NCBI GenBank assembly: GCA_022828425.1
Contig: CP094685.1
Coordinates: 124,001-188,000, forward strand
DNA length: 64,000 nucleotides
Source: Candidatus Thiothrix sulfatifontis
GTDB taxonomy: Bacteria; Pseudomonadota; Gammaproteobacteria; Thiotrichales; Thiotrichaceae
Reading direction: 5' to 3'
Shown here: positions 1 to 64,000 of the stretch, in pieces
Layout of the letters: each line of letters starts with the position of its first letter
Position numbering within the stretch: position 1 is the stretch's first letter
Made by a program: the position numbers and the translations under genes
The notes under the pieces: model-generated
The model's input: only the letters and a program-made list of their open reading frames with translations
The model's database searches: none
Told to the model about the DNA's origin: nothing

Positions 1-2
1 AT

Positions 3-1286
3 GTGCGCGGAAAAACGGTGACGATGGGTAAGATCGCTGACATCCTGCAAGCGCGGGGGCAACTCGACGACGCTCTCAACATCCGGCAAACCGAAGAACT
101 CCCCGTCTATGAGAAGTTCGGCGATGTGCACGAAAAAGCAGTGACGATGGGTAAGATCGGGGACATCCTGCAAGCCCGTGGTCAACTCGACGAGGCGCTC
201 AACATCCGGCAAACCGAAGAACTCCCCGTCTATGAGAAGTTCGGCAATGTGCACGAAAAAGCAGTGACGATGGGTAAGATCGCCGACATCCTGCTAGTGC
301 GGGGGCAACTCGACGACGCTCTCCAAATTTACCAAGATGGCATATCTATCCGTGAGAAGCTGGACGATGTGCGCGGAAAAGCGGTGACGATGGGAAAGAT
401 CGCGTATATCCTGCAAGCCCGTGGTCAACTCGACGAGGCGCTCAACATCCGGCAAACCGAAGAACTCCCCGTCTATGAGAAGCTGGGCGATGTGCGCGGA
501 AAAGCGGTGACGATGGGAAAGATCGCGGACATCCTGCAAGCCCGTGGTCAACTCGACGAGGCGCTCAACATCCGTGAGAATCATGAGCTACCCGTCTATG
601 AGAAGCTCGGCGATGTGCGCTCCAAAGCGGTGACGATGGGTCAGATCGCGGACATCTTGCAAGCACGTGGTCAACTCGACGAGGCGCTCAACATCCGGCA
701 AACCGAAGAACTCCCCGTCTATGAGAAGCTCGGCGATGTGCGCTCCAAAGCGGTGACGATGGGTCAGATCGCGGACATTCTGCAAGTGCGAGGTCAACTC
801 GACGAAGCACTCAACAAGTTGAATGAAACACTACCCGTGTATGAGAAGCTGGGCGATGTGCGCTCCAAAGCGGTGACGATGGGAAAGATCGCGGACATCC
901 TGCAAGCGCGAGGTCAACCCGACGAGGCGCTCAACAAGTTGAATGAAACACTACCCGTGTATGAGAAGCTGGGCGATGTGCGCTCCAAAGCGGTGACGAT
1001 GGGAAAGATCGCGGGCATCCTGCAAGCCCGTGGTCAACTCAACGAGGCACGCAACATGCTGAATGAAACGCTACCCGTGTATGAGAAGCTCGGCGACGTG
1101 CGCTCGCTGCTGGTCGGTCGTGCCAACCTTGCCATGCTGCTGTGGCAAATGGATGCAGCCGCCAACGCTGCCCGCGTACAGGAATTGCTGTGTCTGGCAC
1201 TGACCGATGCCCGCCGTTTGCAAATCCCCGAAGCCGGAAGCATTGAAAATATCCTCACGCAAAAGGGCTTGTCTTGCGACCAATAA
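3..1286 (+). CDS. TPR-like repeat protein, 5' end outside window
   Basis: The visible 427 codons are open right up to the window edge, so the true start probably lies upstream; GTG at position 3 is only the first possible start. The product is almost wholly a 40-41 residue unit with a core like GKIADILQARGQLDEALNI, followed by a P-V-Y-E-K-L-G-D-V segment. Nine clear copies and one decayed copy (about residues 368-390) are present, then a unique tail ending in LSCDQ. This is the layout of tetratricopeptide helix-turn-helix solenoids, which serve as protein-binding scaffolds. The DNA units are close to identical over 120-123 bp, which suggests recent expansion by unequal recombination. No catalytic domain is visible; one may lie upstream. 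Confidence 0.85.
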   Translation: MRGKTVTMGKIADILQARGQLDDALNIRQTEELPVYEKFGDVHEKAVTMGKIGDILQARGQLDEALNIRQTEELPVYEKFGNVHEKAVTMGKIADILLVRGQLDDALQIYQDGISIREKLDDVRGKAVTMGKIAYILQARGQLDEALNIRQTEELPVYEKLGDVRGKAVTMGKIADILQARGQLDEALNIRENHELPVYEKLGDVRSKAVTMGQIADILQARGQLDEALNIRQTEELPVYEKLGDVRSKAVTMGQIADILQVRGQLDEALNKLNETLPVYEKLGDVRSKAVTMGKIADILQARGQPDEALNKLNETLPVYEKLGDVRSKAVTMGKIAGILQARGQLNEARNMLNETLPVYEKLGDVRSLLVGRANLAMLLWQMDAAANAARVQELLCLALTDARRLQIPEAGSIENILTQKGLSCDQ

Positions 1287-1298
1287 CACCCTCTTGCC

Positions 1299-1323
1299 CC
1301 CTTCACCCCTTGCGGGGGAAGGG
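1299..1323. terminator. GC-rich hairpin after the TPR gene
   Basis: Arms CCCTTC/GAAGGG and CCCC/GGGG pair around a TTGC loop with one bulged A, giving about 10 pairs starting 12 bases after the TPR stop codon. No T-run follows. It could be a terminator or one copy of a C-rich dispersed intergenic repeat. Confidence 0.5.
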
Positions 1324-1366
1324 CTGGGGATGGGGGGTAACGGTTCGGAGTGAATATCTCCGTGGT

Positions 1367-1403
1367 TTGTTATCCAAAATAATTGCATACTATAACTATG
1401 CAA
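1367..1403 (+). promoter_or_regulatory. Putative promoter and inverted-repeat operator of the AbiE locus
   Basis: A perfect inverted repeat, TTGCATA-N7-TATGCAA (1383-1389 and 1397-1403), covers the start of the AbiEi frame. TTGTTA (1367-1372) and TATAAC (1391-1396), 18 bp apart, form a plausible -35/-10 pair with the -10 inside the repeat. AbiEi antitoxins are known to repress their own operon by binding inverted repeats. The proposed transcription start would fall at or just after the ATG, so either the message is leaderless or the promoter call is wrong. Confidence 0.45.
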
Positions 1404-2183
1404 AACACAGATACTGTAAACCATGAGCTTTCACTCCCCGACGGCCTAGTCGTCGATCGCCCGTGGCTACAACGCAAAGGCTACACCCGTTCCCACATCG
1501 ACTACCTCATCCGCTCCGGCAAGTTGCAAAGCGTTGGGCGCGGCGCATACCGCCGACCGGGGCCACCGCTAAAATGGCAACATTTCGTCTATTCCTTGCA
1601 AGAACAAGGCTACCCCATCCATGTGGGCGGGCGTTCCGCACTGGATTTACAAGGTTTTGTCCACTACCTGCCCTTGGGTGGCATCCAGAGCATCGACCTC
1701 TACGGCATCAACAAATTACCCACTTGGTTACAGGAAGCGCAAACCATACCCCTGTTCAAAGCGTGCGGGACGGCTACATTTAGCCCAATGCCACCACAAG
1801 CCCTGACAACCCAGCCATTCGGGCATTGGGATTGGTTATTGTCTTTCGCCACGCCCGAACTCGCCTTATTTGAATTACTCGCCCAAGTCAGGGATGATGC
1901 GGACTTTTCCTTGCTGGATAAATATTTCGAGTCATCTACAATCTTGCGTCCTAGCTTATGCAATGCCCTGCTGCAAACCTGTGGGAGCATCAAAGCCAAA
2001 CGCCTGTTTTTATGGTTTGCTGCCCGCCATCAGCACCAGTGGTTTAACCGTCTGGAAACTTCAGGGGTAAACCTTGGCAGCGGCAAGCGCATGATGATTG
2101 CTGGGGGCGTGTTGGATAAAACCTATCAAATAACCGTACCCCGCCGCATGATGGAGGAACAAGATGCATCCGATTTTTTCTGA
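1398..2183 (+). CDS. abiEi: AbiEi-type antitoxin (type IV TA system)
   Basis: This is a 261-residue AbiEi-family protein. It has an N-terminal winged-helix-like segment (about residues 18-55: WLQRKGYTRSHIDYLIRSGK, then SVGRGAYRR) and the AbiEi domain with HVGGRSALDLQG (about 75-90). The family represses its own operon and neutralises the partner nucleotidyltransferase. An in-frame TTG lies at 1383, but the ATG at 1398 is preferred. Neither has a clear Shine-Dalgarno. The end overlaps abiEii by 20 bases, which is typical of coupled toxin-antitoxin genes. Confidence 0.85.
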   Translation: MQNTDTVNHELSLPDGLVVDRPWLQRKGYTRSHIDYLIRSGKLQSVGRGAYRRPGPPLKWQHFVYSLQEQGYPIHVGGRSALDLQGFVHYLPLGGIQSIDLYGINKLPTWLQEAQTIPLFKACGTATFSPMPPQALTTQPFGHWDWLLSFATPELALFELLAQVRDDADFSLLDKYFESSTILRPSLCNALLQTCGSIKAKRLFLWFAARHQHQWFNRLETSGVNLGSGKRMMIAGGVLDKTYQITVPRRMMEEQDASDFF

Positions 2184-3078
2184 ACAGGTCAGGTTGTTGG
2201 TCGCCACCATACCGTATGTGGCGCAAGAAACCTGTTTTGCCTTGAAAGGCGGCACGGCGATTAACCTGTTTCTGCGCAACTTGCCACGCTTGTCCGTTGA
2301 TCTTGATCTGGTGTATTTGCCGATAGAAGAGCGCGAAACCAGCCTGAGCCATTTGGATGCGGCGATGCGACGCATCGCAGCCCGCATTCGCCAATCACTG
2401 GCTGGCACGATAGTTGCGGAAACCTTGCTACCCAAAACGGATAAGTGCATCCGGCTTCAGGTGATGCGCAACAATACCTCCATCAAGATTGAAGTGTCAC
2501 CCGTGATGCGCGGAACGTTGAACCCGATTAGTGAAACCGTTTTAGCGGCTGATGCACAGGCTGAGTTTGGGTTTGCCCGCATGAATTTGCTGCATTTCAC
2601 GGATATTTACGCCGGAAAACTCTGCGCCGCTCTCGACCGCCAACATCCCCGCGACCTGTTCGACGTACATTTCTTACTGGCAAACGAAGGCATTACCCCC
2701 ACGCTGAAAGACACCTTCCTTATCTACCTGATCAGCTCCAACCGCCCGATGGCGGAACTGCTTGCCCCCAATCGGCTCGACATCAAGGCGGTATACGCCA
2801 CCGAATTTGTCGGCATGACCAACACCCCCGTTGCACTGGAGCAACTGCTGGCAGTGCGTGAACAGATGATAGCCACCCTGCATCGCTTGCTCACGGAGCA
2901 GGATCGTGAATTCCTGCTATCTGTCAAACGAGGCAAACCGGACTGGGATTTATGCGCGTTGCCGAATGCAGCAAACCTGCCCGCCGTGCGCTGGAAATTG
3001 CACAATCTGGCAGTAATGAAACCCGCCCAACATAAGCAAGCTCTCGCCAAATTGGAACGAGCATTAGCAGCACCCTAA
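2164..3078 (+). CDS. abiEii: AbiEii-type nucleotidyltransferase toxin
   Basis: The 304-residue product begins with ALKGGTAINLFLRNLPRLSVDLDLVYL (about residues 22-48), which has the GG-T and D-x-D pattern of the AbiEii/MenA nucleotidyltransferase fold. AbiEii toxins transfer nucleotides and are bacteriostatic when the antitoxin is lost. In MenA toxins the acceptor is the tRNA 3' end; the substrate here is unknown. The length is normal and no lesion is seen. GGAGG at about 2153-2157 precedes the ATG, which lies inside abiEi and so implies translational coupling. Confidence 0.87.
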   Translation: MHPIFSEQVRLLVATIPYVAQETCFALKGGTAINLFLRNLPRLSVDLDLVYLPIEERETSLSHLDAAMRRIAARIRQSLAGTIVAETLLPKTDKCIRLQVMRNNTSIKIEVSPVMRGTLNPISETVLAADAQAEFGFARMNLLHFTDIYAGKLCAALDRQHPRDLFDVHFLLANEGITPTLKDTFLIYLISSNRPMAELLAPNRLDIKAVYATEFVGMTNTPVALEQLLAVREQMIATLHRLLTEQDREFLLSVKRGKPDWDLCALPNAANLPAVRWKLHNLAVMKPAQHKQALAKLERALAAP

Positions 3079-3140
3079 ATTCTCTCATCCCCTTGAAATG
3101 ATGCCAATATTCATCAATACTCCCCAATATCCCCATTTTG

Positions 3141-3398
3141 ATGAACATAACCATCATGCTAACCGCCATAGGTGAAACTATCCGCACTACCCGCAAAGCA
3201 CGCGGCTGGAGCCAGCAACAACTGGCAGACCTGTGCAACCTCGACCGCACCACCATCGGCGCACTCGAACGCAACGATTTCAACGACCTCGGCATCCGCA
3301 AAGTCGAGCGCGTATTAATGGTACTGGGCAAAACCCTCACCACCAAAGATGTCGGCTTACCCACGCTCGACGATTTAAAGGCACAACAACATGGCTGA
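3141..3398 (+). CDS. HipB-like XRE-family antitoxin/repressor
   Basis: This is a small protein of about 85 residues dominated by an XRE helix-turn-helix (TIRTTRKARGWSQQQLADLCNLDRTTIGALE, about residues 14-45). The C-terminal part resembles HipB antitoxins. It probably binds its own promoter and partner toxin. ATG codons at 3141 and 3156 are both possible, and neither has a strong ribosome site. It overlaps the start of the HipA-like reading frame by 8 bases, as expected for a hipBA operon. Confidence 0.8.
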   Translation: MNITIMLTAIGETIRTTRKARGWSQQQLADLCNLDRTTIGALERNDFNDLGIRKVERVLMVLGKTLTTKDVGLPTLDDLKAQQHG

Positions 3399-4606
3399 AG
3401 TCGACGTTTACACCGGACACGGTTCGCAACCAGCCATCTCACCGGACGACTTGAGTGCCAGCCAGCAACACCACGTTTTCAGCTACCGCCACGATGCCCG
3501 CGAAGCCTTGTCGCTGACCATGCCACTACGTCACGAAAGCTACAGCTACGCGCAACTGCACCCCATTTTCCAGATGAACCTGCCCGAAGGCGCATTGCGC
3601 GAAGCCTTGGAGCGCATGACCGCCAAGCAATACGGCAGCGACGACCTGACGCTTGCTCACCATTCTCGGCACACATCAAATTGGGCGCATGGCTTACGCA
3701 CTGGCAGACCAGCCCTTGCACCATCCCACTGACCAGCCCTTAACCCTGCAAACCTTGCTGAACAACCCCGATGCCAACCTGTTCAGTGAATTATTGCAAC
3801 GTTACGCCCAACAATCCGGGGTTGCTGGGGTACAACCCAAAGTCTTGCTCGACCTGCAAGGGCATCTCACCTTGCCGCTGGAACATTACATCGTCAAAAG
3901 CTGGGGGGCGGATTACCCGCATCTGGGTTGCAACGAATACCTGTGCATGAGCATTGCCAAAGACGCAGGGTTGACCGTGCCGGTGTGTTACCTCAGCGAC
4001 AATGCCAAACTGCTGATCAGCCAGCGCTTTGACATCGACAGCAACGGCGAAGCCTTGGGCTTTGAAGATTTTTGCGTACTGCAAGCCAAAAGTACCAAAC
4101 AGAAGTACGACAGTTCGCTGGAAAGTTGTGCCAATACCATCCGCCAATTTGTTTCCGCCGAACACCAAGCGCAAGCCTTGCATGACCTGTACAAACTCAC
4201 CTATCTCAATGCCAGGATCAGAAATGGCGATGCGCATCTGAAAAACCTTGGAGTACTTTATTCACGGCTGCAAGACTTTCGTGTGGGTGAAATACCCGCG
4301 ATGACGCGCACACTCGCGCCGGTATTTGATCTGGTTAGCACCGTTCCGTATTTGCCGCACGACACGATGGCATTGACCCTGACCGGCTCGAAACGCTGGC
4401 CTAAACGTAAGGTGTTGCACACGTTTGCCCGCCACCATTGCCTGCTTGATGCGCAACAAATTGAGGCGAGTGATGCAGCCGTGGAACAGGCGATTCAGCA
4501 AAACTTGCCGTTGTTGGAACGCTTGCAGCAGCAGTACACTGGATTTGCGCCGATTGCAGAACGCTTGTATATGTTGCTAGAAAACCAAGCCCACCAACAA
4601 GGATAA
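3391..4606 (+). pseudogene. HipA-family kinase toxin, split by a frameshift
   Basis: Two overlapping frames together make one HipA. Frame 1 (3391-3732) carries the N-terminal 'couple_hipA' subdomain (VDVYTGHGSQPAISP to KQYGSDDLTL). Frame 2 (open from 3653 to 4606) resumes with LTILGTHQIGRMAYAL and continues through the Gly-rich loop (SGVAGVQPKV), the catalytic NGDAHLKN and the FDLVSTVPY motif. One extra base near 3650-3658 explains the switch. All kinase motifs survive. It is therefore a recent pseudogene, a sequencing error, or a split arrangement like HipBST, in which HipS supplies the N-subdomain. After the switch, frame 1 reads 30-odd unrelated codons, which favours a lesion. Confidence 0.75.
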
Positions 4607-4669
4607 TTGAAATTCCCATCCCGCTACATCACACTTTGCGTCCATCGCTTTATCAGGAACAACCTCACC

Positions 4670-5104
4670 ATGCACATTGCTGACAACGCTTTCATGCCAC
4701 AGGAAATCCCCGCCATGACCCAACTCCACGAAGAAGAGCGGGTCATGCTCAACGCCCTCTACACCTTGCTGGCACAAGCAACGCCGGATACTGCCAGCAT
4801 CGACGCACAAATCGACGCGCTGCTCCAGCACACCACCGCGCATTTCGAGCAAGAAAACCGCAATATGCTGATCATCGAATTCCGCCCTTACCCGGTACAC
4901 AAAGACGAACACGACCTCGCCCTCAGCGCCATGACCAGCGCGTTCGACCACTGGAAAGCCAGCCGCGACCTGCCCGCATTGCGCCATTATCTCGAAACCG
5001 AATTGCCCGCTTGGTTACAACAACACATTGCGACGATGGACATGATCACCGCACGTTTCCTAAAAATGCATCAGGACAAAGGCGGCGTGCTTGCATTCGC
5101 CTGA
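4670..5104 (+). CDS. Bacteriohemerythrin-like protein
   Basis: The 144-residue product has the hemerythrin ligand pattern: an early His (QLHEEER), HTTAHFEQE, HKDEHD and QQHIATMD. This fits a four-helix bundle holding a di-iron site that binds O2 reversibly, or senses or scavenges O2 or NO. No signal peptide is present, so it is cytoplasmic. The ATG at 4670 is preferred over an upstream TTG at 4607 because AGGAA lies about 10 bases before it. It slightly overlaps the next reading frame. Confidence 0.85.
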   Translation: MHIADNAFMPQEIPAMTQLHEEERVMLNALYTLLAQATPDTASIDAQIDALLQHTTAHFEQENRNMLIIEFRPYPVHKDEHDLALSAMTSAFDHWKASRDLPALRHYLETELPAWLQQHIATMDMITARFLKMHQDKGGVLAFA

Positions 5105-5648
5105 GTTACCCACCGTGCTAAGCCTGCATTGCCACCCCAGCACCCCCTGCCCTGCGGTCGATGCCTTGCAGGTGCAGGTAACACGCACTGATGGCGGCTT
5201 GCACCTGCGCTACACCCTCAGCGGCACACTCGCCGCACTCAACATTCCCCGCCCGCAAGCCCCGACCGCCACCGATGGCTTGTGGGAACACACCTGCTTT
5301 GAAACATTCATTCGCGTGTTGGGTGAAAACCGTTATCATGAGTTCAACTTTTCGCCTTCGAGCCAATGGGCAGCGTATGCATTCAGTGCTTATCGGGAAC
5401 GGCTGGCATGGCAAGCGCAACAGCCGCCCGTGATCAGTACCGCAGTACGTGGCAATGAATTCGTGTTGGAAGCCTTGCTTGCCAGCGCTGATTTACCCGA
5501 CAATAGCACCCAACAGCCGTGGCAACTGGGGATAACGGCGGTGCTGGAAACCACCAGCGGCGAAAAGTCCTACTGGGCATTGCAGCATCCCGCCACACGC
5601 CCGGACTTCCACCATAATGACGGATTTGTACATGCAATTTGGTCTTGA
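5091..5648 (+). CDS. DOMON-like domain protein
   Basis: The 185-residue product contains GLWEHTCFETFIRV...YHEFNFSPSSQWAAYAF, the signature of the small stand-alone DOMON-like beta-sandwich proteins often encoded next to cell-wall genes. Its biochemical role is unknown; related DOMON domains bind heme or sugars. The TTG at 5091 gives a 14-base overlap with the hemerythrin gene; GTG at 5115 is an alternative. It overlaps the following DUF1343 gene, so the two are probably co-translated. Confidence 0.7.
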   Translation: MHSPELPTVLSLHCHPSTPCPAVDALQVQVTRTDGGLHLRYTLSGTLAALNIPRPQAPTATDGLWEHTCFETFIRVLGENRYHEFNFSPSSQWAAYAFSAYRERLAWQAQQPPVISTAVRGNEFVLEALLASADLPDNSTQQPWQLGITAVLETTSGEKSYWALQHPATRPDFHHNDGFVHAIWS

Positions 5649-6840
5649 CCGCTTTCTAAACGATGCCAGTCTGCGTGCTCCCTTGCACAGCAAACGGGTT
5701 GCCCTGCTCGCACACCCTGCCTCCGTCACCGCCGACTTGACCCATTCGCTGGATGCACTCGCCGCGTTGCCGGATATTCACCTCAGCGCCGCTTTCGGCC
5801 CGCAACACGGCATTAAAGGCGACAAACAAGACAATATGATGGAATCGCCCGATGTCATCGACCCGCAACACGGCATTCCGATTTTCAGCCTGTACGGGGA
5901 AGTGCGCCGCCCTACTCCCGCGATGCTCGACACCTTCGACGTCTTGCTGGTGGATTTGCAAGACTTGGGTTGCCGTATTTACACCTTCATCACCACCCTG
6001 CGCTATGTGCTGGAAGCTGCCGAACAACACGGCAAAAGCGTGTGGGTACTCGACCGCCCCAACCCTGCCGGTCGCCCTGTCGAAGGCTTAACCTTGCGCA
6101 CGGGCTGGGAAAGTTTCGTTGGCGCAGGCGCAATGCCGATGCGTCACGGCTTGACGATGGGCGAGTTGGGTTTATGGTTTATCCGCGAACTCAAGCTCAA
6201 TCTCGAATACCGCGTAATCGGCATGGAAGGCTGGCAACCCAATCTTGCCCCCGGCTACGGCTGGCCATTGGGTGGACGCGAATGGATCAACCCCAGCCCC
6301 AACGCCCCCAATCTATTCATGGCACGTTGCTACGCCGGAACGGTGATGCTGGAAGGCACTACCCTCTCGGAAGGGCGCGGCACGACCCGCCCGCTGGAAC
6401 TGTTCGGCGCACCCGACCTTGACGCCCGCGCCATTATCCACACCATGCAAACCCTTGCCCCGCACTGGCTGCACGGCTGTCGCTTGCGTGAATGTTGGTT
6501 TGAACCCACCTTCCACAAACACGCGGGCAAACTGTGTGCGGGGGTGCAAATCCACGTAGAAGCGCCGCATTACGACCACAGCGCGTTCCGCCCTTGGCGC
6601 GTGCAAGCGTTGGCGTTCAAAGCCATCCGTCAGTTGTACCCCGATTATCCGCTGTGGCGGGATTTCCCTTACGAATACGAATTCGGCAAACTGGCAATTG
6701 ACGTGATCAACGGCTCCACCTTGCTGCGCGAATGGGTGGATGACCCACAAGCCACCCCAGCGGATTTGGATGCGCTTACCCAGCCCGACGAACAGGCTTG
6801 GGAAGCCGCCCGTGAACCATTTTTACTGTACACGGCTTAA
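5632..6840 (+). CDS. NamZ-like exo-beta-N-acetylmuramidase (DUF1343)
   Basis: The protein has about 402 residues, starting MQFGLDRFL. Family hallmarks are LLAHPASV, FGPQHGIKGDKQDNM (residues about 55-70), LLVDLQDLGCRIYTF and the long C-terminal half EGTTLSEGRGTTRP. Characterised NamZ proteins of this family remove terminal N-acetylmuramic acid from peptidoglycan fragments. No signal peptide is present, so it probably acts on recycled muropeptides in the cytoplasm. ATG 5617 is an alternative start; 5632 has a GGA at better spacing and matches usual family starts. It overlaps the DOMON gene. Confidence 0.85.
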   Translation: MQFGLDRFLNDASLRAPLHSKRVALLAHPASVTADLTHSLDALAALPDIHLSAAFGPQHGIKGDKQDNMMESPDVIDPQHGIPIFSLYGEVRRPTPAMLDTFDVLLVDLQDLGCRIYTFITTLRYVLEAAEQHGKSVWVLDRPNPAGRPVEGLTLRTGWESFVGAGAMPMRHGLTMGELGLWFIRELKLNLEYRVIGMEGWQPNLAPGYGWPLGGREWINPSPNAPNLFMARCYAGTVMLEGTTLSEGRGTTRPLELFGAPDLDARAIIHTMQTLAPHWLHGCRLRECWFEPTFHKHAGKLCAGVQIHVEAPHYDHSAFRPWRVQALAFKAIRQLYPDYPLWRDFPYEYEFGKLAIDVINGSTLLREWVDDPQATPADLDALTQPDEQAWEAAREPFLLYTA

Positions 6841-7655
6841 TGCGCATCTTTAAGCAGTTGCGCGATATTCCACAAACTTGGCACGTATTCCACCGCCGCT
6901 TTCAGCGATCGATCGCCCGGCTGCTGAAGGTGTTGCGCATAAAGTTCATGGTAAAAATTGGCGAAATTCAACGCGATGCCGCGCCGTTCCATGTCTGCTA
7001 ATAAGCGTTTGACATTGCCCGCCCCCCAGTTATACGCAGTAAACGTCAATAACCACGCATCGCTTTCCGCAAAGCCTGCCACATCCGCAAAGTAGAAATG
7101 GTAACGGTGCAAATGCGCTTGTGCCGCTTGGGTGCTCAAAGTGGCATCCGCGCGTAATTTATTGATCCCCGTGGTTTTGATGGCATCGCTGACATAATCC
7201 AGCGTCTGAATTTCTTTCAAGACTTCCGGGGTCAATTGCCAATAGCCGTAATCGGCGGATTTTTTACCTTTTTTGCCATGCCACTGCGATTCCAGATACG
7301 CAATCAGCAAAATGCTATCCGGCATTCCTTGTAAATCGACGTTTTTCACGAACGGATACGAGCGAATAAACGCATCCAAATAGTCATTCTTGCCGTTAGC
7401 GTCACGCCATTGAATTTTATTGCGCACCTGTTCGCTCACTTGGAGGAAGGTAGTTTTGCCCGCGCCATGCAGCGCATTGCTCAGAAAAAATTCAAACAAA
7501 TCGTAATGTTTATGCGCTAATTGGGCGCTGGAGGCTTCGGCTGGCACTTGGTAAGCCACTGTGTGCCAAGCGGGGGTTTCAGCGCGTGCCACCGTGGTGA
7601 AACCAGCCATCAAGCACCAGCACACACCCGCAAACGTTGGTTTTAGCCACAACAT
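6837..7655 (-). CDS. Periplasmic lytic transglycosylase (SLT domain)
   Basis: The 272-residue product has a signal peptide ending near ARA|ET. Its SLT/lysozyme-like core carries the catalytic Glu in LIAYLESQWHGKK, followed by SADYGYWQLTPEV and TAYNWGAGNV, all typical of soluble or MltD-like lytic transglycosylases. These cleave peptidoglycan glycan strands and release anhydro-muropeptides. It converges with the NamZ gene on the opposite strand (4-base overlap), so the locus joins glycan cleavage with muropeptide processing. A longer start at 7712 would hide the signal peptide. Confidence 0.85.
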   Translation of the reverse strand: MLWLKPTFAGVCWCLMAGFTTVARAETPAWHTVAYQVPAEASSAQLAHKHYDLFEFFLSNALHGAGKTTFLQVSEQVRNKIQWRDANGKNDYLDAFIRSYPFVKNVDLQGMPDSILLIAYLESQWHGKKGKKSADYGYWQLTPEVLKEIQTLDYVSDAIKTTGINKLRADATLSTQAAQAHLHRYHFYFADVAGFAESDAWLLTFTAYNWGAGNVKRLLADMERRGIALNFANFYHELYAQHLQQPGDRSLKAAVEYVPSLWNIAQLLKDAH

Positions 7656-7736
7656 AAAATTCCTGTCAGTAACGCGATTGGGGTATTTTAGCCAGCTCCA
7701 TGCGCCGTGCATGGATTATTTTTGGCTTTGGAGTGG

Positions 7737-8627
7737 ATGATGCAAAAAAACACCACGCAATTCGGTTTAACGCTGGCGATTGGCGGCACCGCCTTGTTTG
7801 CGCTCAAGTCGATTTTCATCAAATTGGCTTACGCATACGGGGTGGATACCACCACTTTGCTTACCTTGCGCATGTTGATTGCGCTGCCGTTTTACGCCGG
7901 AATGCTGCTGTGGCTGTTACGCAAACCGGCTGTGGTCAAACCGCTTCCACCGGAATTGCTGATGCTCACGGGTTTGGGCTTCATGGGCTATTACCTCGCC
8001 TCTTGGCTGGACATGGAAGGCTTGCAATACATTTCCGCGCAACTCGAACGCTTAACGCTGTATACCTACCCGATCATGACCACCTTGCTGGGCTGGTTGT
8101 TTTTGCGGGAAAAAATCACTTGGCAAATTGTGAGTGCGTTGGTGCTAACTTACGGTGGCATTTTATTGCTGTACGCGCACGAAGCAAAATGGAACACGAA
8201 TAATGCCATGCTGGGCGTAACATTAGTGACATTGGCGGCGTTGACGTTTGCGTTTTACGTGGTGTTTAGCAAGCGCTTGATTGGCAAATTGGGCAGTTTA
8301 TTGTTCACTAGCATCATCATGTTGGTGTCCACAGGGTTTATCTTTGTGCAATTTCTGCTGACACATGCGTTAGCCGATTTGGGAAAACTGCCCTTGCCGG
8401 TATGGGGTTACGCGGTATTGCTGGCGATCTTCAGCACCTTATTGCCGAGTTTTATGGTGAGTGAAGCGATTCACCGCATTGGCGCGGCGAAAACCAGCAT
8501 TGTGGGCACGGTTGGTCCCGTATTGACGATTTTACTGGCGGTGTGGCTGCTGGGTGAACCGTTTGGCTGGTTTCATTTGGCGGGGATGGCGTTGGTGATG
8601 GGCGGGGTGAGTTTGCTGCGGAAATAA
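7737..8627 (+). CDS. EamA/DMT-family transporter
   Basis: The product has about 296 residues and roughly ten hydrophobic helices arranged as two EamA repeats (first LALGGTALFALKSIFIKL..., second MLGVTLVTLAALTFAFYVVFSK...). This is the normal architecture of drug/metabolite exporters of the inner membrane. The substrate cannot be told. Tandem ATG codons at 7737 and 7740 follow GGAG at about 7729. It is divergent from the transglycosylase gene, sharing a very short upstream region. Confidence 0.85.
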   Translation: MMQKNTTQFGLTLAIGGTALFALKSIFIKLAYAYGVDTTTLLTLRMLIALPFYAGMLLWLLRKPAVVKPLPPELLMLTGLGFMGYYLASWLDMEGLQYISAQLERLTLYTYPIMTTLLGWLFLREKITWQIVSALVLTYGGILLLYAHEAKWNTNNAMLGVTLVTLAALTFAFYVVFSKRLIGKLGSLLFTSIIMLVSTGFIFVQFLLTHALADLGKLPLPVWGYAVLLAIFSTLLPSFMVSEAIHRIGAAKTSIVGTVGPVLTILLAVWLLGEPFGWFHLAGMALVMGGVSLLRK

Positions 8628-8640
8628 TTCGGCAAAGATG

Positions 8641-8704
8641 AAGAGGGCGTATGCAATACGCCCCTACAGGGATCTGCGTAGGGGCGTATTGCATACGCCC
8701 TCTT
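8641..8704. repeat. Perfect 27-bp inverted repeat between convergent genes
   Basis: Arms 8641-8667 and 8678-8704 are exact reverse complements around a 10-base loop. The arm core is GGGCGTATTGCATACGCCC-like and is itself palindromic. It sits between the converging transporter and glutathione reductase genes, so it can work as a two-way terminator. Sequences of this kind are often dispersed genome repeats. Confidence 0.8.
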
Positions 8705-8711
8705 CCAAACG

Positions 8712-10076
8712 TTATTTCATCGTGACCATTTCTTCGGCGCTGACGGGGTGAATCGCGATGGTGTCGTCAAAGTCTTGCTTGGTTGCACCCATGCGGATAG
8801 CAACCGCGAAACCTTGCATCATTTCATCCACACCCACGCCAATCGCGTGGCAACCGACGATCTTTTCTTCCGCACCAACCACAACCAGCTTCATCGCGGT
8901 CTTGGCTTTGTGCTTGACGAAAGAATAATACATTGGGGTGAATTCGGTGCTGTACACCTTCACCGCATCGCCGTATTTTTCCCGCGCCGCTTCTTCCGAC
9001 AAACCAATCGTGCCAATCGGCGGGTGCGTGAACATGACCGTTGGAATCAGGCTGTAATCGACTTTACGGTCTTTCATGCCACCAAATAAACGATCACCGA
9101 GGCGACGACCCGCAGCAATGGCTACCGGCGTCAGTTGCACGCCGCGCTTATTGATAATGTCACCAATCGCGTAAACACCGGGAACGCTGGTTTCCTGATA
9201 CTCATTCACGTCGATGAAACCACCGGGCGCGAGTTCCAGACCAATGTTTTCTAAACCAATACCGTCGGTATTGGTCTTACGACCAATCGCCCACAACAAC
9301 TGATCCAGATCAGCCAACGTGCTGCCGTCGGTGTAATTCACGGTCAGTTTGCCGTCAGCCTGCTTTTCGACGCTGGCAATTTTCGCCGTGTCGTTGAACA
9401 CAATGCCGTCGGCTTCCATCTGCCCACGCAAGGTTTTCTGCATCAGGCTATCGAAACCGATCAGCACGGGAAAACCTTGGTGCAACATGTGCGTTTCTGA
9501 ACCGAGGGCATTCAACACGCCCGCCAACTCCAGTGCAATGTAACCGCCGCCGACAACCGCGACTTTTTCGGGCTGTTCAGCCAACTCAAAAAAACCGTCA
9601 GAATTAATACCGAATTCCGCGCCGGGAATATCGGTTGGCACGATGGGGCGCCCCCCCGTGCAAATCACAATGTGATCAGCAGTATACGTTTCGCCGTTCA
9701 CTTCTAGCGTATTGGCGGCGGTGAAACGCGCCTGACCATTGATCAGGTCGATGCCCGCTTCGGACAAAAAACTATCCATGTACCAATCGTTGATACCACC
9801 AATCATATTGTCGCGCTTGTTCACCAACTTGCCCCAATCGAGCTTGCCGGGAACCGTCGCGAAACCGTAATCCTGTGCATCGTGCTGGGCATGAGCCAAG
9901 TTCGCGGCAAACCACATCACTTTTTTGGGGACACAGCCCCGATTGACGCACGTACCGCCGAGGTCGTCATTGACTTCCACGACCGCGCACTTCGCGCCAT
10001 GTTTCGCAGCCTTTTCGACCACTGACAAACCACCGCTGCCCGCGCCGATGGCGATTAAATCGTAATGTTGGCTCAT
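8712..10076 (-). CDS. gor: Glutathione-disulfide reductase
   Basis: The 454-residue flavoprotein has the FAD-binding GAGSGG (residues 11-16), the redox disulfide [12 protein letters not shown] (Cys43, Cys48), the NAD(P)-binding [13 protein letters not shown], and the C-terminal active-site His in HPVSAEEMV. It reduces glutathione disulfide with NADPH in the cytosol. It lies 13 bases after the Prx-Grx gene on the same strand; that enzyme uses glutathione, so the pair forms a peroxide-defence operon. A TAATCAGGAGCAAAGC-type leader with AGGAG precedes the ATG. Confidence 0.95.
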
Positions 10077-10089
10077 GCTTTGCTCCTGA

Positions 10090-10824
10090 TTATTTTGCTT
10101 GCAACCACGCTTCGAGCTTATCCGAACCGCCGATCAACGCACCGTTGATGAACACTTGCGGAACGGCGTCAACACCCGCGACAGCACGCAGGCTGCGGTT
10201 AGTATAATCTTGATTCAAGACCATTTCGTCGAAATCAATGCCAGCGTCACGCAACATGCCTTTGGCTTTAGCGCAGAATGGGCAGCCAGGGCGAGTAAAC
10301 AAGGTCACATCCAACGGTGCTTTTACGCCCGGTGCAATGTAAGCCAACATGGTATCCGCATCGGATACTTCAAACGGGTCGCCCGGTTGGTTGGGTTCGA
10401 TAAACATTTTTTCCACCAGGCCGTCTTTGACCAGCATGGAATAGCGCCATGAACGCTTGCCGAAACCGAGGTCATTTTTATCAACCAACAAGCCCATGCC
10501 GTCGGTGAAGTCGCCGTTGCCGTCTGGAATAAAGGTGATGTTGTCGGCTTTCTGGTCAACTTTCCACTCGTTCATCACGAACGTGTCGTTCACGGACATG
10601 CAGATAATTTCATCCACACCGTGTTGCTTGAACGTATCCGCCAGTTGGTTGTAACGCGGCACGTGTGTAGACGAACACGTCGGGGTAAATGCGCCCGGCA
10701 GTGAGAATACGATGACGGTTTTGCCTGCGAACAGGTCATCACTTTGTACATCCACCCATTCGTGGTTTTGACGCGTGCGGAATGTAACGCTAGGGATACG
10801 TTGACCTTCTTTATTCGGGTACAT
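10090..10824 (-). CDS. Hybrid peroxiredoxin-glutaredoxin (PGdx)
   Basis: The 244-residue fusion has a Prx5-like peroxiredoxin (about residues 1-160, peroxidatic Cys50 in [14 protein letters not shown]) joined to a glutaredoxin (about 170-244, [12 protein letters not shown] with a CPFC redox pair). Such hybrids reduce peroxides directly with glutathione. The next gene, glutathione reductase, recycles the product. ATG 10824 follows GGAG; an upstream TTG at 10830 is less likely. The upstream gap (10825-10974) is AT-rich and should hold its promoter. Confidence 0.93.
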
Positions 10825-10974
10825 AAGCAATCTCCATTTGATAAAAAATAATTTAACGAATCTTTAACAATCTATAAAATTGATTAGATCGAGCGCAGTA
10901 TAGGCAGATGCTGCTGACTTGCATAGTTGATTATGTCTAATGTCATGTTCGGTTTATTCGATCAAATCAGAACA
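10825..10974 (-). promoter_or_regulatory. AT-rich upstream region of the Prx-Grx/gor operon
   Basis: This 150-base gap lies between two same-strand genes. It includes a symmetric ATCTA-N10-TAGAT element (10870-10889) of the size bound by dimeric regulators such as LysR-type proteins. No full OxyR pattern could be matched. It probably carries the promoter for the peroxide-defence genes. Confidence 0.35.
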
Positions 10975-12126
10975 TTAATACGGCAAATGCAAGTAAATCT
11001 CTGCCTCGTCTTCCATCATCTGAATCGCCGCATCCAAGCCCAATTGCTGCGGGTTATCCGCGCTACACGCCTGCAAACGCGTAAACAGCGCCTCTTGTTC
11101 CAGCACATAGCGCTCACCGTTTTTCAATTGCACATACGCCGCCCAGGGAATGAACTTGGTTAACACAAACGCCTGTTCCGGCGACGGTGAAATATCCACA
11201 TGTAAGCCTGCAATGTAGAGCAAATTACGCCCCCGATACGCACTATCTTGTGAAATGCTGCGGTAAGCACGGTCGAATTCGGCTTGCGTATTGGCTTGCG
11301 CTGCCGTCAGCATTGGCTCAGCAGACATCACAATCCAAGGCATTGCGCCGATTAGGTTTTGCTCCAATTGGCGCGACCCGTCGGTGTCTTCCCGCAAACT
11401 GGTGTGGTAGGTGAAATATTCCGGCAATAAGGCATCGCCCAGCGGCTGCTTGCCCGTGCCTTCGTTGAAAAACCAGCGCATGTGCTGAAAAAAAGCGTCG
11501 GTCGCCATGAACGTGCGCGACGTGCTTTGCATGGCAATCGGTAACATTTCACCGTCATGCTGGTGTTCCACCATTTTTTCCAGATGCAACACCAAACTGC
11601 GTTCCCGGCTACGCGACAAATATTGGTTGTCCAAGGTCAAGCGGCAATGATCCGCCCGCATATCCACGAAAATGTTTTGGCAAGCAAACTCGTATTCGCG
11701 CAAATACCACTCCAACGTGGCGTGGATTTTGCCACAGTTACTGGAGCAGCGGTGATTCGCCGTCTGGATGCGCCGATAAGAACCAAAGGTCATGGCTTCG
11801 GGGTCATAACCGACGTGGCTGGAATGCACAATCACCAAATCTTTACCGTGATGCGCGTGCGGGCCATGCCGGTCACACGCCATAATCCCGCCCACTTGCC
11901 CGTGATTGAACGGAAATATCCCAAAATGTTTTGCCAGCAAAATCACCGGGTAGCCTTGGCTCTCATCCGAACAAAACGCCCGTGAGGGCATGATTTTTCC
12001 CGGCTCAAACCCCAGTTCCACACACCAGTTAAACAAACGCGGCACGAAATTACTGTAACGAAACCAGTAATTTTCCATGCGAAAATGCCCCAAACTGGCT
12101 TGCACATTGTCCCGAACATTGTACAT
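10975..12126 (-). CDS. LCIB/C-type beta-carbonic anhydrase homologue
   Basis: The 383-residue product resembles the limiting-CO2-inducible LCIB/LCIC family, a divergent beta-carbonic anhydrase group best known from algal CO2 concentration. Residues 64-140 hold the expected cluster: AKHFGIFPFNHGQVGG, ACDRHGPH (Cys84, Asp85, Arg86), VHSSHVGYD (His101/His104) and CSSNCGK (Cys127/Cys131). These are candidate zinc ligands and an Asp-Arg pair. No signal peptide is present. The start at 12126 is chosen because AGAGGAG precedes it and it lies 13 bases after csoS1D; an upstream start at 12183 would overlap csoS1D. The context (csoS1D, cbbR, divergent carboxysome operon) supports a role in inorganic carbon supply. 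Activity is unproven. Confidence 0.72.
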   Translation of the reverse strand: MYNVRDNVQASLGHFRMENYWFRYSNFVPRLFNWCVELGFEPGKIMPSRAFCSDESQGYPVILLAKHFGIFPFNHGQVGGIMACDRHGPHAHHGKDLVIVHSSHVGYDPEAMTFGSYRRIQTANHRCSSNCGKIHATLEWYLREYEFACQNIFVDMRADHCRLTLDNQYLSRSRERSLVLHLEKMVEHQHDGEMLPIAMQSTSRTFMATDAFFQHMRWFFNEGTGKQPLGDALLPEYFTYHTSLREDTDGSRQLEQNLIGAMPWIVMSAEPMLTAAQANTQAEFDRAYRSISQDSAYRGRNLLYIAGLHVDISPSPEQAFVLTKFIPWAAYVQLKNGERYVLEQEALFTRLQACSADNPQQLGLDAAIQMMEDEAEIYLHLPY

Positions 12127-12139
12127 CGAGCGGCTCCTC

Positions 12140-12781
12140 TCAACCGATTTGCGTGCCAGTGGCACGGGTATTAAGCGTAGCAATCGCTTGTTGCGCCGCT
12201 TGTAGTGCTTGCGCGGTTTCTGCCTCGCTGCCCATCATAATCAAGCGCCCAAATGCACCGTAGGCTTTGACATCAACCAACGTGACATGCGCCGCTTTTT
12301 CGGCTTCGTTGGCGGCGTACACAATGTAACCCGCCGGTTCGGTTTCAAAAATGAACATGCTTTTGCCGGGCAATAACATCGAGCCATGCCGCAATTGGCG
12401 GTTAATCAGGGTCGCATGGTCAGGCGTAATCGCACGGATAATTTCTTGCCAGGCAATCCGGCAAGCCATGCGGTTTTCGACCTTGGCATTGATTTCACGC
12501 AAGACGGCTTCACCGGCAGCGGTGACTTCACTTTGGTTGCGGTAGTGAACTTCCATGGAGCCGAAAGCGCGTTCCACCACTTGTTGACCCAAGCGCACAT
12601 TGGTCGCTTTGAGGGCAATGTCACTCAAACGGTGTACCGCCATGCCCGGTGCAACCTCAATCCACAAACACGCATCGCCGGGAATCGGCAAAAAGCCCTG
12701 CGAAGAGGTGGCCAAATACGAAGCAAGCTGCGGTTGCAGCGAATCAATGAAGGAATAAACACGCAAACTAACAGCATTCAT
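12140..12781 (-). CDS. csoS1D: CsoS1D, tandem-BMC carboxysome shell protein
   Basis: The 213-residue product has the CsoS1D pattern: [36 protein letters not shown], then [12 protein letters not shown] in the first BMC-like half, and [39 protein letters not shown] in the second. CsoS1D forms pseudohexameric trimers that stack and have a gated large pore in the alpha-carboxysome shell. It sits 10 bases after cbbR and just before the LCIB-like gene, on the strand opposite the main carboxysome operon; in many organisms it lies on the same strand downstream. Confidence 0.88.
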
Positions 12782-12791
12782 AGGGGTTTTC

Positions 12792-13796
12792 TCAGTTGAC
12801 TACCGCGATAGCCGGTGAATAAGGGGAGGAAACCAGCGGCAATTCAGGGCGGTGCGGCAAAGCCAAACGGTTGGCATTAATGTCATGCCAGATTCGCGCC
12901 CCGTCTTGCAGCAAAAAGTCTAAGAAACGCTTGGAGGTGTTGGAAAGTTTTTTGCCTTTCAAGTGCACCGCGTACCATTGGCGCATGAGCGGGAAGTGTT
13001 GCACGTCCAACACCGCCAGCAACCCTGCATCCAATTCCAAGCGCAAATTGTGGGTGGACAGCACGGAAATGCCCAAGCCCGCCATAACCGCCTGTTTAAT
13101 CGCCTCGCCACTGCCGAGTTCCATGTAGGTGTTGACCTCTACCCCGTGATCCGCAAACAGTTTGATCCGAGCGGCGCGAGTGCCAGACCCCTGTTCCCGC
13201 GAAATAAAACGTTCTTGGGCAATGCGTTCCAGCGTAATATTGCGCCGCCCAACCAAGGGGTGATCGGGTGGCGCGACCACCACTAGGGGGTTATCGAGGA
13301 AATATTCAGCCTCTAATGCGATCGTCAAGCTATCGGGCATGGTTCCCATAATCACCAAATCATCGAGATTGTCTTCTAGGCGGCGGATGATTTTGGCTTG
13401 ATTGGTAATTGTCAGGCGTGGCTCCACTCTAGGGTAATCCCGTAAAAACACCCCCAACAAATGCGGCATAAAGTACTTAGCCGTGGTGATCGCGGAGACA
13501 TTCAACGGGCCTTTCACGCCCTCTTCCATGCCGATCATGTCTTCATTCAGCACCCGCAAGCGTTCCAGTACGTCACGGCAGGCTTCAAACAATTCACGCC
13601 CGGCGTCGGTCATAAACACGCGCTTACCCATGTGTTCCATCAAAGGCATTCCCACGCTGTCCTCTAAGCGTTTGATTTGGATGGAAACAGCCGGTTGCGT
13701 GAGGTGTAATTCTTCGGCAGCACGGGTGAATGACAAATGCTTACCCACACTGTGAAACAAGCGCAATTGATGCAAAGTAATGTGGCGTAAATTCAT
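12792..13796 (-). CDS. cbbR: CbbR, LysR-type regulator of CO2 fixation genes
   Basis: The 334-residue LysR protein has an N-terminal winged helix ([35 protein letters not shown], residues about 10-45) and a substrate-binding domain (about 90-300). It is transcribed away from cbbL, the standard CbbR position. CbbR proteins activate cbb operons in response to metabolites such as RuBP or NADPH, and control their own gene. The shared gap holds three related TNA-N7-TNA boxes. csoS1D and the LCIB-like gene follow closely and are likely under the same promoter. Confidence 0.93.
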
Positions 13797-14077
13797 ACAA
13801 AATATCCCGCAAACACGTTGGAATTAACTCTAGTAAATGTTTTTAGCGCTGACAATTAACCTAGTTTGCGTGTGGCAATCATTAACCTAACTTAGGGAAA
13901 ACCCTTAAAAACAATTTACTAGGGTTTATGCACAGCATTTATATTTACTATTGTTTATGCAAATTATATTTATAATTAACTTCAGTTCATCATTTTGCTT
14001 GCTTATAGTCGCTCACATCTGGCGTAGCTGACTGCCAGAGCAAGATTCCCTAACGCGACTTCTGCAAGGAGAAGATG
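13797..14077. promoter_or_regulatory. cbbR-cbbL control region with three CbbR-like boxes
   Basis: The two direct repeats ATTTACTAGGGTTTATGCA (13914-13932) and ATTTACTATTGTTTATGCA (13943-13961) match at 17 of 19 bases and lie 29 bp apart. A third copy, 15 of 19, is on the minus strand at 13838-13820, about 24 bases before the cbbR start. Each contains TTA-N7-TNA, fitting the TNA-N7-TNA half-site reported for CbbR. TATAAT (13971-13976) downstream of the second box is a candidate -10 for cbbL with no good -35, as expected for an activated promoter. AAGGAGA lies 6 bases before cbbL. Confidence 0.65.
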
Positions 14078-15496
14078 ATGGCAAAGAAATACGAGGCCGG
14101 GGTCAAAGAGTACCGGCAAACCTATTGGCAACCGGATTACATCCCGCTGGATTCCGACATTCTGGCGTGCTTTAAAATCACCCCGCAACCGGGCGTTGAT
14201 CGTGAAGAAGCCGCCGCTGCGGTAGCGGCTGAATCTTCCACCGGCACTTGGACAACCGTGTGGACGGACTTGTTGACCGATATGGATTACTACCGTGGAC
14301 GTGCTTACGCGATTGAAGACGTCCCCGGTGATGACGCCTGTTTCTACGCTTTCATTGCCTACCCGATTGATTTATTTGAGGAAGGTTCGGTCGTCAACGT
14401 CTTCACCTCCTTGGTGGGGAACGTCTTCGGCTTCAAGGCAATCCGGGCATTGCGTCTGGAAGATGTGCGCTTTTCACTGCATTACGTCAAAACCTGTAAT
14501 GGCCCACCCAGCGGTATTCAGGTCGAACGTGACCGCATGAATAAATACGGTCGCCCAATGTTGGGGTGCACCATTAAACCAAAACTGGGGTTATCGGCAA
14601 AAAACTACGGTCGGGCGGTATACGAATGTTTACGCGGCGGTTTGGACTTCACCAAAGACGACGAAAACATCAATTCGCAACCGTTTATGCGCTGGCGTGA
14701 CCGTTTCCTGTTCGTACAGGATGCGATTGAAACCGCCGAAGCCCAAAGCGGCGAACGCAAAGGTCATTACCTGAATGTCACCGCCCCTTCCCCCGAAGAA
14801 ATGTATGAACGCGCCGCTTTCGCCAAAGAACTCGGCACGCCGATTATTATGCACGACTTCCTCACGGGTGGTTTTACTGCCAATACCGGGCTGGCACGTT
14901 GGTGCCGTAAGAACGGCATGTTATTGCATGTTCACCGGGCGATGCACGCCGTACTCGACCGCAACCCGCATCACGGCATCCACTTCCGTGTATTGGCAAA
15001 AGCCTTGCGTCTCTCCGGTGGCGATCACCTGCACACGGGTACGGTCGTGGGTAAATTGGAAGGCGACCGCGCTGCCACCCTGGGCTGGATCGACTTGCTG
15101 CGCGAATCGTATATACCGGAAGACCGTTCACGCGGCATTTTCTTTGACCAAGACTGGGGTTCCATGCCGGGCGTATTGGCGGTGGCCTCTGGCGGTATTC
15201 ACGTATGGCACATGCCTGCGCTGGTGAACATCTTTGGTGACGATTCCGTGCTGCAATTCGGTGGCGGTACGTTAGGGCATCCGTGGGGCAATGCCGCCGG
15301 TGCTGCCGCTAACCGGGTAGCACTCGAAGCCTGTGTCGAAGCGCGTAACCGGGGTGTTGATTTGGAAAAGCAAGGCAAAGAAATTCTGGTGAATGCTGCC
15401 AAGTCCAGCCCTGAACTCAAAATTGCCATGGAAACCTGGAAAGAAATCAAGTTCGAGTTCGATACCGTCGACAAGCTCGATGTTCAGAACCGCTAA
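14078..15496 (+). CDS. cbbL: RuBisCO large subunit, form IA
   Basis: The 472-residue product has the RuBisCO motifs [32 protein letters not shown] (carbamylated Lys), [15 protein letters not shown] and [10 protein letters not shown]. Its close neighbours csoS2 and csoSCA place it in the carboxysomal form IA. It fixes CO2 onto RuBP inside the carboxysome. Two ATGs abut (14075, 14078); the second has the better spacing (6 bases) from AGGAG. The operon order cbbL-cbbS-csoS2-csoSCA-csoS4A-csoS4B-csoS1 is the classical one. Confidence 0.98.
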
Positions 15497-15523
15497 GCAC
15501 CGTACTACTTAGGAGTTGTCACC

Positions 15524-15853
15524 ATGCCTGATTCGCAAGACTACAAACAACACGTCAAATACGAGACGTTTTCTTACCTGCCGACCTTGACCGCCGAGCA
15601 GACGCGCCAACAAATTCAATACATTGTGGCGCAAGGCTGGAATCCAGCGATTGAACACGTTGAACCCGCGCGATCTGCCGCTTATTACTGGTTCATGTGG
15701 AAGTTACCGATGTTCGGTGAGCAAAGCGTTGACCGGATTTTGGCAGAAATCGAAGCGTGCCACCGTGAATATCCGCACCATCACATCCGCCTGATCGGTT
15801 ACGACAATTACACCCAAAGCCAAGGCACGGCCTTTGTGGTTCATCGCGGCTAA
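15524..15853 (+). CDS. cbbS: RuBisCO small subunit
   Basis: The 109-residue product contains [37 protein letters not shown] and [14 protein letters not shown], all standard for form I small subunits. It caps the L8 core to make L8S8. It starts 27 bases after cbbL with TAGGAG upstream. Confidence 0.97.
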
Positions 15854-15877
15854 ACGTCATTAAGGGAGGGAGATACC

Positions 15878-18028
15878 ATGCCTGCACAACTTGCAACCAG
15901 CGCAGCAAAAGCCCGCGACGCTGCCGCCGCCCGACGGCGAGCCGCTTCCCAGCGCAGTGCTACCGCACCACGAGCGCAACGCCCGAAACCCGCGCTGCCC
16001 GTTACCCCAGCGAGTACCGCTTACCCAAGCAGTACCGCGCTAACAGACAGCCTGACCCGCTTGTTTGGTAACGATACCGTGACCGAAGAAACGCTGGATG
16101 CCTTGTGTGATTTGGTTGAAACCGACTCCCAAGCCTTGGGCGCAAGCAGCAACAATGTACGCGCCTTGTGCCGCAATCGCCGCCAGCAACTGGCCTCCCA
16201 AGGCAAAGCTGCCGCGCCCCGCAAACCCGGTACTGCCAGCCGCCCTAGCGGGCGCAATCCACGCAGCAATCAAGGTTTGCAAGGGCGCGATGCTGCCCGC
16301 CAACGGCGCAATGTCATGGCGCGAAATGGACGGGGCGACGTGGTTGAAGCCCCGCGCCCCAGCGGACGTATCCGCCCTGCGCGTGTCCCCCCCAAAGTCG
16401 AAATCGATGCTACTTTATCGGGCAGCACCGTGACCGGCACACCAGTAAGCCATGTCAGCCAAGCCGCCATCACGGGGGGCGAAAGCGGCGCGTGTCGGGC
16501 AGTGACGGGGACGGAATACCTCGGCACGGATCATTTCGACACCCTGTGCGGCACGCGCCCCGAACCAAACAAACCCAAAGTAGGGGTCACTGTCACCAGT
16601 GGCGGCTTAGCGGTTTCCGGCACAGAAATGGGGCGTTCCCAACGCGTCACGGGAGACGAGCAGGGCAGTTGCCGCCCTGTCACCGGCACCGAATACTTGG
16701 GCTTGGAACAATTCGCGGATTTCTGTGAGAACAAAGGCTTGACCACCCGCGCCCCCAAAGTCGTGGCTGGCACCACAGAACGCAAAAAGATCACCGTCAC
16801 GGGGGTGGACGAAGCACGCTTGCAACCCGTTACCGGCAATCAATCAGGCGCAAGCCTTAGCATTACGGGGTCACAGTACGCTGATGCGGGCGCATCCCGC
16901 ATGACCATCAACGGCCCGCAAAAAGTGGCGCTAACGCATACGATTGCTGGGCGTTCTGTTACGGGTACCGAAGTAGGACGTGCCATCAATGTCACCGGCG
17001 ATGAACACGGCAGTTGCCGCCCGGTAACGGGTACCGAATACGTTTCCAGTGAGCAATTCAAATCCATTTGCAAGACGCAAGCGCCCGCACGTTCTGCCAA
17101 AGTCGGCGAAGACAGCAGCCGCAATGGGCAACGCATTACCGGCAATCTGGTGAACCGCACCGAAAAAGTCACCGGCAATGAAGCCACGACCACCGGAAAA
17201 GTCACAGGTTCGCAATACGGTGACAGCAAAGTTGCCCAACGCAATGCCGCACCGAAGGCTTACCCCATGCGAGCATTAGCCATGCGCCATGCCCTACAAG
17301 CCGCACCGGAGCCGATCATTGTACCCGAGCCAGAACCGATGCCAGCGTTGCACGAACACGCGCACCCGCATGACGCAAACGGCTTCTGCTGTGATGAATG
17401 CGCGGCTGAACATCAGGTAAAAGTGGCGGTTGCACAAGTGCGGGGCATGTTGCCTCCCCCGCCGGTCATGTGTCACGGCTGTGCGGATGCCGCTGTCGCT
17501 GCGCTAAAACAAGCGCAAATGACTAGCCCAAGCGCCAACCAGACGTTCAGCGCCCCCACACCAGCACCGGCGGTGACACGGCGAATTACTGGCAACGCGG
17601 ATGATGGCTTACGCCGCATTACCGGCCCCGGCAATATGGCTGCCCGCTTGGTTTCTGGTACACCGGAATTCCGTTACCAACACCCAGCCACTATGCCAGA
17701 ACCGGCTCCACCGACACCGCCGACAGTCGATGCCGGGGAAGTCTCTAGCCCAGTGTCGCGCATTACCGGCGATGGGCGTGACGGCGGGACGCGCATTACC
17801 GGCGACGATTGGGGACGCAGCGGACGCATGACCGGCACGGAAGGGCAATGGGCAAACGGACGCAACCCCACCCTGCGCGGCACACCCCGCAGCATGGCAA
17901 TGGTCAATGCCCACGCCAATAAAGCATTGGAACGCCCCGAAGCCCCACCGCTTGCCAAAGTGACCGGCAGCAGCGGTAACAGTGGCAAAGGTGCGCTGAT
18001 TACCGTCTCCGGCGGGGCAAGAGGCTAA
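15878..18028 (+). CDS. csoS2: CsoS2, carboxysome assembly scaffold
   Basis: The 716-residue disordered repeat protein has the three CsoS2 regions. The N-terminal region (about 1-150) has basic RuBisCO-binding repeats such as VRALCRNRRQQLAS and GRDAARQRRN. The middle region (about 185-450) has five repeats built on VTG...GSCRPVTGTEYLG...FCxx. The C-terminal region (about 568-716) carries RRITG motifs and ends VTGSSGNSGKGALITVSGG, the shell-anchoring end. A segment between M and C regions (about 491-538) is unusually rich in His and Cys (HEHAHPHD, CCDEC, CHGC). No evident slippery heptamer for the frameshift known in some CsoS2 genes was spotted by eye. Confidence 0.95.
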   Translation: MPAQLATSAAKARDAAAARRRAASQRSATAPRAQRPKPALPVTPASTAYPSSTALTDSLTRLFGNDTVTEETLDALCDLVETDSQALGASSNNVRALCRNRRQQLASQGKAAAPRKPGTASRPSGRNPRSNQGLQGRDAARQRRNVMARNGRGDVVEAPRPSGRIRPARVPPKVEIDATLSGSTVTGTPVSHVSQAAITGGESGACRAVTGTEYLGTDHFDTLCGTRPEPNKPKVGVTVTSGGLAVSGTEMGRSQRVTGDEQGSCRPVTGTEYLGLEQFADFCENKGLTTRAPKVVAGTTERKKITVTGVDEARLQPVTGNQSGASLSITGSQYADAGASRMTINGPQKVALTHTIAGRSVTGTEVGRAINVTGDEHGSCRPVTGTEYVSSEQFKSICKTQAPARSAKVGEDSSRNGQRITGNLVNRTEKVTGNEATTTGKVTGSQYGDSKVAQRNAAPKAYPMRALAMRHALQAAPEPIIVPEPEPMPALHEHAHPHDANGFCCDECAAEHQVKVAVAQVRGMLPPPPVMCHGCADAAVAALKQAQMTSPSANQTFSAPTPAPAVTRRITGNADDGLRRITGPGNMAARLVSGTPEFRYQHPATMPEPAPPTPPTVDAGEVSSPVSRITGDGRDGGTRITGDDWGRSGRMTGTEGQWANGRNPTLRGTPRSMAMVNAHANKALERPEAPPLAKVTGSSGNSGKGALITVSGGARG

Positions 18029-18041
18029 AGGGAGCTAAACG

Positions 18042-19619
18042 ATGAATAGCCGTCAAGCCCAACAAGCTTTACGCAACGCTCGCCAGCGTGTTACTGCCGT
18101 TTCCTCTCCAAAGCGGGCGGTACGGCAACAGGAAGTGGTTGGCAGTACCGCCACAACGGAAAGCGCCAGCGTGTCACGCTTATCGCGTTCGCTAGTAGCA
18201 GTTGATCGTTCGGTTGATAGCCACCGCCACCCACTGGCAGACCAGCACACCAATGCACGGCTGGCGCATTGCGAAGAAACGGTTAAAGGGCGTTTCGACG
18301 CCATTACCCCGGCCTTGCAAACCCTTGCCGGTTTGCCCTGCGGCACAGACTTTGCTGAACAAGCGCAAGCGGTAGCATTGCAACAACTGGGGTATCGTTT
18401 ACCAGAGCGCATCCTGAATAGCGCTTGGGTCAGCGGGGTAGACATCAAAGCCTTGTATGCCTATTGCACGTTTCAGGCATTGCAACTGGCGACTGAACAA
18501 TTTGCCAATGATTTACGCCAGCAGGTAGAAGCGGTGCAAGACACCCGCAATTTCTTCCTCGATGGTGGGTTTCACGCGGTGGACATCAGCCCCTGTGCGG
18601 ATGGTCGCCTTAAAGGGTTGATGCGCTACATTTTGCGCCTGCCGCTGACTTCGTTTACCCGACGCAAGGCGTATGCCGGTGCGTTATTTGATGTGGAAAC
18701 CGATGTGCGTCACTGGGTAGCCACCGAGTTGCGCCGCTTTCGGGAAGGTGTACCGACCAGGGCAGATGCCGGGACACGTTACCTGAAAATTGCGGTTTAC
18801 CACACCAGTTCAAGCTCCCCCTGCCATGAGGGATGTGCTGCCCACGGCAGTAACGATCATCAAGCTGTGGCAGCGGCACTGGATCGCCTAAACCAGTTCC
18901 GCCAAGCCATTGAGAATTCGTTCTGTTGTGGTGCCAGCACAGATATTTTGCTGATTGGGGTCGATACCGACACCGATGCGATTCGGGTACACATTCCCGA
19001 TGGCAGCGGGCAATTATCCCCACAGCGGTTTGTGGATAACACCGCGCTGTACCGCGCCACGCTGCATTTGTCAGCCGATGCTGCCCGCTTAGCGGTGTAT
19101 GACGCGATTGATACCGCCGTGCATAAACACGGCTGGGGCGAAGGCAAAGGCGAACCCCACGAAGGTATGCGCCGCTTGATTGCCAATTTGCTGATAAATA
19201 ATTTGTCGCAAATCGACTACGTGGTGGATTTACACGCTGGGCAATACGCCGACATTGGTCACGCGGAACGCTACATCAACGTGGGTGACGGTTTCGAGGA
19301 AGTACAAATCCGCAATGTGGCGTATTACGCGCACTTGCACACGCTGGAAGAAGGCGTCGCGGATATGGATGTCGGACTCAAGATCTTCAAGGGCTTGAAT
19401 GTGCAACACGGTTTGCCTGTGCCGGTGGCAATTCACTACCGCTACGATGCCAAGGTGCCGGGTGCTCGCGAACGCACGGTGGTGAAAGCGCACCGGGTAG
19501 CAGCGGCTATTCGCCAGCGTTACCCCGATCTGGTGGCAAAGGGGTTGTTGCTGTGCCAATTGTCGGTGCAAGACCTCCCCACCGGCAGCCCCATCGAAGT
19601 CGTGGAGGCGGCGGTATGA
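18042..19619 (+). CDS. csoSCA: Carboxysomal carbonic anhydrase CsoSCA
   Basis: The 525-residue epsilon/beta-type carbonic anhydrase converts bicarbonate to CO2 inside the shell. Zinc ligands read off as Cys185 (SPCADGR), His254 (VYHTSSSS) and Cys265 (HEGCAAHG); their spacing (69 and 11) is the same as Cys173, His242 and Cys253 of the Halothiobacillus enzyme. The Asp187-Arg189 pair is present. The N-terminal 60 residues are basic and disordered, as in proteins that bind RuBisCO. The stop codon overlaps csoS4A (ATGA). A second, LCIB-like carbonic anhydrase gene lies across the control region. Confidence 0.96.
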   Translation: MNSRQAQQALRNARQRVTAVSSPKRAVRQQEVVGSTATTESASVSRLSRSLVAVDRSVDSHRHPLADQHTNARLAHCEETVKGRFDAITPALQTLAGLPCGTDFAEQAQAVALQQLGYRLPERILNSAWVSGVDIKALYAYCTFQALQLATEQFANDLRQQVEAVQDTRNFFLDGGFHAVDISPCADGRLKGLMRYILRLPLTSFTRRKAYAGALFDVETDVRHWVATELRRFREGVPTRADAGTRYLKIAVYHTSSSSPCHEGCAAHGSNDHQAVAAALDRLNQFRQAIENSFCCGASTDILLIGVDTDTDAIRVHIPDGSGQLSPQRFVDNTALYRATLHLSADAARLAVYDAIDTAVHKHGWGEGKGEPHEGMRRLIANLLINNLSQIDYVVDLHAGQYADIGHAERYINVGDGFEEVQIRNVAYYAHLHTLEEGVADMDVGLKIFKGLNVQHGLPVPVAIHYRYDAKVPGARERTVVKAHRVAAAIRQRYPDLVAKGLLLCQLSVQDLPTGSPIEVVEAAV

Positions 19620-19894
19620 AAATCATGCGGGTTGAAAAGACACTGGTTTCCACCAACCGCTTAGCCGAACTGGGGCACAAAGCCTTGCTGGTGGTACAGG
19701 AAAAAGCAGGGGGCGCACGTCAAGTCGCGGTGGATGCGATTGGCTGTATGCCCGGTGATTGGGTGATTTGCGTGGGGTCTTCCGCCGCGCGGGAAGCCGC
19801 AGGCAGTAAGGAGTATCCATCCGACCTGACGATTGTCGGCATTATCGACCGCTGGCGTGCCGAAGCGGATGACACTGGCAAGGGAGCAGCGTGA
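19616..19894 (+). CDS. csoS4A: CsoS4A, carboxysome vertex pentamer
   Basis: The 92-residue BMC-P protein (EutN/CcmL fold) starts MKIMRVEKTLVSTNRL and has GCMPGDWVICVGSSAAREAAG, the typical pentamer loop. Pentamers cap the twelve vertices of the shell. The ATG overlaps the csoSCA stop by 4 bases, implying translational coupling. Confidence 0.95.
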   Translation: MKIMRVEKTLVSTNRLAELGHKALLVVQEKAGGARQVAVDAIGCMPGDWVICVGSSAAREAAGSKEYPSDLTIVGIIDRWRAEADDTGKGAA

Positions 19895-19895
19895 C

Positions 19896-20138
19896 ATGGA
19901 AATCATGCGGGTACAGTCGAAATTGGTTGCCACGCGGCGCGTACCCGATTTGCAGGATTTGCCCTTGCGGGTATTGGTTGACAGCAAGGGCGGGTTGAAC
20001 GTGGCGTGTGACCCGGTGGGCGCACCACCCGGTGCATGGGTTTTTACGGTGAGTGGTTCAGCAGCGCGTTATGCCTTGCGTGACCCCAAGATACTCACCG
20101 ATCTGACCATCGCCGGAATTATTGATTATTGGGAATAA
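19896..20138 (+). CDS. csoS4B: CsoS4B, carboxysome vertex pentamer
   Basis: The 80-residue BMC-P protein starts MEIMRVQSKLVATRRV, with GAPPGAWVFTVSGSAARYA, and ends LTIAGIIDYW. It is the second pentamer paralogue, one base after the csoS4A stop. CsoS4B is usually the rarer vertex protein. Confidence 0.94.
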   Translation: MEIMRVQSKLVATRRVPDLQDLPLRVLVDSKGGLNVACDPVGAPPGAWVFTVSGSAARYALRDPKILTDLTIAGIIDYWE

Positions 20139-20160
20139 ACACTGACTAAGGAGCATAGCT

Positions 20161-20478
20161 ATGGCTGAAGTAACAGGTATTGCCTTGGGCATGATTGAAA
20201 CACGCGGTTTAGTACCGGCGATTGAAGCGGCTGACGCGATGACCAAGGCGGCAGAAGTCCGCTTGGTGGGTCGCCAGTTTGTGGGGGGAGGTTACGTCAC
20301 GGTACTGGTACGCGGTGAAACCGGCGCGGTGAATGCCGCTGTGCGTGCCGGTGCTGACGCTTGTGAGCGCGTCGGTGACGGTTTGGTGGCAGCACACATT
20401 ATTGCCCGCGTTCACTCTGAGGTGGAAAGCATTTTGCCCAAACCCGGTCAACCCGTGGATAACGCAGTGATTGGTTAA
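20161..20478 (+). CDS. csoS1: CsoS1 hexameric shell protein, longer paralogue
   Basis: The 105-residue single BMC-H domain starts [27 protein letters not shown]. The pore loop region [16 protein letters not shown] matches CsoS1A/C, which form the flat hexamer facets and pass bicarbonate. It differs from the next gene mainly by a longer tail after ILPK. A clear AAGGAG precedes the start. Confidence 0.96.
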
Positions 20479-20522
20479 TGGTTAGCGCCATTCATTTTTA
20501 GGACTTTATGAGGAGAATAAAC

Positions 20523-20813
20523 ATGGCACAAGTCACCGGCATTGCCCTTGGCATGATTGAAACACGCGGTCTGGTTCCGGCTATCGAAGCCGCCGATGCC
20601 ATGACCAAAGCCGCAGAAGTCAAACTGATTGGTCGCCAATTTGTTGGCGGCGGTTATGTCACCGTACTGGTGCGTGGTGAAACCGGGGCGGTGAATGCCG
20701 CTGTGCGTGCCGGAGCGGATGCTTGTGAACGTGTCGGTGATGGCTTAGTGGCGGCACACATTATTGCCCGTGTCCATTCGGAAGTGGAAACCATTTTGCC
20801 TAAATCGGAGTAA
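20523..20813 (+). CDS. csoS1: CsoS1 hexameric shell protein, shorter paralogue
   Basis: The 96-residue BMC-H protein is nearly identical to its upstream neighbour over the first 94 residues (E3Q, R34K, V36I and S89T-type changes). It arose by tandem duplication. AGGAG lies just upstream of the ATG at 20523. The longer CsoS1B form found in some carboxysome operons is not present. Confidence 0.95.
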   Translation: MAQVTGIALGMIETRGLVPAIEAADAMTKAAEVKLIGRQFVGGGYVTVLVRGETGAVNAAVRAGADACERVGDGLVAAHIIARVHSEVETILPKSE

Positions 20814-20824
20814 ATCCCCCGTTT

Positions 20825-20844
20825 CCCCCTCTGCCAAGAGGGGG
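20825..20844 (+). terminator. Hairpin after the csoS1 pair
   Basis: CCCCCTCT and AGAGGGGG pair perfectly around GCCA, 12 bases after the second csoS1 stop, followed only by TTC rather than a T-run. It may be a partial terminator or RNA-stabilising stem that keeps shell and RuBisCO transcripts above those of acRAF and cbbO. Confidence 0.5.
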
Positions 20845-20864
20845 TTCAATCCAGGAGCAGCAGC

Positions 20865-21122
20865 ATGACCACACAACCCAGCAGCGCTTGGCGCATCCAA
20901 CAACGCCCCGCCGCGATGAATCGCCGTTACGATTTCACCGATTACGCCCAAACCCGCCAGTTTTTGGATGATCTGGCGGCATTGTCGGAGCGCACCGGCT
21001 ATTACCCCGATCTGAATTTTACCCGCCATCAGGTAACTGTCAGCATTGCCGCCGACGCGGATACGTTGGGGGAAACCGAATACCGTTTTGCCGCCGATGC
21101 CGATGCACTGACCAGCCACTGA
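20865..21122 (+). CDS. acRAF, alpha-carboxysome RuBisCO assembly factor (PCD-like)
   Basis: The 85-residue product has the shape of the pterin-4a-carbinolamine dehydratase-like proteins of carboxysome loci (YDFTDYAQTRQFLDDLAALSERTGYYPDLNFTRHQVTVSI). These lack the full dehydratase active site and act as RuBisCO assembly chaperones. Position in the operon between csoS1 and cbbO supports this. Good AGGAG before the ATG. Confidence 0.85.
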   Translation: MTTQPSSAWRIQQRPAAMNRRYDFTDYAQTRQFLDDLAALSERTGYYPDLNFTRHQVTVSIAADADTLGETEYRFAADADALTSH

Positions 21123-21162
21123 GGGGTGACATAAGCCCCACCTAGCAACGAGGAGAACACCG

Positions 21163-23499
21163 ATGGCGATACAACTCAGCGATTATCAAGACATTCTGGA
21201 TGATTTGGGTGCAAGCGCCAATGGGGTGCTGGAAGCTAACTGGCACGACGCTGTCCGGGTGTTTTCTCCGCGTGGTCTGGATACCTATTTGCGCGGGGCA
21301 GCAGGCTTAAAATCGCTGGGGCGTGGCACCGATTTGGTGGAGTCTTTCCTCGAAGCGGCACCGATGGTTGCCAAAGAACTCGGCGAACAAGCGGTGGCGG
21401 AATTGCTGTCTGCCGCCATTCAAATGTATTCCAAAACCAGTGCCAGCACCTTGGCATTGCTGTTTGCCACTGCGCCCACTGCCGCTACCCGTTTAGGGGA
21501 ACTGGAACTGTTCAACGGCTACCTCAGCCTGCTGAATCATTTGCTGGCACAAGCACCGCGTGCCTTACGCCCCTTGCTGGACAAACTCGATGTATTGCTG
21601 ACGCACCTCACCTTGGGCGGCTTACGGCGGTGGGCAATGTGGGGAGTATCGGCGTATCGTAACGATTTCAGCGGACAAACCGCGTATTTTGGGCTGGAAA
21701 ATGATACCGCGCTGACCGTACTCAAAAAAGAACAGCGCGGGGTCTTGTTTGTCGATGTGCAGCGCCGCTTGATTATGTATTTACGCGCCTTGTGGGGGCG
21801 GGATTTTTTCCTGCGCCCCACTTCCGGTGATTTTGAAACCCGCGAAGGGTATCGCCCGTATATCGAAGCCGGGTTTATCCATTTGCCGGATGCTTTTGAC
21901 GATTTCATTCAAACCAACGGCGAGAAAGCCAATGGCATGGATGTGTATCGCGCCGCTGCCGCGCACGCCGCCGCCCATCAGGTGTACTCACATTATGACC
22001 CGCAAGCAGACAGCTTTACCCCCTTGCAACAAGCCTTGATCGGGCTGGTGGAAGATGCACGGGTCGAAGCACTGGCGATTCGCCAATTCCCCGGTTTGCT
22101 GGGTTTGTGGAAAAATTTACTGCCCACCGTCACGCAAGACAATAGCATCGCGAGTGTGTTGGGGCGCATGGCACGGGCGTTGTTGGATGACCACTACAAC
22201 GGTGATGATCACCCGTTAGTAGAAGCCGCCAGCGCTTTATTTGCGAATGCACAAGCACAACTGGAATCGCCTCGCATGGCGCAAGGCATCGGTTTGGAAC
22301 TCGCCCGCCAAGCCGAAAGCCTCGGCTGGCATTACCAAGCGCGTCAGGATGCTCTCAATAACCCTTACCGCGATGATAACCGCTATTTGTGGCAGGCCCC
22401 AGAGACCAACGCCGATCACATCCTGTTACCGGGGCAGGCGATGCAAGTGCGCAAATACGTCAGCGTCATGGAAATGGTGATGGGGCTGGATGTGGAATAC
22501 GCGGGAGACGATGCGCAAGAAATTTGGGTATTGCCCACCGAATTTTACGAAGACGACGGTACTACCCTCAATGCCAAAGAAGGCAAAGCGCCGGTCTCCT
22601 CGCCGATTCATTACCCCGAATGGGATTACCAAAGCCAGTTAGAACGCCCCAACTGGGTAACATTACTGGAAAAACGCCCCAAAACCGGCGACCCCGCGCT
22701 AGTGGAGGCAGCAATTGAAGCCCACAAACCGCTGGTGAAACGCATTAAGCATTTAATCGAATCCATCCAGCCACAAGGTTTAATCCGCCAACGGCGTGTT
22801 GAAGACGGCGATACGTTGGATTTGAATGCCGCAGTGCAAGCCATGGTCGACATCCGCCGTGGCAAGCAGCCCGACCCGCGTATCAATATCCGTACCCGTT
22901 TGCAAATCCGTGACTTATCGGTGTTATTGCTGGTGGATTTGTCCGAATCGACTAACGATCCGGTGCGCGATTCCCCCGAAGGCAAAACCGTACTGGATAT
23001 GGCACGCGAGGCCACCGCGTTGTTGGCAGAAGCCTTGGTGAAAATCGGCGACCCGTTTGCCATCCACGGCTTCGATTCCAACGGGCGGCATGACGTGGAA
23101 TATTACCGCTTCAAGGACTTTGACGCGCCGTATAACGACACCGTAAAAGGACGGCTGGCGGCAATGAGTGGGCAACTGTCCACCCGCATGGGAGCAGCGT
23201 TGCGCCATGCCGGATCGTTGCTGGCACGGCGTTCCAGCCAGAAAAAGCTGATTTTGCTGCTCACCGATGGTGAACCCGCCGATAACGACGTGCGTGACCC
23301 GCAATACTTACGCCAAGACACCAAAAAAGCGGTGGAAGCTTTGGCACGTCAGGGTATCCAAACGTTTTGCCTCACGCTTGACCCCTATGCCGATGATTAT
23401 GTGTCGCGGATTTTCGGACACAAGCATTACCTGATTTTGGATCAAGTCAGTCGATTACCGGAAAAGTTAGCCACCTTGTACGTAGGGATGACGAAATGA
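21163..23499 (+). CDS. cbbO: CbbO, RuBisCO activase adaptor subunit (VWA domain)
   Basis: The 778-residue product has a long helical N-terminal part and a C-terminal von Willebrand A domain (about residues 575-778) with an intact MIDAS start DLSES and later LLTDGEPADND. CbbO links the AAA+ ring CbbQ to inhibited RuBisCO, and the complex strips dead-end sugar phosphates. Its length and position match carboxysome-type CbbO. No CbbQ gene was found beside it, so CbbQ must be elsewhere or CbbO acts differently. AGGAG precedes the ATG. The stop overlaps the next small gene (ATGA). Confidence 0.92.
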   Translation: MAIQLSDYQDILDDLGASANGVLEANWHDAVRVFSPRGLDTYLRGAAGLKSLGRGTDLVESFLEAAPMVAKELGEQAVAELLSAAIQMYSKTSASTLALLFATAPTAATRLGELELFNGYLSLLNHLLAQAPRALRPLLDKLDVLLTHLTLGGLRRWAMWGVSAYRNDFSGQTAYFGLENDTALTVLKKEQRGVLFVDVQRRLIMYLRALWGRDFFLRPTSGDFETREGYRPYIEAGFIHLPDAFDDFIQTNGEKANGMDVYRAAAAHAAAHQVYSHYDPQADSFTPLQQALIGLVEDARVEALAIRQFPGLLGLWKNLLPTVTQDNSIASVLGRMARALLDDHYNGDDHPLVEAASALFANAQAQLESPRMAQGIGLELARQAESLGWHYQARQDALNNPYRDDNRYLWQAPETNADHILLPGQAMQVRKYVSVMEMVMGLDVEYAGDDAQEIWVLPTEFYEDDGTTLNAKEGKAPVSSPIHYPEWDYQSQLERPNWVTLLEKRPKTGDPALVEAAIEAHKPLVKRIKHLIESIQPQGLIRQRRVEDGDTLDLNAAVQAMVDIRRGKQPDPRINIRTRLQIRDLSVLLLVDLSESTNDPVRDSPEGKTVLDMAREATALLAEALVKIGDPFAIHGFDSNGRHDVEYYRFKDFDAPYNDTVKGRLAAMSGQLSTRMGAALRHAGSLLARRSSQKKLILLLTDGEPADNDVRDPQYLRQDTKKAVEALARQGIQTFCLTLDPYADDYVSRIFGHKHYLILDQVSRLPEKLATLYVGMTK

Positions 23500-23750
23500 C
23501 ACCCGCCAAACCGCCTTGTTGCCAGCACGATCAACAGCCTGCGAAACGCGGACGCTTGTTTGGCTGTGACCCCGCACCCTTGGCGGTGTTGCTGGTATTT
23601 GTTTTGCTCTTTTTGGAATTTTTGCCGCACTTATGGCTGTGGCTCCTGGGGTTATTAACCCTGATGGCGTTGATAAGGCTGGGATTTTGGTGGTACGAAA
23701 CCAAGTATGCCGCCAAACAACCGACGGATTGCCCGTGTCAGGAAAAATGA
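23496..23750 (+). CDS. Small cysteine-containing membrane protein coupled to cbbO
   Basis: The 84-residue protein of unknown family overlaps the cbbO stop by 4 bases (ATGA), so it is probably translated with it. It has a hydrophilic N-terminus with CCQHD and GCD, two closely spaced hydrophobic segments (about 28-44 and 46-62), and a C-terminal CPC. It may be an inner-membrane hairpin with Cys pairs on one face. No function can be assigned; the position suggests a link to carboxysome or RuBisCO-activase work, or to membrane metabolism read through from cbbO. Confidence 0.65.
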   Translation: MTPAKPPCCQHDQQPAKRGRLFGCDPAPLAVLLVFVLLFLEFLPHLWLWLLGLLTLMALIRLGFWWYETKYAAKQPTDCPCQEK

Positions 23751-23752
23751 TG

Positions 23753-24424
23753 TTAAGTGCCCAGCAACTGCGTGTAACACGCCACCGCCGTAAATTCAGC
23801 GGTATCTTTTGGCGGCTGCTGCGAATCCGGCTGATGGATTGCCAGCAAATACTTCACCCCGTGCGCTTGTGCCGCGCGTAATACGTGCAAATTGTCATCA
23901 ATGAATAAGGAATGTGCCGGATCAAACACTTCCACCGTACTCAATTTTTGCCAAAAATCGGGATGCTCTTTCGGCAAACCCAAGGAATGCGACGTAATAA
24001 TGTGATCAAAATAGTGCGCCAATGCCACATAGCCAAATTTCAAGCTCACACTTTTTTGGTGCGCATTGGTGAGTAATACTACCCGTTTCCCGCGTTCATG
24101 CAGCGATTCGAGAAAGCGTTCAACGTGCGCCCGAATCGCAATTCGATCTGCGATTTCGTGTTTCAGCGCCACCACGTCTGTGCCCAGATGATTCTGCCAA
24201 AAATCAAGGCAATACCAATCCAAGGTGCCTTCCATTTCGGTGTAACGCGCGTGCAAATAAGCACGAATTTCATCCGGCGTAGCACCGCGCTGTTCGGCTA
24301 AACGCACCGGCAAATGTTCCAACCAAAAATGGTTGTCGAAATGCAAATCCAACAACGTGCCATCCATGTCTAAAAACACGGTGTTAATCTCATGCCAGTC
24401 TAAATTGATTGCGCTATAATTCAT
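23753..24424 (-). CDS. yrfG: GMP/IMP nucleotidase, HAD family (YrfG-like)
   Basis: The 223-residue HAD phosphatase has motif I FLDMDGTLLDLHFDNHFW, motif II LLTNAH, and motif IV IDDNLHVLRAA. The sequence DLHFDNHFWLEHLP is characteristic of the YrfG purine 5'-nucleotidases that dephosphorylate GMP and IMP. Start 24424 is preferred over 24439. It converges with the cbbO operon, 2 bases from the small membrane gene. Confidence 0.9.
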   Translation of the reverse strand: MNYSAINLDWHEINTVFLDMDGTLLDLHFDNHFWLEHLPVRLAEQRGATPDEIRAYLHARYTEMEGTLDWYCLDFWQNHLGTDVVALKHEIADRIAIRAHVERFLESLHERGKRVVLLTNAHQKSVSLKFGYVALAHYFDHIITSHSLGLPKEHPDFWQKLSTVEVFDPAHSLFIDDNLHVLRAAQAHGVKYLLAIHQPDSQQPPKDTAEFTAVACYTQLLGT

Positions 24425-24474
24425 TTTATGGGCTTCCACCTACCACTAAAAATCGCATCATACCGGAGGGCATT

Positions 24475-26499
24475 ATGAAAAATCTGCATCAGTTTGCTTT
24501 GAGCATTGCCATCGCGTTACTACTCAGCGCGTGTGGCGGGGGCAGTTCTAGCACTGCCGTCAGCACGAACAACACCAACACCAGCACGAGTACAAATACG
24601 ACCACACCCAGCACCAGCGCCAATAAACCGGCGTTGAAACAAGCGGCTAACAACACCGAACTCGAAACGTTGATCAAACAACAAATGCTCGAAATCTACG
24701 GCACGGTGCGCCCTGAAATATACCCGTGCAAAGGTGACGTGTGCATTATGCCCGTCATGGCAACGACAACAAGCGCACCAGCCGCCGTTGCCGACACCGG
24801 CAAAAGCGTTTCCAGCACCAACACCCAAGAAACCAATGTCGACGAAGCCGACCGCATCAAAACCGACGGCACATACCTCTACACCACCGCAACCGACCAA
24901 CCCAATGTGCGCATTTTCAAAGCAAATGACGCCAGTAACACGCTGGTGAAAGACCTACCAGTGGGGAATGACACCAATACCCGCTTGAGTGGTCTGTACC
25001 TTGATGGTGCAAAACTGGTGGCTCTCGCCGAAGAACAGCAAATGTACAGTATTTGGGATCGTTGGTTTATTCCCAGCTACTGGCAAAACCAACAAACCCA
25101 GCTTTACCTGTTAGACGTTACCAACCCTGAAAGTCCCAGCCAAACCGCCAAACTCACGGTGGAGGGGCAAGTCATTAGCAGCCGCCGCATAGGTTCGACG
25201 TTGTACGTCGCCACCCGCCACAGCCCCACACTGCCCAATTTGGTGCAATACCCGACCACCGAAGCGGAAGCCGCCGCTAACCGCACGCTCATCAACAACG
25301 CCACGCTTGCCGATTTCCTGCCCGATTACCAACTCAATGGCGGCAACAAAAACGAAATTTTCAGCGGCGATGATTGCTTCATGACGCAATACACCGACAA
25401 GAAAAGCTACCAAACCAGCATCGTCAGCCTATTGGCGATTGACATGAACAGCGCCACACCGACCCCGCAAGGCAAGTGTTTCGCGGGTGATACCGAAACG
25501 TTGTACGCCTCCACCGATGCGATTTATCTGGCAACCACCAGTTACAACTACCCCGACAATGCACCTGTCACCACGGGAAACGGTAACGATGCAGCGGTTA
25601 GTACCAGCATTGCTTATTACCCGCCAACCATTACCACCGATCTGCACAAATTCTCACTGGCGGGTGGCATTAACTACCGTGGTTCTGGGCGTGTGGATGG
25701 GCATCTCGGCTGGCAACAAGATTTAAAACCGTTCCGCCTGAGCGAACACAACGGCGTGCTGCGCCTGCTGACCTATACCGGCGATGAGTTATCTAACAGT
25801 GCTTCCCCCGCCCGGCTCTACACCATGCAAGAAAATACCGCGACGCAATCGCTGGATATTCTCGCCAAACTGCCTAACGCCACCCATCCCGCGCCTTTAG
25901 GCAAACCGGGTGAACAAATCTACGCCACCCGTTTTTTGGGCGACAAAGCGTATTTGGTCACATTCCGCCGCACCGATCCGTTGTATGTCTTAGATTTAAG
26001 CAAACCGGCTGATCCCTACATTATTAGTGAACTGGAAATTGACGGCTTTTCGGATTACCTCCACCCCATCGGTGACAATTACCTGCTCGGCATTGGCAAA
26101 GATGGCGGGGTAAAATTGTCGTTGATTGACCTCACCGATCCCAGTCATCCTTACGAAAAGCAGAAAATCATTATCGGCAAAACCGGAACGGATACAGCGG
26201 TTTCGCAAACGCACCATGCTTTCACCAGCTTGCAACAAGGCAACAATTTGCAAGTCGCCCTGCCTGTCAGTCTGCATGAGCGCGAAGATTACCGCTGGAC
26301 ACAGGATGAGCTGTACCGCCTCAACATCAACACCCAAACCGGCACGATGCAAGCACTTGCGCCCATCGTCAGCGAAACGGCATCAGCCGCCGACCCGTAC
26401 AGCTACTCCAGCTACCAATGGCCAAATGACCGTTCGGTGATGATCGGCGAATTCATCCATTACCTGCACGGCGACAAGGTGATAAGTCAGGCGTGGTAG
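24475..26499 (+). CDS. Beta-propeller lipoprotein (PF09826-like)
   Basis: The 674-residue product has a lipoprotein signal (LLLSAC, Cys20), a Ser/Thr/Asn-rich linker, then ETNVDEADRIKTDGTYLYT, the typical start of the secreted beta-propeller family. Repeated blades follow (LYLLDVTNPESPSQTAKL, VLDLSKPADPYIISELEI, LSLIDLTDPSHPYEKQK). It is likely anchored on the cell surface or outer-membrane inner face and may bind partners; no enzyme motif is visible. GGAGG precedes the ATG at ideal spacing. It is divergent from yrfG. Confidence 0.85.
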   Translation: MKNLHQFALSIAIALLLSACGGGSSSTAVSTNNTNTSTSTNTTTPSTSANKPALKQAANNTELETLIKQQMLEIYGTVRPEIYPCKGDVCIMPVMATTTSAPAAVADTGKSVSSTNTQETNVDEADRIKTDGTYLYTTATDQPNVRIFKANDASNTLVKDLPVGNDTNTRLSGLYLDGAKLVALAEEQQMYSIWDRWFIPSYWQNQQTQLYLLDVTNPESPSQTAKLTVEGQVISSRRIGSTLYVATRHSPTLPNLVQYPTTEAEAAANRTLINNATLADFLPDYQLNGGNKNEIFSGDDCFMTQYTDKKSYQTSIVSLLAIDMNSATPTPQGKCFAGDTETLYASTDAIYLATTSYNYPDNAPVTTGNGNDAAVSTSIAYYPPTITTDLHKFSLAGGINYRGSGRVDGHLGWQQDLKPFRLSEHNGVLRLLTYTGDELSNSASPARLYTMQENTATQSLDILAKLPNATHPAPLGKPGEQIYATRFLGDKAYLVTFRRTDPLYVLDLSKPADPYIISELEIDGFSDYLHPIGDNYLLGIGKDGGVKLSLIDLTDPSHPYEKQKIIIGKTGTDTAVSQTHHAFTSLQQGNNLQVALPVSLHEREDYRWTQDELYRLNINTQTGTMQALAPIVSETASAADPYSYSSYQWPNDRSVMIGEFIHYLHGDKVISQAW

Positions 26500-26513
26500 G
26501 TTAGAATCGCGGG

Positions 26514-27065
26514 ATGCAAAAACCACCCACGATACACGCCATCCACCCCGTCACCAGCAGCCGCTTGTTCCATGTGGAAGAACTCCACTTGGAATTCAGC
26601 AACGGTGAACGCCGCACCTACGAGCGCCTTGCCAACCGTGGCAGTGGCGCAGTGCTCATCGTACCGCTGCTGGATGACGACACCCTGCTGCTGATCCGCG
26701 AATATTCTGCCGGAACGGGACGCTACGAACTCGGCTTCCCCAAAGGCAAAGTGGAACGCGGCGAAGATGTCCTCGACGCTGCCAACCGCGAAATCATGGA
26801 AGAAGTCGGCTACGGCGCACGTGAGTTGCACGTATTGCGGCGCGTCAGCCTCTCCCCCAGCTATATGCAACACAACACCCACCTGATTCTTGCCCGCGAC
26901 CTCTACCCACAACATGCCGAAGGCGACGAACCTGAGCCGCTGGAAGTTGTGCCGTGGAAATTGTCCGACGCTGCCGACTTGCTGTTGCAGGATGATTTCA
27001 CCGAAGGGCGCAGCTTGCTCGCGCTGTATTTGGCGCAGGATTGGCTAGGAAAACACCAACGTTAG
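26514..27065 (+). CDS. nudE: ADP compounds hydrolase NudE
   Basis: The 183-residue Nudix hydrolase has a full Nudix box, GKVERGEDVLDAANREIMEEVG, and NudE-like flanks (HLEFSNGERRTYERL, LLIREYSAGTGRYELGFPKG). NudE cleaves ADP-ribose, NADH and diadenosine compounds. It follows the propeller gene by 14 bases. Confidence 0.9.
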   Translation: MQKPPTIHAIHPVTSSRLFHVEELHLEFSNGERRTYERLANRGSGAVLIVPLLDDDTLLLIREYSAGTGRYELGFPKGKVERGEDVLDAANREIMEEVGYGARELHVLRRVSLSPSYMQHNTHLILARDLYPQHAEGDEPEPLEVVPWKLSDAADLLLQDDFTEGRSLLALYLAQDWLGKHQR

Positions 27066-27106
27066 TGCAATAATTAGTCGAATAAAATAACCTCACGGAA
27101 AGGGCT

Positions 27107-28027
27107 ATGACCGTTATTGTTGCAGAATATCTGGGTGTCAGAACCGACACGGGTTTACCCATCATCCCCGTTAACGTTAGCTCACGCGCAAAAATTCCTT
27201 GCCCGTTCAGGAATGCCCACTGCGACAAAGCAGCACGCGGCAACAAACCCGTTTGCTCTGTTTGGGATGCCGACACTCGTGAACTCTGGATTGTTTGCTC
27301 GCATCGCCTGTGCGCGACTTCCCCCAAAGACCAGCCGTTAAACGAACACCAAAAGACCATCCTGCACTCAGTCGCTCAAACTATTTTCACACCGGACATC
27401 ATCAGACCAGACATATTGGTTAAACGCGAAACGGCTATCCCCGTCACCGAAGACAGCAGCTACTCAGCGGATTACGTCATGTGGCGACGCAATCCTAACA
27501 CCACCACACTTACCGCGCCGGATCGTCCAGTCATTTTGGAAATGCAGGGTGGCGGGGAAACGACCGCAACCGGCGAGTTAACCCGTCACATTGACCAGTG
27601 GGAAAAACTGCCCTCACCGACTATTGAAATACTGACTCAACCCGTCAAAAAAACCGCCCCACTCGTGACCAACGCATGGCGTAGACAGCAAGAACAGTTT
27701 TTAGTCAAAGGCAATGTCGCCATGATGACGGGCGGTAAAATGGTATTCTGCATTGGCTCAATGATTGAGCGTTACCTGATGCCACGCCTACGCGAAACCA
27801 TACAATTCAGGGATTTGCGCCAAAGCAATTGGACACTCGCATTACTGACCTTCATCGAAGACCCCAGCGAAACCCAACGCCTCGACTGCGCCCCACATTC
27901 TTTAGCTTTAAAAATTGACGTGGAACGCTCACTTTTCACCAACTACAGCTCGTTTGTGCAAGCCATCACCAACCAAGGCTCACCCTGCAATAGCCTGTTT
28001 GCTGAACCCTACATCACCTTGGAGTGA
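27107..28027 (+). CDS. NotI-like type II restriction endonuclease
   Basis: The 306-residue product resembles the NotI family. The N-terminal part has a Cys cluster (Cys32 in IPCPFRNAHC39, Cys50, IVCSHRLC with Cys64 and Cys69), like the iron-Cys4 fold of NotI. The nuclease core is a PD-(D/E)XK type with SADYV and VILEMQGGGETT, an E-x-Q variant. NotI enzymes cut long GC-rich sites; the target here is unknown. The 3' end overlaps a C5-cytosine methyltransferase on the other strand by 48 bases, forming a restriction-modification pair. Confidence 0.8.
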   Translation: MTVIVAEYLGVRTDTGLPIIPVNVSSRAKIPCPFRNAHCDKAARGNKPVCSVWDADTRELWIVCSHRLCATSPKDQPLNEHQKTILHSVAQTIFTPDIIRPDILVKRETAIPVTEDSSYSADYVMWRRNPNTTTLTAPDRPVILEMQGGGETTATGELTRHIDQWEKLPSPTIEILTQPVKKTAPLVTNAWRRQQEQFLVKGNVAMMTGGKMVFCIGSMIERYLMPRLRETIQFRDLRQSNWTLALLTFIEDPSETQRLDCAPHSLALKIDVERSLFTNYSSFVQAITNQGSPCNSLFAEPYITLE

Positions 28028-28924
28028 GGCTTGCCAGTCGGCATCCACCGCCAGCAAGCGCCGTCCGATCCATTCAACCACATGCACACACACCGCGTTG
28101 CCTACGGCACGGTATCTATTGCTGTCCACCCCGCTGGAAATCCCTGAAGTGTCTCGCACTCCGAAGGCATCAAGCGCCTGACAGACAGCATCGGCACTTC
28201 CCCGGCTATCGAGGGTGTAGGATTCGCCATCGTTGCGGTAGCCTTTGGCTTGGGGGCCTGCGCTGGGTTTTCTGCCAATACCCGCGTGCTGGATAGCGTA
28301 GCAATCTGTTTCCTGATCGCTGTTTCCAAATTCTCCGGCAACGGTTTCTTTCTGACCGATGCCCGCACGAGCAGCGATTGCAAGTGGCCCTCGTTCAAAA
28401 AGTACTTCAGCGGAGCGGAGGTTGCCAAGACTTGCGACAAGGTAGACACGGCGACGGCGTTGGGGTGTTCCAAAATATTTTGCATCGAATACTCGCCACG
28501 AAACGCCGTACCCGAGTTCATCCAGCTTTTCGAGGAGAACCCGGAAATCTTTGCCTTCATGGCTGTTAAGCAGACCGGGGACGTTTTCGATAATGACCCA
28601 ACGGGGTTTGCGAGCGGCAATGAGTGCTGCATATTGAAAGAATAATCCACTGCGTTCACCTTCTAATCCTTTACGTTTGCCTTGATTGGCCAGCGATAAA
28701 TCCTGACAAGGGAAACCGCCGCACCATACTTCGGTATCTGCCGGAATATCGTCAGCCGTCATCTGATTAATATCGCTGAATAGTGGCACATCCGGCCAAT
28801 GCTTTTTTAACACTTGCTGGCAAAAGGTATTCACTTCGCACTGAACCACCACCTGCATTCCGGCGCGTTCCATGCCAAGATCAAAACCACCGATGCCCGC
28901 GAAAAATGACGCAACTTTTAACAT
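27980..28924 (-). CDS. DNA C5-cytosine methyltransferase
   Basis: The 314-residue enzyme has motif I FFAGIGGFDLG, motif IV GGFPCQDLS (catalytic Cys), motif VI IIENVPG, motif VIII TPQRRRRVYLVA and motif X RYRAVGNAV. Between VIII and X is a short target-recognition region (about 170-270). It protects host DNA from the convergent NotI-like nuclease by 5-methylcytosine. The genes are tail to tail with a 48-base overlap, which lets transcription of each affect the other. Confidence 0.92.
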   Translation of the reverse strand: MLKVASFFAGIGGFDLGMERAGMQVVVQCEVNTFCQQVLKKHWPDVPLFSDINQMTADDIPADTEVWCGGFPCQDLSLANQGKRKGLEGERSGLFFQYAALIAARKPRWVIIENVPGLLNSHEGKDFRVLLEKLDELGYGVSWRVFDAKYFGTPQRRRRVYLVASLGNLRSAEVLFERGPLAIAARAGIGQKETVAGEFGNSDQETDCYAIQHAGIGRKPSAGPQAKGYRNDGESYTLDSRGSADAVCQALDAFGVRDTSGISSGVDSNRYRAVGNAVCVHVVEWIGRRLLAVDADWQASLQGDVGFSKQAIAG

Positions 28925-28993
28925 GACAACTTTTGCTTAAAACTGTCTGAACATGATAGCCTCGGAACGCAAAACACATCAACAGAGATTCTC

Positions 28994-29785
28994 ATGGACT
29001 TGCCTAACCTCCTCCACGCCACCGTGCGCATTGCTCAAGAAGCAGGCGACAAAATCATGGCGGTCTATAATTCGCCAGACTTCGCGGTGGAACACAAAGC
29101 CGACGATTCCCCACTGACGGCGGCAGATATGGCCTCACACCATCACATTGTCGATGCCTTGACTGCACTCACCCCGCAATACCCGGTACTTTCCGAAGAA
29201 TCTGCCAGCCTGCCCTTCAGCGAACGTAGCCAATGGCAAACCTACTGGCTGGTTGACCCGCTAGATGGCACGCGCGAATTCGTCAAACGCAACGGTGAAT
29301 TCAGTACCCTGATTGCACTGGTACACAACAACCAGCCGATCCTCGGCGTCGTTCACGCCCCCGCGCTGAACGAAACGTGGTTTGCCCACCAAGGCGGCGG
29401 CGCATTCAAGCAAGTCAACGGGGAAACTTTCCCGATCAGCACCCGCGCCACTGGCAAGCCGCTCAAAGTCATGGGCAGCAAATCGCACCGTGACCCAATC
29501 ATGCCGCAATTCCTCGCACGCATTGGCGAACACGACTACGCCGTGCTGGGCAGCATCCTCAAAGCGTGTTTGGTTGCCGAAGGCACAGCCGATATTTACC
29601 CGCGCCTCGGCTTAACCTCAGAATGGGACACCGCCGCTGCACAAATTATTGTGGAAGAAGCCGGTGGGCATTTCACCCGCACCGACATGCAGCCCATGCG
29701 TTACAACACCAAAGAATCCCTGCTGAACCCGCATTTCTTCGTATTCGGCACGGACTATCACGACTGGTCGCAATATTTAGTGTAG
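28994..29785 (+). CDS. cysQ: 3'(2'),5'-bisphosphate nucleotidase CysQ
   Basis: The 263-residue inositol-monophosphatase-fold enzyme has DDSPLTAADMASH, LSEESA and the metal site WLVDPLDGTREFVKRNGEF. CysQ clears PAP made in sulfate assimilation. The C-terminal WDTAAAQIIVEEAGG is conserved. It is divergent from the methyltransferase and overlaps the SseB-like gene end by 9 bases. Confidence 0.92.
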   Translation: MDLPNLLHATVRIAQEAGDKIMAVYNSPDFAVEHKADDSPLTAADMASHHHIVDALTALTPQYPVLSEESASLPFSERSQWQTYWLVDPLDGTREFVKRNGEFSTLIALVHNNQPILGVVHAPALNETWFAHQGGGAFKQVNGETFPISTRATGKPLKVMGSKSHRDPIMPQFLARIGEHDYAVLGSILKACLVAEGTADIYPRLGLTSEWDTAAAQIIVEEAGGHFTRTDMQPMRYNTKESLLNPHFFVFGTDYHDWSQYLV

Positions 29786-30175
29786 GTTTTGCAACATCCC
29801 TACTTCCAGATCAATCCCCAGTTCCTCATGGTCGGGGTTGATCGCAATGCCGTAACCCACCCCGACTTTTTCAATAATCCACTTGAATTCTGCCAGCAAA
29901 CCGCCGCCGTAACCGGGAAAATCGCGTACAAACGTTTTAGCACGCTCTGGGCTAGTGAATAGAATCAATACTTTATTGCCCGCATCATCATCCAAGGTCA
30001 ACGGCACGGCTTGATCGCCGCTCGTCGGCTGCAAACCGCCAATCTGGTGCTTTTCGTAAATCGGCATAAAGAGCGTGACTTCCAGCAATTGCTGAATAAA
30101 AGTATCGCCCTCCAATTCGCCCGCTAAGGCTTTTACTAACAGCGCTTCGGCTTCGTTCATAGCGTGTGGAGTCAT
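29777..30175 (-). CDS. SseB-like protein
   Basis: The 132-residue product matches the N-terminal SseB domain pattern (EAEALLVKALAGELEGDTFIQQLLEVTLFMPIY, VPLTLDDDAGNKVLILFTSPERAKTF, GIAINPDHEELGIDLE). The family has no firm biochemical role; E. coli SseB is linked to serine sensitivity. ATG 30175 has AGGAC upstream; 30160 is an alternative. Confidence 0.75.
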   Translation of the reverse strand: MTPHAMNEAEALLVKALAGELEGDTFIQQLLEVTLFMPIYEKHQIGGLQPTSGDQAVPLTLDDDAGNKVLILFTSPERAKTFVRDFPGYGGGLLAEFKWIIEKVGVGYGIAINPDHEELGIDLEVGMLQNLH

Positions 30176-30257
30176 TGTTTTGTCCTAACAGGGGTAATAA
30201 ATCAAGAATGACCCGTGCGAAGTCTGATAGCAAGCCCCAAAATCGTTTATTTTGGCA

Positions 30258-30302
30258 TGTAAAATCGCCATTGATGTCGATTTTACACTACAATTGTATA
30301 AT
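30258..30302 (+). promoter_or_regulatory. Promoter with a 10-bp palindromic operator
   Basis: The perfect inverted repeat TGTAAAATCG-N10-CGATTTTACA (30258-30267 and 30278-30287) stands just upstream of TATAAT (30297-30302), the likely -10 of the Deg-type protease gene at 30330. The repeat covers the -35 area, the place for a repressor or an activator dimer. No regulator could be named. Confidence 0.6.
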
Positions 30303-30329
30303 GTTTATTTGCCTGCTTGAGCCACACCT

Positions 30330-31808
30330 ATGCCAACATTGTTTCGCACCCTCCGCCTGACCCGTTTTTACTGGCTAACCTGCTTATTGCTGCTGCTTCC
30401 CCTGCCTACGTTGGCGGATGAAGCCGTTGCTAAGGACACGCTGGAAAATTCCATCCTTAAAATTTACGTGACCAGCAAATCGCAAACCAGCTACTCACCT
30501 TGGAATGCCGACAGCCTAGCGTCTAGCGGCTCTGGTTTTATCATTGCCGATAACCGCATTCTGACCAATGCGCACGTGGTGGCTGATCACATTTTCGTTG
30601 AAATCCAACGCGATGGCACCCCCAAACGCTACCAAGCCACCGTCGAATTCGTGTCACACGAAATGGACATTGCCGTGCTCAAAGTCAAAGACGAAAGCTT
30701 TTTTGCCAAAAGCAAGCCGCTCGCCTTGGGCGAACTGCCCGACATTCACCAAGAAATCATGGTGCATGGCTTCCCGATTGGCGGTGACACACTCAGCACC
30801 ACACGCGGCATTGTGTCACGCATCGAATACATGCCGTATGTACACAGCGGCCTCGCTTACCAAACCATTCAAATTGACGCCGCCATTAACCCCGGTAACA
30901 GCGGCGGCCCGGCGATTATTAACGACAAAGTGGCGGGCATGGTGATGCAAAAGTCTGATGAAAGCGCGGAGAACATCGGCTACATTATTCCCACCGTGAT
31001 GATCAACCGCTTTTTAGCTGACATCGCTGACGGCAAATACGACGGTTTCCCCGCGTTTTCAGTGGAAACACAAAACCTGCTCAGCCCCAGCCTGAAGCAA
31101 AAATACCAACTCAAAGACGATCAAAGTGGCGTCTTAATCAGCAAAGTGTGCGCCAACACTGCTGCCGAAAAAGTCTTGAAAGAAAACGATGTCATTACCC
31201 ACATTGACGGCAAAAAGATCGACGATGACGGCATGGCGGCATTGACCGCGCGTAAAACCATCAATTTCCGGCATTACCTCGATTTGCACCAAATCGGCGA
31301 CACGCTTGACCTTGACATTGTGCGCGAAGGCAAACCGCAACAGGTTCAAGTGCTGCTGGATAAAGCTGACAAAAGCACTTACACCTACGACAAAGAACCA
31401 CGCTACGTGATTTACGGCGGCTTTGTGTTTGTCGCCACGGAAACTTATGACGCCTGCCAAACCCGTGAAGACTACGACGAGCGCAAGGACAAACAGAAAG
31501 TCGATGATGTCAGCGTCACCCAAGTGCTGGCAGCGTCCGGCAATTTAGGTTTTCATGACCTGCCATCACTGGGTGTCGAAAAACTCAACGGTGAACGTTT
31601 CAATACTTTTGAAGAATTCTATCAACGCTTACGCGCCACCACCGACCCGTTTGTGATTTTGGAAGATTACGCCGGTTATGAAGTCGCGATTGACCGCCAA
31701 CTCGCGGCGAGTGAACATGCTGACATTCTGGAGCAATACAGCATCCACAAAGACCGCTCCAAAGAAGTCAGCCAATGGGATGCAACATTCGCAAAGCGCA
31801 GCCAATAG
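30330..31808 (+). CDS. Deg/HtrA-type serine protease with PDZ domain
   Basis: The 492-residue product has a signal peptide (LLLLPLPTLADEA) and a trypsin-like domain with the full triad: ILTNAHVV (His), HEMDIAVLK (Asp), NPGNSGGPAI (Ser). A PDZ-like region follows (about residues 245-350, GVLISKVCANTAAEKVLKENDVITHIDGKKI). The C-terminal third (SLGVEKLNGERFNTFEEFYQRLR) resembles the second PDZ of the plant Deg9-like subgroup rather than E. coli DegP. It is likely periplasmic quality control. Confidence 0.9.
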   Translation: MPTLFRTLRLTRFYWLTCLLLLLPLPTLADEAVAKDTLENSILKIYVTSKSQTSYSPWNADSLASSGSGFIIADNRILTNAHVVADHIFVEIQRDGTPKRYQATVEFVSHEMDIAVLKVKDESFFAKSKPLALGELPDIHQEIMVHGFPIGGDTLSTTRGIVSRIEYMPYVHSGLAYQTIQIDAAINPGNSGGPAIINDKVAGMVMQKSDESAENIGYIIPTVMINRFLADIADGKYDGFPAFSVETQNLLSPSLKQKYQLKDDQSGVLISKVCANTAAEKVLKENDVITHIDGKKIDDDGMAALTARKTINFRHYLDLHQIGDTLDLDIVREGKPQQVQVLLDKADKSTYTYDKEPRYVIYGGFVFVATETYDACQTREDYDERKDKQKVDDVSVTQVLAASGNLGFHDLPSLGVEKLNGERFNTFEEFYQRLRATTDPFVILEDYAGYEVAIDRQLAASEHADILEQYSIHKDRSKEVSQWDATFAKRSQ

Positions 31809-31818
31809 CCACGCTGTC

Positions 31819-32259
31819 TTATCCCAACATTTCCAGATGGAAGCTGCGGCCTTGAGCGGCGGCTTCTTCCAGTAACTCAATGATTTCATCCAATTCCGCC
31901 GCCAACATATCGCCATCGTCGGAATCAAGCTCAAAGCTTGCAGACGCTTCGCTCAAGCGGGTTTGCAAAGCGCGAAAGGTTTCAAGCCCGCTGTTAGCCG
32001 TGCACCAGCGCATTTCGTCCAGCGGGTAAGGGCGCGTGCCTTCTGCATAAAGTTCGTCATCATCGTCAGGCACGTCAAATTCATCTTCGTATTCCAGATT
32101 CATTTCGGTGCCGTCAACAAATTCGCTGACGGCTTGCACGCCAAGCTCCAGACAAACTTTGTCCAGCGTATCCGTCAGTTTACAAGTAATCGACAAGTCG
32201 TTTTCTTCGCTTTCGATCATGTCGCCGTCGCGCACATTCAGCCAGTAAGTCATGCCCAT
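31819..32259 (-). CDS. Acidic hypothetical protein
   Basis: The product of about 146 residues is strongly acidic (stretches EYEDEFDVPDDDDELYAEG and ELDEIIELLEEAAAQG), with no signal peptide and no recognised family. Start 32259 is taken because GGTGA lies 5 bases before the ATG; 32253 is an alternative. It converges with the protease gene. Function unknown. Confidence 0.6.
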   Translation of the reverse strand: MGMTYWLNVRDGDMIESEENDLSITCKLTDTLDKVCLELGVQAVSEFVDGTEMNLEYEDEFDVPDDDDELYAEGTRPYPLDEMRWCTANSGLETFRALQTRLSEASASFELDSDDGDMLAAELDEIIELLEEAAAQGRSFHLEMLG

Positions 32260-32538
32260 GGTATTCACCGCTAACAGTTGGTTTGGATAGCCAAAGATGT
32301 TGACACGCCGTTTCCAGAATAACAATTACAGCTAGGTTAATGTGAAGCGGAACACGCGCCAAGGTAATCAACTTTTAGCCATCGCCTTGAATTTATCAAC
32401 AAGCTGAACTACGTTCATGAGGTTGATTTAATTTATCAGCAGTCACGTGCCTTTTATTAAAAATATGCCTAATGATTATCGTGACTTCGTTTAAATCTCT
32501 GGGGATACACAAGGGCTGTTGCAAGACGGAGACATGAT

Positions 32539-34038
32539 ATGCGGCGTTTTTTAAACAGACTTGCGGGTTTGTTAGTGTTGTTGACCCTTATGCCTGCTCA
32601 ATTATTCGCAGGCGGGGTGGTACTTACCTTTGACGATTGGTTTGTTGACCAATGGCATGATTTTTTTGTGAACCCAGCCACTCGACCACCCGAACTCAAT
32701 GGGATTGATTTACACGCCACCTTTTTCGTCGCCCATTGGGGCAGCAACATCAAAGGTTTCAACCAAGGGAAAATGGGGAGCGACAGCCATTATGTCAAAC
32801 TCAAACAACTTGAAAATGCAGGCCATGAAATTGCTTCACACAGTGTTAATCACCTCGATGCTGGACAAGCACCTTACGCCTTGGCTTGTGACAAAGCCGC
32901 ACAATATTACGCGGATGAAGTAGAGCCAACGCTAAGCAATATGGCGGGAGGCGATCCCACGACAAATTCAGCATTTGATAATAATTCAGACGTTTCATTC
33001 ACACCCACCAGTTATTCTTACCCTTATGGCAGTGGCTTGAACGTGTATGACAACACCATCAAGGATAAGAACAGCCTGCTGTATTTACGCGGCACACTGG
33101 AAGATCGCTCAAAACCCCTGCAAAGCACCGACGCTATTTACCACAAACTAGGCGCGAGCCGCCCGCACTTGATTGGCGATGGCATCGACTTCGGCTATGA
33201 CAACAGCGTGGCGGAAATTAAAGCCGCCTTGGATCGTGCCAGTAATAATGATGAAGTCATTACGTTGTACGGGCATCGCATCTTAACGGGCGCCGACCTC
33301 GGCAAAGGTTTATTGGGTATTCCCAAAGCCGATTTGTTAGAAATCATCCGCTACGCTCACGGCAAGGGTTTGAAGTTTTACCGTTTCCGCGAAGCGTTTC
33401 AGCCTGTCCGCGTTGCGGGTACCTGCGACAGTACACCGCCACCTCCCCCACCGCCGCCGCCATCGAATGCACTGACGGCACCGAGTAATTTGACGACCAC
33501 GGTGATTTCCGGCACCCAAATCAATTTGAAGTGGCAAGACAACAGCAGCAACGAAGCGGGATTCAAGATCGAACGCTGTGCCGGTGCAACGTGTACCAAT
33601 TTCGCCATGATCAAATCCACTGGCGCTAACGTGGTGGCATTCAACAACACGGGGCTGACTGCCGGTACGGTTTACCGTTATCGGGTACGGGCATTCAGCG
33701 GTACGCTGTACTCCAATTACACCGCCATTGTGAACGCGCAAACAACCGCGAAAGCCCTGACCAAACCCACTGGCTTGAGCACAACCGTTTTAGCAGGCAA
33801 GCAAATCCGGTTGAATTGGAAAGACACCAACACGACCGAAACCGGCTTCAAGATCGAACGGTGTACCGGGACTAGTTGTATCAGCTTTGCAGAAATCGCC
33901 TCGGTGGGTGCCAATGTGCTGACCTTTACGGACACGGGCTTGCAGGCAGGAACGGAATACCGTTATCAAATCCGTGCCTTTAACAGTGCCAGCTTTTCGC
34001 CCTACTCTGACCGCAGTAAAGGGGTCGCAAAACCGTAG
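32539..34038 (+). CDS. Secreted polysaccharide deacetylase with two FN3 domains
   Basis: The 499-residue product has a signal peptide (LLVLLTLMPAQLFAGG), a NodB-like deacetylase domain (LTFDDWF at about 29-35; HEIASHSVNH metal/active-site motif near 100), a Pro-rich linker of nine prolines, then two fibronectin III repeats of about 90 residues (TAPSNLTTTVISGTQINLKWQDNSSNEAGFKIERC and a near copy). It probably trims acetyl groups from cell-wall or exopolysaccharide, with FN3 as spacer or binder. The two FN3 units are close relatives, pointing to internal duplication. Confidence 0.88.
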   Translation: MRRFLNRLAGLLVLLTLMPAQLFAGGVVLTFDDWFVDQWHDFFVNPATRPPELNGIDLHATFFVAHWGSNIKGFNQGKMGSDSHYVKLKQLENAGHEIASHSVNHLDAGQAPYALACDKAAQYYADEVEPTLSNMAGGDPTTNSAFDNNSDVSFTPTSYSYPYGSGLNVYDNTIKDKNSLLYLRGTLEDRSKPLQSTDAIYHKLGASRPHLIGDGIDFGYDNSVAEIKAALDRASNNDEVITLYGHRILTGADLGKGLLGIPKADLLEIIRYAHGKGLKFYRFREAFQPVRVAGTCDSTPPPPPPPPPSNALTAPSNLTTTVISGTQINLKWQDNSSNEAGFKIERCAGATCTNFAMIKSTGANVVAFNNTGLTAGTVYRYRVRAFSGTLYSNYTAIVNAQTTAKALTKPTGLSTTVLAGKQIRLNWKDTNTTETGFKIERCTGTSCISFAEIASVGANVLTFTDTGLQAGTEYRYQIRAFNSASFSPYSDRSKGVAKP

Positions 34039-34047
34039 TTCGCCTCG

Positions 34048-34080
34048 CGCTACCGAAGCAATGCCTCTGCTTCGGTAGCG
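34048..34080. terminator. Hairpin after the deacetylase gene
   Basis: The 13-bp arms CGCTACCGAAGCA and TGCTTCGGTAGCG pair perfectly around a 7-base loop, 9 bases after the stop codon. A weak GAAAAC follows rather than a T-run, so it is a likely but atypical terminator. Confidence 0.65.
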
Positions 34081-34178
34081 TGAAAACACCGTCATCAACA
34101 ATTCATACAATCATTTAATCAAGTCCCTAAGCTTATACCTCATTGTTATCCCCCTTCACGCACAAAGGTTGGCATTTC

Positions 34179-35303
34179 ATGAGTTATCAAGCCGCACAAA
34201 CGACCACTTGGATGCACCCTCTCCAGCAACTGGTCAGCATCAATTCCCATACGTTTAACAAAACCGGGGTTGATCAAGTCAGCGACCTTTTCACCGAATG
34301 GCTGGAGGCACTGGGCTTTGAAGCCGAACACTACCCGCGCCAACAAATCGGTGATCACGTCCATTACTGTACTCCCGATGGTGGCGGTCAAAAACTGTTG
34401 CTACTGGGTCATGCCGATACCGTCTTCGCACCGGGTCGCTTTGAAACCTTTCACGCCGATGACACCTGGGTCTACGGCCCCGGCGTTTGCGACATGAAAG
34501 GCGGCTTGGTGGTTGCGTTAGAAGCCTTACGCCGTATCAGTGCCCAAGGCGCGTTACGCGATGTCGATTTCCTGCTGGTATCCGACGAAGAAACCGGCAG
34601 CGATGATTCGCGCGCCCTCACCACCGAACTGGCCTCCCGCTACCATGCTTGCCTGGTGTTTGAAGCGGCGGGCGCGAACATGGAAGTGGTGGTTGGGCGT
34701 AAAGGCATCGGCACATTCCGCATTGATATTAAAGGCAAGGCTGCTCATGCGGGGCTGCGTTACAGCGAGGGTGTCAATGCCAACCTCGAAGCCGCTCACA
34801 AGCTGATTGCACTGACCGCATTGACCAATATCAGCCTCGGCACCACCGTCAATGTGGGCAAAATCAGCGGCGGTATCGGGGCGAATACCATTTCCCCAGA
34901 AGCGTCGCTGCTGATTGAAATGCGCTACCGCACGCCGGATGAACGCGACCGCTTGCTGATGGAACTTGACGCTATTGTGCAGCACGCCACGGTAGACGGC
35001 ACCGAAGCCATGCTCAGCGGCGGTCTCCAGCGTGATGTGATGGCACCGAATGACACCCAGCAACAGTTGTTGGCAACCCTGCAACGCTTACACGGCAAAC
35101 CCTTACCCAGCGAGTCACGCGGTGGGGTCAGTGACGCCAACCTCGTTGCCGCCGCAGGTGTCGCCACACTGGATGGTTTCGGCCCTTTCGGTGACGGCGA
35201 CCACACTCTCGACGAACGCGCCCTCAAAACCAGCTTCGATGAACGCATTGAATTGTGCGCCCGTGCCTTGGCTTATCACCAACAGCACGGACGGCTTTAC
35301 TAA
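34179..35303 (+). CDS. M20-family metallopeptidase (carboxypeptidase G2-like)
   Basis: The 374-residue product has M20 landmarks: LLLGHADTVFAPG (metal His/Asp), GPGVCDMKGGLVVALEAL (second metal Asp), VSDEETGSDDSR (catalytic Glu), FEAAGANMEVVVGRKGIG and GGVSDANLVAAAG. M20 enzymes of this type remove C-terminal Glu or other amino acids or deacylate small peptides. It has no signal peptide. It opens a four-gene operon with two ATP-grasp genes and an M14 peptidase, with 25 bases to the next gene. Confidence 0.9.
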   Translation: MSYQAAQTTTWMHPLQQLVSINSHTFNKTGVDQVSDLFTEWLEALGFEAEHYPRQQIGDHVHYCTPDGGGQKLLLLGHADTVFAPGRFETFHADDTWVYGPGVCDMKGGLVVALEALRRISAQGALRDVDFLLVSDEETGSDDSRALTTELASRYHACLVFEAAGANMEVVVGRKGIGTFRIDIKGKAAHAGLRYSEGVNANLEAAHKLIALTALTNISLGTTVNVGKISGGIGANTISPEASLLIEMRYRTPDERDRLLMELDAIVQHATVDGTEAMLSGGLQRDVMAPNDTQQQLLATLQRLHGKPLPSESRGGVSDANLVAAAGVATLDGFGPFGDGDHTLDERALKTSFDERIELCARALAYHQQHGRLY

Positions 35304-35328
35304 ACACCAAGCAAACAGGGAGATAACC

Positions 35329-36249
35329 ATGGACAACAGGATGGTCGGCATCTGGATGTACCAGAATGGCGGCGGCGCTGCATTACAGGAAAAATTGGTC
35401 ACTAAATTGCGCCAACACGATTACCAGACCGTGACCGGGTTGGACTTGCGCCATGCCACGGCTAACCGCGACGGCATTTTTTGCAACGGCACCAATATGC
35501 AGGAACTCGCGCTATTTTTCACCTACAACGCGGGTCAGCAAAGTGCGCAGCAAGTGTATATGTACAGCGTACTCGATGGTTACTTGCCGATTATCAATAA
35601 CTATGCGGCGTTTACGCTCAGCGAAGACAAATTCATGACGCAGGCATTGTTGAATGATTGCAGCGTGCCTGTGACCGATTTCTACGTGACACCACTGGAA
35701 AATGCTGAGGTTTTACACGAAGTATTGCACCTTTGGGGCGGTAAGCTGGTGTATAAACCCGTGGATGGCTGGGGCGGGCGTGGTCTGGTCAAGGTGGAAA
35801 CCCCTGAAGCCTTGGATACGCTGATTAGCCAGTTACGTGGCGATGCCAAATACCCAGCGATTTACGTGGAACGCTTTGTGGACTATGACGGTACCGATTT
35901 TCGCATTGATGTGGTGGATGGGCAATTTGTCGGCTGCTACGGGCGGCGTGCTCCGGCTGGCGAATGGCGCACCAATGTGACCAATGGCGGCACGGTGTTT
36001 ATGCGCGAAGCCAACGATACGGTGATAGACCTTGCTTGCTATGCTGCGCGTGTCGCGGGGCTGGATATTGCGGGTGTTGACCTGATTTACGACCGTGAAC
36101 ACGAACAATACGTGGTGTTGGAAATTAATGGAATTCCCGCCTTTGCCACACCAGAACAAGAGCAAATGGGGCTGGATTTCAATGAGCGGAAGCTGGATTT
36201 AATCGTCGCTTTGATCGACCAAAAACTGGATGGAGAGCTGCTTGCATGA
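35329..36249 (+). CDS. ATP-grasp ligase (first of pair)
   Basis: The 306-residue product has the ATP-grasp core: KLVYKPVDGWGGRGLVKVE (Lys143 and Gly loop), IYVERFVDYDGTDFRIDVVD, and VVLEINGIPAF with metal-binding Glu265 and Asn267. Such enzymes join a carboxylate to an amine through an acyl-phosphate, often making peptide bonds. It is about RimK-size but not clearly RimK. The start follows CAGGGAG. The end overlaps the next ATP-grasp gene by 4 bases, so the two are made together. Confidence 0.85.
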   Translation: MDNRMVGIWMYQNGGGAALQEKLVTKLRQHDYQTVTGLDLRHATANRDGIFCNGTNMQELALFFTYNAGQQSAQQVYMYSVLDGYLPIINNYAAFTLSEDKFMTQALLNDCSVPVTDFYVTPLENAEVLHEVLHLWGGKLVYKPVDGWGGRGLVKVETPEALDTLISQLRGDAKYPAIYVERFVDYDGTDFRIDVVDGQFVGCYGRRAPAGEWRTNVTNGGTVFMREANDTVIDLACYAARVAGLDIAGVDLIYDREHEQYVVLEINGIPAFATPEQEQMGLDFNERKLDLIVALIDQKLDGELLA

Positions 36250-37907
36250 CCAAACTGCCTAAGCTGGGCTTAATTTACTTACAACACGTTTGGCGCTTCT
36301 TCGATCAATCCAATTTTAAAGGCTGGCCTGAACCGATTGATATAGTCACCTATCACTGGGACAGCCCCAAGGAAGATTTCATTCAGCAAGTGCGGGCGCA
36401 GGGCATTGACGTGCTGATTGGCAATATTCCGGCGACCGCTTACGAGACGTTTTGCGCGATTGAGGCGGCGTTGCCGGAGGTGCGTTTTGTGCCATCCCTC
36501 AAGTCACAATTTGCGAATAAATCCAAAGAAAATGTGACCTTGTTTTGCCATCAGCATGACTTGCCTGTGCCGCATACCGAGATTTTTTACGATGAAGCGC
36601 AGGGTTATGCGTATTTAGCGGATTGTGTTTACCCCAAAATTATCAAGCGCAGTTACGGGGCATCCAATTACGGGGGTTACTTTGTCCACAAAGTGGATAG
36701 TGCAGCGGAAGCTATCGCGTTGTTTCGTAGCAAGCGTTACTTGCCGATGTATATTCAGGATTGTATCCCGCTGACGGCGGATATTCGGGTGATGTTGATT
36801 GGACATCAGCCGGTTTGTGCGTTTTGGCGCGTGGCAGGTGAAGGGCAATGGATTACCAATACCAGTCAAGGCGGTCACATGAGTTACAGCGGTGTGCCGC
36901 AGGTTGCCTTGGATTTAGCGGTCGCCGCCAGCCGTGCCGCCGAAGCGGAATACTGGGCATGTGACATCGCGGAAAGTAATGGTGAGTATTTCATTCTCGA
37001 ATGCGCCACCGCGTTTGCAGCGTTCCCTTACATTCGCGATTGGATTGGACAATACCTGATGTGGGATTTCTGCCCAGAACGCTTTGCGCAACCCGTCATC
37101 CCGCTGTATCACTGGGAAGCATTGGGCAAAGTGGATGCGCGTATTTTACGGCGGTTGCGCCATCTGGAATTCGGTGATAGCGACAACCCATCAGCGGACG
37201 GTGAGATGTGGGAACGCGAAGGCTATGAGCAATACGCGCTCCCGATGGAGCGCACGGGTACGCTACAAACCGTACCCAATGCCACTTATAGCCAGCAACC
37301 GCTACGCTTGACAACAACCAACGACCTCCCTAGCAGCGTTGCAGTGGTGGAATTATCCCGTGCTAACGCCGCTGTTGTTGCGGAAGTTGCAACTTCAATC
37401 CCAGCCTTTTTGGGTGAGAGCTATTTGGATACTGGTATGGGTGAATGCAGTGCGGAAGAGGGTATTTATACCCCCCGCCCCGTTAGCACCGTAACACCAC
37501 TTCCCCGCACTCTGCCCCCACTGGAAAACGCTCCCGCTGCGCCCGTGTTCGAGGAAATCACCGTCGTTATCCCTCTTGCTGCGCCATCGGCAGCAGTGCT
37601 TGATGAAATACCCGAAGAAATGCCAGAAGAAATATCTGAGCCAGCACTGGAAGAAGTGCCTGATGAAGTCCTCGATCAAGTCCCTGAGCAGCCAGAAATC
37701 CCCCCCAGCGATGACTCCGCAGTCAATATCAACCTAGCCACGCTGGAAGAATTGCAAACCATCGACAATTTAGGCGAGAAACGTGCGCGTAAAATCATTG
37801 CAGACCGTCAAGTGCATGGACTATTCTCTTCCTGCGATGACCTGTTGCGTGTCCCCGGAATCGGGCAAAAATTGCTGAATAAATTGTCCCCTTATCTCAA
37901 AACCTAA
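36246..37907 (+). CDS. ATP-grasp protein with C-terminal ComEA-like HhH domain
   Basis: The 553-residue product has an N-terminal ATP-grasp module (about 1-290): PKIIKRSYGASNYGGYFV (Lys134), MYIQDCIPLTADIRVMLIG, and FILECATAF, where the usual E-x-N metal motif reads E-C-A (Glu252, Ala254). A long Pro/Glu-rich linker (about 350-490) follows. The last 60 residues (VNINLATLEELQTIDNLGEKRARKII...LLRVPGIGQKLLNKLSPYL) are a helix-hairpin-helix pair like ComEA, a DNA- or protein-binding fold. Fusion of HhH to ATP-grasp is unusual. It may be a partner with reduced ligase activity. Confidence 0.8.
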   Translation: MTKLPKLGLIYLQHVWRFFDQSNFKGWPEPIDIVTYHWDSPKEDFIQQVRAQGIDVLIGNIPATAYETFCAIEAALPEVRFVPSLKSQFANKSKENVTLFCHQHDLPVPHTEIFYDEAQGYAYLADCVYPKIIKRSYGASNYGGYFVHKVDSAAEAIALFRSKRYLPMYIQDCIPLTADIRVMLIGHQPVCAFWRVAGEGQWITNTSQGGHMSYSGVPQVALDLAVAASRAAEAEYWACDIAESNGEYFILECATAFAAFPYIRDWIGQYLMWDFCPERFAQPVIPLYHWEALGKVDARILRRLRHLEFGDSDNPSADGEMWEREGYEQYALPMERTGTLQTVPNATYSQQPLRLTTTNDLPSSVAVVELSRANAAVVAEVATSIPAFLGESYLDTGMGECSAEEGIYTPRPVSTVTPLPRTLPPLENAPAAPVFEEITVVIPLAAPSAAVLDEIPEEMPEEISEPALEEVPDEVLDQVPEQPEIPPSDDSAVNINLATLEELQTIDNLGEKRARKIIADRQVHGLFSSCDDLLRVPGIGQKLLNKLSPYLKT

Positions 37908-37925
37908 ATGACTGCATGAGAGCTT

Positions 37926-40544
37926 GTGAAAAACCTTTACCATTCTTACCAGTGTTCTCTGGATTTTTTTGCGGCGTGTGCCAGCGCTCATCCGCAGTTA
38001 GTCAAGCTGGAGACGCTCGGTAAGACCTGGGAGGGGCGCGACTTGATCGCCCTGACCATCAGCGACAATCTAGCCGCCGCCGACCAACGCCCAGCACTGC
38101 TCTACACCGGCAGTATGCACGCCCGTGAATGGGTTGGGCATGAATTGGCAATCGGTTTTTTGCAACACATCCTCGATAATGTGGACTACGACCCCACGAT
38201 CCAATACGCGCTGCAACGCGCCACGCTGTACATGATTCCCTGCATGAACCCCGATGGCTTGGAATTTTCGCGCAACCACTTTTCGTTTTGGCGCAAAAAC
38301 AAACGTGTGAATGACGACGGCAGTTTTGGGGTGGATCTCAACCGTAATTTTCCGCATGGCTTCAGGAAGGTAGAGGATTGCACCTCCAATGTGTATTCCG
38401 GGCCTGAACCACTCAGTGAGCCAGAAACCCGTATCCTCAAAGCGTTCATTGATTCCCATACCAATATTACCCTGTATTTGGATTACCACTCGCAGGGCAA
38501 TGTGTTTTTTCCGGCGCACAATTTCTTGCACGAAGACAGTTGGGAAACCACCGATCTCAACAATCTGTGCGCGAATATGGCGTATGAAATCCACAAAGTG
38601 AGCAATCGCTCCTACGGCATCCATCAAGGCAAACCGCCCGCCAAATTGGTCGGTGGCAGTGCGCGTGAATACTGTTATTCGCGCGGGATTTTGTCGGCGG
38701 TGGTCGAGGTCGGGTCACGCAATATCTCCGATTATTTGGATGATATGCAGGAACATTTGCGCGAACAGTTTCCGGCATTGCTACGCGCCATGCAAACCGC
38801 ACCCAATTACGCTCCCAGCAACCCGCTGCACGAACGCATCCGCAACTTCCAAATTGCGCAAGTGTCTGCGGCCTCGGTCAGCTTGACGTGGGATTATGCC
38901 ACCAGTGAAGGCACGTATTTTGAAGTCTACCGTGCTTTCAAAGACAAACAGCATTGCAACGACAATACCCTGATCGGGCGCACCCACACCACCAGCTATG
39001 TGGACAATACCGTGCGCAGTGCCACCGATTACTACTACAACGTCAGAGCCGTGGATCGGGCAAGCAAATTGCGCTCGCCGTTTCCACCGCGTATTCAATT
39101 GCAAACGTTGTTGAGTGATCACGAGTTCCAACGCACGTATTTTTGCCTGAAAAATACCACGGGTTACGTTGCCGAACATTCGGATAAAAACCGCGCCCAT
39201 TTTGGCGTGAACTCGTTGTTTAGCGGCATTGATGAAACCAAAGGCATTTGCTATTCCGTCATCACGTTTGCGCTGGATACCTTGCCCAGCAATGCCATTA
39301 TTACAGCGGTCAAACTGTCGATCTACCCGATGGATCGCGTATCCACCACCATTGAACGTTACGGACAATGGAACGTCGGCATCGCCTGTATGCCCGAAGA
39401 AGTGGATACCCTTTACGACTACGCCAGCGTGCGCGATTTGGACATTCTCACTTACGTGGGGCGACCCGTGGACGCGGAACACTTGACGCAAGGCATTTGG
39501 ATCGACTGGTATTTAAGCGAATACGAATGCAAAGTCTTGACCAGCCAAATCCGCGAAGGGCAATTATTGCTGCGCATGGAAGGGCCGACTGACCTGCGCA
39601 TTGGGCGACGTTCACAAATGATGCAATGGGACATCGGCTACGGGCAGTTCGGTTCTGGCATCCAATACCGCCCCAAAATGGAAATCACCTACACGCTGGA
39701 GCCGCAACAAGTCCGCATTTACCCTGAAAACATTTTCACCAGCGCCCCCACGCATACCACCGAACACTTAGAAAACCGTTTACTGTGCGGCTACCGCGCG
39801 GGTGAACAAGCCCTACTGGGGTATTTTGAACTCAACTTATCGTCATTGCCGAATTACGACCACACCGTCATTACCCATGCTTGGTTAGAACTCACGGTGC
39901 AAGAAGCCAACGCCAGCGAGAATGTGCGCCTGCACATTGAACTGATTCAACCACCCGCCGCAGGGCTTCCCACTGATGCGACTGACCGCTGCCAATTCAC
40001 CGAATTGGAACGCATTGATTACGACATTAGCACCCGTACCTTAGCGGCGGAACAAACCTGCCTGCTCAAGTTTGCCACCTTCAGCTTGTTGCACCTCAAC
40101 GAAGCCCGCAAACGCCGTGAGAAAGTGTATTTCTGGATACGCCCCACCACCTCACGCCCGCTCAAACAGGAAAACTTGGTCGAATGGCACACCAAAGACA
40201 AAAGCAAAGCACCGCAATTGGTGATTCAATATTTGCAGAAACGCCGCCAGCCTGTCCCCAAAGTTACCAACTTGCGCGTTGTGGAGGAAAATGGGCAATT
40301 GAAATTGCTCTGGGATAACCCCTTGCACGATGATTTTCGCGGGGTGCGGATTATTCGCAACGTATTCCGTGAACCGCGTTCGCCGCACGATGGCGATAAA
40401 CTGTATGGCGGGGCAGATAATTACACCTTCGATACGTTTGGTAGCAAAGATGTGGCTAAGTATTATGCGGTATTCACTTACGACGATGTGCCGAATTATT
40501 CGGATGCGACGGTCATTTATTACCAGCCAGCCGCCAGCAATTAG
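37926..40544 (+). CDS. M14 zinc carboxypeptidase with appended beta domains
   Basis: The 872-residue product has a peptidase domain (about 1-285) with zinc ligands His65 and Glu68 (MHAREW) and His188 (LDYHSQGN), substrate motif DLNRNFPHGF and Glu261 (AVVEVGSRN) as catalytic Glu. An FN3-like domain (about 300-390), two DNRLRE-like beta modules and a last FN3-like domain (about 775-870) follow. Despite these extracellular-type parts, no signal peptide is seen after the GTG start. It lies 18 bases after the ATP-grasp/HhH gene. It may trim C-terminal residues added by the ligases. Confidence 0.82.
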   Translation: MKNLYHSYQCSLDFFAACASAHPQLVKLETLGKTWEGRDLIALTISDNLAAADQRPALLYTGSMHAREWVGHELAIGFLQHILDNVDYDPTIQYALQRATLYMIPCMNPDGLEFSRNHFSFWRKNKRVNDDGSFGVDLNRNFPHGFRKVEDCTSNVYSGPEPLSEPETRILKAFIDSHTNITLYLDYHSQGNVFFPAHNFLHEDSWETTDLNNLCANMAYEIHKVSNRSYGIHQGKPPAKLVGGSAREYCYSRGILSAVVEVGSRNISDYLDDMQEHLREQFPALLRAMQTAPNYAPSNPLHERIRNFQIAQVSAASVSLTWDYATSEGTYFEVYRAFKDKQHCNDNTLIGRTHTTSYVDNTVRSATDYYYNVRAVDRASKLRSPFPPRIQLQTLLSDHEFQRTYFCLKNTTGYVAEHSDKNRAHFGVNSLFSGIDETKGICYSVITFALDTLPSNAIITAVKLSIYPMDRVSTTIERYGQWNVGIACMPEEVDTLYDYASVRDLDILTYVGRPVDAEHLTQGIWIDWYLSEYECKVLTSQIREGQLLLRMEGPTDLRIGRRSQMMQWDIGYGQFGSGIQYRPKMEITYTLEPQQVRIYPENIFTSAPTHTTEHLENRLLCGYRAGEQALLGYFELNLSSLPNYDHTVITHAWLELTVQEANASENVRLHIELIQPPAAGLPTDATDRCQFTELERIDYDISTRTLAAEQTCLLKFATFSLLHLNEARKRREKVYFWIRPTTSRPLKQENLVEWHTKDKSKAPQLVIQYLQKRRQPVPKVTNLRVVEENGQLKLLWDNPLHDDFRGVRIIRNVFREPRSPHDGDKLYGGADNYTFDTFGSKDVAKYYAVFTYDDVPNYSDATVIYYQPAASN

Positions 40545-40591
40545 CCCAACTCCAGTACAAAACGCATTGAACCTAAATTAGGAATTAATAA

Positions 40592-41647
40592 ATGAACACA
40601 CCTATTCTTGCTTACGCCGCCCAGTCCGCTCACGACAACTTAGCCCCGTATCAGTTGGAACGGCGCGAACCGCGTGCTGACGATGTGGTGATCGAAATCC
40701 TGTTTTGCGGGGTCTGTCACTCCGATTTGCATCAAGCCCGTAATGACTGGGCGAACAGCGTTTACCCCGTGGTGCCTGGTCACGAAATCATTGGGCGCGT
40801 CCTCAGTGTCGGCTCATCTGTCACCCGCTTCCAAGCGGGCGACTCGGTGGGGGTCGGTTGCATGGTCGATTCCTGTCAGCATTGCGAACCTTGCCATCAC
40901 GGGCTGGAACAGTATTGCGCGGAATTCCCAACGCTGACCTATAACAGTATTGACCGGCACGATCACACGCCCACTTACGGCGGCTATTCGGAAAAGATCG
41001 TCGTTTCCGACAAGTTCGTGCTCAAAGTGCCGGATGGTTTGGATTTGGCAGGTGCGGCACCGTTACTGTGTGCGGGCATTACCACTTACTCGCCACTGCG
41101 CCACTGGAACGTTGGTAAAGGCAGCAAAGTAGCGGTTATCGGCTTGGGCGGTCTGGGTCACATGGGCTTAAAACTCGCCAAAGCATTAGGGGCTGAAGTC
41201 ACGTTGTTCACCCGTTCAGCGGACAAGGAGCAAGACGCCCGCCGTTTGGGAGCGGATAACATCGTGCTTTCCACGGATGACAGCCAGATGGCAGCGGTCA
41301 CCGGACGTTTTGATTTGATCATCGACACTGTGCCGTATATCCACGACATTAACCCGTATGTGCCGACGCTGGCGATCAGCGGCACCTTGGTTTTGGTCGG
41401 CTATCTGGGGCCGCTAGAACCTTTCCTGAATTCGGCGCCGCTGGTATTGGGGCGTAAATCCGTGGCGGGTTCACTCATCGGTGGCATTGCCGAAACGCAG
41501 GAAATGCTGGATTTCTGCGGCGAACACGGCATTACGTCCGACATCGAAGTCATTCAGATTCAAGAAATCAATGCAGCTTACGAGCGCATGTTGAAGAGCG
41601 AGGTGAAATACCGCTTCGTGATTGACATGGCATCGCTCAAAGCTTGA
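40592..41647 (+). CDS. Zinc-dependent alcohol dehydrogenase (YahK/CAD-like)
   Basis: The 351-residue medium-chain dehydrogenase has catalytic zinc site GVCHSDLHQ and VPGHEIIG, structural zinc Cys set DSCQHCEPCHHGLEQYC, and nucleotide-binding GLGGLGHMGLKLAK. It is close to NADPH-dependent cinnamyl-alcohol/YahK aldehyde reductases. It is 47 bases after the M14 gene, so it may be transcribed with that operon, though its function looks independent. Confidence 0.9.
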   Translation: MNTPILAYAAQSAHDNLAPYQLERREPRADDVVIEILFCGVCHSDLHQARNDWANSVYPVVPGHEIIGRVLSVGSSVTRFQAGDSVGVGCMVDSCQHCEPCHHGLEQYCAEFPTLTYNSIDRHDHTPTYGGYSEKIVVSDKFVLKVPDGLDLAGAAPLLCAGITTYSPLRHWNVGKGSKVAVIGLGGLGHMGLKLAKALGAEVTLFTRSADKEQDARRLGADNIVLSTDDSQMAAVTGRFDLIIDTVPYIHDINPYVPTLAISGTLVLVGYLGPLEPFLNSAPLVLGRKSVAGSLIGGIAETQEMLDFCGEHGITSDIEVIQIQEINAAYERMLKSEVKYRFVIDMASLKA

Positions 41648-41678
41648 CGTGATAAAATGAAAAACATTTTCTCACGTC
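41646..41678. terminator. Bidirectional terminator between adh and the PstS-OmpA gene
   Basis: GACGTGA-t-AAAAT pairs with ATTTT-c-TCACGTC around a 7-base loop, 12 pairs with one mismatch. It starts inside the adh stop codon and ends one base before the end of the opposite-strand gene. The A/T-rich inner stem makes it usable from both sides. Confidence 0.7.
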
Positions 41679-43265
41679 TCAAGGCTGCAAAAAGACCTCT
41701 ACCCGCCGACTTTCGCCCTGTGGCTGCGGGTATTCAGACCCTAAGCCTGCGATATACTGAACTTTCATCTGGTATTTATCTTCCAGCAAGCGCTGCACCC
41801 ATTCTGCCCGCGCAATGGACAAGCCTCGGTTATACAAGGCATTACCAGAACGATCACTGTGCCCAAATACGATTAGCCCTTTGCCGCGCTCTTCCGCTGA
41901 CAACCGCTGCACCCATGCATCCAATGCCGCTAACTGAACGTCATCAGGCGCGTCGCCCCCTGAAGCAAACGGAATATTATACGCTGGTGTCTTGCTCTGA
42001 TACTGCTGATAAGTGGGCGCAATCCCTTGAAAATTTTTCGCAATCACTCGCCCGCAAACCTGATTAACCGGGCAATTATCCGACGTAGCCAAGAAGCCCG
42101 TTGCGGTCACAAAATCTTGCCATTCGCTGGCTTCAATGCTGTCCAATAAGAAATTCGCAATCCGGTTATTCAAAGAGGCATCAGCCCCCACCGTGCTCGA
42201 ACCGTACAAGTAAACAGAACGCACAGTTTCCGGGTCGGTTAATCCTTGCAAAATACTGTCACGTGAAGGCGCAGCATAAGCCTGCCCCGCACGCTCAATT
42301 CCAATCGCTTTCACATTGGGGTTGCGACTTAAAAAGGAAACACTCGCATACCCAATCGCTTGTGGATCGCGGGCAACGGCATTAATCATTTCCACATTGG
42401 ATGCCACTTTGCTGCCTTGAATACCCTTCGACAATTGCAAATAGCTGCTTAAATCTTGGGTAGTCCCCGATTTTTCGCGGGTAAATACATGCCATTGCGC
42501 CGCTGCCTGCCCGTTGAAAATATTCTGCAAATCGTTGTAGGGCAAAGCACTCAGCGGATTGCTGCGGTTCACGATGATCGTCAGCGCATCTCGCCCGATT
42601 TTAACCACACGCGGCGGCTTGAGTTGCCCGTTCAGCCCCTGTAATTCATGGCTACCGGAAATCATCGCAATATCGGCATACCCGGTTTCCCATGCCTCAC
42701 GGCCTTTGCCGGAACCGACCGCATCCACAATAAAGCGCACCGCATCCAATTCTTTGAATACTGGGTCAGGGCGATTTTCCAAGGGTACGCCGGTAAAATC
42801 AGCATCAATCTGGATACTTTCCCCGCCAGACGTACCAATAGCCGTCACCGAAGTGGTAACGCGCACCGGATTATTCCGCGCCAATAACGCTTGTAAATAT
42901 TGCGGGATCAAATATTCCCCCAAAGTCGACGACCCCACCAGTCTAACCGTGGTGCGTGGCTCAAATGCATTGGGGAAACGCGTGGGCATCAACAACAAAT
43001 AAAACAACCATGCCATTCCCAACACCAGCCCCGCCAATGCCAACCAGTGCCGTAACTTGGCACGCTTGACGGGATCTTCTTCCTCACGTGAATGGGCATA
43101 CAACCAAAACAACCCTGTGGTCACCAACAGCACACCGATGCCTAACGCAGCATCCACTGGGTTATAGAGAAACCACTCCCAGTGCAGATAGGCCGTCAAC
43201 ATTCCTAAAATGGATACCCCACCGCCTTGCAGGGGAAGAAACAGCCTATCCTTAAGTGTTGCCAT
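41679..43265 (-). CDS. Membrane-anchored PstS-like/OmpA-like fusion protein
   Basis: The 528-residue product has two or three membrane segments in the first 90 residues (GVSILGMLTAYLHWEWFLY, ALGIGVLLVTTGLFWLY, WLALAGLVLGMAWLFYLLL), then a phosphate-binding PstS-like domain (about 105-400: VGSSTLGEYLIPQYLQALL, SGGESIQIDADFTG, DALTIIVNRSNPLS, GTTQDLSSYL) and a C-terminal OmpA-like domain (about 450-528: GLIVFGHSDRSGNALYNRGLSIARAEWVQRLL). It may sense phosphate or another anion and bind peptidoglycan. No Pst transport genes are nearby. Confidence 0.85.
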   Translation of the reverse strand: MATLKDRLFLPLQGGGVSILGMLTAYLHWEWFLYNPVDAALGIGVLLVTTGLFWLYAHSREEEDPVKRAKLRHWLALAGLVLGMAWLFYLLLMPTRFPNAFEPRTTVRLVGSSTLGEYLIPQYLQALLARNNPVRVTTSVTAIGTSGGESIQIDADFTGVPLENRPDPVFKELDAVRFIVDAVGSGKGREAWETGYADIAMISGSHELQGLNGQLKPPRVVKIGRDALTIIVNRSNPLSALPYNDLQNIFNGQAAAQWHVFTREKSGTTQDLSSYLQLSKGIQGSKVASNVEMINAVARDPQAIGYASVSFLSRNPNVKAIGIERAGQAYAAPSRDSILQGLTDPETVRSVYLYGSSTVGADASLNNRIANFLLDSIEASEWQDFVTATGFLATSDNCPVNQVCGRVIAKNFQGIAPTYQQYQSKTPAYNIPFASGGDAPDDVQLAALDAWVQRLSAEERGKGLIVFGHSDRSGNALYNRGLSIARAEWVQRLLEDKYQMKVQYIAGLGSEYPQPQGESRRVEVFLQP

Positions 43266-43446
43266 GCCAATACTCCAACTTGTAAGGTTTGTGTCTAATA
43301 CGCCCTAGTTTATATTCGATGCCCTTCAATGTGGCTTATTTCACTAAAGTATCATCAAATTTATCCATCGGCTTAACCCGCTTGCCGCGCTATCGACGTA
43401 CCTCTTGGCATCAGAAACGTCATTAATGTTCAGGAGTGCAGCGCGA

Positions 43447-44712
43447 ATGTCCACGATGGAAAACAAACTCAGCTTTACGTTTACCGGCTCTAGCGGTGAA
43501 TATTTCAAAATTTGGATCGTTAATACGCTCCTCACCATTCTCACGCTAGGGATTTACTCGGCGTGGGCCACGGTACGCACCAAACGCTATTTTTACGGAA
43601 ACACTTGGCTGGATGGGGCAAACTTCGAGTATCACGCCACCCCACTGCAAATTTTGCCGGGGCGCATCCTCGTTCTCCTGATGCTGGGTATTTATTTACT
43701 GTCAGCGCAGTTTTTTCCAGCAGGCATGTACATCATACTGATAATAGGCGTGGTGGTATTACCGTGGGCAATGTGGCGCAGTTTGCAATTTAATGCCGGT
43801 GTCAGCAGCTACCGCAATATACGCTTTAAGTTTGACGGCGATCTCGGCGGAGCGTATTGGCTGCTGTTGCTGTTACCCGCTTTAGCGGTGTTGGGCGTTA
43901 CGGTGTTAAACGTTATGTTGACTGGCAGTATGCCGGATTGGAACAGCGACTCGGCGTTTCTAGTCACACCTGAAATAACACAGTTAAACGCATTACAAGA
44001 GATGTTAGTGAGGTTATTGCTACTGACCAGCAGTGCATACTTGAGTACCACACTGTTCTTTCCCTATTGGCAGACGTTGTATAACCGTTACCGATTAGAC
44101 CAACACCGTTATGGTCAAGCGACATTTCAATCATTTCTCGCCGCCGGTGACGTCTACGTGATTTACTTGAAAGTGTTGGTCATTAGTGTATTGGTGGGGA
44201 TCATTGCGTTATTGATCTTTATGCTTGGCACTATGATTATCGGAGGCTTATTCGCGATGAATAACGCAATGCCTCCGAATAATCTTGATATTTTTTGGTT
44301 GATTGGGTTCACCAGCATTACGCTTTATACGCTGCTCATGATCACCGGCTCGTATTTACAAGCTTATGCGCGAGTGCGGTTACGCAATTACGTTTATAGC
44401 AATGTGATACTAAAAACCAGCAATTCAGCAAACACCAACACCAAGGCATATTTCCACTCAAACATGACCATCACCGATGTGTGGGGGCTGTATATTGGTA
44501 ATGCCTTGCTGCTGTTAATTACCCTAGGTTTAGCTTATCCCGCGATTAAAATACGTCTAGCACGTTATGCCGCACAAACTACCGCTCTTAGTATACGTGG
44601 GAATATCGACGCGTTTATTGGAGCAGAACACAACAATCAATCCGCACTGGGTGATGAGATCGCCACTGCATTAGAAGCCGATACTGATGTCAGCGTAGAA
44701 TTTGGAATATAG
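43447..44712 (+). CDS. DUF898 (YjgN-family) membrane protein
   Basis: The product has about 421 residues and six or more membrane helices. It contains the DUF898 signature twice: FTGSSGEYFKIWIVNTLLTILTLGIYSAWATVRTKRYFYGNT and, later, NMTITDVWGLYIGNALLLLITLGLAYPAIKIRLARY. The function of the family is unknown. ATG 43447 has AGGAG 11 bases upstream; 43456 is possible. Confidence 0.85.
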   Translation: MSTMENKLSFTFTGSSGEYFKIWIVNTLLTILTLGIYSAWATVRTKRYFYGNTWLDGANFEYHATPLQILPGRILVLLMLGIYLLSAQFFPAGMYIILIIGVVVLPWAMWRSLQFNAGVSSYRNIRFKFDGDLGGAYWLLLLLPALAVLGVTVLNVMLTGSMPDWNSDSAFLVTPEITQLNALQEMLVRLLLLTSSAYLSTTLFFPYWQTLYNRYRLDQHRYGQATFQSFLAAGDVYVIYLKVLVISVLVGIIALLIFMLGTMIIGGLFAMNNAMPPNNLDIFWLIGFTSITLYTLLMITGSYLQAYARVRLRNYVYSNVILKTSNSANTNTKAYFHSNMTITDVWGLYIGNALLLLITLGLAYPAIKIRLARYAAQTTALSIRGNIDAFIGAEHNNQSALGDEIATALEADTDVSVEFGI

Positions 44713-44775
44713 AACTAGAAGGTGGCGGGTTAATCGTGTTAATTTTCCACCATCTCCACTGCCCAAGACTGATTC

Positions 44776-47193
44776 ATGTTGCGAATGTCGTCTTTGCTGA
44801 CTGCCACACTGTGGTGCTTTTTATTTAACCTAATCAATGTAAGCAATGCGCACGCTAATACCTTCGATTGCCAAGCCGAACCGTTGCTATCAGCGGCGGT
44901 GCAACCAGAGACACTGGATTACGCCAAATTTCTAAGCAAACGCGGCAAATTTTACCACCAATGCCGTCTGGATTACGCCCGCGCTAAGCAGGATTTCACC
45001 GACAGTTATACGATTGCCAGCAAAGCATCCCCTGCGGCTCCCGTCGATACGGGAATCGCCCTCAGCAATCTAGCCAGACTGTATATGGAATGGAATCAAC
45101 ACCTTGAGCAAGTCGAAGACAAATTCAAACAAGCAGCCACCCTGTTGCAAGGCACGGCACGGCATTTTGAAGCCCTGACACACTTGGGGGATTTTCATGC
45201 ACAACAAAGCAATTGGTCGCAAGCACAAACGTATTACTTGCAAGCCCTGCAACACCTTGATTATCCGCAAATTCCGCCCGCGCAAAAAGCCATTGTTTTC
45301 AATAACCTCAGTAAGGTTTACCGCGAACAACGTCAGTATCCAACCGCCGCGCATTACCTAGAAGAAAGTGCCGCCCTACTCCCTAACACCAGTACCGACT
45401 ATGCCATCAACCGTTACAATCTTGGGCAAAATGCCCATGCGCACGGTGATGATGCCAAAGCCAAACAGTATTACAACGCCAGCCTGAGCCTTTACCAACA
45501 GCAACCGCCCAGCCCCAACCGTGAACAAGATATTGCGCAAGTCAGCACCCGCTTGGCAGAGCTGGCTTTGCAAGCCGGTGACATTGCCGAAACCAAACGC
45601 TTATTGGATATAGCTGCCCCGACCTATCGCTCCCCCAAAAGCGCTTACTTGCCCAACGGCACCGCCTTTTTGAGTGCCACCATGCAACAGGATGTGCAAC
45701 GTTTCGCGCGTCTGCAATTGCACGTCGCCACGCAAAGCCCCGTGTCACCGGCACAAGCCCCGGAGTTGGCAGACGCTTTCTGGGCGTTGCAACATTTGCA
45801 CGGTTTGCAACGAATGCAGAACTTGCACCAAACTGTATTGCGCTGGAGTGCCAGCAACCCTGCACAAGCCCAAGCCATCCAAGATTTATGGCAAACCCAG
45901 CAAACCCTAACGCACTTGGAAGCACAACACGCCGCGCAATTGGGCACACCGGCTGCCGAACAACTTGCGGCTGCCATTAACACCCAACAACAAACACTGC
46001 TCGCCCAAGACAGTCAGTTACGCCGTGAATTTCCGGCATACCGTCAACTGCTGAATCCGAACGCTTTAAGTTTGAGCGACGCACAAACGCATCTGCGTGA
46101 CCATGAAGCGCTGATGACTTGGGTGATCGACCACGATGCCATCAATCACCAGCAAGTCGCTTATTTATTGGTGGTTCGCTCCAAAACAGCCCCGCGCTTG
46201 CACCGTTTAGCATTGCCAGCCCATTTCAGTGAAAGCCTGGCACAAGTATTGCGCCCCATGTATGACGTCAGCGAAACCGCCCAGCCGCCTAGCCCCTTTG
46301 CCATGGCGCAAGCCGAACAGCTTTATCAAACGCTATTCGCCCCAGCGATACCCGATTTGCACGGCGTCAAACACATCATTGCGGTCACGGATGATGAATT
46401 ACAACGCTTACCGCTGCCTTTACTGGTCATCAAGTCCGCGCCAGCAGAGGCTTACCGTGATGCCCATTGGCTAATGCAGGCGTATACGTTTGCGTACTTA
46501 CCCTCGGTACAGGCACTGGCCAACTTGCGCACATTGCCCGCCGCCCCGCAAACGGATGCGCGTCACGCTTTTTTGGGGATTGGAGCGCCACAATATGCTC
46601 AACCCCAGCATCAACAGCAGCCCTTACCCGGTGCTGCGGAAGAATTAGAACACCAACGCCAACGTTTAGGCGGGGAATCCCAATTTGTCCTGACCGGAAA
46701 AGCCGCGACGGAACAAGCCCTGCAACAACTCAGCAACAGCGGCGAATTACAACAGTTCAGAGTCATTAGTTTGGCGACTCACGCGTACACGCCGTCACGC
46801 TTGGAAAATGCCGAAGCACGGCTAGAACTCGCCCCCACCGCGCAAGCCGACGGACAATTAACCGCCAGTGAGATCGCCAACTTGCAGCTCAAAGCCGACT
46901 GGGTATTATTGTCAGCGTGCAGCACGGGTAAACCCACCGATCTCAACGACGGCATGTCGGCCTTGGTCAAAGCCTTTTTCACCGCCGGGGCGCGTAGCGT
47001 CCTTGCTTCGCATTGGGATATTGATTCCGCCACCACCGAACAGTGGCTAGGCGCAGTATTTGACCAACTCCAACAGCAACCGCAGCAACGCGCCCAAGCC
47101 TTACAACACGCCATGCAAACGCTATTGGAGAGTGAGGCGTACAACCATCCTTTTTACTGGGGCGCATTCAGCCTTTACGGTGACGGCGGTTGA
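44776..47193 (+). CDS. TPR-CHAT protein (caspase-like protease)
   Basis: The 805-residue product has a signal peptide (LLTATLWCFLFNLINVSNAHA) and TPR-like repeats (about 75-290: AIALSNLARLYMEWNQHLEQ, ALTHLGDFHAQQSNWSQAQTYYLQAL). The C-terminal CHAT domain (about 560-805) has catalytic His669 (SLATHAYTP) and Cys715 (LLSACSTGK). It is secreted or periplasmic. CHAT proteases are caspase/separase relatives, used in programmed processing or surface maturation. It converges with the sigma/anti-sigma pair by an 18-base overlap. Confidence 0.88.
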   Translation: MLRMSSLLTATLWCFLFNLINVSNAHANTFDCQAEPLLSAAVQPETLDYAKFLSKRGKFYHQCRLDYARAKQDFTDSYTIASKASPAAPVDTGIALSNLARLYMEWNQHLEQVEDKFKQAATLLQGTARHFEALTHLGDFHAQQSNWSQAQTYYLQALQHLDYPQIPPAQKAIVFNNLSKVYREQRQYPTAAHYLEESAALLPNTSTDYAINRYNLGQNAHAHGDDAKAKQYYNASLSLYQQQPPSPNREQDIAQVSTRLAELALQAGDIAETKRLLDIAAPTYRSPKSAYLPNGTAFLSATMQQDVQRFARLQLHVATQSPVSPAQAPELADAFWALQHLHGLQRMQNLHQTVLRWSASNPAQAQAIQDLWQTQQTLTHLEAQHAAQLGTPAAEQLAAAINTQQQTLLAQDSQLRREFPAYRQLLNPNALSLSDAQTHLRDHEALMTWVIDHDAINHQQVAYLLVVRSKTAPRLHRLALPAHFSESLAQVLRPMYDVSETAQPPSPFAMAQAEQLYQTLFAPAIPDLHGVKHIIAVTDDELQRLPLPLLVIKSAPAEAYRDAHWLMQAYTFAYLPSVQALANLRTLPAAPQTDARHAFLGIGAPQYAQPQHQQQPLPGAAEELEHQRQRLGGESQFVLTGKAATEQALQQLSNSGELQQFRVISLATHAYTPSRLENAEARLELAPTAQADGQLTASEIANLQLKADWVLLSACSTGKPTDLNDGMSALVKAFFTAGARSVLASHWDIDSATTEQWLGAVFDQLQQQPQQRAQALQHAMQTLLESEAYNHPFYWGAFSLYGDGG

Positions 47194-47774
47194 TAATTAG
47201 GAAAGTCACGGCGAAACGCTTGCTTGACGCGATTCAATTGCGCTTCACACGCCTGGATAGCTTGCCAATATTGCTCCGGGTCACTGCGTACTGCTGCATT
47301 GGTAACACACACCGCTAACGGATCAGCGGCTGCCGGTGACTGGCGTAAATGCAATTCCGGTGGCGCGCTTTGGCGTAACAGCGGCATCAGCAACATGCCG
47401 AATGCCAGGCCCGCCATCAGCGTGACGGGCAAACTAAAACCGGGTGCAGGTAGTGCCAATAACGTCCAACCTTCAGGACGCCACCACCGCCGCCACCAAG
47501 ACATTTTGGGGGCACATGGCGTAACGCTGCCCTCCGACCATGCATCCATCAATGCCTGCAAGCGCTCGCGCATCGCGGGTGAAAGCGTTTCATCCTGCAC
47601 AAAAGCTGACGTGGAAGTCACCGCACTGTCGGTATCGGGCAATTGTTTCAAGTTCGCGCTGACCTGTTGCTGGAAATCCTCATCCAGCAACGCGGCTTGG
47701 TACAGCGCTTTCAGACGCGGATCAATACGCGTAGCATCATCATCAGGTTGTTCAGCGGGCGTATCATGTTGCAT
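47175..47774 (-). CDS. Single-pass membrane protein, candidate anti-sigma factor
   Basis: The 199-residue product has a soluble N-terminus (about 1-95: DPRLKALYQAALLDEDFQQQVSANLKQL), one hydrophobic helix (about 112-134, LPVTLMAGLAFGMLLMPLL) and a short far-side domain with two Cys. It starts 44 bases after the sigma factor gene on the same strand, the place usually taken by an anti-sigma factor. No zinc-binding HxxxCxxC (ZAS) motif is visible, so the role is inferred from position only. Confidence 0.55.
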   Translation of the reverse strand: MQHDTPAEQPDDDATRIDPRLKALYQAALLDEDFQQQVSANLKQLPDTDSAVTSTSAFVQDETLSPAMRERLQALMDAWSEGSVTPCAPKMSWWRRWWRPEGWTLLALPAPGFSLPVTLMAGLAFGMLLMPLLRQSAPPELHLRQSPAAADPLAVCVTNAAVRSDPEQYWQAIQACEAQLNRVKQAFRRDFPNYQPPSP

Positions 47775-47818
47775 TGCTTAGTGTCTCCATCGTGTCGTTC
47801 CCCGGTTGTATTCAAGAC

Positions 47819-48424
47819 TTATAACGCACGTTTCAATTTTTCTTTGGCATAACGCAAATGGGAGCGCACGGTTTCGTGTTTCTCTTGCATCCGCGCGGCG
47901 ATGGCCTTAATCGACAAGCCTTCCGTGAGTTGTAAATTCAAGGCTTGCTGTTGCTTGTCGGGCAAAGCCGCGAACGCTTGTTTGAAAATCGCCAGCTTCG
48001 TCTTATTAACCAGCGCCTCTTCCAATAACATTAACCACTCCTCCGGGTTCGGGTTGTGATCCCTTAGCACCAATTCGCTGTCGTCAGCCTGCGTCAGACT
48101 CAACACGGCTTGTTCAGGTGCGCGTTTTTTACGCTCCTGTTTGCGGTGATCATCCAGCGCCTGACTTTTTGCCATTGTGCATAACATTGCCCATAAACCC
48201 GCATCAGGCAACGCTTTACCGCAGGACTTCAGCAATTTTAGCCAAGTGTTTTGCACACAATCTTCAGCACTCTCAACATCATTGTAGATGCAACTGCGGC
48301 GGATATAGTGCAATAAACGCTTACCATAGGCGTTGAGCATTTCGATTCCGGCTCGCGGGTCTTTTTTGCAAAAACGCTCGAATAACTGTTGGTCGTATGC
48401 CATCGAAGTAATGTCGTTATGCAT
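47819..48424 (-). CDS. Sigma-70 family (ECF-like) RNA polymerase sigma factor
   Basis: The 201-residue product has a region-2-like part (AYGKRLLHYIRRSCIYNDVESAEDCVQNTWLKLLKS) and a region-4 helix-turn-helix (AFAALPDKQQQALNLQLTEGLSIKAIAARMQEKHETVRSHLRYAKEKL). It directs transcription of a small regulon that may include the facing CHAT gene or the secreted peptide upstream. Start 48424 follows AGGA; 48403 is an alternative. Confidence 0.9.
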   Translation of the reverse strand: MHNDITSMAYDQQLFERFCKKDPRAGIEMLNAYGKRLLHYIRRSCIYNDVESAEDCVQNTWLKLLKSCGKALPDAGLWAMLCTMAKSQALDDHRKQERKKRAPEQAVLSLTQADDSELVLRDHNPNPEEWLMLLEEALVNKTKLAIFKQAFAALPDKQQQALNLQLTEGLSIKAIAARMQEKHETVRSHLRYAKEKLKRAL

Positions 48425-48549
48425 GGGGTATACGTCCTAAAAGGTAAAAAGGGGTTAGCCATAATCGCCCGATGGATGTTACTTACATTTTTAAGCGTTG
48501 TTTCACAAGAATTTTTTGCCCATTATAAAAATAAAAAATGCAGGCAATA

Positions 48550-48810
48550 TTAGCGGGTTGGCACCAAAGTACTGACCATTTCGGTCTCGGTGCTGGCGAC
48601 CACCGCCAATACCAACGCAGGCTCACTCACCAAGACAGCCGCAGCACCGCAGGCCGCAGGATTCGCCCCATTTTGGCTGCAATTCTCTGGTCGCGGGTTA
48701 GTGGGATGGGGAGCGCCGATACTGCGGGTAGTCACATCCGCGCTGGCGCCAGCGCTCAACAGGCTGCTGCACAACAGTGCGAACAATAGGGTGCGGGTAA
48801 TCGTCATCAT
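48550..48810 (-). CDS. Small secreted protein upstream of the sigma factor
   Basis: The product of about 86 residues has a clear signal peptide (TRTLLFALLCSSLLSAGASA) and a mature part with two Cys in PENCSQNGANPAACG. GGAG stands 5 bases before the ATG at 48810. No family recognised. It may be a target of the neighbouring sigma factor or a substrate of the CHAT protease; both are guesses from position. Confidence 0.6.
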   Translation of the reverse strand: MMTITRTLLFALLCSSLLSAGASADVTTRSIGAPHPTNPRPENCSQNGANPAACGAAAVLVSEPALVLAVVASTETEMVSTLVPTR

Positions 48811-48976
48811 GCTTACTCCTTGCTCTGTGTGATTGCCCCAGCACTTGCTGGAACACACCTAGAGTCTCAAAAGTAAGCAATTGAAAATATTGCGATAAAT
48901 ACCGGAATTACCCGGTTTTTATACGCAACCAACCCGCGTAGAAATACCGGAAGATCTACGTAGAACTACGCAGAAG

Positions 48977-50734
48977 TCACAACGTAACGGGAATAAGCAC
49001 ACGAATAGTTACCCCCATTTTGCCATCAATAAAAAATTGTCCGCCCAAGCGCTCAGTACGCTCGCGCATATTTTTAATGCCTTTGCCTTGAGCATTTTTT
49101 AACTGCTCGGCCTCTAAACCCTTGCCGTCATCTTTAACAATCAACTGTATGGCATTCGGTTCTTTATCAAGCTGAACTAACACACGGGTAACACCCACCG
49201 CGTATTTTTCGATATTATGCAGCGCTTCTCTGGCAATAATGAACACGGTATCGGCAACGGATTCTGGCAAGGTGCATAAATTTATTTGCACGTCTCGGAT
49301 TACGGTAATCGCGTTTAATTCAGCTTTTGCCTGAAAATCCTCTAAAATACGGTGTAGTTTGTCTTGATGGGTGGTTTCGCCATTAGCGCATTTATCAATA
49401 ACGTGCGAGATTTCACGCACATCGTCGATACTGGTTTTAACCACTGCCAAGAGCTTTTGCAAATAATCGGAACAGGCTTCTGGATTTTTGATGACATTAT
49501 TGATAGCCAATTCTGTATAGGTTTTGGCTCCGACCAAATCTTGTTTAACATTATCATGCAAATCCATCGACAACTGCTTTAACTGCTCCGCAACAATTTG
49601 TTTTTCTGCCTGTAAACGCTGAAGCGGCGTATCCCCCGACGTTGCTGACACTGCCTTAGCTGGCTTTCTCATCAACAAATACACAGGTATTAGCCCCCCT
49701 AAAATCGCCATAAGCAACAGACCATAAATCAACAGTCTTGGCGCAGAAACCGGCTCAGCCAGTAACAAAACCTTCAACGCATCACTTAACACATCCTGTT
49801 TTACCAAGCTAAGCTCTGCCAATTGCTCCGCTGCTTTAAAATGATCGGCGTCGAATAGCACACGTTCCACCGGAATATTTTTCTCTGTTAAAGCTTGAAT
49901 AACAGCTTGTTTGGCTTTATCGCTTTGAATCCAGAAGTCAATTTTTTCTTTCAATAACGAGGGAGCATCTTTGGTATGCCTAGGTGCGTTATAAATGACA
50001 ATAGAATACTCTTCGCGGGAATAACCCTGTGGCGGCGATTCAATACTGTACTGCTCAAACTTGCCCCCCTCCCGCACTTCTTTATTAAGTATATCGAATA
50101 ACACAACATCATCACCGGCATAAGCATCTATTGAATTTGGCTCAGTGGATAACAAACTTGTAATCGCCTTACCCCGTTCAGAAAACGTATTATTAATCGT
50201 CGCGGAGGGGAAAAAACTCCGAATAGCAGATTCATTCGTAACCGGCGAATTATCAGAACCTTTAAGCACGCCAATAGTGAGTTGAGCAGGGTTTTCATGC
50301 AAAGCGTTAATTTTATCACGCCTGATCAACAAGCGGGTTCGCGCAATAAAAAAAGGCTCTGAAAACTCCCCATTAAACGCACGCTGTTCCTCTATGCGCG
50401 TGGTCGTGCGTGAAGAGGGGCCGCATTGAATACCGATTTGCTTCTGGGTTAAAGCTCCGGCAAAGTTTTCAAAGCGCTTGCTCGGCTCTGCCAAAGGGCG
50501 CAAATTTTCAGGCGGGATGTCATACTGTTCAGCCCGCAAAAATGCCAGAAAATGACTGCAAAAACCCTTAACCTCGTTACCTCGGCCTTCACTCGACAAG
50601 TAACTGATCGGGGCGGCATCGGTGCTAAAACCAAAAATCAACGGTGTTTTAGCCGTTGCTTCGGTTGCACTGACACTGCTCCACATTGCGCTGCTGAGCA
50701 GCATCCCCAGACTGACTCGCTTGATCCACTTCAT
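48977..50734 (-). CDS. Sensor histidine kinase with periplasmic solute-binding sensor
   Basis: The 585-residue product has a signal peptide (LGMLLSSAMWSSVSA), a periplasmic SBP_bac_3-like domain (about 25-300, IFGFSTDAAPISYLS...), one membrane helix (APRLLIYGLLLMAILGGLIPVYLL, about 330-353) and a HisKA_3/HATPase kinase (phospho-His in MDLHDNVKQDLVG; ATP-binding DDGKGLEAEQL). This is a NarX/UhpB-type kinase fed directly by a ligand-binding domain. The response regulator lies just downstream in genome order (upstream in transcription), so they form a two-component pair. Confidence 0.87.
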   Translation of the reverse strand: MKWIKRVSLGMLLSSAMWSSVSATEATAKTPLIFGFSTDAAPISYLSSEGRGNEVKGFCSHFLAFLRAEQYDIPPENLRPLAEPSKRFENFAGALTQKQIGIQCGPSSRTTTRIEEQRAFNGEFSEPFFIARTRLLIRRDKINALHENPAQLTIGVLKGSDNSPVTNESAIRSFFPSATINNTFSERGKAITSLLSTEPNSIDAYAGDDVVLFDILNKEVREGGKFEQYSIESPPQGYSREEYSIVIYNAPRHTKDAPSLLKEKIDFWIQSDKAKQAVIQALTEKNIPVERVLFDADHFKAAEQLAELSLVKQDVLSDALKVLLLAEPVSAPRLLIYGLLLMAILGGLIPVYLLMRKPAKAVSATSGDTPLQRLQAEKQIVAEQLKQLSMDLHDNVKQDLVGAKTYTELAINNVIKNPEACSDYLQKLLAVVKTSIDDVREISHVIDKCANGETTHQDKLHRILEDFQAKAELNAITVIRDVQINLCTLPESVADTVFIIAREALHNIEKYAVGVTRVLVQLDKEPNAIQLIVKDDGKGLEAEQLKNAQGKGIKNMRERTERLGGQFFIDGKMGVTIRVLIPVTL

Positions 50735-50824
50735 GCACACACCACTTCCCACTCGCAGGCTAACACGTTAATTTGCACACGAGTGTAGCGCATAAGCAGT
50801 AAATCTTATGCAGACTTATGGGTA

Positions 50825-51433
50825 TTACAATAAATCGTGCTCCCATGCATAACGGGTGAGTTCCGCGACCGAACGTAACCCCAATTTATCGCGGATATTT
50901 TGACGGTGGGTTTCAACCGTGCGGGTTTCAATGGCGAGAATACGGGCAATTTCCCCGCTTTGTTTGCCTTTTGCCACCCACTGGAGCACTTCAATTTCGC
51001 GCTGCGTCAGTGGCACCGTTTTCGGTTGGGGTGCTGCAAGCATGGGCGGAAACACAAACAAACCGCAACGTACCGCCTCAATAGTACGCAACAACTGATC
51101 GGCATTACTGTGTTTGACCAAATACCCCGCCGCTCCCGCGTGCATCGCTTGGCGAGCGTATTCCGGTGAATCTTCCATCGTCAACATTAAGATTTTTAGC
51201 GTGGGAAATTGCTGTTTGAGTGCTTGGGTGGCGGCTAAACCATCCATCACCGGCATACGAATATCCATCAACACCATCTCCGGCAGCAATTCCGCCGCCA
51301 GCGTCAACGCTTCCTGCCCATTACCAGCCATGCCCACCACCTGAATACCGGCTTCGCGCAGCACCGCTGCAAAGCCTTCGCGCACGACCGGGTGATCATC
51401 GACAATCATGATGCGTAATGTTGAATCCCGCAT
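50825..51433 (-). CDS. NarL/FixJ-family response regulator
   Basis: The 202-residue product has a receiver domain (phospho-acceptor Asp in LMDIRMPVMDG, residue about 57) and a LuxR helix-turn-helix (LTQREIEVLQWVAKGKQSGEIARILAIETRTVETHRQNI). It is the partner of the adjacent HisKA_3 kinase, 90 bases away. Confidence 0.93.
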   Translation of the reverse strand: MRDSTLRIMIVDDHPVVREGFAAVLREAGIQVVGMAGNGQEALTLAAELLPEMVLMDIRMPVMDGLAATQALKQQFPTLKILMLTMEDSPEYARQAMHAGAAGYLVKHSNADQLLRTIEAVRCGLFVFPPMLAAPQPKTVPLTQREIEVLQWVAKGKQSGEIARILAIETRTVETHRQNIRDKLGLRSVAELTRYAWEHDLL

Positions 51434-51436
51434 GGT

Positions 51437-51682
51437 TCACTCCTTATTAGCCGGTGGGGTAATCGCGCACTGCTGCTTCAAACCTTCGTGTTGTTCAGTG
51501 CGTCGGAAAGTGTGCCAACTCAAGCCTGCTTGCGCCGCTTCCAGCACAATGAACTCGAACAGTTTGCGGTCATCGTGGACGGGCACACCCCATTCTTCAT
51601 CGTGGTAGGCGACGTAATCGAGTTTGCTTAAATCGACCCATGCGCAGCGGCACAGGGAGGTGTCAGGCGAAACACTGTTCAT
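51437..51682 (-). pseudogene. tag: Truncated 3-methyladenine DNA glycosylase I (tag)
   Basis: Only 81 residues remain. CRCAWVDLSKLDYVAYHDEEWGVPVHDDRKLFEFIVLEAAQAGLSW is a classical Tag N-terminus, but after SW the sequence runs into unrelated codons (HTFRRTEQHEGLKQQ) and stops 3 bases before the response regulator. The helix-hairpin-helix and C-terminal zinc residues are missing. It is most likely a remnant, and cannot be an active glycosylase. Confidence 0.8.
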
Positions 51683-51753
51683 GGTGGTGTACCCGTTTAA
51701 TTATGAATAGTACAATAAGGCAAAATCATTACTAATACTTATAACGAGGCTGT

Positions 51754-52680
51754 ATGAAACACAAGCACTCCCGACTTAACACTCTGGTGGGTTGCCTGCT
51801 CGCCGCATTGCTGGCTGTTTACAGCCATACCAGCACGGCAGCCGAAGAAATAACCCGCACACTTGACGACCAACGCCAATATTTATTGTACATCCCCAGC
51901 AGCTATCAAGCGACCAAGCCAACCCCACTGGTGCTGTTTTTCCACGGCGGTGGCGGACACATGCAACAGGCGGCGAATGCCTACGGTTGGCGCGAAAAGG
52001 CAGAACAGGAAGGTTTCATCGTTGCGTTCCCCAATGGCACCAGTGGCTTGCGCAAGCAACACCTGTTGGCAACGTGGAATGCGGGCAATTGCTGCGGTTT
52101 TGCCCGTGACGAGCAGGTGGATGATGTCGGTTTTGTCAAACAAGTGCTGGCCGACATTAAACGTCAGGTCACTATCGACAGCCAGCGGATTTTTGCTACC
52201 GGCATGTCGAACGGCGGGATGATGTCGCATCGGCTGGCGTGTGAAATGGCGGATACCTTCAGGGCGATTGCCGCCGTTGCTGGCACCGACAATACCCAAA
52301 CCTGCCAGCCTTCGCGACCGATTGCGGTGCTGCACATCCACGCCAAAGATGACACCCATGTGTTGTTTGACGGTGGGGCGGGGGAAGATGCTTTCCGCGA
52401 TGTCTCCAAGGTGACGGACTTTACGTCGGTAAATGAAACCATCAGCCGCTGGGTCAAACGCAACGGTTTGAACCCTGCACCACAACAGGAACGCAGCATT
52501 CCGGGCGCGGATCTCGAACGTTACGCCGCGAACAACCATCCGGCGCAAGTGTGGTTAGTCGCGACAGAAACGGGCGGGCATTCCTGGCCGGGTGGCAAGC
52601 GCGTCCGGGGCAAACAGCCATCGCGTGCGATTGACGCGACCGATTTTATTTGGCGGTTTTTCAGTAATACGAGTCGGTAA
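51754..52680 (+). CDS. Secreted alpha/beta-hydrolase esterase (LpqC/PHB-depolymerase-like)
   Basis: The 308-residue product has a signal peptide (LLAALLAVYSHTSTAAE), oxyanion FFHGGGGHMQQAANAYGW, nucleophile GMSNGGMMSH and catalytic His near GGHSWPGG. It is close to the LpqC/feruloyl-esterase and polyhydroxybutyrate depolymerase group. WNAGNCCG is typical for this group. Substrate unknown. It lies 4 bases from the convergent XRE gene. Confidence 0.87.
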   Translation: MKHKHSRLNTLVGCLLAALLAVYSHTSTAAEEITRTLDDQRQYLLYIPSSYQATKPTPLVLFFHGGGGHMQQAANAYGWREKAEQEGFIVAFPNGTSGLRKQHLLATWNAGNCCGFARDEQVDDVGFVKQVLADIKRQVTIDSQRIFATGMSNGGMMSHRLACEMADTFRAIAAVAGTDNTQTCQPSRPIAVLHIHAKDDTHVLFDGGAGEDAFRDVSKVTDFTSVNETISRWVKRNGLNPAPQQERSIPGADLERYAANNHPAQVWLVATETGGHSWPGGKRVRGKQPSRAIDATDFIWRFFSNTSR

Positions 52681-52684
52681 GCGG

Positions 52685-52900
52685 TTAATTCCTCGCTTCT
52701 GATTCAAATGCCAGAATATCTCCCGGCTGGCAATCCAACACCTCACAAATCTTCTGCAAGGTGTCAAAGCGGATGCCTTTCACCTTGCCGGATTTGAGCA
52801 GGGACACATTCTGTTCGGTAATGCCAATGCGTTCTGCCAGCTCTTTCGAGCGCATCTTGCGTTTGGCGAGCATCACATCAAGGTTCACAATAATCGGCAT
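52685..52900 (-). CDS. XRE-family regulator paired with DUF2975
   Basis: The product of about 71 residues is nearly all helix-turn-helix: MLAKRKMRSKELAERIGITEQNVSLLKSGKVKGIRFDTLQKICEVLDCQPGDIL. It is YozG-like, usually found downstream of a DUF2975 membrane gene. A GTG start at 52909 would give a GTGA overlap with the DUF2975 stop; ATG 52900 is the simpler choice. Confidence 0.87.
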   Translation of the reverse strand: MPIIVNLDVMLAKRKMRSKELAERIGITEQNVSLLKSGKVKGIRFDTLQKICEVLDCQPGDILAFESEARN

Positions 52901-52905
52901 AGGGG

Positions 52906-53436
52906 TCACACAATCTGGCGGTTATCGTCGGCAATCACAGCAGCGGCTTGCAAAGCATGGGCAAGCATTACCATTAACGCCCCAATTAACACCAGCAGCA
53001 CATCATTCATCTCAAAACTAACCGCTATCGCCTGATGCCCTTCGGGATTTTCAAGCGTTAGCACTAACACCGTCAAGAGCCGCGCCAAGGGGCTGGTCAC
53101 GCCAAACACCACCAACATCCACGCGAAACACTGCAATTCCGCCGCAATGTCGGGGTGGAAATAATCGCGTTGCGCCAATAAGCGAAACACGCCCGCCATC
53201 GCCCAAATCCCAAAGACCATGATCAACAGGTGCAGCGTGGAAACACCCCACCCCATGCACAGTGCAAACGGGGTCAACTGCAAAGTTTCCGTGGTCAGCG
53301 TGGCAAGGTGTTTAACGACGAATGCTTGTCCATCCGGCAGCCACCACAGCAGCGCGTTGGATAAGAGCAGCAATGCCGCAATCACTTTTGCCGCCGGTGC
53401 CAGCCAATGTTTCAGGTGGGATGTATCAAATTTCAT
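52906..53436 (-). CDS. DUF2975 membrane protein
   Basis: The 176-residue product has four membrane helices (LAPAAKVIAALLLLSNALLWWLP, LTPFALCMGWGVSTLHLLIMVFGIW, ELQCFAWMLVVFGVTSPLARLLT, DVLLVLIGALMVMLAHALQAA) and the RLLAQRDYF linker typical of DUF2975. It likely sequesters or regulates the small XRE protein encoded next. GAGG precedes the ATG at 53436. Confidence 0.87.
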   Translation of the reverse strand: MKFDTSHLKHWLAPAAKVIAALLLLSNALLWWLPDGQAFVVKHLATLTTETLQLTPFALCMGWGVSTLHLLIMVFGIWAMAGVFRLLAQRDYFHPDIAAELQCFAWMLVVFGVTSPLARLLTVLVLTLENPEGHQAIAVSFEMNDVLLVLIGALMVMLAHALQAAAVIADDNRQIV

Positions 53437-53512
53437 ATTAACCTCGATTTCATGTTGCGAAGCCAAATATTATTGTATTACGATAATTAATTCAAGAAAA
53501 AGGTAAGCCAAG

Positions 53513-54106
53513 ATGAAACAACTGCTCCCCATTGCCACAGCATTGCTGCTGGTCGCCTGCACCGCGATCCCCGTCAAAACGCTGTATAAACTCGCCACCG
53601 CTGACTTAATGACGGTCGACCCGACCCTCTTGCGGGTTGCTGCACAAATGCCGGATTGGGTTGCGCCACGCCCTGATGGTGTCAAGCTGGAACTCGGCAT
53701 GAAGCGTGACGGTGAAACACCCATTAACGAACGCTTCAACCTCGAAGCCATCCCGTTGGCGCTGGAAGGCAAAACGCTTGCCGATGCCGCCAAACCGGGC
53801 TATCAACTGTATGCGTATCGGCTTGCGCCTGCGGATATTCCGCGCTTGCAACACTTCCGCGACACGCTGAAGGCGAAAAAAGCGGATGGTGGTAAGAAGG
53901 CGGAAACCTCAATGGGTGTCGGGGTGGATGCGTGCCGCAAGACGGAGTTGCCCGCAGGCAAAATCCCCGCCACCACGTTCCTGCAATTGGATAGGGAGTC
54001 GGGCTATCTGCCCTTGTTGGTCGATTACGATTTGCGCCAAAAGGTGGATGGCAAGGAGTTGGCGACCCTGATTCCACCGTGTACCACTCACCTTGGAAGG
54101 TTCTAG
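53513..54106 (+). CDS. Predicted lipoprotein of unknown function
   Basis: The 197-residue product has a lipobox LLVAC (Cys16) and a soluble domain with no recognised family. It is divergent from the XRE/DUF2975 pair. It is followed by the hairpin at 54105-54129. Confidence 0.65.
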   Translation: MKQLLPIATALLLVACTAIPVKTLYKLATADLMTVDPTLLRVAAQMPDWVAPRPDGVKLELGMKRDGETPINERFNLEAIPLALEGKTLADAAKPGYQLYAYRLAPADIPRLQHFRDTLKAKKADGGKKAETSMGVGVDACRKTELPAGKIPATTFLQLDRESGYLPLLVDYDLRQKVDGKELATLIPPCTTHLGRF

Positions 54107-54129
54107 TGCCGCTTAACCATCAGCGGCAC
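54105..54129 (+). terminator. Hairpin and start of a duplicated promoter segment
   Basis: GTGCCGCT and AGCGGCAC pair around TAACCATC at the lipoprotein stop codon. The following TATGCTAAACT (about 54133-54143) is a likely -10 of the AAA-ATPase gene. The same CTTAACCAT...CGGCACGGCTTATGCTAAACT run recurs before the second copy (about 55863-55893), so the promoter was duplicated with the gene. Confidence 0.6.
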
Positions 54130-54174
54130 GGCTTATGCTAAACTCCTTCCATCAATCCGAAGGATAACAACCGC

Positions 54175-55866
54175 ATGAAAATCCCCTACGGCGAAAGCAA
54201 TTTCAAAACCGTCATCGGCGGTGGTTACGTTTATATCGACAAGACCGCGACCATTACCCAGTTGGAAGAAGCAGGCAAATACTTGTTTCTGCTGCGCCCG
54301 CGCCGTTTTGGTAAAAGCCTGTTTTTGTCGATGCTCGAATATTACTACGACGTGGCGTATCGGGATGAATTCGCTACCCTGTTTGGTCGCTTGGCTATTG
54401 GACAGAATCCCACCCCGTTGCGCAATAGCTATCAGGTGCTGTTTATGGATTTCAGCGGCATTGATACCGATGCAGGGCATGATGCCATTTTGCAACGTAT
54501 CAATGACAAACTGGACACTTACCTCTTGAGTTTTTTGCTGCGGTATGGCCACGCGACCGAAATACAAACCAAGGTCACTGAAAAAAACTCTCCCGCAGCC
54601 AAGATGGAATATTTCATGGATGCGATGTCCGGGCAAAAATTGCTGCTGCTGATCGACGAATACGACCATTTTGCCAACAGCATTCTCGCCGCTGATATGA
54701 AACTGTTCTTGCGGGTCATGGGCAAAGGCGGCTTTGTGCGCAGCTTCTACGAAACGCTCAAAACCGCTACACAACGCGGCACGCTGGATCGGCTGTTCGT
54801 CACCGGCGTTACCCCCATCATGCTCGACAGCATGACCAGCGGTTTCAACATCGGGCAAAATCTCTCGCTGCATGAAGGTTTCAATGAAGCGATTGGCTTT
54901 ACCAAAACGGAAGTCAGCGGTTTGCTGCAACCGTTGGCGGATAGTTGCCCTGTGGCGTTGGAACAGTTGCTGGCAGACGTCACCCGCTGGTACAACGGCT
55001 ACCGTTTCAACATCAAGTCCCCGGAAACGGTCTACAACGCCAATATGGTGTTGTATTTCGTGAAGAATTTTGATTTACGCCGTTGTACCTACCCCAAGCC
55101 GATGATGGATGAAAATATTGCCTCCGATTACGGCAAAATCATGGGCATGTTCAGCATTGGTAATCGTGATGAAAATTTCGCAGTGCTGGATGAGCTGATT
55201 AATCAGGGCGCAGTGCAGGCTTCACAACGCCGCAAATTTGAATTCGACAAAGGGTTTGATCGCGATGATTTCATCAGCTTACTCGCCTATATGGGCTTTG
55301 TGACCCTACAAAATGAAACCTTGGCGGGTGAAACGTTCGTCATTCCCAATTACGCCATCCGCGAGTTTTACTTCCATTATTTCAAGGTCGAACTGGAACG
55401 CCGCAACCAGATCAGCATCCCCAATCAGGCATTACGGTTGGCGGTAGAAAAGCTGGCACTGTACGCCGACATTCAGCCCTTGATGGATGAGATGGTGCGT
55501 GCCTTGCAACTGCTTTCCAACCGCGATGCGATGGGGATGGATGAAAAGCACGTCAAAGTGCTCCTGCTGACGCTGTTGTACCAGACGCAAATCTATTTCG
55601 TGCAAAGCGAGCGCGAACTCAACCGCCGTTACCCCGATATTTTGCTGCTGGAACGCAACCCCATCGCCGTTCCACACCAGCATTTGATCGAGCTGAAATA
55701 CAGCAAAAAAAGCGACAAGGCAGCGGGGTGGGCAGCCAAAAAGCAGGAAGGCATGGAGCAGGTGCAAGGCTATTTGCAACTGCCGGAAATTACAGCGCTG
55801 CAAAACCTCGTCGCTTGGCTGCTAGTGACGGATGGGGAACGGGTGGAAGTGGTGACGTTCGCTTAA
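54175..55866 (+). CDS. AAA-ATPase-like / PD-(D/E)XK protein, copy 1
   Basis: The 563-residue product has an AAA-ATPase-like domain (Walker A LRPRRFGKSLFLSML about 39-53; Walker B LLLIDEYDHFANS about 157-169) and a C-terminal PD-(D/E)XK domain (ERNPIAVPHQHLIELKYSKKSDK, Glu-x-Lys). Proteins of this family (PF09820 plus a nuclease-like end) are common, often in many copies, and of unclear role; nuclease or defence action is inferred. AAGGA precedes the ATG. It is followed 60 bases later by a nearly identical gene. Confidence 0.87.
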   Translation: MKIPYGESNFKTVIGGGYVYIDKTATITQLEEAGKYLFLLRPRRFGKSLFLSMLEYYYDVAYRDEFATLFGRLAIGQNPTPLRNSYQVLFMDFSGIDTDAGHDAILQRINDKLDTYLLSFLLRYGHATEIQTKVTEKNSPAAKMEYFMDAMSGQKLLLLIDEYDHFANSILAADMKLFLRVMGKGGFVRSFYETLKTATQRGTLDRLFVTGVTPIMLDSMTSGFNIGQNLSLHEGFNEAIGFTKTEVSGLLQPLADSCPVALEQLLADVTRWYNGYRFNIKSPETVYNANMVLYFVKNFDLRRCTYPKPMMDENIASDYGKIMGMFSIGNRDENFAVLDELINQGAVQASQRRKFEFDKGFDRDDFISLLAYMGFVTLQNETLAGETFVIPNYAIREFYFHYFKVELERRNQISIPNQALRLAVEKLALYADIQPLMDEMVRALQLLSNRDAMGMDEKHVKVLLLTLLYQTQIYFVQSERELNRRYPDILLLERNPIAVPHQHLIELKYSKKSDKAAGWAAKKQEGMEQVQGYLQLPEITALQNLVAWLLVTDGERVEVVTFA

Positions 55867-55925
55867 CCATTGGCGGCACGGCTTATGCTAAACTCCCTCT
55901 ATCAATCCGACAGGATAATAACGGC

Positions 55926-57614
55926 ATGAAAATCCCCTACGGCGAAAGCAATTTCAAAAAAGTCATGACGGACGGTTTTGTCTACATCGACAAAACCCAC
56001 TACATCACAACCTTGGAAACCGTAGGCAGCCACTTGTTTCTGCTACGCCCGCGCCGTTTTGGTAAAAGCCTGTTTTTGTCGATGCTCGAATATTATTACG
56101 ACGTGGCGTATCGGGAGGAATTCGCTACCCTGTTTGGTCGCTTGGCTATTGGGCAAAGCCCCACCCCGTTGCGCAACAGCTATCAGGTGCTGTTTATGGA
56201 TTTCAGCGGCATTGATACCGACGAGGGGCATGACACGATTCTCCAGCGTATCAATGAAAAACTGGATAGCCACTTGCAACATTTTTTGCGGCGTTATGCT
56301 TATCCTGAAACGTTTCAACGCGAAGTGCTGGCGAAAACCTCACCCGCTGCCAAAATGCAGCATTTTTGGGACTTGATGTCCGGGCAAAAATTGCTGCTGC
56401 TGATCGACGAATACGACCATTTTGCCAACAGCATTCTCGCCGCTGATATGAAACTGTTCTTGCGGGTCATGGGCAAAGGCGGCTTTGTGCGCAGTTTCTA
56501 CGAAACCCTCAAAACAGCCACACAACGCGGCACGCTGGATCGGCTGTTCGTCACCGGCGTTACCCCCATCATGCTCGACAGCATGACCAGCGGTTTTAAC
56601 ATCGGGCAAAATCTCTCGCTGCATGAAGGTTTCAACGAAGCGATTGGCTTTACCAAAACGGAAGTCAGCGGTTTGCTGCAACCGTTGGCGGACAGTTGCC
56701 CGGTGGCGTTGGAACAGTTGCTGGCGGACGTAACCCGCTGGTACAACGGCTACCGTTTCAACATCAAGTCCCCAGAAACTGTCTACAACGCCAATATGGT
56801 GCTGTATTTCGTGAAGAATTTTGATCTACGCAACTGTGAATACCCCGACCCAATGATGGATGAAAACATCGCCTCCGATTACGGCAAAATCATGGGCATG
56901 TTCAGCATTGGCAACCGCGACGTGAATTTTGCAGTGCTGGATGAGCTGATCAATACCGAGGCAGTGACCGCATTGCAACGCCGTAAATTTGAATTCGACA
57001 AAGGTTTTGATCGCGATGATTTCATTAGCCTGCTGGCCTACATGGGATTTGTCACGCTGGAACGCAAAACCTTGGCGGGTGAAACGTTCGTCATCCCCAA
57101 TTACGCCATCCGCGAGTTTTACTTCCATTATTTCAAGGTAGAACTGGAACGCCGCAACCAGATCAGCATCCCCAATCAGGCATTGCGGCTGGCAGTGGAA
57201 AAGCTGGCACTGTACGCTGACATTCAGCCCTTAATGGATGAAATGGTGCGTGCCTTGCAACTGCTTTCCAACCGCGATGCGATGGGAATGGACGAAAAAC
57301 ACGTCAAGGTGCTGTTGCTGACGCTGTTGTACCAAACGCAAATCTATTTCGTGCAAAGCGAACGCGAACTCAACCGCCGTTACCCCGACATTTTGCTGCT
57401 GGAACGCAACCCGATAGCCGTTCCACACCAGCATTTGATTGAGCTGAAATACAGCAAAAAAAGCGACAAGGCAGCGGGTTGGGCAGCCAAAAAGCAGGAA
57501 GGCATGGAGCAGGTGCAAGGCTATTTGCAACTGCCGGAAATTGCCGCACTGAAAAACCTTGCCGCATGGCTGCTGGTGACGGATGGGGAACGGGTGGAAG
57601 TGGTTACGTTCTAA
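55926..57614 (+). CDS. AAA-ATPase-like / PD-(D/E)XK protein, copy 2
   Basis: The 562-residue paralogue of the preceding gene has the same Walker A and B and the same IELKYSKKSDKAAGWAAKK nuclease motif. It differs mainly at residues about 10-32 (KKVMTDGFVYIDKTHYITTLETVGSHL) and 110-150. The ATG at 55926 has AGGA upstream; longer in-frame starts run into the first copy and are unlikely. Confidence 0.87.
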   Translation: MKIPYGESNFKKVMTDGFVYIDKTHYITTLETVGSHLFLLRPRRFGKSLFLSMLEYYYDVAYREEFATLFGRLAIGQSPTPLRNSYQVLFMDFSGIDTDEGHDTILQRINEKLDSHLQHFLRRYAYPETFQREVLAKTSPAAKMQHFWDLMSGQKLLLLIDEYDHFANSILAADMKLFLRVMGKGGFVRSFYETLKTATQRGTLDRLFVTGVTPIMLDSMTSGFNIGQNLSLHEGFNEAIGFTKTEVSGLLQPLADSCPVALEQLLADVTRWYNGYRFNIKSPETVYNANMVLYFVKNFDLRNCEYPDPMMDENIASDYGKIMGMFSIGNRDVNFAVLDELINTEAVTALQRRKFEFDKGFDRDDFISLLAYMGFVTLERKTLAGETFVIPNYAIREFYFHYFKVELERRNQISIPNQALRLAVEKLALYADIQPLMDEMVRALQLLSNRDAMGMDEKHVKVLLLTLLYQTQIYFVQSERELNRRYPDILLLERNPIAVPHQHLIELKYSKKSDKAAGWAAKKQEGMEQVQGYLQLPEIAALKNLAAWLLVTDGERVEVVTF

Positions 57615-57623
57615 CGTCGCCCG

Positions 57624-58271
57624 TCACAACGCCTGCCGAAACGTCAGGTTGATACGCGCCTCACCCAGCAGCGGATGTTGCCCCGCTTTGAGTGGCGCAA
57701 TGCCGTGGAACACCAACCGCGCTGCCCCGCCCCACACCACCACATCGCCGTGCAGCAACGGCACTTTCGCCGCCTTGTCACTGCGCTGCAATCCGCCCCA
57801 CAAGAACGTCGCGGGCAAGCCCAACGATACCGACACAATCGGCGCGGTCAGGTCGCGTTCGTCGCGATCTTGATGCAGTGCCATTTTCGCACCCACCGGA
57901 TAGCGGTTGATCAGGCAAGCATCCGGCTGGAAATCGGGGAAACCTGCCGCCAGTGCTGCGGCCTGCGCCAAACTGCGGAAATCCGCTGGCATTGCAGGCC
58001 AGGCTTGCCCACTCAGCGGGTCGGTGGTGCTGTAGCGGTAGCCTTTGCGGTCGGTGATCCAGCCCGCTGTGCCGCCATTGGTCATCGCCACCGACATCGT
58101 GTAGCCGCCGGGCGTTTGCATGTGCCGGAACGGGGCTTGGGCAGCAATCGCGTGGATGCCTGCCAGCAAGTTGTCGGTGTGAGCGGTGGCGTATTGGTGC
58201 AATACCAGCGCACCGGGGCTTAGGGGTTCAGTCCACGGTTCGGGCGGGGTGTTGAAGAGGTTGAGGTTCAT
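57624..58271 (-). CDS. alkB: DNA oxidative demethylase AlkB
   Basis: The 215-residue Fe(II)/2-oxoglutarate dioxygenase has LINRYPVGAKMALHQDRDE (His-x-Asp iron ligands), VSVSLGLPATFLWGG, LLHGDVVVWGG, FHGIAPL (iron His) and RINLTFR (2-oxoglutarate Arg). It repairs 1-methyladenine and 3-methylcytosine in DNA. It converges with copy 2 of the AAA gene. Confidence 0.93.
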   Translation of the reverse strand: MNLNLFNTPPEPWTEPLSPGALVLHQYATAHTDNLLAGIHAIAAQAPFRHMQTPGGYTMSVAMTNGGTAGWITDRKGYRYSTTDPLSGQAWPAMPADFRSLAQAAALAAGFPDFQPDACLINRYPVGAKMALHQDRDERDLTAPIVSVSLGLPATFLWGGLQRSDKAAKVPLLHGDVVVWGGAARLVFHGIAPLKAGQHPLLGEARINLTFRQAL

Positions 58272-58350
58272 ACTGGTATTTTAACGATTTAATGTGCAAA
58301 ATCGAGACATTCATCAATTTTCCAACTTTTTACATTTTCAGGGAAAACCC

Positions 58351-59268
58351 ATGTATATCAAAGATTTGATTGGCAATATCTCCACATCCGATAGCTCTCG
58401 AACCAAACGAGCGCGTATCCATCAGGGTTGGTGGCGAGCCTTCGTCCTAAAACAACCCGCCGGACAACATCCTATCAAAAAAGATATGACGGTATGCAAT
58501 GTATTGCCTGATCAAACGGCTGGCTATAGCAATTTTATAACGGAAAGTATCGGTGATCTGGCTGAACGTACAGCAAAAGAACATAACAACACAAAGTCTG
58601 CCGGAATGATGGAAATGAATCGCCTGAAAACCAACCTACTTTCCAGCCAACCGCTGTGTTTCAATTTCTTTGGGCTGCTGGCACTAGACCGCGAGCTTGG
58701 CCTGAAAACCATTAAAGCTTTTTTTCCCGAAATAACGGGATTTTCAGGCGTAAAATTTGAATATGCGCCATCACCAAAGGAAGAATACACCAATGACAAT
58801 TCAGCTTTTGACGTTGCATTAGAGGTATCCATCGGCGATCAACTAGGTCTGATTGGGATTGAATGCAAGTATACTGAACCGTTTTCTCCGCACGAGTACA
58901 GCAAGTCTGACTATGAAAATATCCACAATGCGAGCAATAATTTTCTTGCCAGTTATGAGGTGTTGACCAGTAGCACATTCAATCAGCTCTACAGAAATCA
59001 ACTCATTGCCGAAGCATTACTGCAAAAGGGTCATTATCAATTTGTGAAAACGGCACTCTTCTGTTCACCTGATGACGAAAATGCCAAAAATGTAGGTCAT
59101 GAGTTCAGCAAAATGATTAAAAGCGGCTTCACCGTTATCGACTTTTTTGAATACATTACCGCCATGCAAAAACTTGATCTCACGCCTACTCAACGAAAAA
59201 ACACTATGATGTTGTGGGCGCGGTATATGGCGCATGAATTAAGTCACGCTGCTGCGTTAGAGTATTAA
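58351..59268 (+). CDS. PD-(D/E)XK nuclease-like protein (PGN_0703-like)
   Basis: The 305-residue product has a nuclease core FDVALEVSIGDQLGLIGIECKYTEPF, with Asp, Glu and Lys in the order expected for PD-(D/E)XK enzymes. The overall form matches the PGN_0703-type putative restriction endonucleases. The nearby NLLSSQPLCFNFFG is also typical. The start at 58351 is picked because it follows GGGAAAACCC; upstream in-frame Met is at 58294. No methyltransferase is adjacent. It is divergent from alkB. Confidence 0.72.
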   Translation: MYIKDLIGNISTSDSSRTKRARIHQGWWRAFVLKQPAGQHPIKKDMTVCNVLPDQTAGYSNFITESIGDLAERTAKEHNNTKSAGMMEMNRLKTNLLSSQPLCFNFFGLLALDRELGLKTIKAFFPEITGFSGVKFEYAPSPKEEYTNDNSAFDVALEVSIGDQLGLIGIECKYTEPFSPHEYSKSDYENIHNASNNFLASYEVLTSSTFNQLYRNQLIAEALLQKGHYQFVKTALFCSPDDENAKNVGHEFSKMIKSGFTVIDFFEYITAMQKLDLTPTQRKNTMMLWARYMAHELSHAAALEY

Positions 59269-59357
59269 GGATAACAACCCTTATGATTGATCACCAAAAA
59301 TTCCAGTTGGTACGTTTGAAGAAATATTTAACGGGTCAGGGCAGCAGAAAAAAGCAC

Positions 59358-59429
59358 AATAACCTAAAGATCGTACAACGCAATAACCTAATAATGGTAT
59401 AGCATAATAACCTAAAGATTGTCTGTCAC
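59358..59429 (+). repeat. Three 24-bp-phased direct repeats before the Fic gene
   Basis: AATAACCTAA occurs at 59358, 59382 and 59406, exactly 24 bp apart, with further partial match downstream of each (AGAT or TAAT, then GT). The last unit ends 18 bases before the Fic start. Regular spacing over two helical turns suggests binding of an oligomeric regulator, possibly the Fic protein's own AbiEi-like head. It is too short for CRISPR. Confidence 0.75.
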
Positions 59430-59446
59430 AGCCCGCGAGTACCCCC

Positions 59447-60964
59447 ATGTCCCCAGCCGACAAACTGGCGCAATCCCTGAGTGCCTTGAAAGCCTTGCAA
59501 GACCAACAGCGCGTTGGCATCCAAAGCAACGAGCTAACCCGCACCCACCGCGAACGCCTGCTGCAACAAGGTTTCCTGCGCGAAGTCATGAAGGGCTGGT
59601 TCATCCCCACCCGCCCCGATGAACGCCAAGGTGAAAGCACTTCTTGGTACGCATCCTTCTGGGGTTTCTGTCACGATTATCTAAATACCCGCTTTGGCAC
59701 TGAATGGTGTTTGGGCGCAGAACAATCCATCAGCCTACACGTCGGCAACTGGACAATTCCCCGGCAATTGCTGGTACGTTCCCCCAAGGCAGGCAATAAG
59801 CCGACAGCACTCTTGCATGGCACATCATTGCTAGATTTGCGCTTGGAGATTCCCGCCCCTGCATACATCCAAACCCTTGACGGTATTCGCGTTATGCGGC
59901 TGGAAGTGGCACTCATCCAATGCTTACCGCGCCAGTTCAGCAGCAATCCGATTGAAATGCGGGCAGCGTTGGCGATGTTGCCCGATGCGTCCAACCTGTT
60001 ACGGCATTTGTTGGAAGGCGGCAATAGTGTCGTGGCGGGGCGTTTGGCTGGGGCGTTTCGCAATATCGGGCGAGATGCCATCGCCGATAATCTGCTTGCC
60101 ACCCTACGCAGCGCGGGTTACAGCGTCAGCGAGCAAGACCCGTTTGCGGATAGGCCGGCGTTACCTTTGCAAAGCCGCAGCCATTCCCCCTATGTCAACC
60201 GCCTGCGCATGATGTGGCAGCAATACCGCCAGCCTGTCATCGAGCATTTCAACGTTACCCCCAATCCAGTCACGGATGCGGCAAGCTACCTGCAACACGT
60301 CGAAGAGGTGTACCTGACCGATGCTTACAACTCCCTTTCCATCGAAGGCTATCGGGTCAACACCCAACTGATTGAACAAGTACGCAGCGGGCAATGGAAT
60401 CCGCAAACCAACCCCGCCGACCGCGAACATCTGGATGCGATGGCGGCGCGTGGTTACTGGCAAGCCTTTCAAGCGGTCAAACACAGCGTTGCCAAAGTAT
60501 TGCAAGGCGAAAACGCAGGTACAGTTGCCAGCCACGATCTCGATACGTGGTATCGGGAACTGTTTGCCCCCAGCGTTACCGCCGGTATCCTGAGCGCCGT
60601 CAATCTGGCGGGCTACCGCAATCACCCCGTTTACATCCGCCATTCCCAGCACGTCCCACCCAACCACGAAGCGGTACGCGAACTCCTGCCCGCGTTGTTT
60701 GAACTCATGGAAAATGAACCCGAACCCGCCGTGAATGTGGTGCTGTCACACTTTTTCTTTGTGTACATTCACCCCTACATGGATGGCAACGGGCGCTGCG
60801 GGCGTTTCCTGATGAATCTCATGATGGCAGCAGGCGGCTACCCGTGGACAGTCGTCCCATTGGCAAAGCGCGACGAGTACATGGATGCGCTGGAACAGGC
60901 TAGCGTTGGGCAAAACATTGTGCCATTTACCCGTTTCATCGCGGAGTTAGCAGCAAACCAGTAG
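59447..60964 (+). CDS. AbiEi-like domain fused to Fic AMP-transferase
   Basis: The 505-residue product has an N-terminal AbiEi-like winged-helix module (about 25-210: LTRTHRERLLQQGFLREVMKGWFIPTRP...EQSISLHVG) and a Fic domain (about 265-505). The Fic active site is HPYMDGNGRCGRF (His442), complete. An inhibitory motif S-L-S-I-E-G (Ser296 to Gly301) fits the S/TxxxE-G/N rule, placing it in class II, self-inhibited by its own N-terminal helix. It probably transfers AMP to an unknown protein under self-repression. Confidence 0.85.
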   Translation: MSPADKLAQSLSALKALQDQQRVGIQSNELTRTHRERLLQQGFLREVMKGWFIPTRPDERQGESTSWYASFWGFCHDYLNTRFGTEWCLGAEQSISLHVGNWTIPRQLLVRSPKAGNKPTALLHGTSLLDLRLEIPAPAYIQTLDGIRVMRLEVALIQCLPRQFSSNPIEMRAALAMLPDASNLLRHLLEGGNSVVAGRLAGAFRNIGRDAIADNLLATLRSAGYSVSEQDPFADRPALPLQSRSHSPYVNRLRMMWQQYRQPVIEHFNVTPNPVTDAASYLQHVEEVYLTDAYNSLSIEGYRVNTQLIEQVRSGQWNPQTNPADREHLDAMAARGYWQAFQAVKHSVAKVLQGENAGTVASHDLDTWYRELFAPSVTAGILSAVNLAGYRNHPVYIRHSQHVPPNHEAVRELLPALFELMENEPEPAVNVVLSHFFFVYIHPYMDGNGRCGRFLMNLMMAAGGYPWTVVPLAKRDEYMDALEQASVGQNIVPFTRFIAELAANQ

Positions 60965-61009
60965 AAATGAGTGCGCTATACTCACACCACAAACCATCAG
61001 GACACCACC

Positions 61010-61564
61010 ATGATTCCCGTCGGCTATATGTACAAAAAAACTGTCATCAAACCGGATTGGCTACAAGCCGCCAATGTCGTTGATGTCTACTCACTCAGCA
61101 ACTGCATTTCGCACGGCTTTGCCGACTACATCAACTATTGGCAGCACAACGGCTACTGGCTGTTCGATTCGCCCGCCATTATCGAAGCCCTCGCTGCGGC
61201 TGAAAATATCGACTTAAGCGACACCACCCTGTTTTATTACGAAGCCTATGAGTACGAATACGTCGAAGAAACCGACACATGGGCAACGTTCACCCCCGAA
61301 CCATCATGGGTAACTGAGGTACAAATCCCAGTACACAAGCACCTTGAAGGCTTTGACGTCACCACGTTTTCGGGACACAACGAGCCGGAATGCTCGCCAC
61401 TGTCATGCAACGCATTAGCGACTGATATTTCGGTCAACCAACATTGCCTGTTCAATACGTTTGCGGAGGCAAAAGAAGCCATAGAACGTGGATTTTTCAA
61501 GAATTCCGAACCGGGGCCGTACCGGATTTTCGCGGTTTACACAATAACGCCTGCCGAAATTTAA
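61010..61564 (+). CDS. Hypothetical protein after the Fic gene
   Basis: The product of about 184 residues has no recognised domain and no signal peptide; rich in aromatic residues (FYYEAYEYEYVEETDTWATF). CAGGA precedes the ATG at 61010, 45 bases after the Fic stop, so it may be co-transcribed and could be a partner or target of Fic. Confidence 0.6.
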   Translation: MIPVGYMYKKTVIKPDWLQAANVVDVYSLSNCISHGFADYINYWQHNGYWLFDSPAIIEALAAAENIDLSDTTLFYYEAYEYEYVEETDTWATFTPEPSWVTEVQIPVHKHLEGFDVTTFSGHNEPECSPLSCNALATDISVNQHCLFNTFAEAKEAIERGFFKNSEPGPYRIFAVYTITPAEI

Positions 61565-61577
61565 CGTTTCTCCCTGA

Positions 61578-61901
61578 TTACTGTGGGAAGTGTTCGATAT
61601 GGATGCTGCGTAACGGCTGGAACAGTTCTGGCAAACGTTGCACCTCATCCAGAATCACCAACTTGTCTTCGTGCTGACTCAAATAGGCTTCGGGATCAAG
61701 CAACTTATTGCGGTCAGTCGGGCTTTCCAGATCAAGGTAAAGGCAGGATTCACGCTGTGCGCACAGCACTTCCGCCAGTGTTGTCTTACCGGCCTGACGC
61801 GGCCCCAGTAAGGCTACGGCGGGAAACTGTGCCAAATGTTCAACAAGGCGTGGGTATAGCTGTCGGGTAATCATCTGCAAATTATGGAACATACTCCTCA
61901 A
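61578..61901 (-). pseudogene. N-terminal fragment of an AAA ATPase (DUF4143 type)
   Basis: The 107 residues carry Walker A ALLGPRQAGKTTLAEVL and Walker B KLVILDEVQRLPELFQPLR, the exact start of AAA_14/DUF4143 ATPases of about 380-400 residues. The sequence then breaks to SIHIEHFPQ and stops. The rest of the protein is missing. It is a truncated remnant. The 3' end of a separate member of the same family lies at 63764-64000. Confidence 0.8.
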
Positions 61902-62397
61902 TTTGCAAGGTAAACATCGTGTTTTGGGTGTCGAAGAGGTGGAGGTTGACGCATATAAACACGAATGCGGGCGTTATTAGTGGGTATTTTTTACTAACTT
62001 ATGATAGAGTTTCAGGCAATTCGTCAAGCATTGGCGACAACCCAACACACGCCATACCAATCATAACAACACGCGACTGACCCTATGCTGGTTTCGGCGC
62101 AGTAGGGCGGTAGCGTGTCAGCGATTCCCCGTATGGCATCGGTGTATGTACGGCGGGCGTGAACCAGAAGGCAGCAATGACAATCCCAGACTAGGCGAAC
62201 CATATAGGCAGTCTCTGCTTATTGGTTGAGCGGAGGCTGTATATTCTGATATTCCTGAACACCGAATAGCAAACTGTTGGCAAGATACAGGGCTTCGCGC
62301 ATGGACGTCCGCAAAAAATATAGATTCACAAATCAATAGGTTATATAAATGATTGTAGGATTTTTTTAACTATTTATTATTTTTGGAGGTTTCCGTC
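61902..62397. other. About 500 bp with no confirmed gene
   Basis: Nothing large is supported. On the minus strand a 27-codon frame (MREALYLANSLLFGVQEY..., 62302-62219) and then a 60-odd codon frame (start about 62203, MVRLVWDCHCCLLV...) are open, but neither has a ribosome site or known match. Base composition falls sharply to AT-rich at about 62335. It may be a decayed mobile segment. Confidence 0.4.
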
Positions 62398-62460
62398 ATG
62401 GAGTCGTTAATTGCTTTATTTATTCTCGCTCTTTTGTATTCCGCATGTATTAGTAAGTAA
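62398..62460 (+). CDS. 20-residue hydrophobic peptide
   Basis: MESLIALFILALLYSACISK is preceded by GGAGG at 7 bases, an excellent ribosome site in an AT-rich stretch. It is one short membrane helix with a Cys. It might be a small membrane regulator, a toxin-like peptide or a lipoprotein leader; the lipobox (L-Y-S-A-C) is poor. Real translation is supported by the ribosome site only. Confidence 0.5.
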   Translation: MESLIALFILALLYSACISK

Positions 62461-62544
62461 TAACTTATTAAATAAAATAGATATAGGAAAAGTTGCAAAG
62501 AACTGAGGGACTTAATGTATTCCCCGTGTCGAAAGTTGTTTAAA

Positions 62545-62574
62545 CAAAGGCATTACAAGTTTGCAATGCCTTTG
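62545..62574. terminator. Hairpin downstream of the small peptide
   Basis: CAAAGGCATT and AATGCCTTTG pair perfectly over 10 bp around a 10-base loop. The plus side is followed by six A's and the minus side by TTTAAAC, so it is more likely to serve minus-strand transcripts or to be an RNA structure. Confidence 0.5.
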
Positions 62575-62631
62575 AAAAAATCTCAAATGAAGTTGGTGAT
62601 TCTACTTTTACAGTAAAGATACTGGTGTGTA

Positions 62632-62967
62632 GTGATTAAAAAATTTTTAAGCATTATAGGAAAACGACCATTATGTAAAAACTGCAACAACTGTGCACCA
62701 AAAATCAATGGTTGGGTTTTTATTTTGTGCTGGAGATGCAGTGGCATTTCCTTTGGGTTTTTATTTTATTTAATAAGCAAAGATTATATTAAAATAAACA
62801 TTACCACATCCTGTGTGATAATAATTATTACACATATAGAATATATGAATCAGAAACTATTTAGCTATAGAACTCCTGGATTAATTAGATTTCTATCTGG
62901 TTCTTTTCTTATTTTTTGTTTAGTGTCAACTGTAAGAGAATTATTATTCATTTTTAATTTACAATAG
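62632..62967 (+). CDS. DUF2085-like membrane protein
   Basis: The 111-residue, AT-rich gene has three predicted helices. Its features match DUF2085: a Cys-rich start (KRPLCKNCNNC), LCWRCSGISFGF and YRTPGLIRFLSGSF. Function of the family is unknown. GTG start with no good ribosome site. Codon use (Ile ATA/ATT, Lys AAA) differs strongly from the GC-richer host genes, so it is probably transferred DNA. Confidence 0.6.
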   Translation: MIKKFLSIIGKRPLCKNCNNCAPKINGWVFILCWRCSGISFGFLFYLISKDYIKINITTSCVIIIITHIEYMNQKLFSYRTPGLIRFLSGSFLIFCLVSTVRELLFIFNLQ

Positions 62968-63216
62968 GCATAGGGAGTCTCTATAATCCCGTGGATAACC
63001 ATGTTAACTTATTGATTACTATATGCTAAATTTGATAATAACGTGGATTTTTAGAGGTTCTCTATATATTGTGAAGCTTGGTACTCATCTTGCGCTGATG
63101 ACTTATACAATGTGTCAGCTCAAATGAACGACCATCATGTAACTTAAACTTCATTAGACATATTAATACTCGCATGATTAAATGAATACTTATTTAACAG
63201 AAAGTGAGTTTAATTT
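62968..63216. other. AT-rich gap
   Basis: No gene is visible. The gap should carry the promoter for the secreted protein at 63217; several TATA-like runs occur, but none stands out. Confidence 0.4.
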
Positions 63217-63561
63217 ATGAAATCCAAACTATTAATTATTTTATTATTTATTTTTCCTTTATCGGCATATGCGGGTTCAACGGTAAAGCTTACGATAACA
63301 CAAACTAAAGCAAATGGTGCTGCTTGGGATGCCTTCTCAGGAAAACCTGATCCCTACATAAAGATTGATGGTACAAGCTACCGTGGAAGTAAATGCCAAG
63401 ATGCATTTACTTGTAAGTTTTCAATTGATGAAACAATTCTAGAACCAATTACAGTTGAGGTTTGGGATGCAGATGTTTCTGAAGATGATTCTGCTGGATC
63501 AACTTTCTGTGTGCCACAACAGGCGTGTTCAACTGGTCTCGCAGATATTATTATTTATTAA
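63217..63561 (+). CDS. Small secreted C2-like protein
   Basis: The 114-residue product has a signal peptide (LLIILLFIFPLSAYAG) and a C2-like beta domain (VKLTITQTKANGAAWDAFSGKPDPYIKIDG...VEVWDADVSEDDSAG) with the D-P-Y-I-K and W-D-A-D calcium-loop pattern. Four Cys (two likely disulfides) occur. The gene is AT-rich, unlike the flanks. It may be a calcium-dependent surface- or membrane-binding protein. Confidence 0.7.
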   Translation: MKSKLLIILLFIFPLSAYAGSTVKLTITQTKANGAAWDAFSGKPDPYIKIDGTSYRGSKCQDAFTCKFSIDETILEPITVEVWDADVSEDDSAGSTFCVPQQACSTGLADIIIY

Positions 63562-63763
63562 AAACCGCAGATTCGCACTGACTTGTAATTTTTAAAAGAA
63601 AATTTATGAATTACAGATGCCTATTAATAAGAAAACGAAATTATTTTTAGCCAACAAGATTCTCGACGACGGACGCGGTGACAGCTCTGCGATTTTATCC
63701 AATCATTTTCGTCGCCGCGCCCGTCAGATTTCACGTTGCCCCACCAAGCCTTGGCACTGCACC

Positions 63764-64000
63764 TTAACCCACCATATCCCCGCCCCCCGCCATCATCCCC
63801 AACGGCACTGCCCACAACTTCACCCCGTCACTTTCCCCAAACGGCAACACCCGTTCCCCGCCATACAACACCATTCCCTGTACCACCCGCCCCGGATTCT
63901 GCCCAATAAAGTAGCTGATATGCCGGAAATCCGCCGGGGTCACGCTATGCGCCGCCTTCACCTCCAGCAACACCAGCCCTTTGCCGTTATCCAGCACGAA
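63764..64000 (-). CDS. DUF4143-type ATPase, 3' end only
   Basis: The last 78 codons of a gene that starts beyond the window. LVLLEVKAAHSVTPADFRHISYFIGQNPGRVVQGMVLYGGERVLPFG...LWAVPLG is the C-terminal nuclease-like end of AAA_14/DUF4143 proteins. The family is that of the truncated copy at 61578-61901. The AT-rich insert lies between the two. Confidence 0.8.
   Translation of the reverse strand, partial: FVLDNGKGLVLLEVKAAHSVTPADFRHISYFIGQNPGRVVQGMVLYGGERVLPFGESDGVKLWAVPLGMMAGGGDMVG

Follow-up and report, generated by a model that had tools for sequence, protein, structure and literature searches.

What could two peptidases and two ATP-grasp enzymes, encoded by four closely spaced genes in Candidatus Thiothrix sulfatifontis, be doing together? 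The genes occupy positions 34,179 to 40,544 of the 64,000-nucleotide stretch of contig CP094685.1 that was analysed (the window), all on the forward strand. A carboxypeptidase G2-like M20 metallopeptidase (34179..35303; 374 aa; Pfam M20 and M20_dimer) is followed by ATP-grasp-1, a RimK-type ligase (35329..36249; ATG start, 306 aa; Pfam RimK), for which the query used in searches began at 35326, one codon upstream of the ATG. ATP-grasp-2 comes next (36246..37907; 553 aa; Pfam RimK) and consists of a LysX/RimK-like core of about 310 aa, a long linker and a helix-hairpin-helix (HhH) tail. The last gene encodes an M14 carboxypeptidase (37926..40544; GTG start, 872 aa) that also has fn3-like and DNRLRE-like regions. 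An ORF check reproduced exactly the gene order and the gaps of 25, -4 and 18 bases given in an initial annotation, which had proposed a possible new ATP-grasp/peptidase system that may tag a protein or build a peptide.

Co-conservation of all four genes had been named beforehand as the check on this proposal. M20, ATP-grasp-1, ATP-grasp-2 and M14 are all present in the window and in each of 12 relatives, so that the set recurs intact in 13/13 loci. Every relative was recovered via ATP-grasp-2, with a two-row profile (A5) and then a six-row profile (A11); one is a Photobacterium plasmid record of 2.14 Mb and 11 are genomes of the window's class or phylum. With a single-protein query in the genus, family and class samples, the ATP-grasp-2 core was found only in the window's own genome, apart from two weak family matches. 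An Aquimarina match from the single-protein scan of the whole collection covered only 27 aa, lay in an unrelated gene and was attributed to chance. ATP-grasp-1, searched independently, was detected in 5 of 398 phylum genomes, exactly those holding ATP-grasp-2. Across the 13 loci, the pairwise identities for M14 track those for ATP-grasp-2 with r 0.92, and the remaining gene pairs give 0.61-0.79.

Because each of the M20, ATP-grasp and M14 superfamilies is common, such genes might lie side by side by chance or make up an ordinary cluster for amino-acid salvage. This view is scarcely credible, given that all 13 loci keep the full set, whether M20 is encoded on the same strand, divergently (9 loci) or, in one locus (G457), as a fusion with M14. 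Intact recurrence in 13/13 loci makes the set more than chance, and chance linkage of the four genes is refuted. The genes are a conserved module; found together in bacteria that are only distantly related, they probably form one system. Linkage and co-conservation in the original proposal are thereby borne out, and its function is predicted from sequence.

The profile of ATP-grasp-1 has RimK (5zct, E 4.5e-19) as its best solved-structure match. Residues R189 and N262 touch glutamate in a Pseudomonas RimK structure (PMC10092738), and the equivalents of Arg189, Asp, Glu and Asn262 are each kept in 13/13 loci; the Asp, the E-x-N motif and the glutamate-contact Arg are thus intact. The protein scores below the curated RimK-family cut-off (TIGR00768, 118.4 vs 143.4 bits) and below those of PRK10446 (68.4 bits, cut-off 331), the LysX equivalog TIGR02144 (94.7 bits, cut-off 275.6) and N-acetylglutaminylglutamine synthetase TIGR03103 (44.1, cut-off 569). 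Membership of a pathway such as glutathione-like synthesis had been raised as a counter-indication to a new system; the ATP-grasp genes stay below the cut-offs of the glutathione synthase, LysX, MptN and RimK models.

ATP-grasp-2 is closest by profile to 3vpd, annotated as an S6 modification protein, and then to the LysX entries 1uc9 and 1uc8, and it scores 59.5 bits against TIGR02144 (cut-off 275.6). The Arg, Asp and Glu equivalents are kept in 13/13 loci, and the equivalent of Asn262 is Ala (E-C-A) in all 13. Its activity is uncertain because the Asn of the ExN motif is absent. The ComEA-type HhH tail (37719..37898, forward strand; aa 492-551; HHH_3, PF12836, 59.5 bits), an accessory region which the initial annotation had counted as part of the set, is present in the window and variable elsewhere. 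Seven other loci have an HHH_5-like tail and five have none; as a tail of one of two types occurs in 8/13 loci, it does not define the system.

The M20 profile has carboxypeptidase G2 (CPG2; 1cg2, E 3e-40) as its best match, and all 13 loci retain the metal ligands as well as an Arg that lines up with Arg324 of CPG2. This Arg position is common to other M20 dipeptidases (PMC6271292) and is therefore no proof of glutamate specificity. The protein also scores below the cut-off of the PRK06133 glutamate carboxypeptidase model (211.5 vs 349 bits), and it is predicted from its sequence to remove a C-terminal acidic residue. Among its weak matches is the [LysW]-lysine hydrolase model (50.5 vs 363 bits). 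LysW pathways release their product with an M20 hydrolase and ATP-grasp-2 is close to LysX, so a LysW/LysX/LysK-like arrangement may be considered, in which ATP-grasp-2 would load an acceptor protein, the residue would be modified there and M20 would unload it. Such an amino-group carrier is improbable, as a LysW-type protein above the family cut-off was found in 0 of the 12 cassette genomes searched (all apart from the Photobacterium record), and no further pathway gene is prominent among the shared flanking frames. The control search was positive in Thermus, Deinobacterium and three archaea, and a single weak LysW match occurred in one cassette genome (G851, 15.4 vs 53.2 bits). The cassette shares with LysW/LysX/LysK a LysX-like ATP-grasp protein and an M20 hydrolase, but differs in having no LysW above the cut-off in these 12 genomes, no pathway enzymes seen and an extra M14.

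In the M14 protein, Pfam finds Peptidase_M14 at aa 14-264 and an fn3 match below threshold. A DNRLRE-domain match is present in 6/6 members scanned, the window copy being below the cut-off (26.2 vs 34 bits). Domains of the fn3 and DNRLRE types are mostly found in secreted proteins. The catalytic domain (37926..38825, forward strand; aa 1-300) carries H65, E68, R140, H188, the specificity residue R247 and E261; the zinc and catalytic H, E, R, H and E, together with the Arg at the position equivalent to 255, are conserved in 13/13 loci. Over the whole profile the nearest solved relative is carboxypeptidase T rather than carboxypeptidase O (CPO), and for the specificity half it is CPO (5mrv), with the specificity Arg aligned with the CPO Arg and with an Ile of CPA4. 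The comparison with glutamate-specific carboxypeptidases that the initial annotation had suggested was thus positive. Single-sequence structure models attempted for the cassette failed (pLDDT 33.3 and 34.2).

Arg255 confers acidic specificity in M14 carboxypeptidases, and a frog Arg255 enzyme cuts FA-Glu-Glu, while specificity is also shaped by polar residues at 255 and by the form of the pocket (PMC9925722). Among 15 further M14 genes, drawn from 56 genomes sampled across the class, Arg occupies the Arg247 position in 0: five carry G, three D and two W, while A, I, K, Q and a gap occur once each. The distant members align poorly. This control set excludes the window's own copy (L036), two entries gave no match (L046, L051), and L038/L050 and L053/L054 each represent the same gene. 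The sequence features of the cassette enzymes point to acidic amino acids as those handled.

This apparent specificity of M14 for C-terminal acidic residues bears on whether the cassette makes a non-ribosomal small-peptide metabolite. Two ATP-grasp enzymes would then join two to three amino acids, or couple one amino acid to a carboxylic acid, and the peptidases would trim, recycle or unmask the small peptide, as in NAGGN-like operons, which pair an ATP-grasp enzyme with a peptidase. The two ligases are non-identical with differing active sites, neither a protein acceptor nor a precursor was found near the cassette, and the spread is patchy, as in specialised metabolism. However, an M14 of this kind fits tag removal better, acyltransferase and tailoring genes are absent from the flanking frames common to several loci, the only transporters in the shared flanks are ABC-type ATPases, seen in two loci and differently placed in each, and the NAGGN and cyanophycin ligase cut-offs are far from reached. 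We regard a metabolite as possible but somewhat unlikely.

The pairing of ATP-grasp enzymes with peptidases is also typical of some RiPP clusters, and sporadic presence resembles that of mobile accessory systems. The ligases might accordingly modify the precursor of a graspetide-like ribosomal peptide or the effector of an anti-phage system, an explanation that is very improbable. The absence of a precursor peptide gene had been observed earlier and held here: no precursor-sized ORF is common to more than two loci. The 13 loci contain 3414 small frames, each with matches in at most one other locus (flanking sequence is short for L033 and L034), and no small ORF near the cassette that could serve as an acceptor candidate is common to more than two of the 13. 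PADLOC gave no match for three of the proteins; its match of M14 to Cas12f (E 7.4e-6) is weak and was judged spurious. Searches for defence and phage families returned nothing firm, the ATP-grasp-2 core had no match in phage records and no cassette relatives were found in viral contigs. Composition gave no signal of foreignness (G+C 52.9% in the cassette vs 52.3% in the window), and a promoter/terminator scan found fewer sites than in shuffles.

With a probability of roughly 0.45, we read the cassette as a cytoplasmic system that writes and erases a C-terminal acidic residue. ATP-grasp-1, being RimK-like, would use ATP to attach glutamate, or another acidic amino acid, to an acceptor at its C-terminal carboxylate. 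ATP-grasp-2, whose metal/substrate site is altered, would be an obligatory partner, acting either as a second ligase with another donor or as a subunit for targeting or regulation, and the HhH domain that it often carries may direct it to nucleic acid or nucleoprotein. The Arg255-type, acid-specific M14 and the CPG2-like M20 would trim or remove the added residues. The reaction assigned to each ligase and peptidase is the presumed direction, and a cytoplasmic location seems likely, no signal peptide being apparent by eye. Against such a write-and-erase system stand the seeming redundancy of two erasers acting on a single tag and the usual occurrence of fn3 and DNRLRE domains in secreted proteins.

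On the best reading, the cassette would work like RimK/RimB, built from other parts. In the RimABK system of Pseudomonas, an ATP-grasp glutamate ligase is balanced by a dedicated protease, and RimB takes off the glutamates added by RimK (PMC11957791). ATP-grasp-1 is nearest to RimK and keeps its glutamate contacts, but it lies below the RimK-family cut-off, a second, altered ATP-grasp is present, and the putative erasers are M14 and M20 metallocarboxypeptidases; a retropepsin-like RimB is absent among the four window proteins. In eukaryotes, TTLL ligases carry out glutamylation and M14 carboxypeptidases reverse it, the two working against each other on acidic tails. A ligase opposed by a carboxypeptidase would be a functional analogue of that glutamylase/deglutamylase paradigm (cited in PMC11957791), although the sets are not homologous: the cassette has RimK-type ligases and an extra M20, and its M14 is nearest to CPT, CPA4 and CPO. 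The rlo operon of P. aeruginosa (RloA protease, RloB, RloC ATP-grasp) likewise links an ATP-grasp and a protease functionally, but its secreted retropepsin and membrane transglutaminase-like protein (PMC12239564) are absent from the four cassette proteins.

A bolder and rather doubtful extension of the write-and-erase system is a glutamate code. The cassette would be a mobile, self-contained system putting acidic tails on the C-terminus of a specific target, with the two carboxypeptidases erasing them and the altered ATP-grasp providing the targeting. Unrelated HhH domains would have been gained more than once to reach a nucleic-acid-bound target, and the whole would be analogous to tubulin glutamylation and to RimK/RimB, assembled independently.

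Our literature search returned no paper combining ATP-grasp, M20 and M14, and no description of the cassette appeared among the titles and abstracts listed, although the amidoligase survey of Iyer 2009 may hold an earlier mention; the available portions of PMC8939145, PMC4431377 and PMC10308900 do not mention it. Its parts are recognised at the superfamily level only. That a four-gene unit is conserved across two classes, whichever strand M20 lies on and with a single gene fusion, strongly supports a working pathway. If the write-and-erase reading is true, these bacteria would possess a portable ligase/carboxypeptidase set that writes acidic tails and erases them. Reversible glutamylation would then become testable in simple bacteria, and both new peptide ligases and carboxypeptidases specific for the tag would become available for use.

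Re-reading the sequence bore out the coordinates and spacings of the four ORFs that the initial annotation had described, all on the + strand: an M20 metallopeptidase (34179-35303), the RimK-type ligase-like proteins ATP-grasp-1 (35329-36249) and ATP-grasp-2 (36246-37907), and an M14 carboxypeptidase (37926-40544). The host genome is one contig of 3.69 Mb. Pfam assigned superfamily names to the four proteins, and none of the NCBIfam models listed reached its cut-off, the listing for M20 covering the best 25 of 45 matching models. A zinc alcohol dehydrogenase (40592-41647), Ahr-like and below the Ahr cut-off, begins 47 bases beyond the stop codon of M14 and may share a transcript with the cassette; no relative of it lay beside the other cassettes when flanking frames were compared between loci. 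Reading the sequence also showed a perfect inverted repeat with 12-bp arms, a 9-base loop and no T run (34048-34080) between the cassette and a polysaccharide deacetylase gene; the promoter/terminator scan did not flag it. Downstream, 44776-47193 encodes a large protein with, by eye, a TPR-like and CHAT-like look.

All 16 genomes of the genus matched an ATP-grasp-2 query, 15 of them through the helix-hairpin-helix (HhH) region only, and the core was found solely in the window's genome. The family sample gave weak matches in 2 of 62 other genomes (E 2.6e-9 and 5.8e-4), and the class sample (n = 369) gave a match at E 1e-20 in the window's genome only. A 2.14-Mb Photobacterium plasmid record, from outside the genus, family and class samples, has the complete set of four genes, M20 being divergent. 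Searched against 398 genomes of the phylum at E 1e-25, a profile of two ATP-grasp-2 cores hit five, including the window's own, and in the four new ones all four genes adjoin. An ATP-grasp-1 profile applied to 398 phylum genomes (E 1e-40, at most five candidates scored per genome) returned the same five and none besides; it was built with those five sequences, and the informative part is the absence of other genomes. With a six-row ATP-grasp-2 profile (A11), the order of relative G533 yielded three hits among 48 genomes, none of them new, and the family of relative G794 one among 12, also already known. The order of G794 yielded eight among 394; seven of these were new, and each of the seven held the full set. 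The linked set proposed initially is thus co-conserved, being complete in 13/13 loci, with all 12 relatives detected via ATP-grasp-2 and the reverse search made with ATP-grasp-1 only.

ATP-grasp-1, ATP-grasp-2 and M14 share one strand in every locus, while M20 is divergent in nine and on the same strand in four, counting a fusion. M14 lies downstream of ATP-grasp-2 everywhere except in genome G457, where a single fused M14-M20 ORF of 1243 aa (L033 559-4290), including the M14 C-terminal domains, comes first. In trees rooted by midpoint only, three loci from another class of the phylum (L032, L033 and L034) formed a supported clade for all four proteins. The nine remaining relatives, which are Photobacterium and eight members of the window's class, grouped in a clade supported for ATP-grasp-2, M20 and M14 and weak for ATP-grasp-1 (45/76); the window's cassette sits on a long separate branch. 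Flanking frames common between loci (>=60 aa, E 1e-8) were, by eye, response-regulator, diguanylate-cyclase-type and ABC-type proteins, and the congeners L073 and L075 have flanks in common. In these two congeners (L073 14491-16492 and L075 5461-7462) the cassette lies near apparent rpsP and rimM genes, followed by probable trmD and rplS, and in G794 (L031 12679-16488) it is beside leuC-, leuD- and leuA-like genes, all named by eye.

RimK proteins are the nearest solved relatives of ATP-grasp-1 by sequence (5zct, E 4.5e-19). Arg189 and Asn262 of Pseudomonas RimK are described as contacting the terminal glutamate (PMC10092738), and their equivalents are kept in 13/13 loci. M14 is nearest to carboxypeptidase T over the whole profile and to carboxypeptidase O (CPO) in the specificity half. 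Residue 255 is reported to set specificity, Arg255 conferring acidic specificity, and frog Cpo.1, which has Arg255, to cleave FA-Glu-Glu (PMC9925722). The comparison with glutamate-specific carboxypeptidases suggested initially revealed this acid-type Arg at the specificity position, aa 247, in 13/13 loci, where in the alignment CPO likewise has Arg and CPA4 has Ile. A class sample of 56 genomes supplied 15 other M14 genes for comparison: one has Lys at this position and not one has Arg. M20 is nearest to carboxypeptidase G2 (CPG2; E 3e-40), keeps its metal ligands in 13/13 loci and has an Arg aligned to CPG2 Arg324, which is not diagnostic because M20 dipeptidases are reported to have it too (PMC6271292). 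At the sequence level, ATP-grasp-1 and M14 point to C-terminal acidic residues, and M20 does so less firmly.

The nearest solved structure to ATP-grasp-2 is 3vpd (E 1.2e-13), which is labelled as an S6 modification protein; LysX entries 1uc9 and 1uc8, from lysine biosynthesis, are also near. Conservation is complete (13/13 loci) at Lys, Arg, Asp and Glu, and Ala replaces the Asn of E-x-N in all 13 as well. ATP-grasp-2 is the best conserved of the four (identity to the window's copy 62-67% for its core, 52-58% for M20, 48-53% for ATP-grasp-1 and 43-47% for M14), which speaks against its being a decaying copy. Its HhH tail, initially counted as part of the set, proved variable. The window has a ComEA-type HHH_3 and seven other loci have another type, with HHH_5 matches that exceed the Pfam threshold in L073 and L075 and fall short of it in L071, L074, L076 and L077; the L024 tail aligns with these and has no Pfam HhH match. 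An HhH tail is missing in five loci: L031, whose tail gave no match when scanned, and L032, L033, L034 and L072, where the tail is just 12, 30, 12 and 66 aa long. The HhH domain is dispensable for the system, and the presence of two HhH types at one place suggests that binding of something, perhaps nucleic acid, has been selected repeatedly. The linker motif EEWPS-x-x-W-N-x-Q, possibly a docking site, occurs in 9/13 loci (L024, L031 and L071-L077), including the tailless L031 and L072.

We favour a reversible acidic tag, given the acidic-residue signals in the parts and the RimK/RimB precedent. ATP-grasp-1 would add C-terminal acidic residues, M14 and M20 would remove them, and ATP-grasp-2 would be a second ligase or a targeting partner, giving one protein with adding and two with removing chemistry. 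RimK/RimB, in which a protease is reported to take off glutamates put on a ribosomal protein by an ATP-grasp ligase (PMC11957791), is the closest working precedent. The main rival is that the cassette makes a small peptide. The initial annotation had seen no precursor gene, and likewise no conserved precursor peptide or carrier was seen among 3414 small frames (20-250 aa) from the 13 loci, with short flanks in L033 and L034; 137 of the frames have a match in one other locus, and no frame has matches in two or more. For RimK, LysW and graspetide systems alike, at least one defining feature was looked for and not found. No paper in the literature searched, which lay outside the 2009 amidoligase survey, combined ATP-grasp, M20 and M14. 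The reversible acidic tag we favour would be the work of a cassette that follows a known principle, an ATP-grasp ligase with a dedicated peptidase, in a composition that we did not find described.
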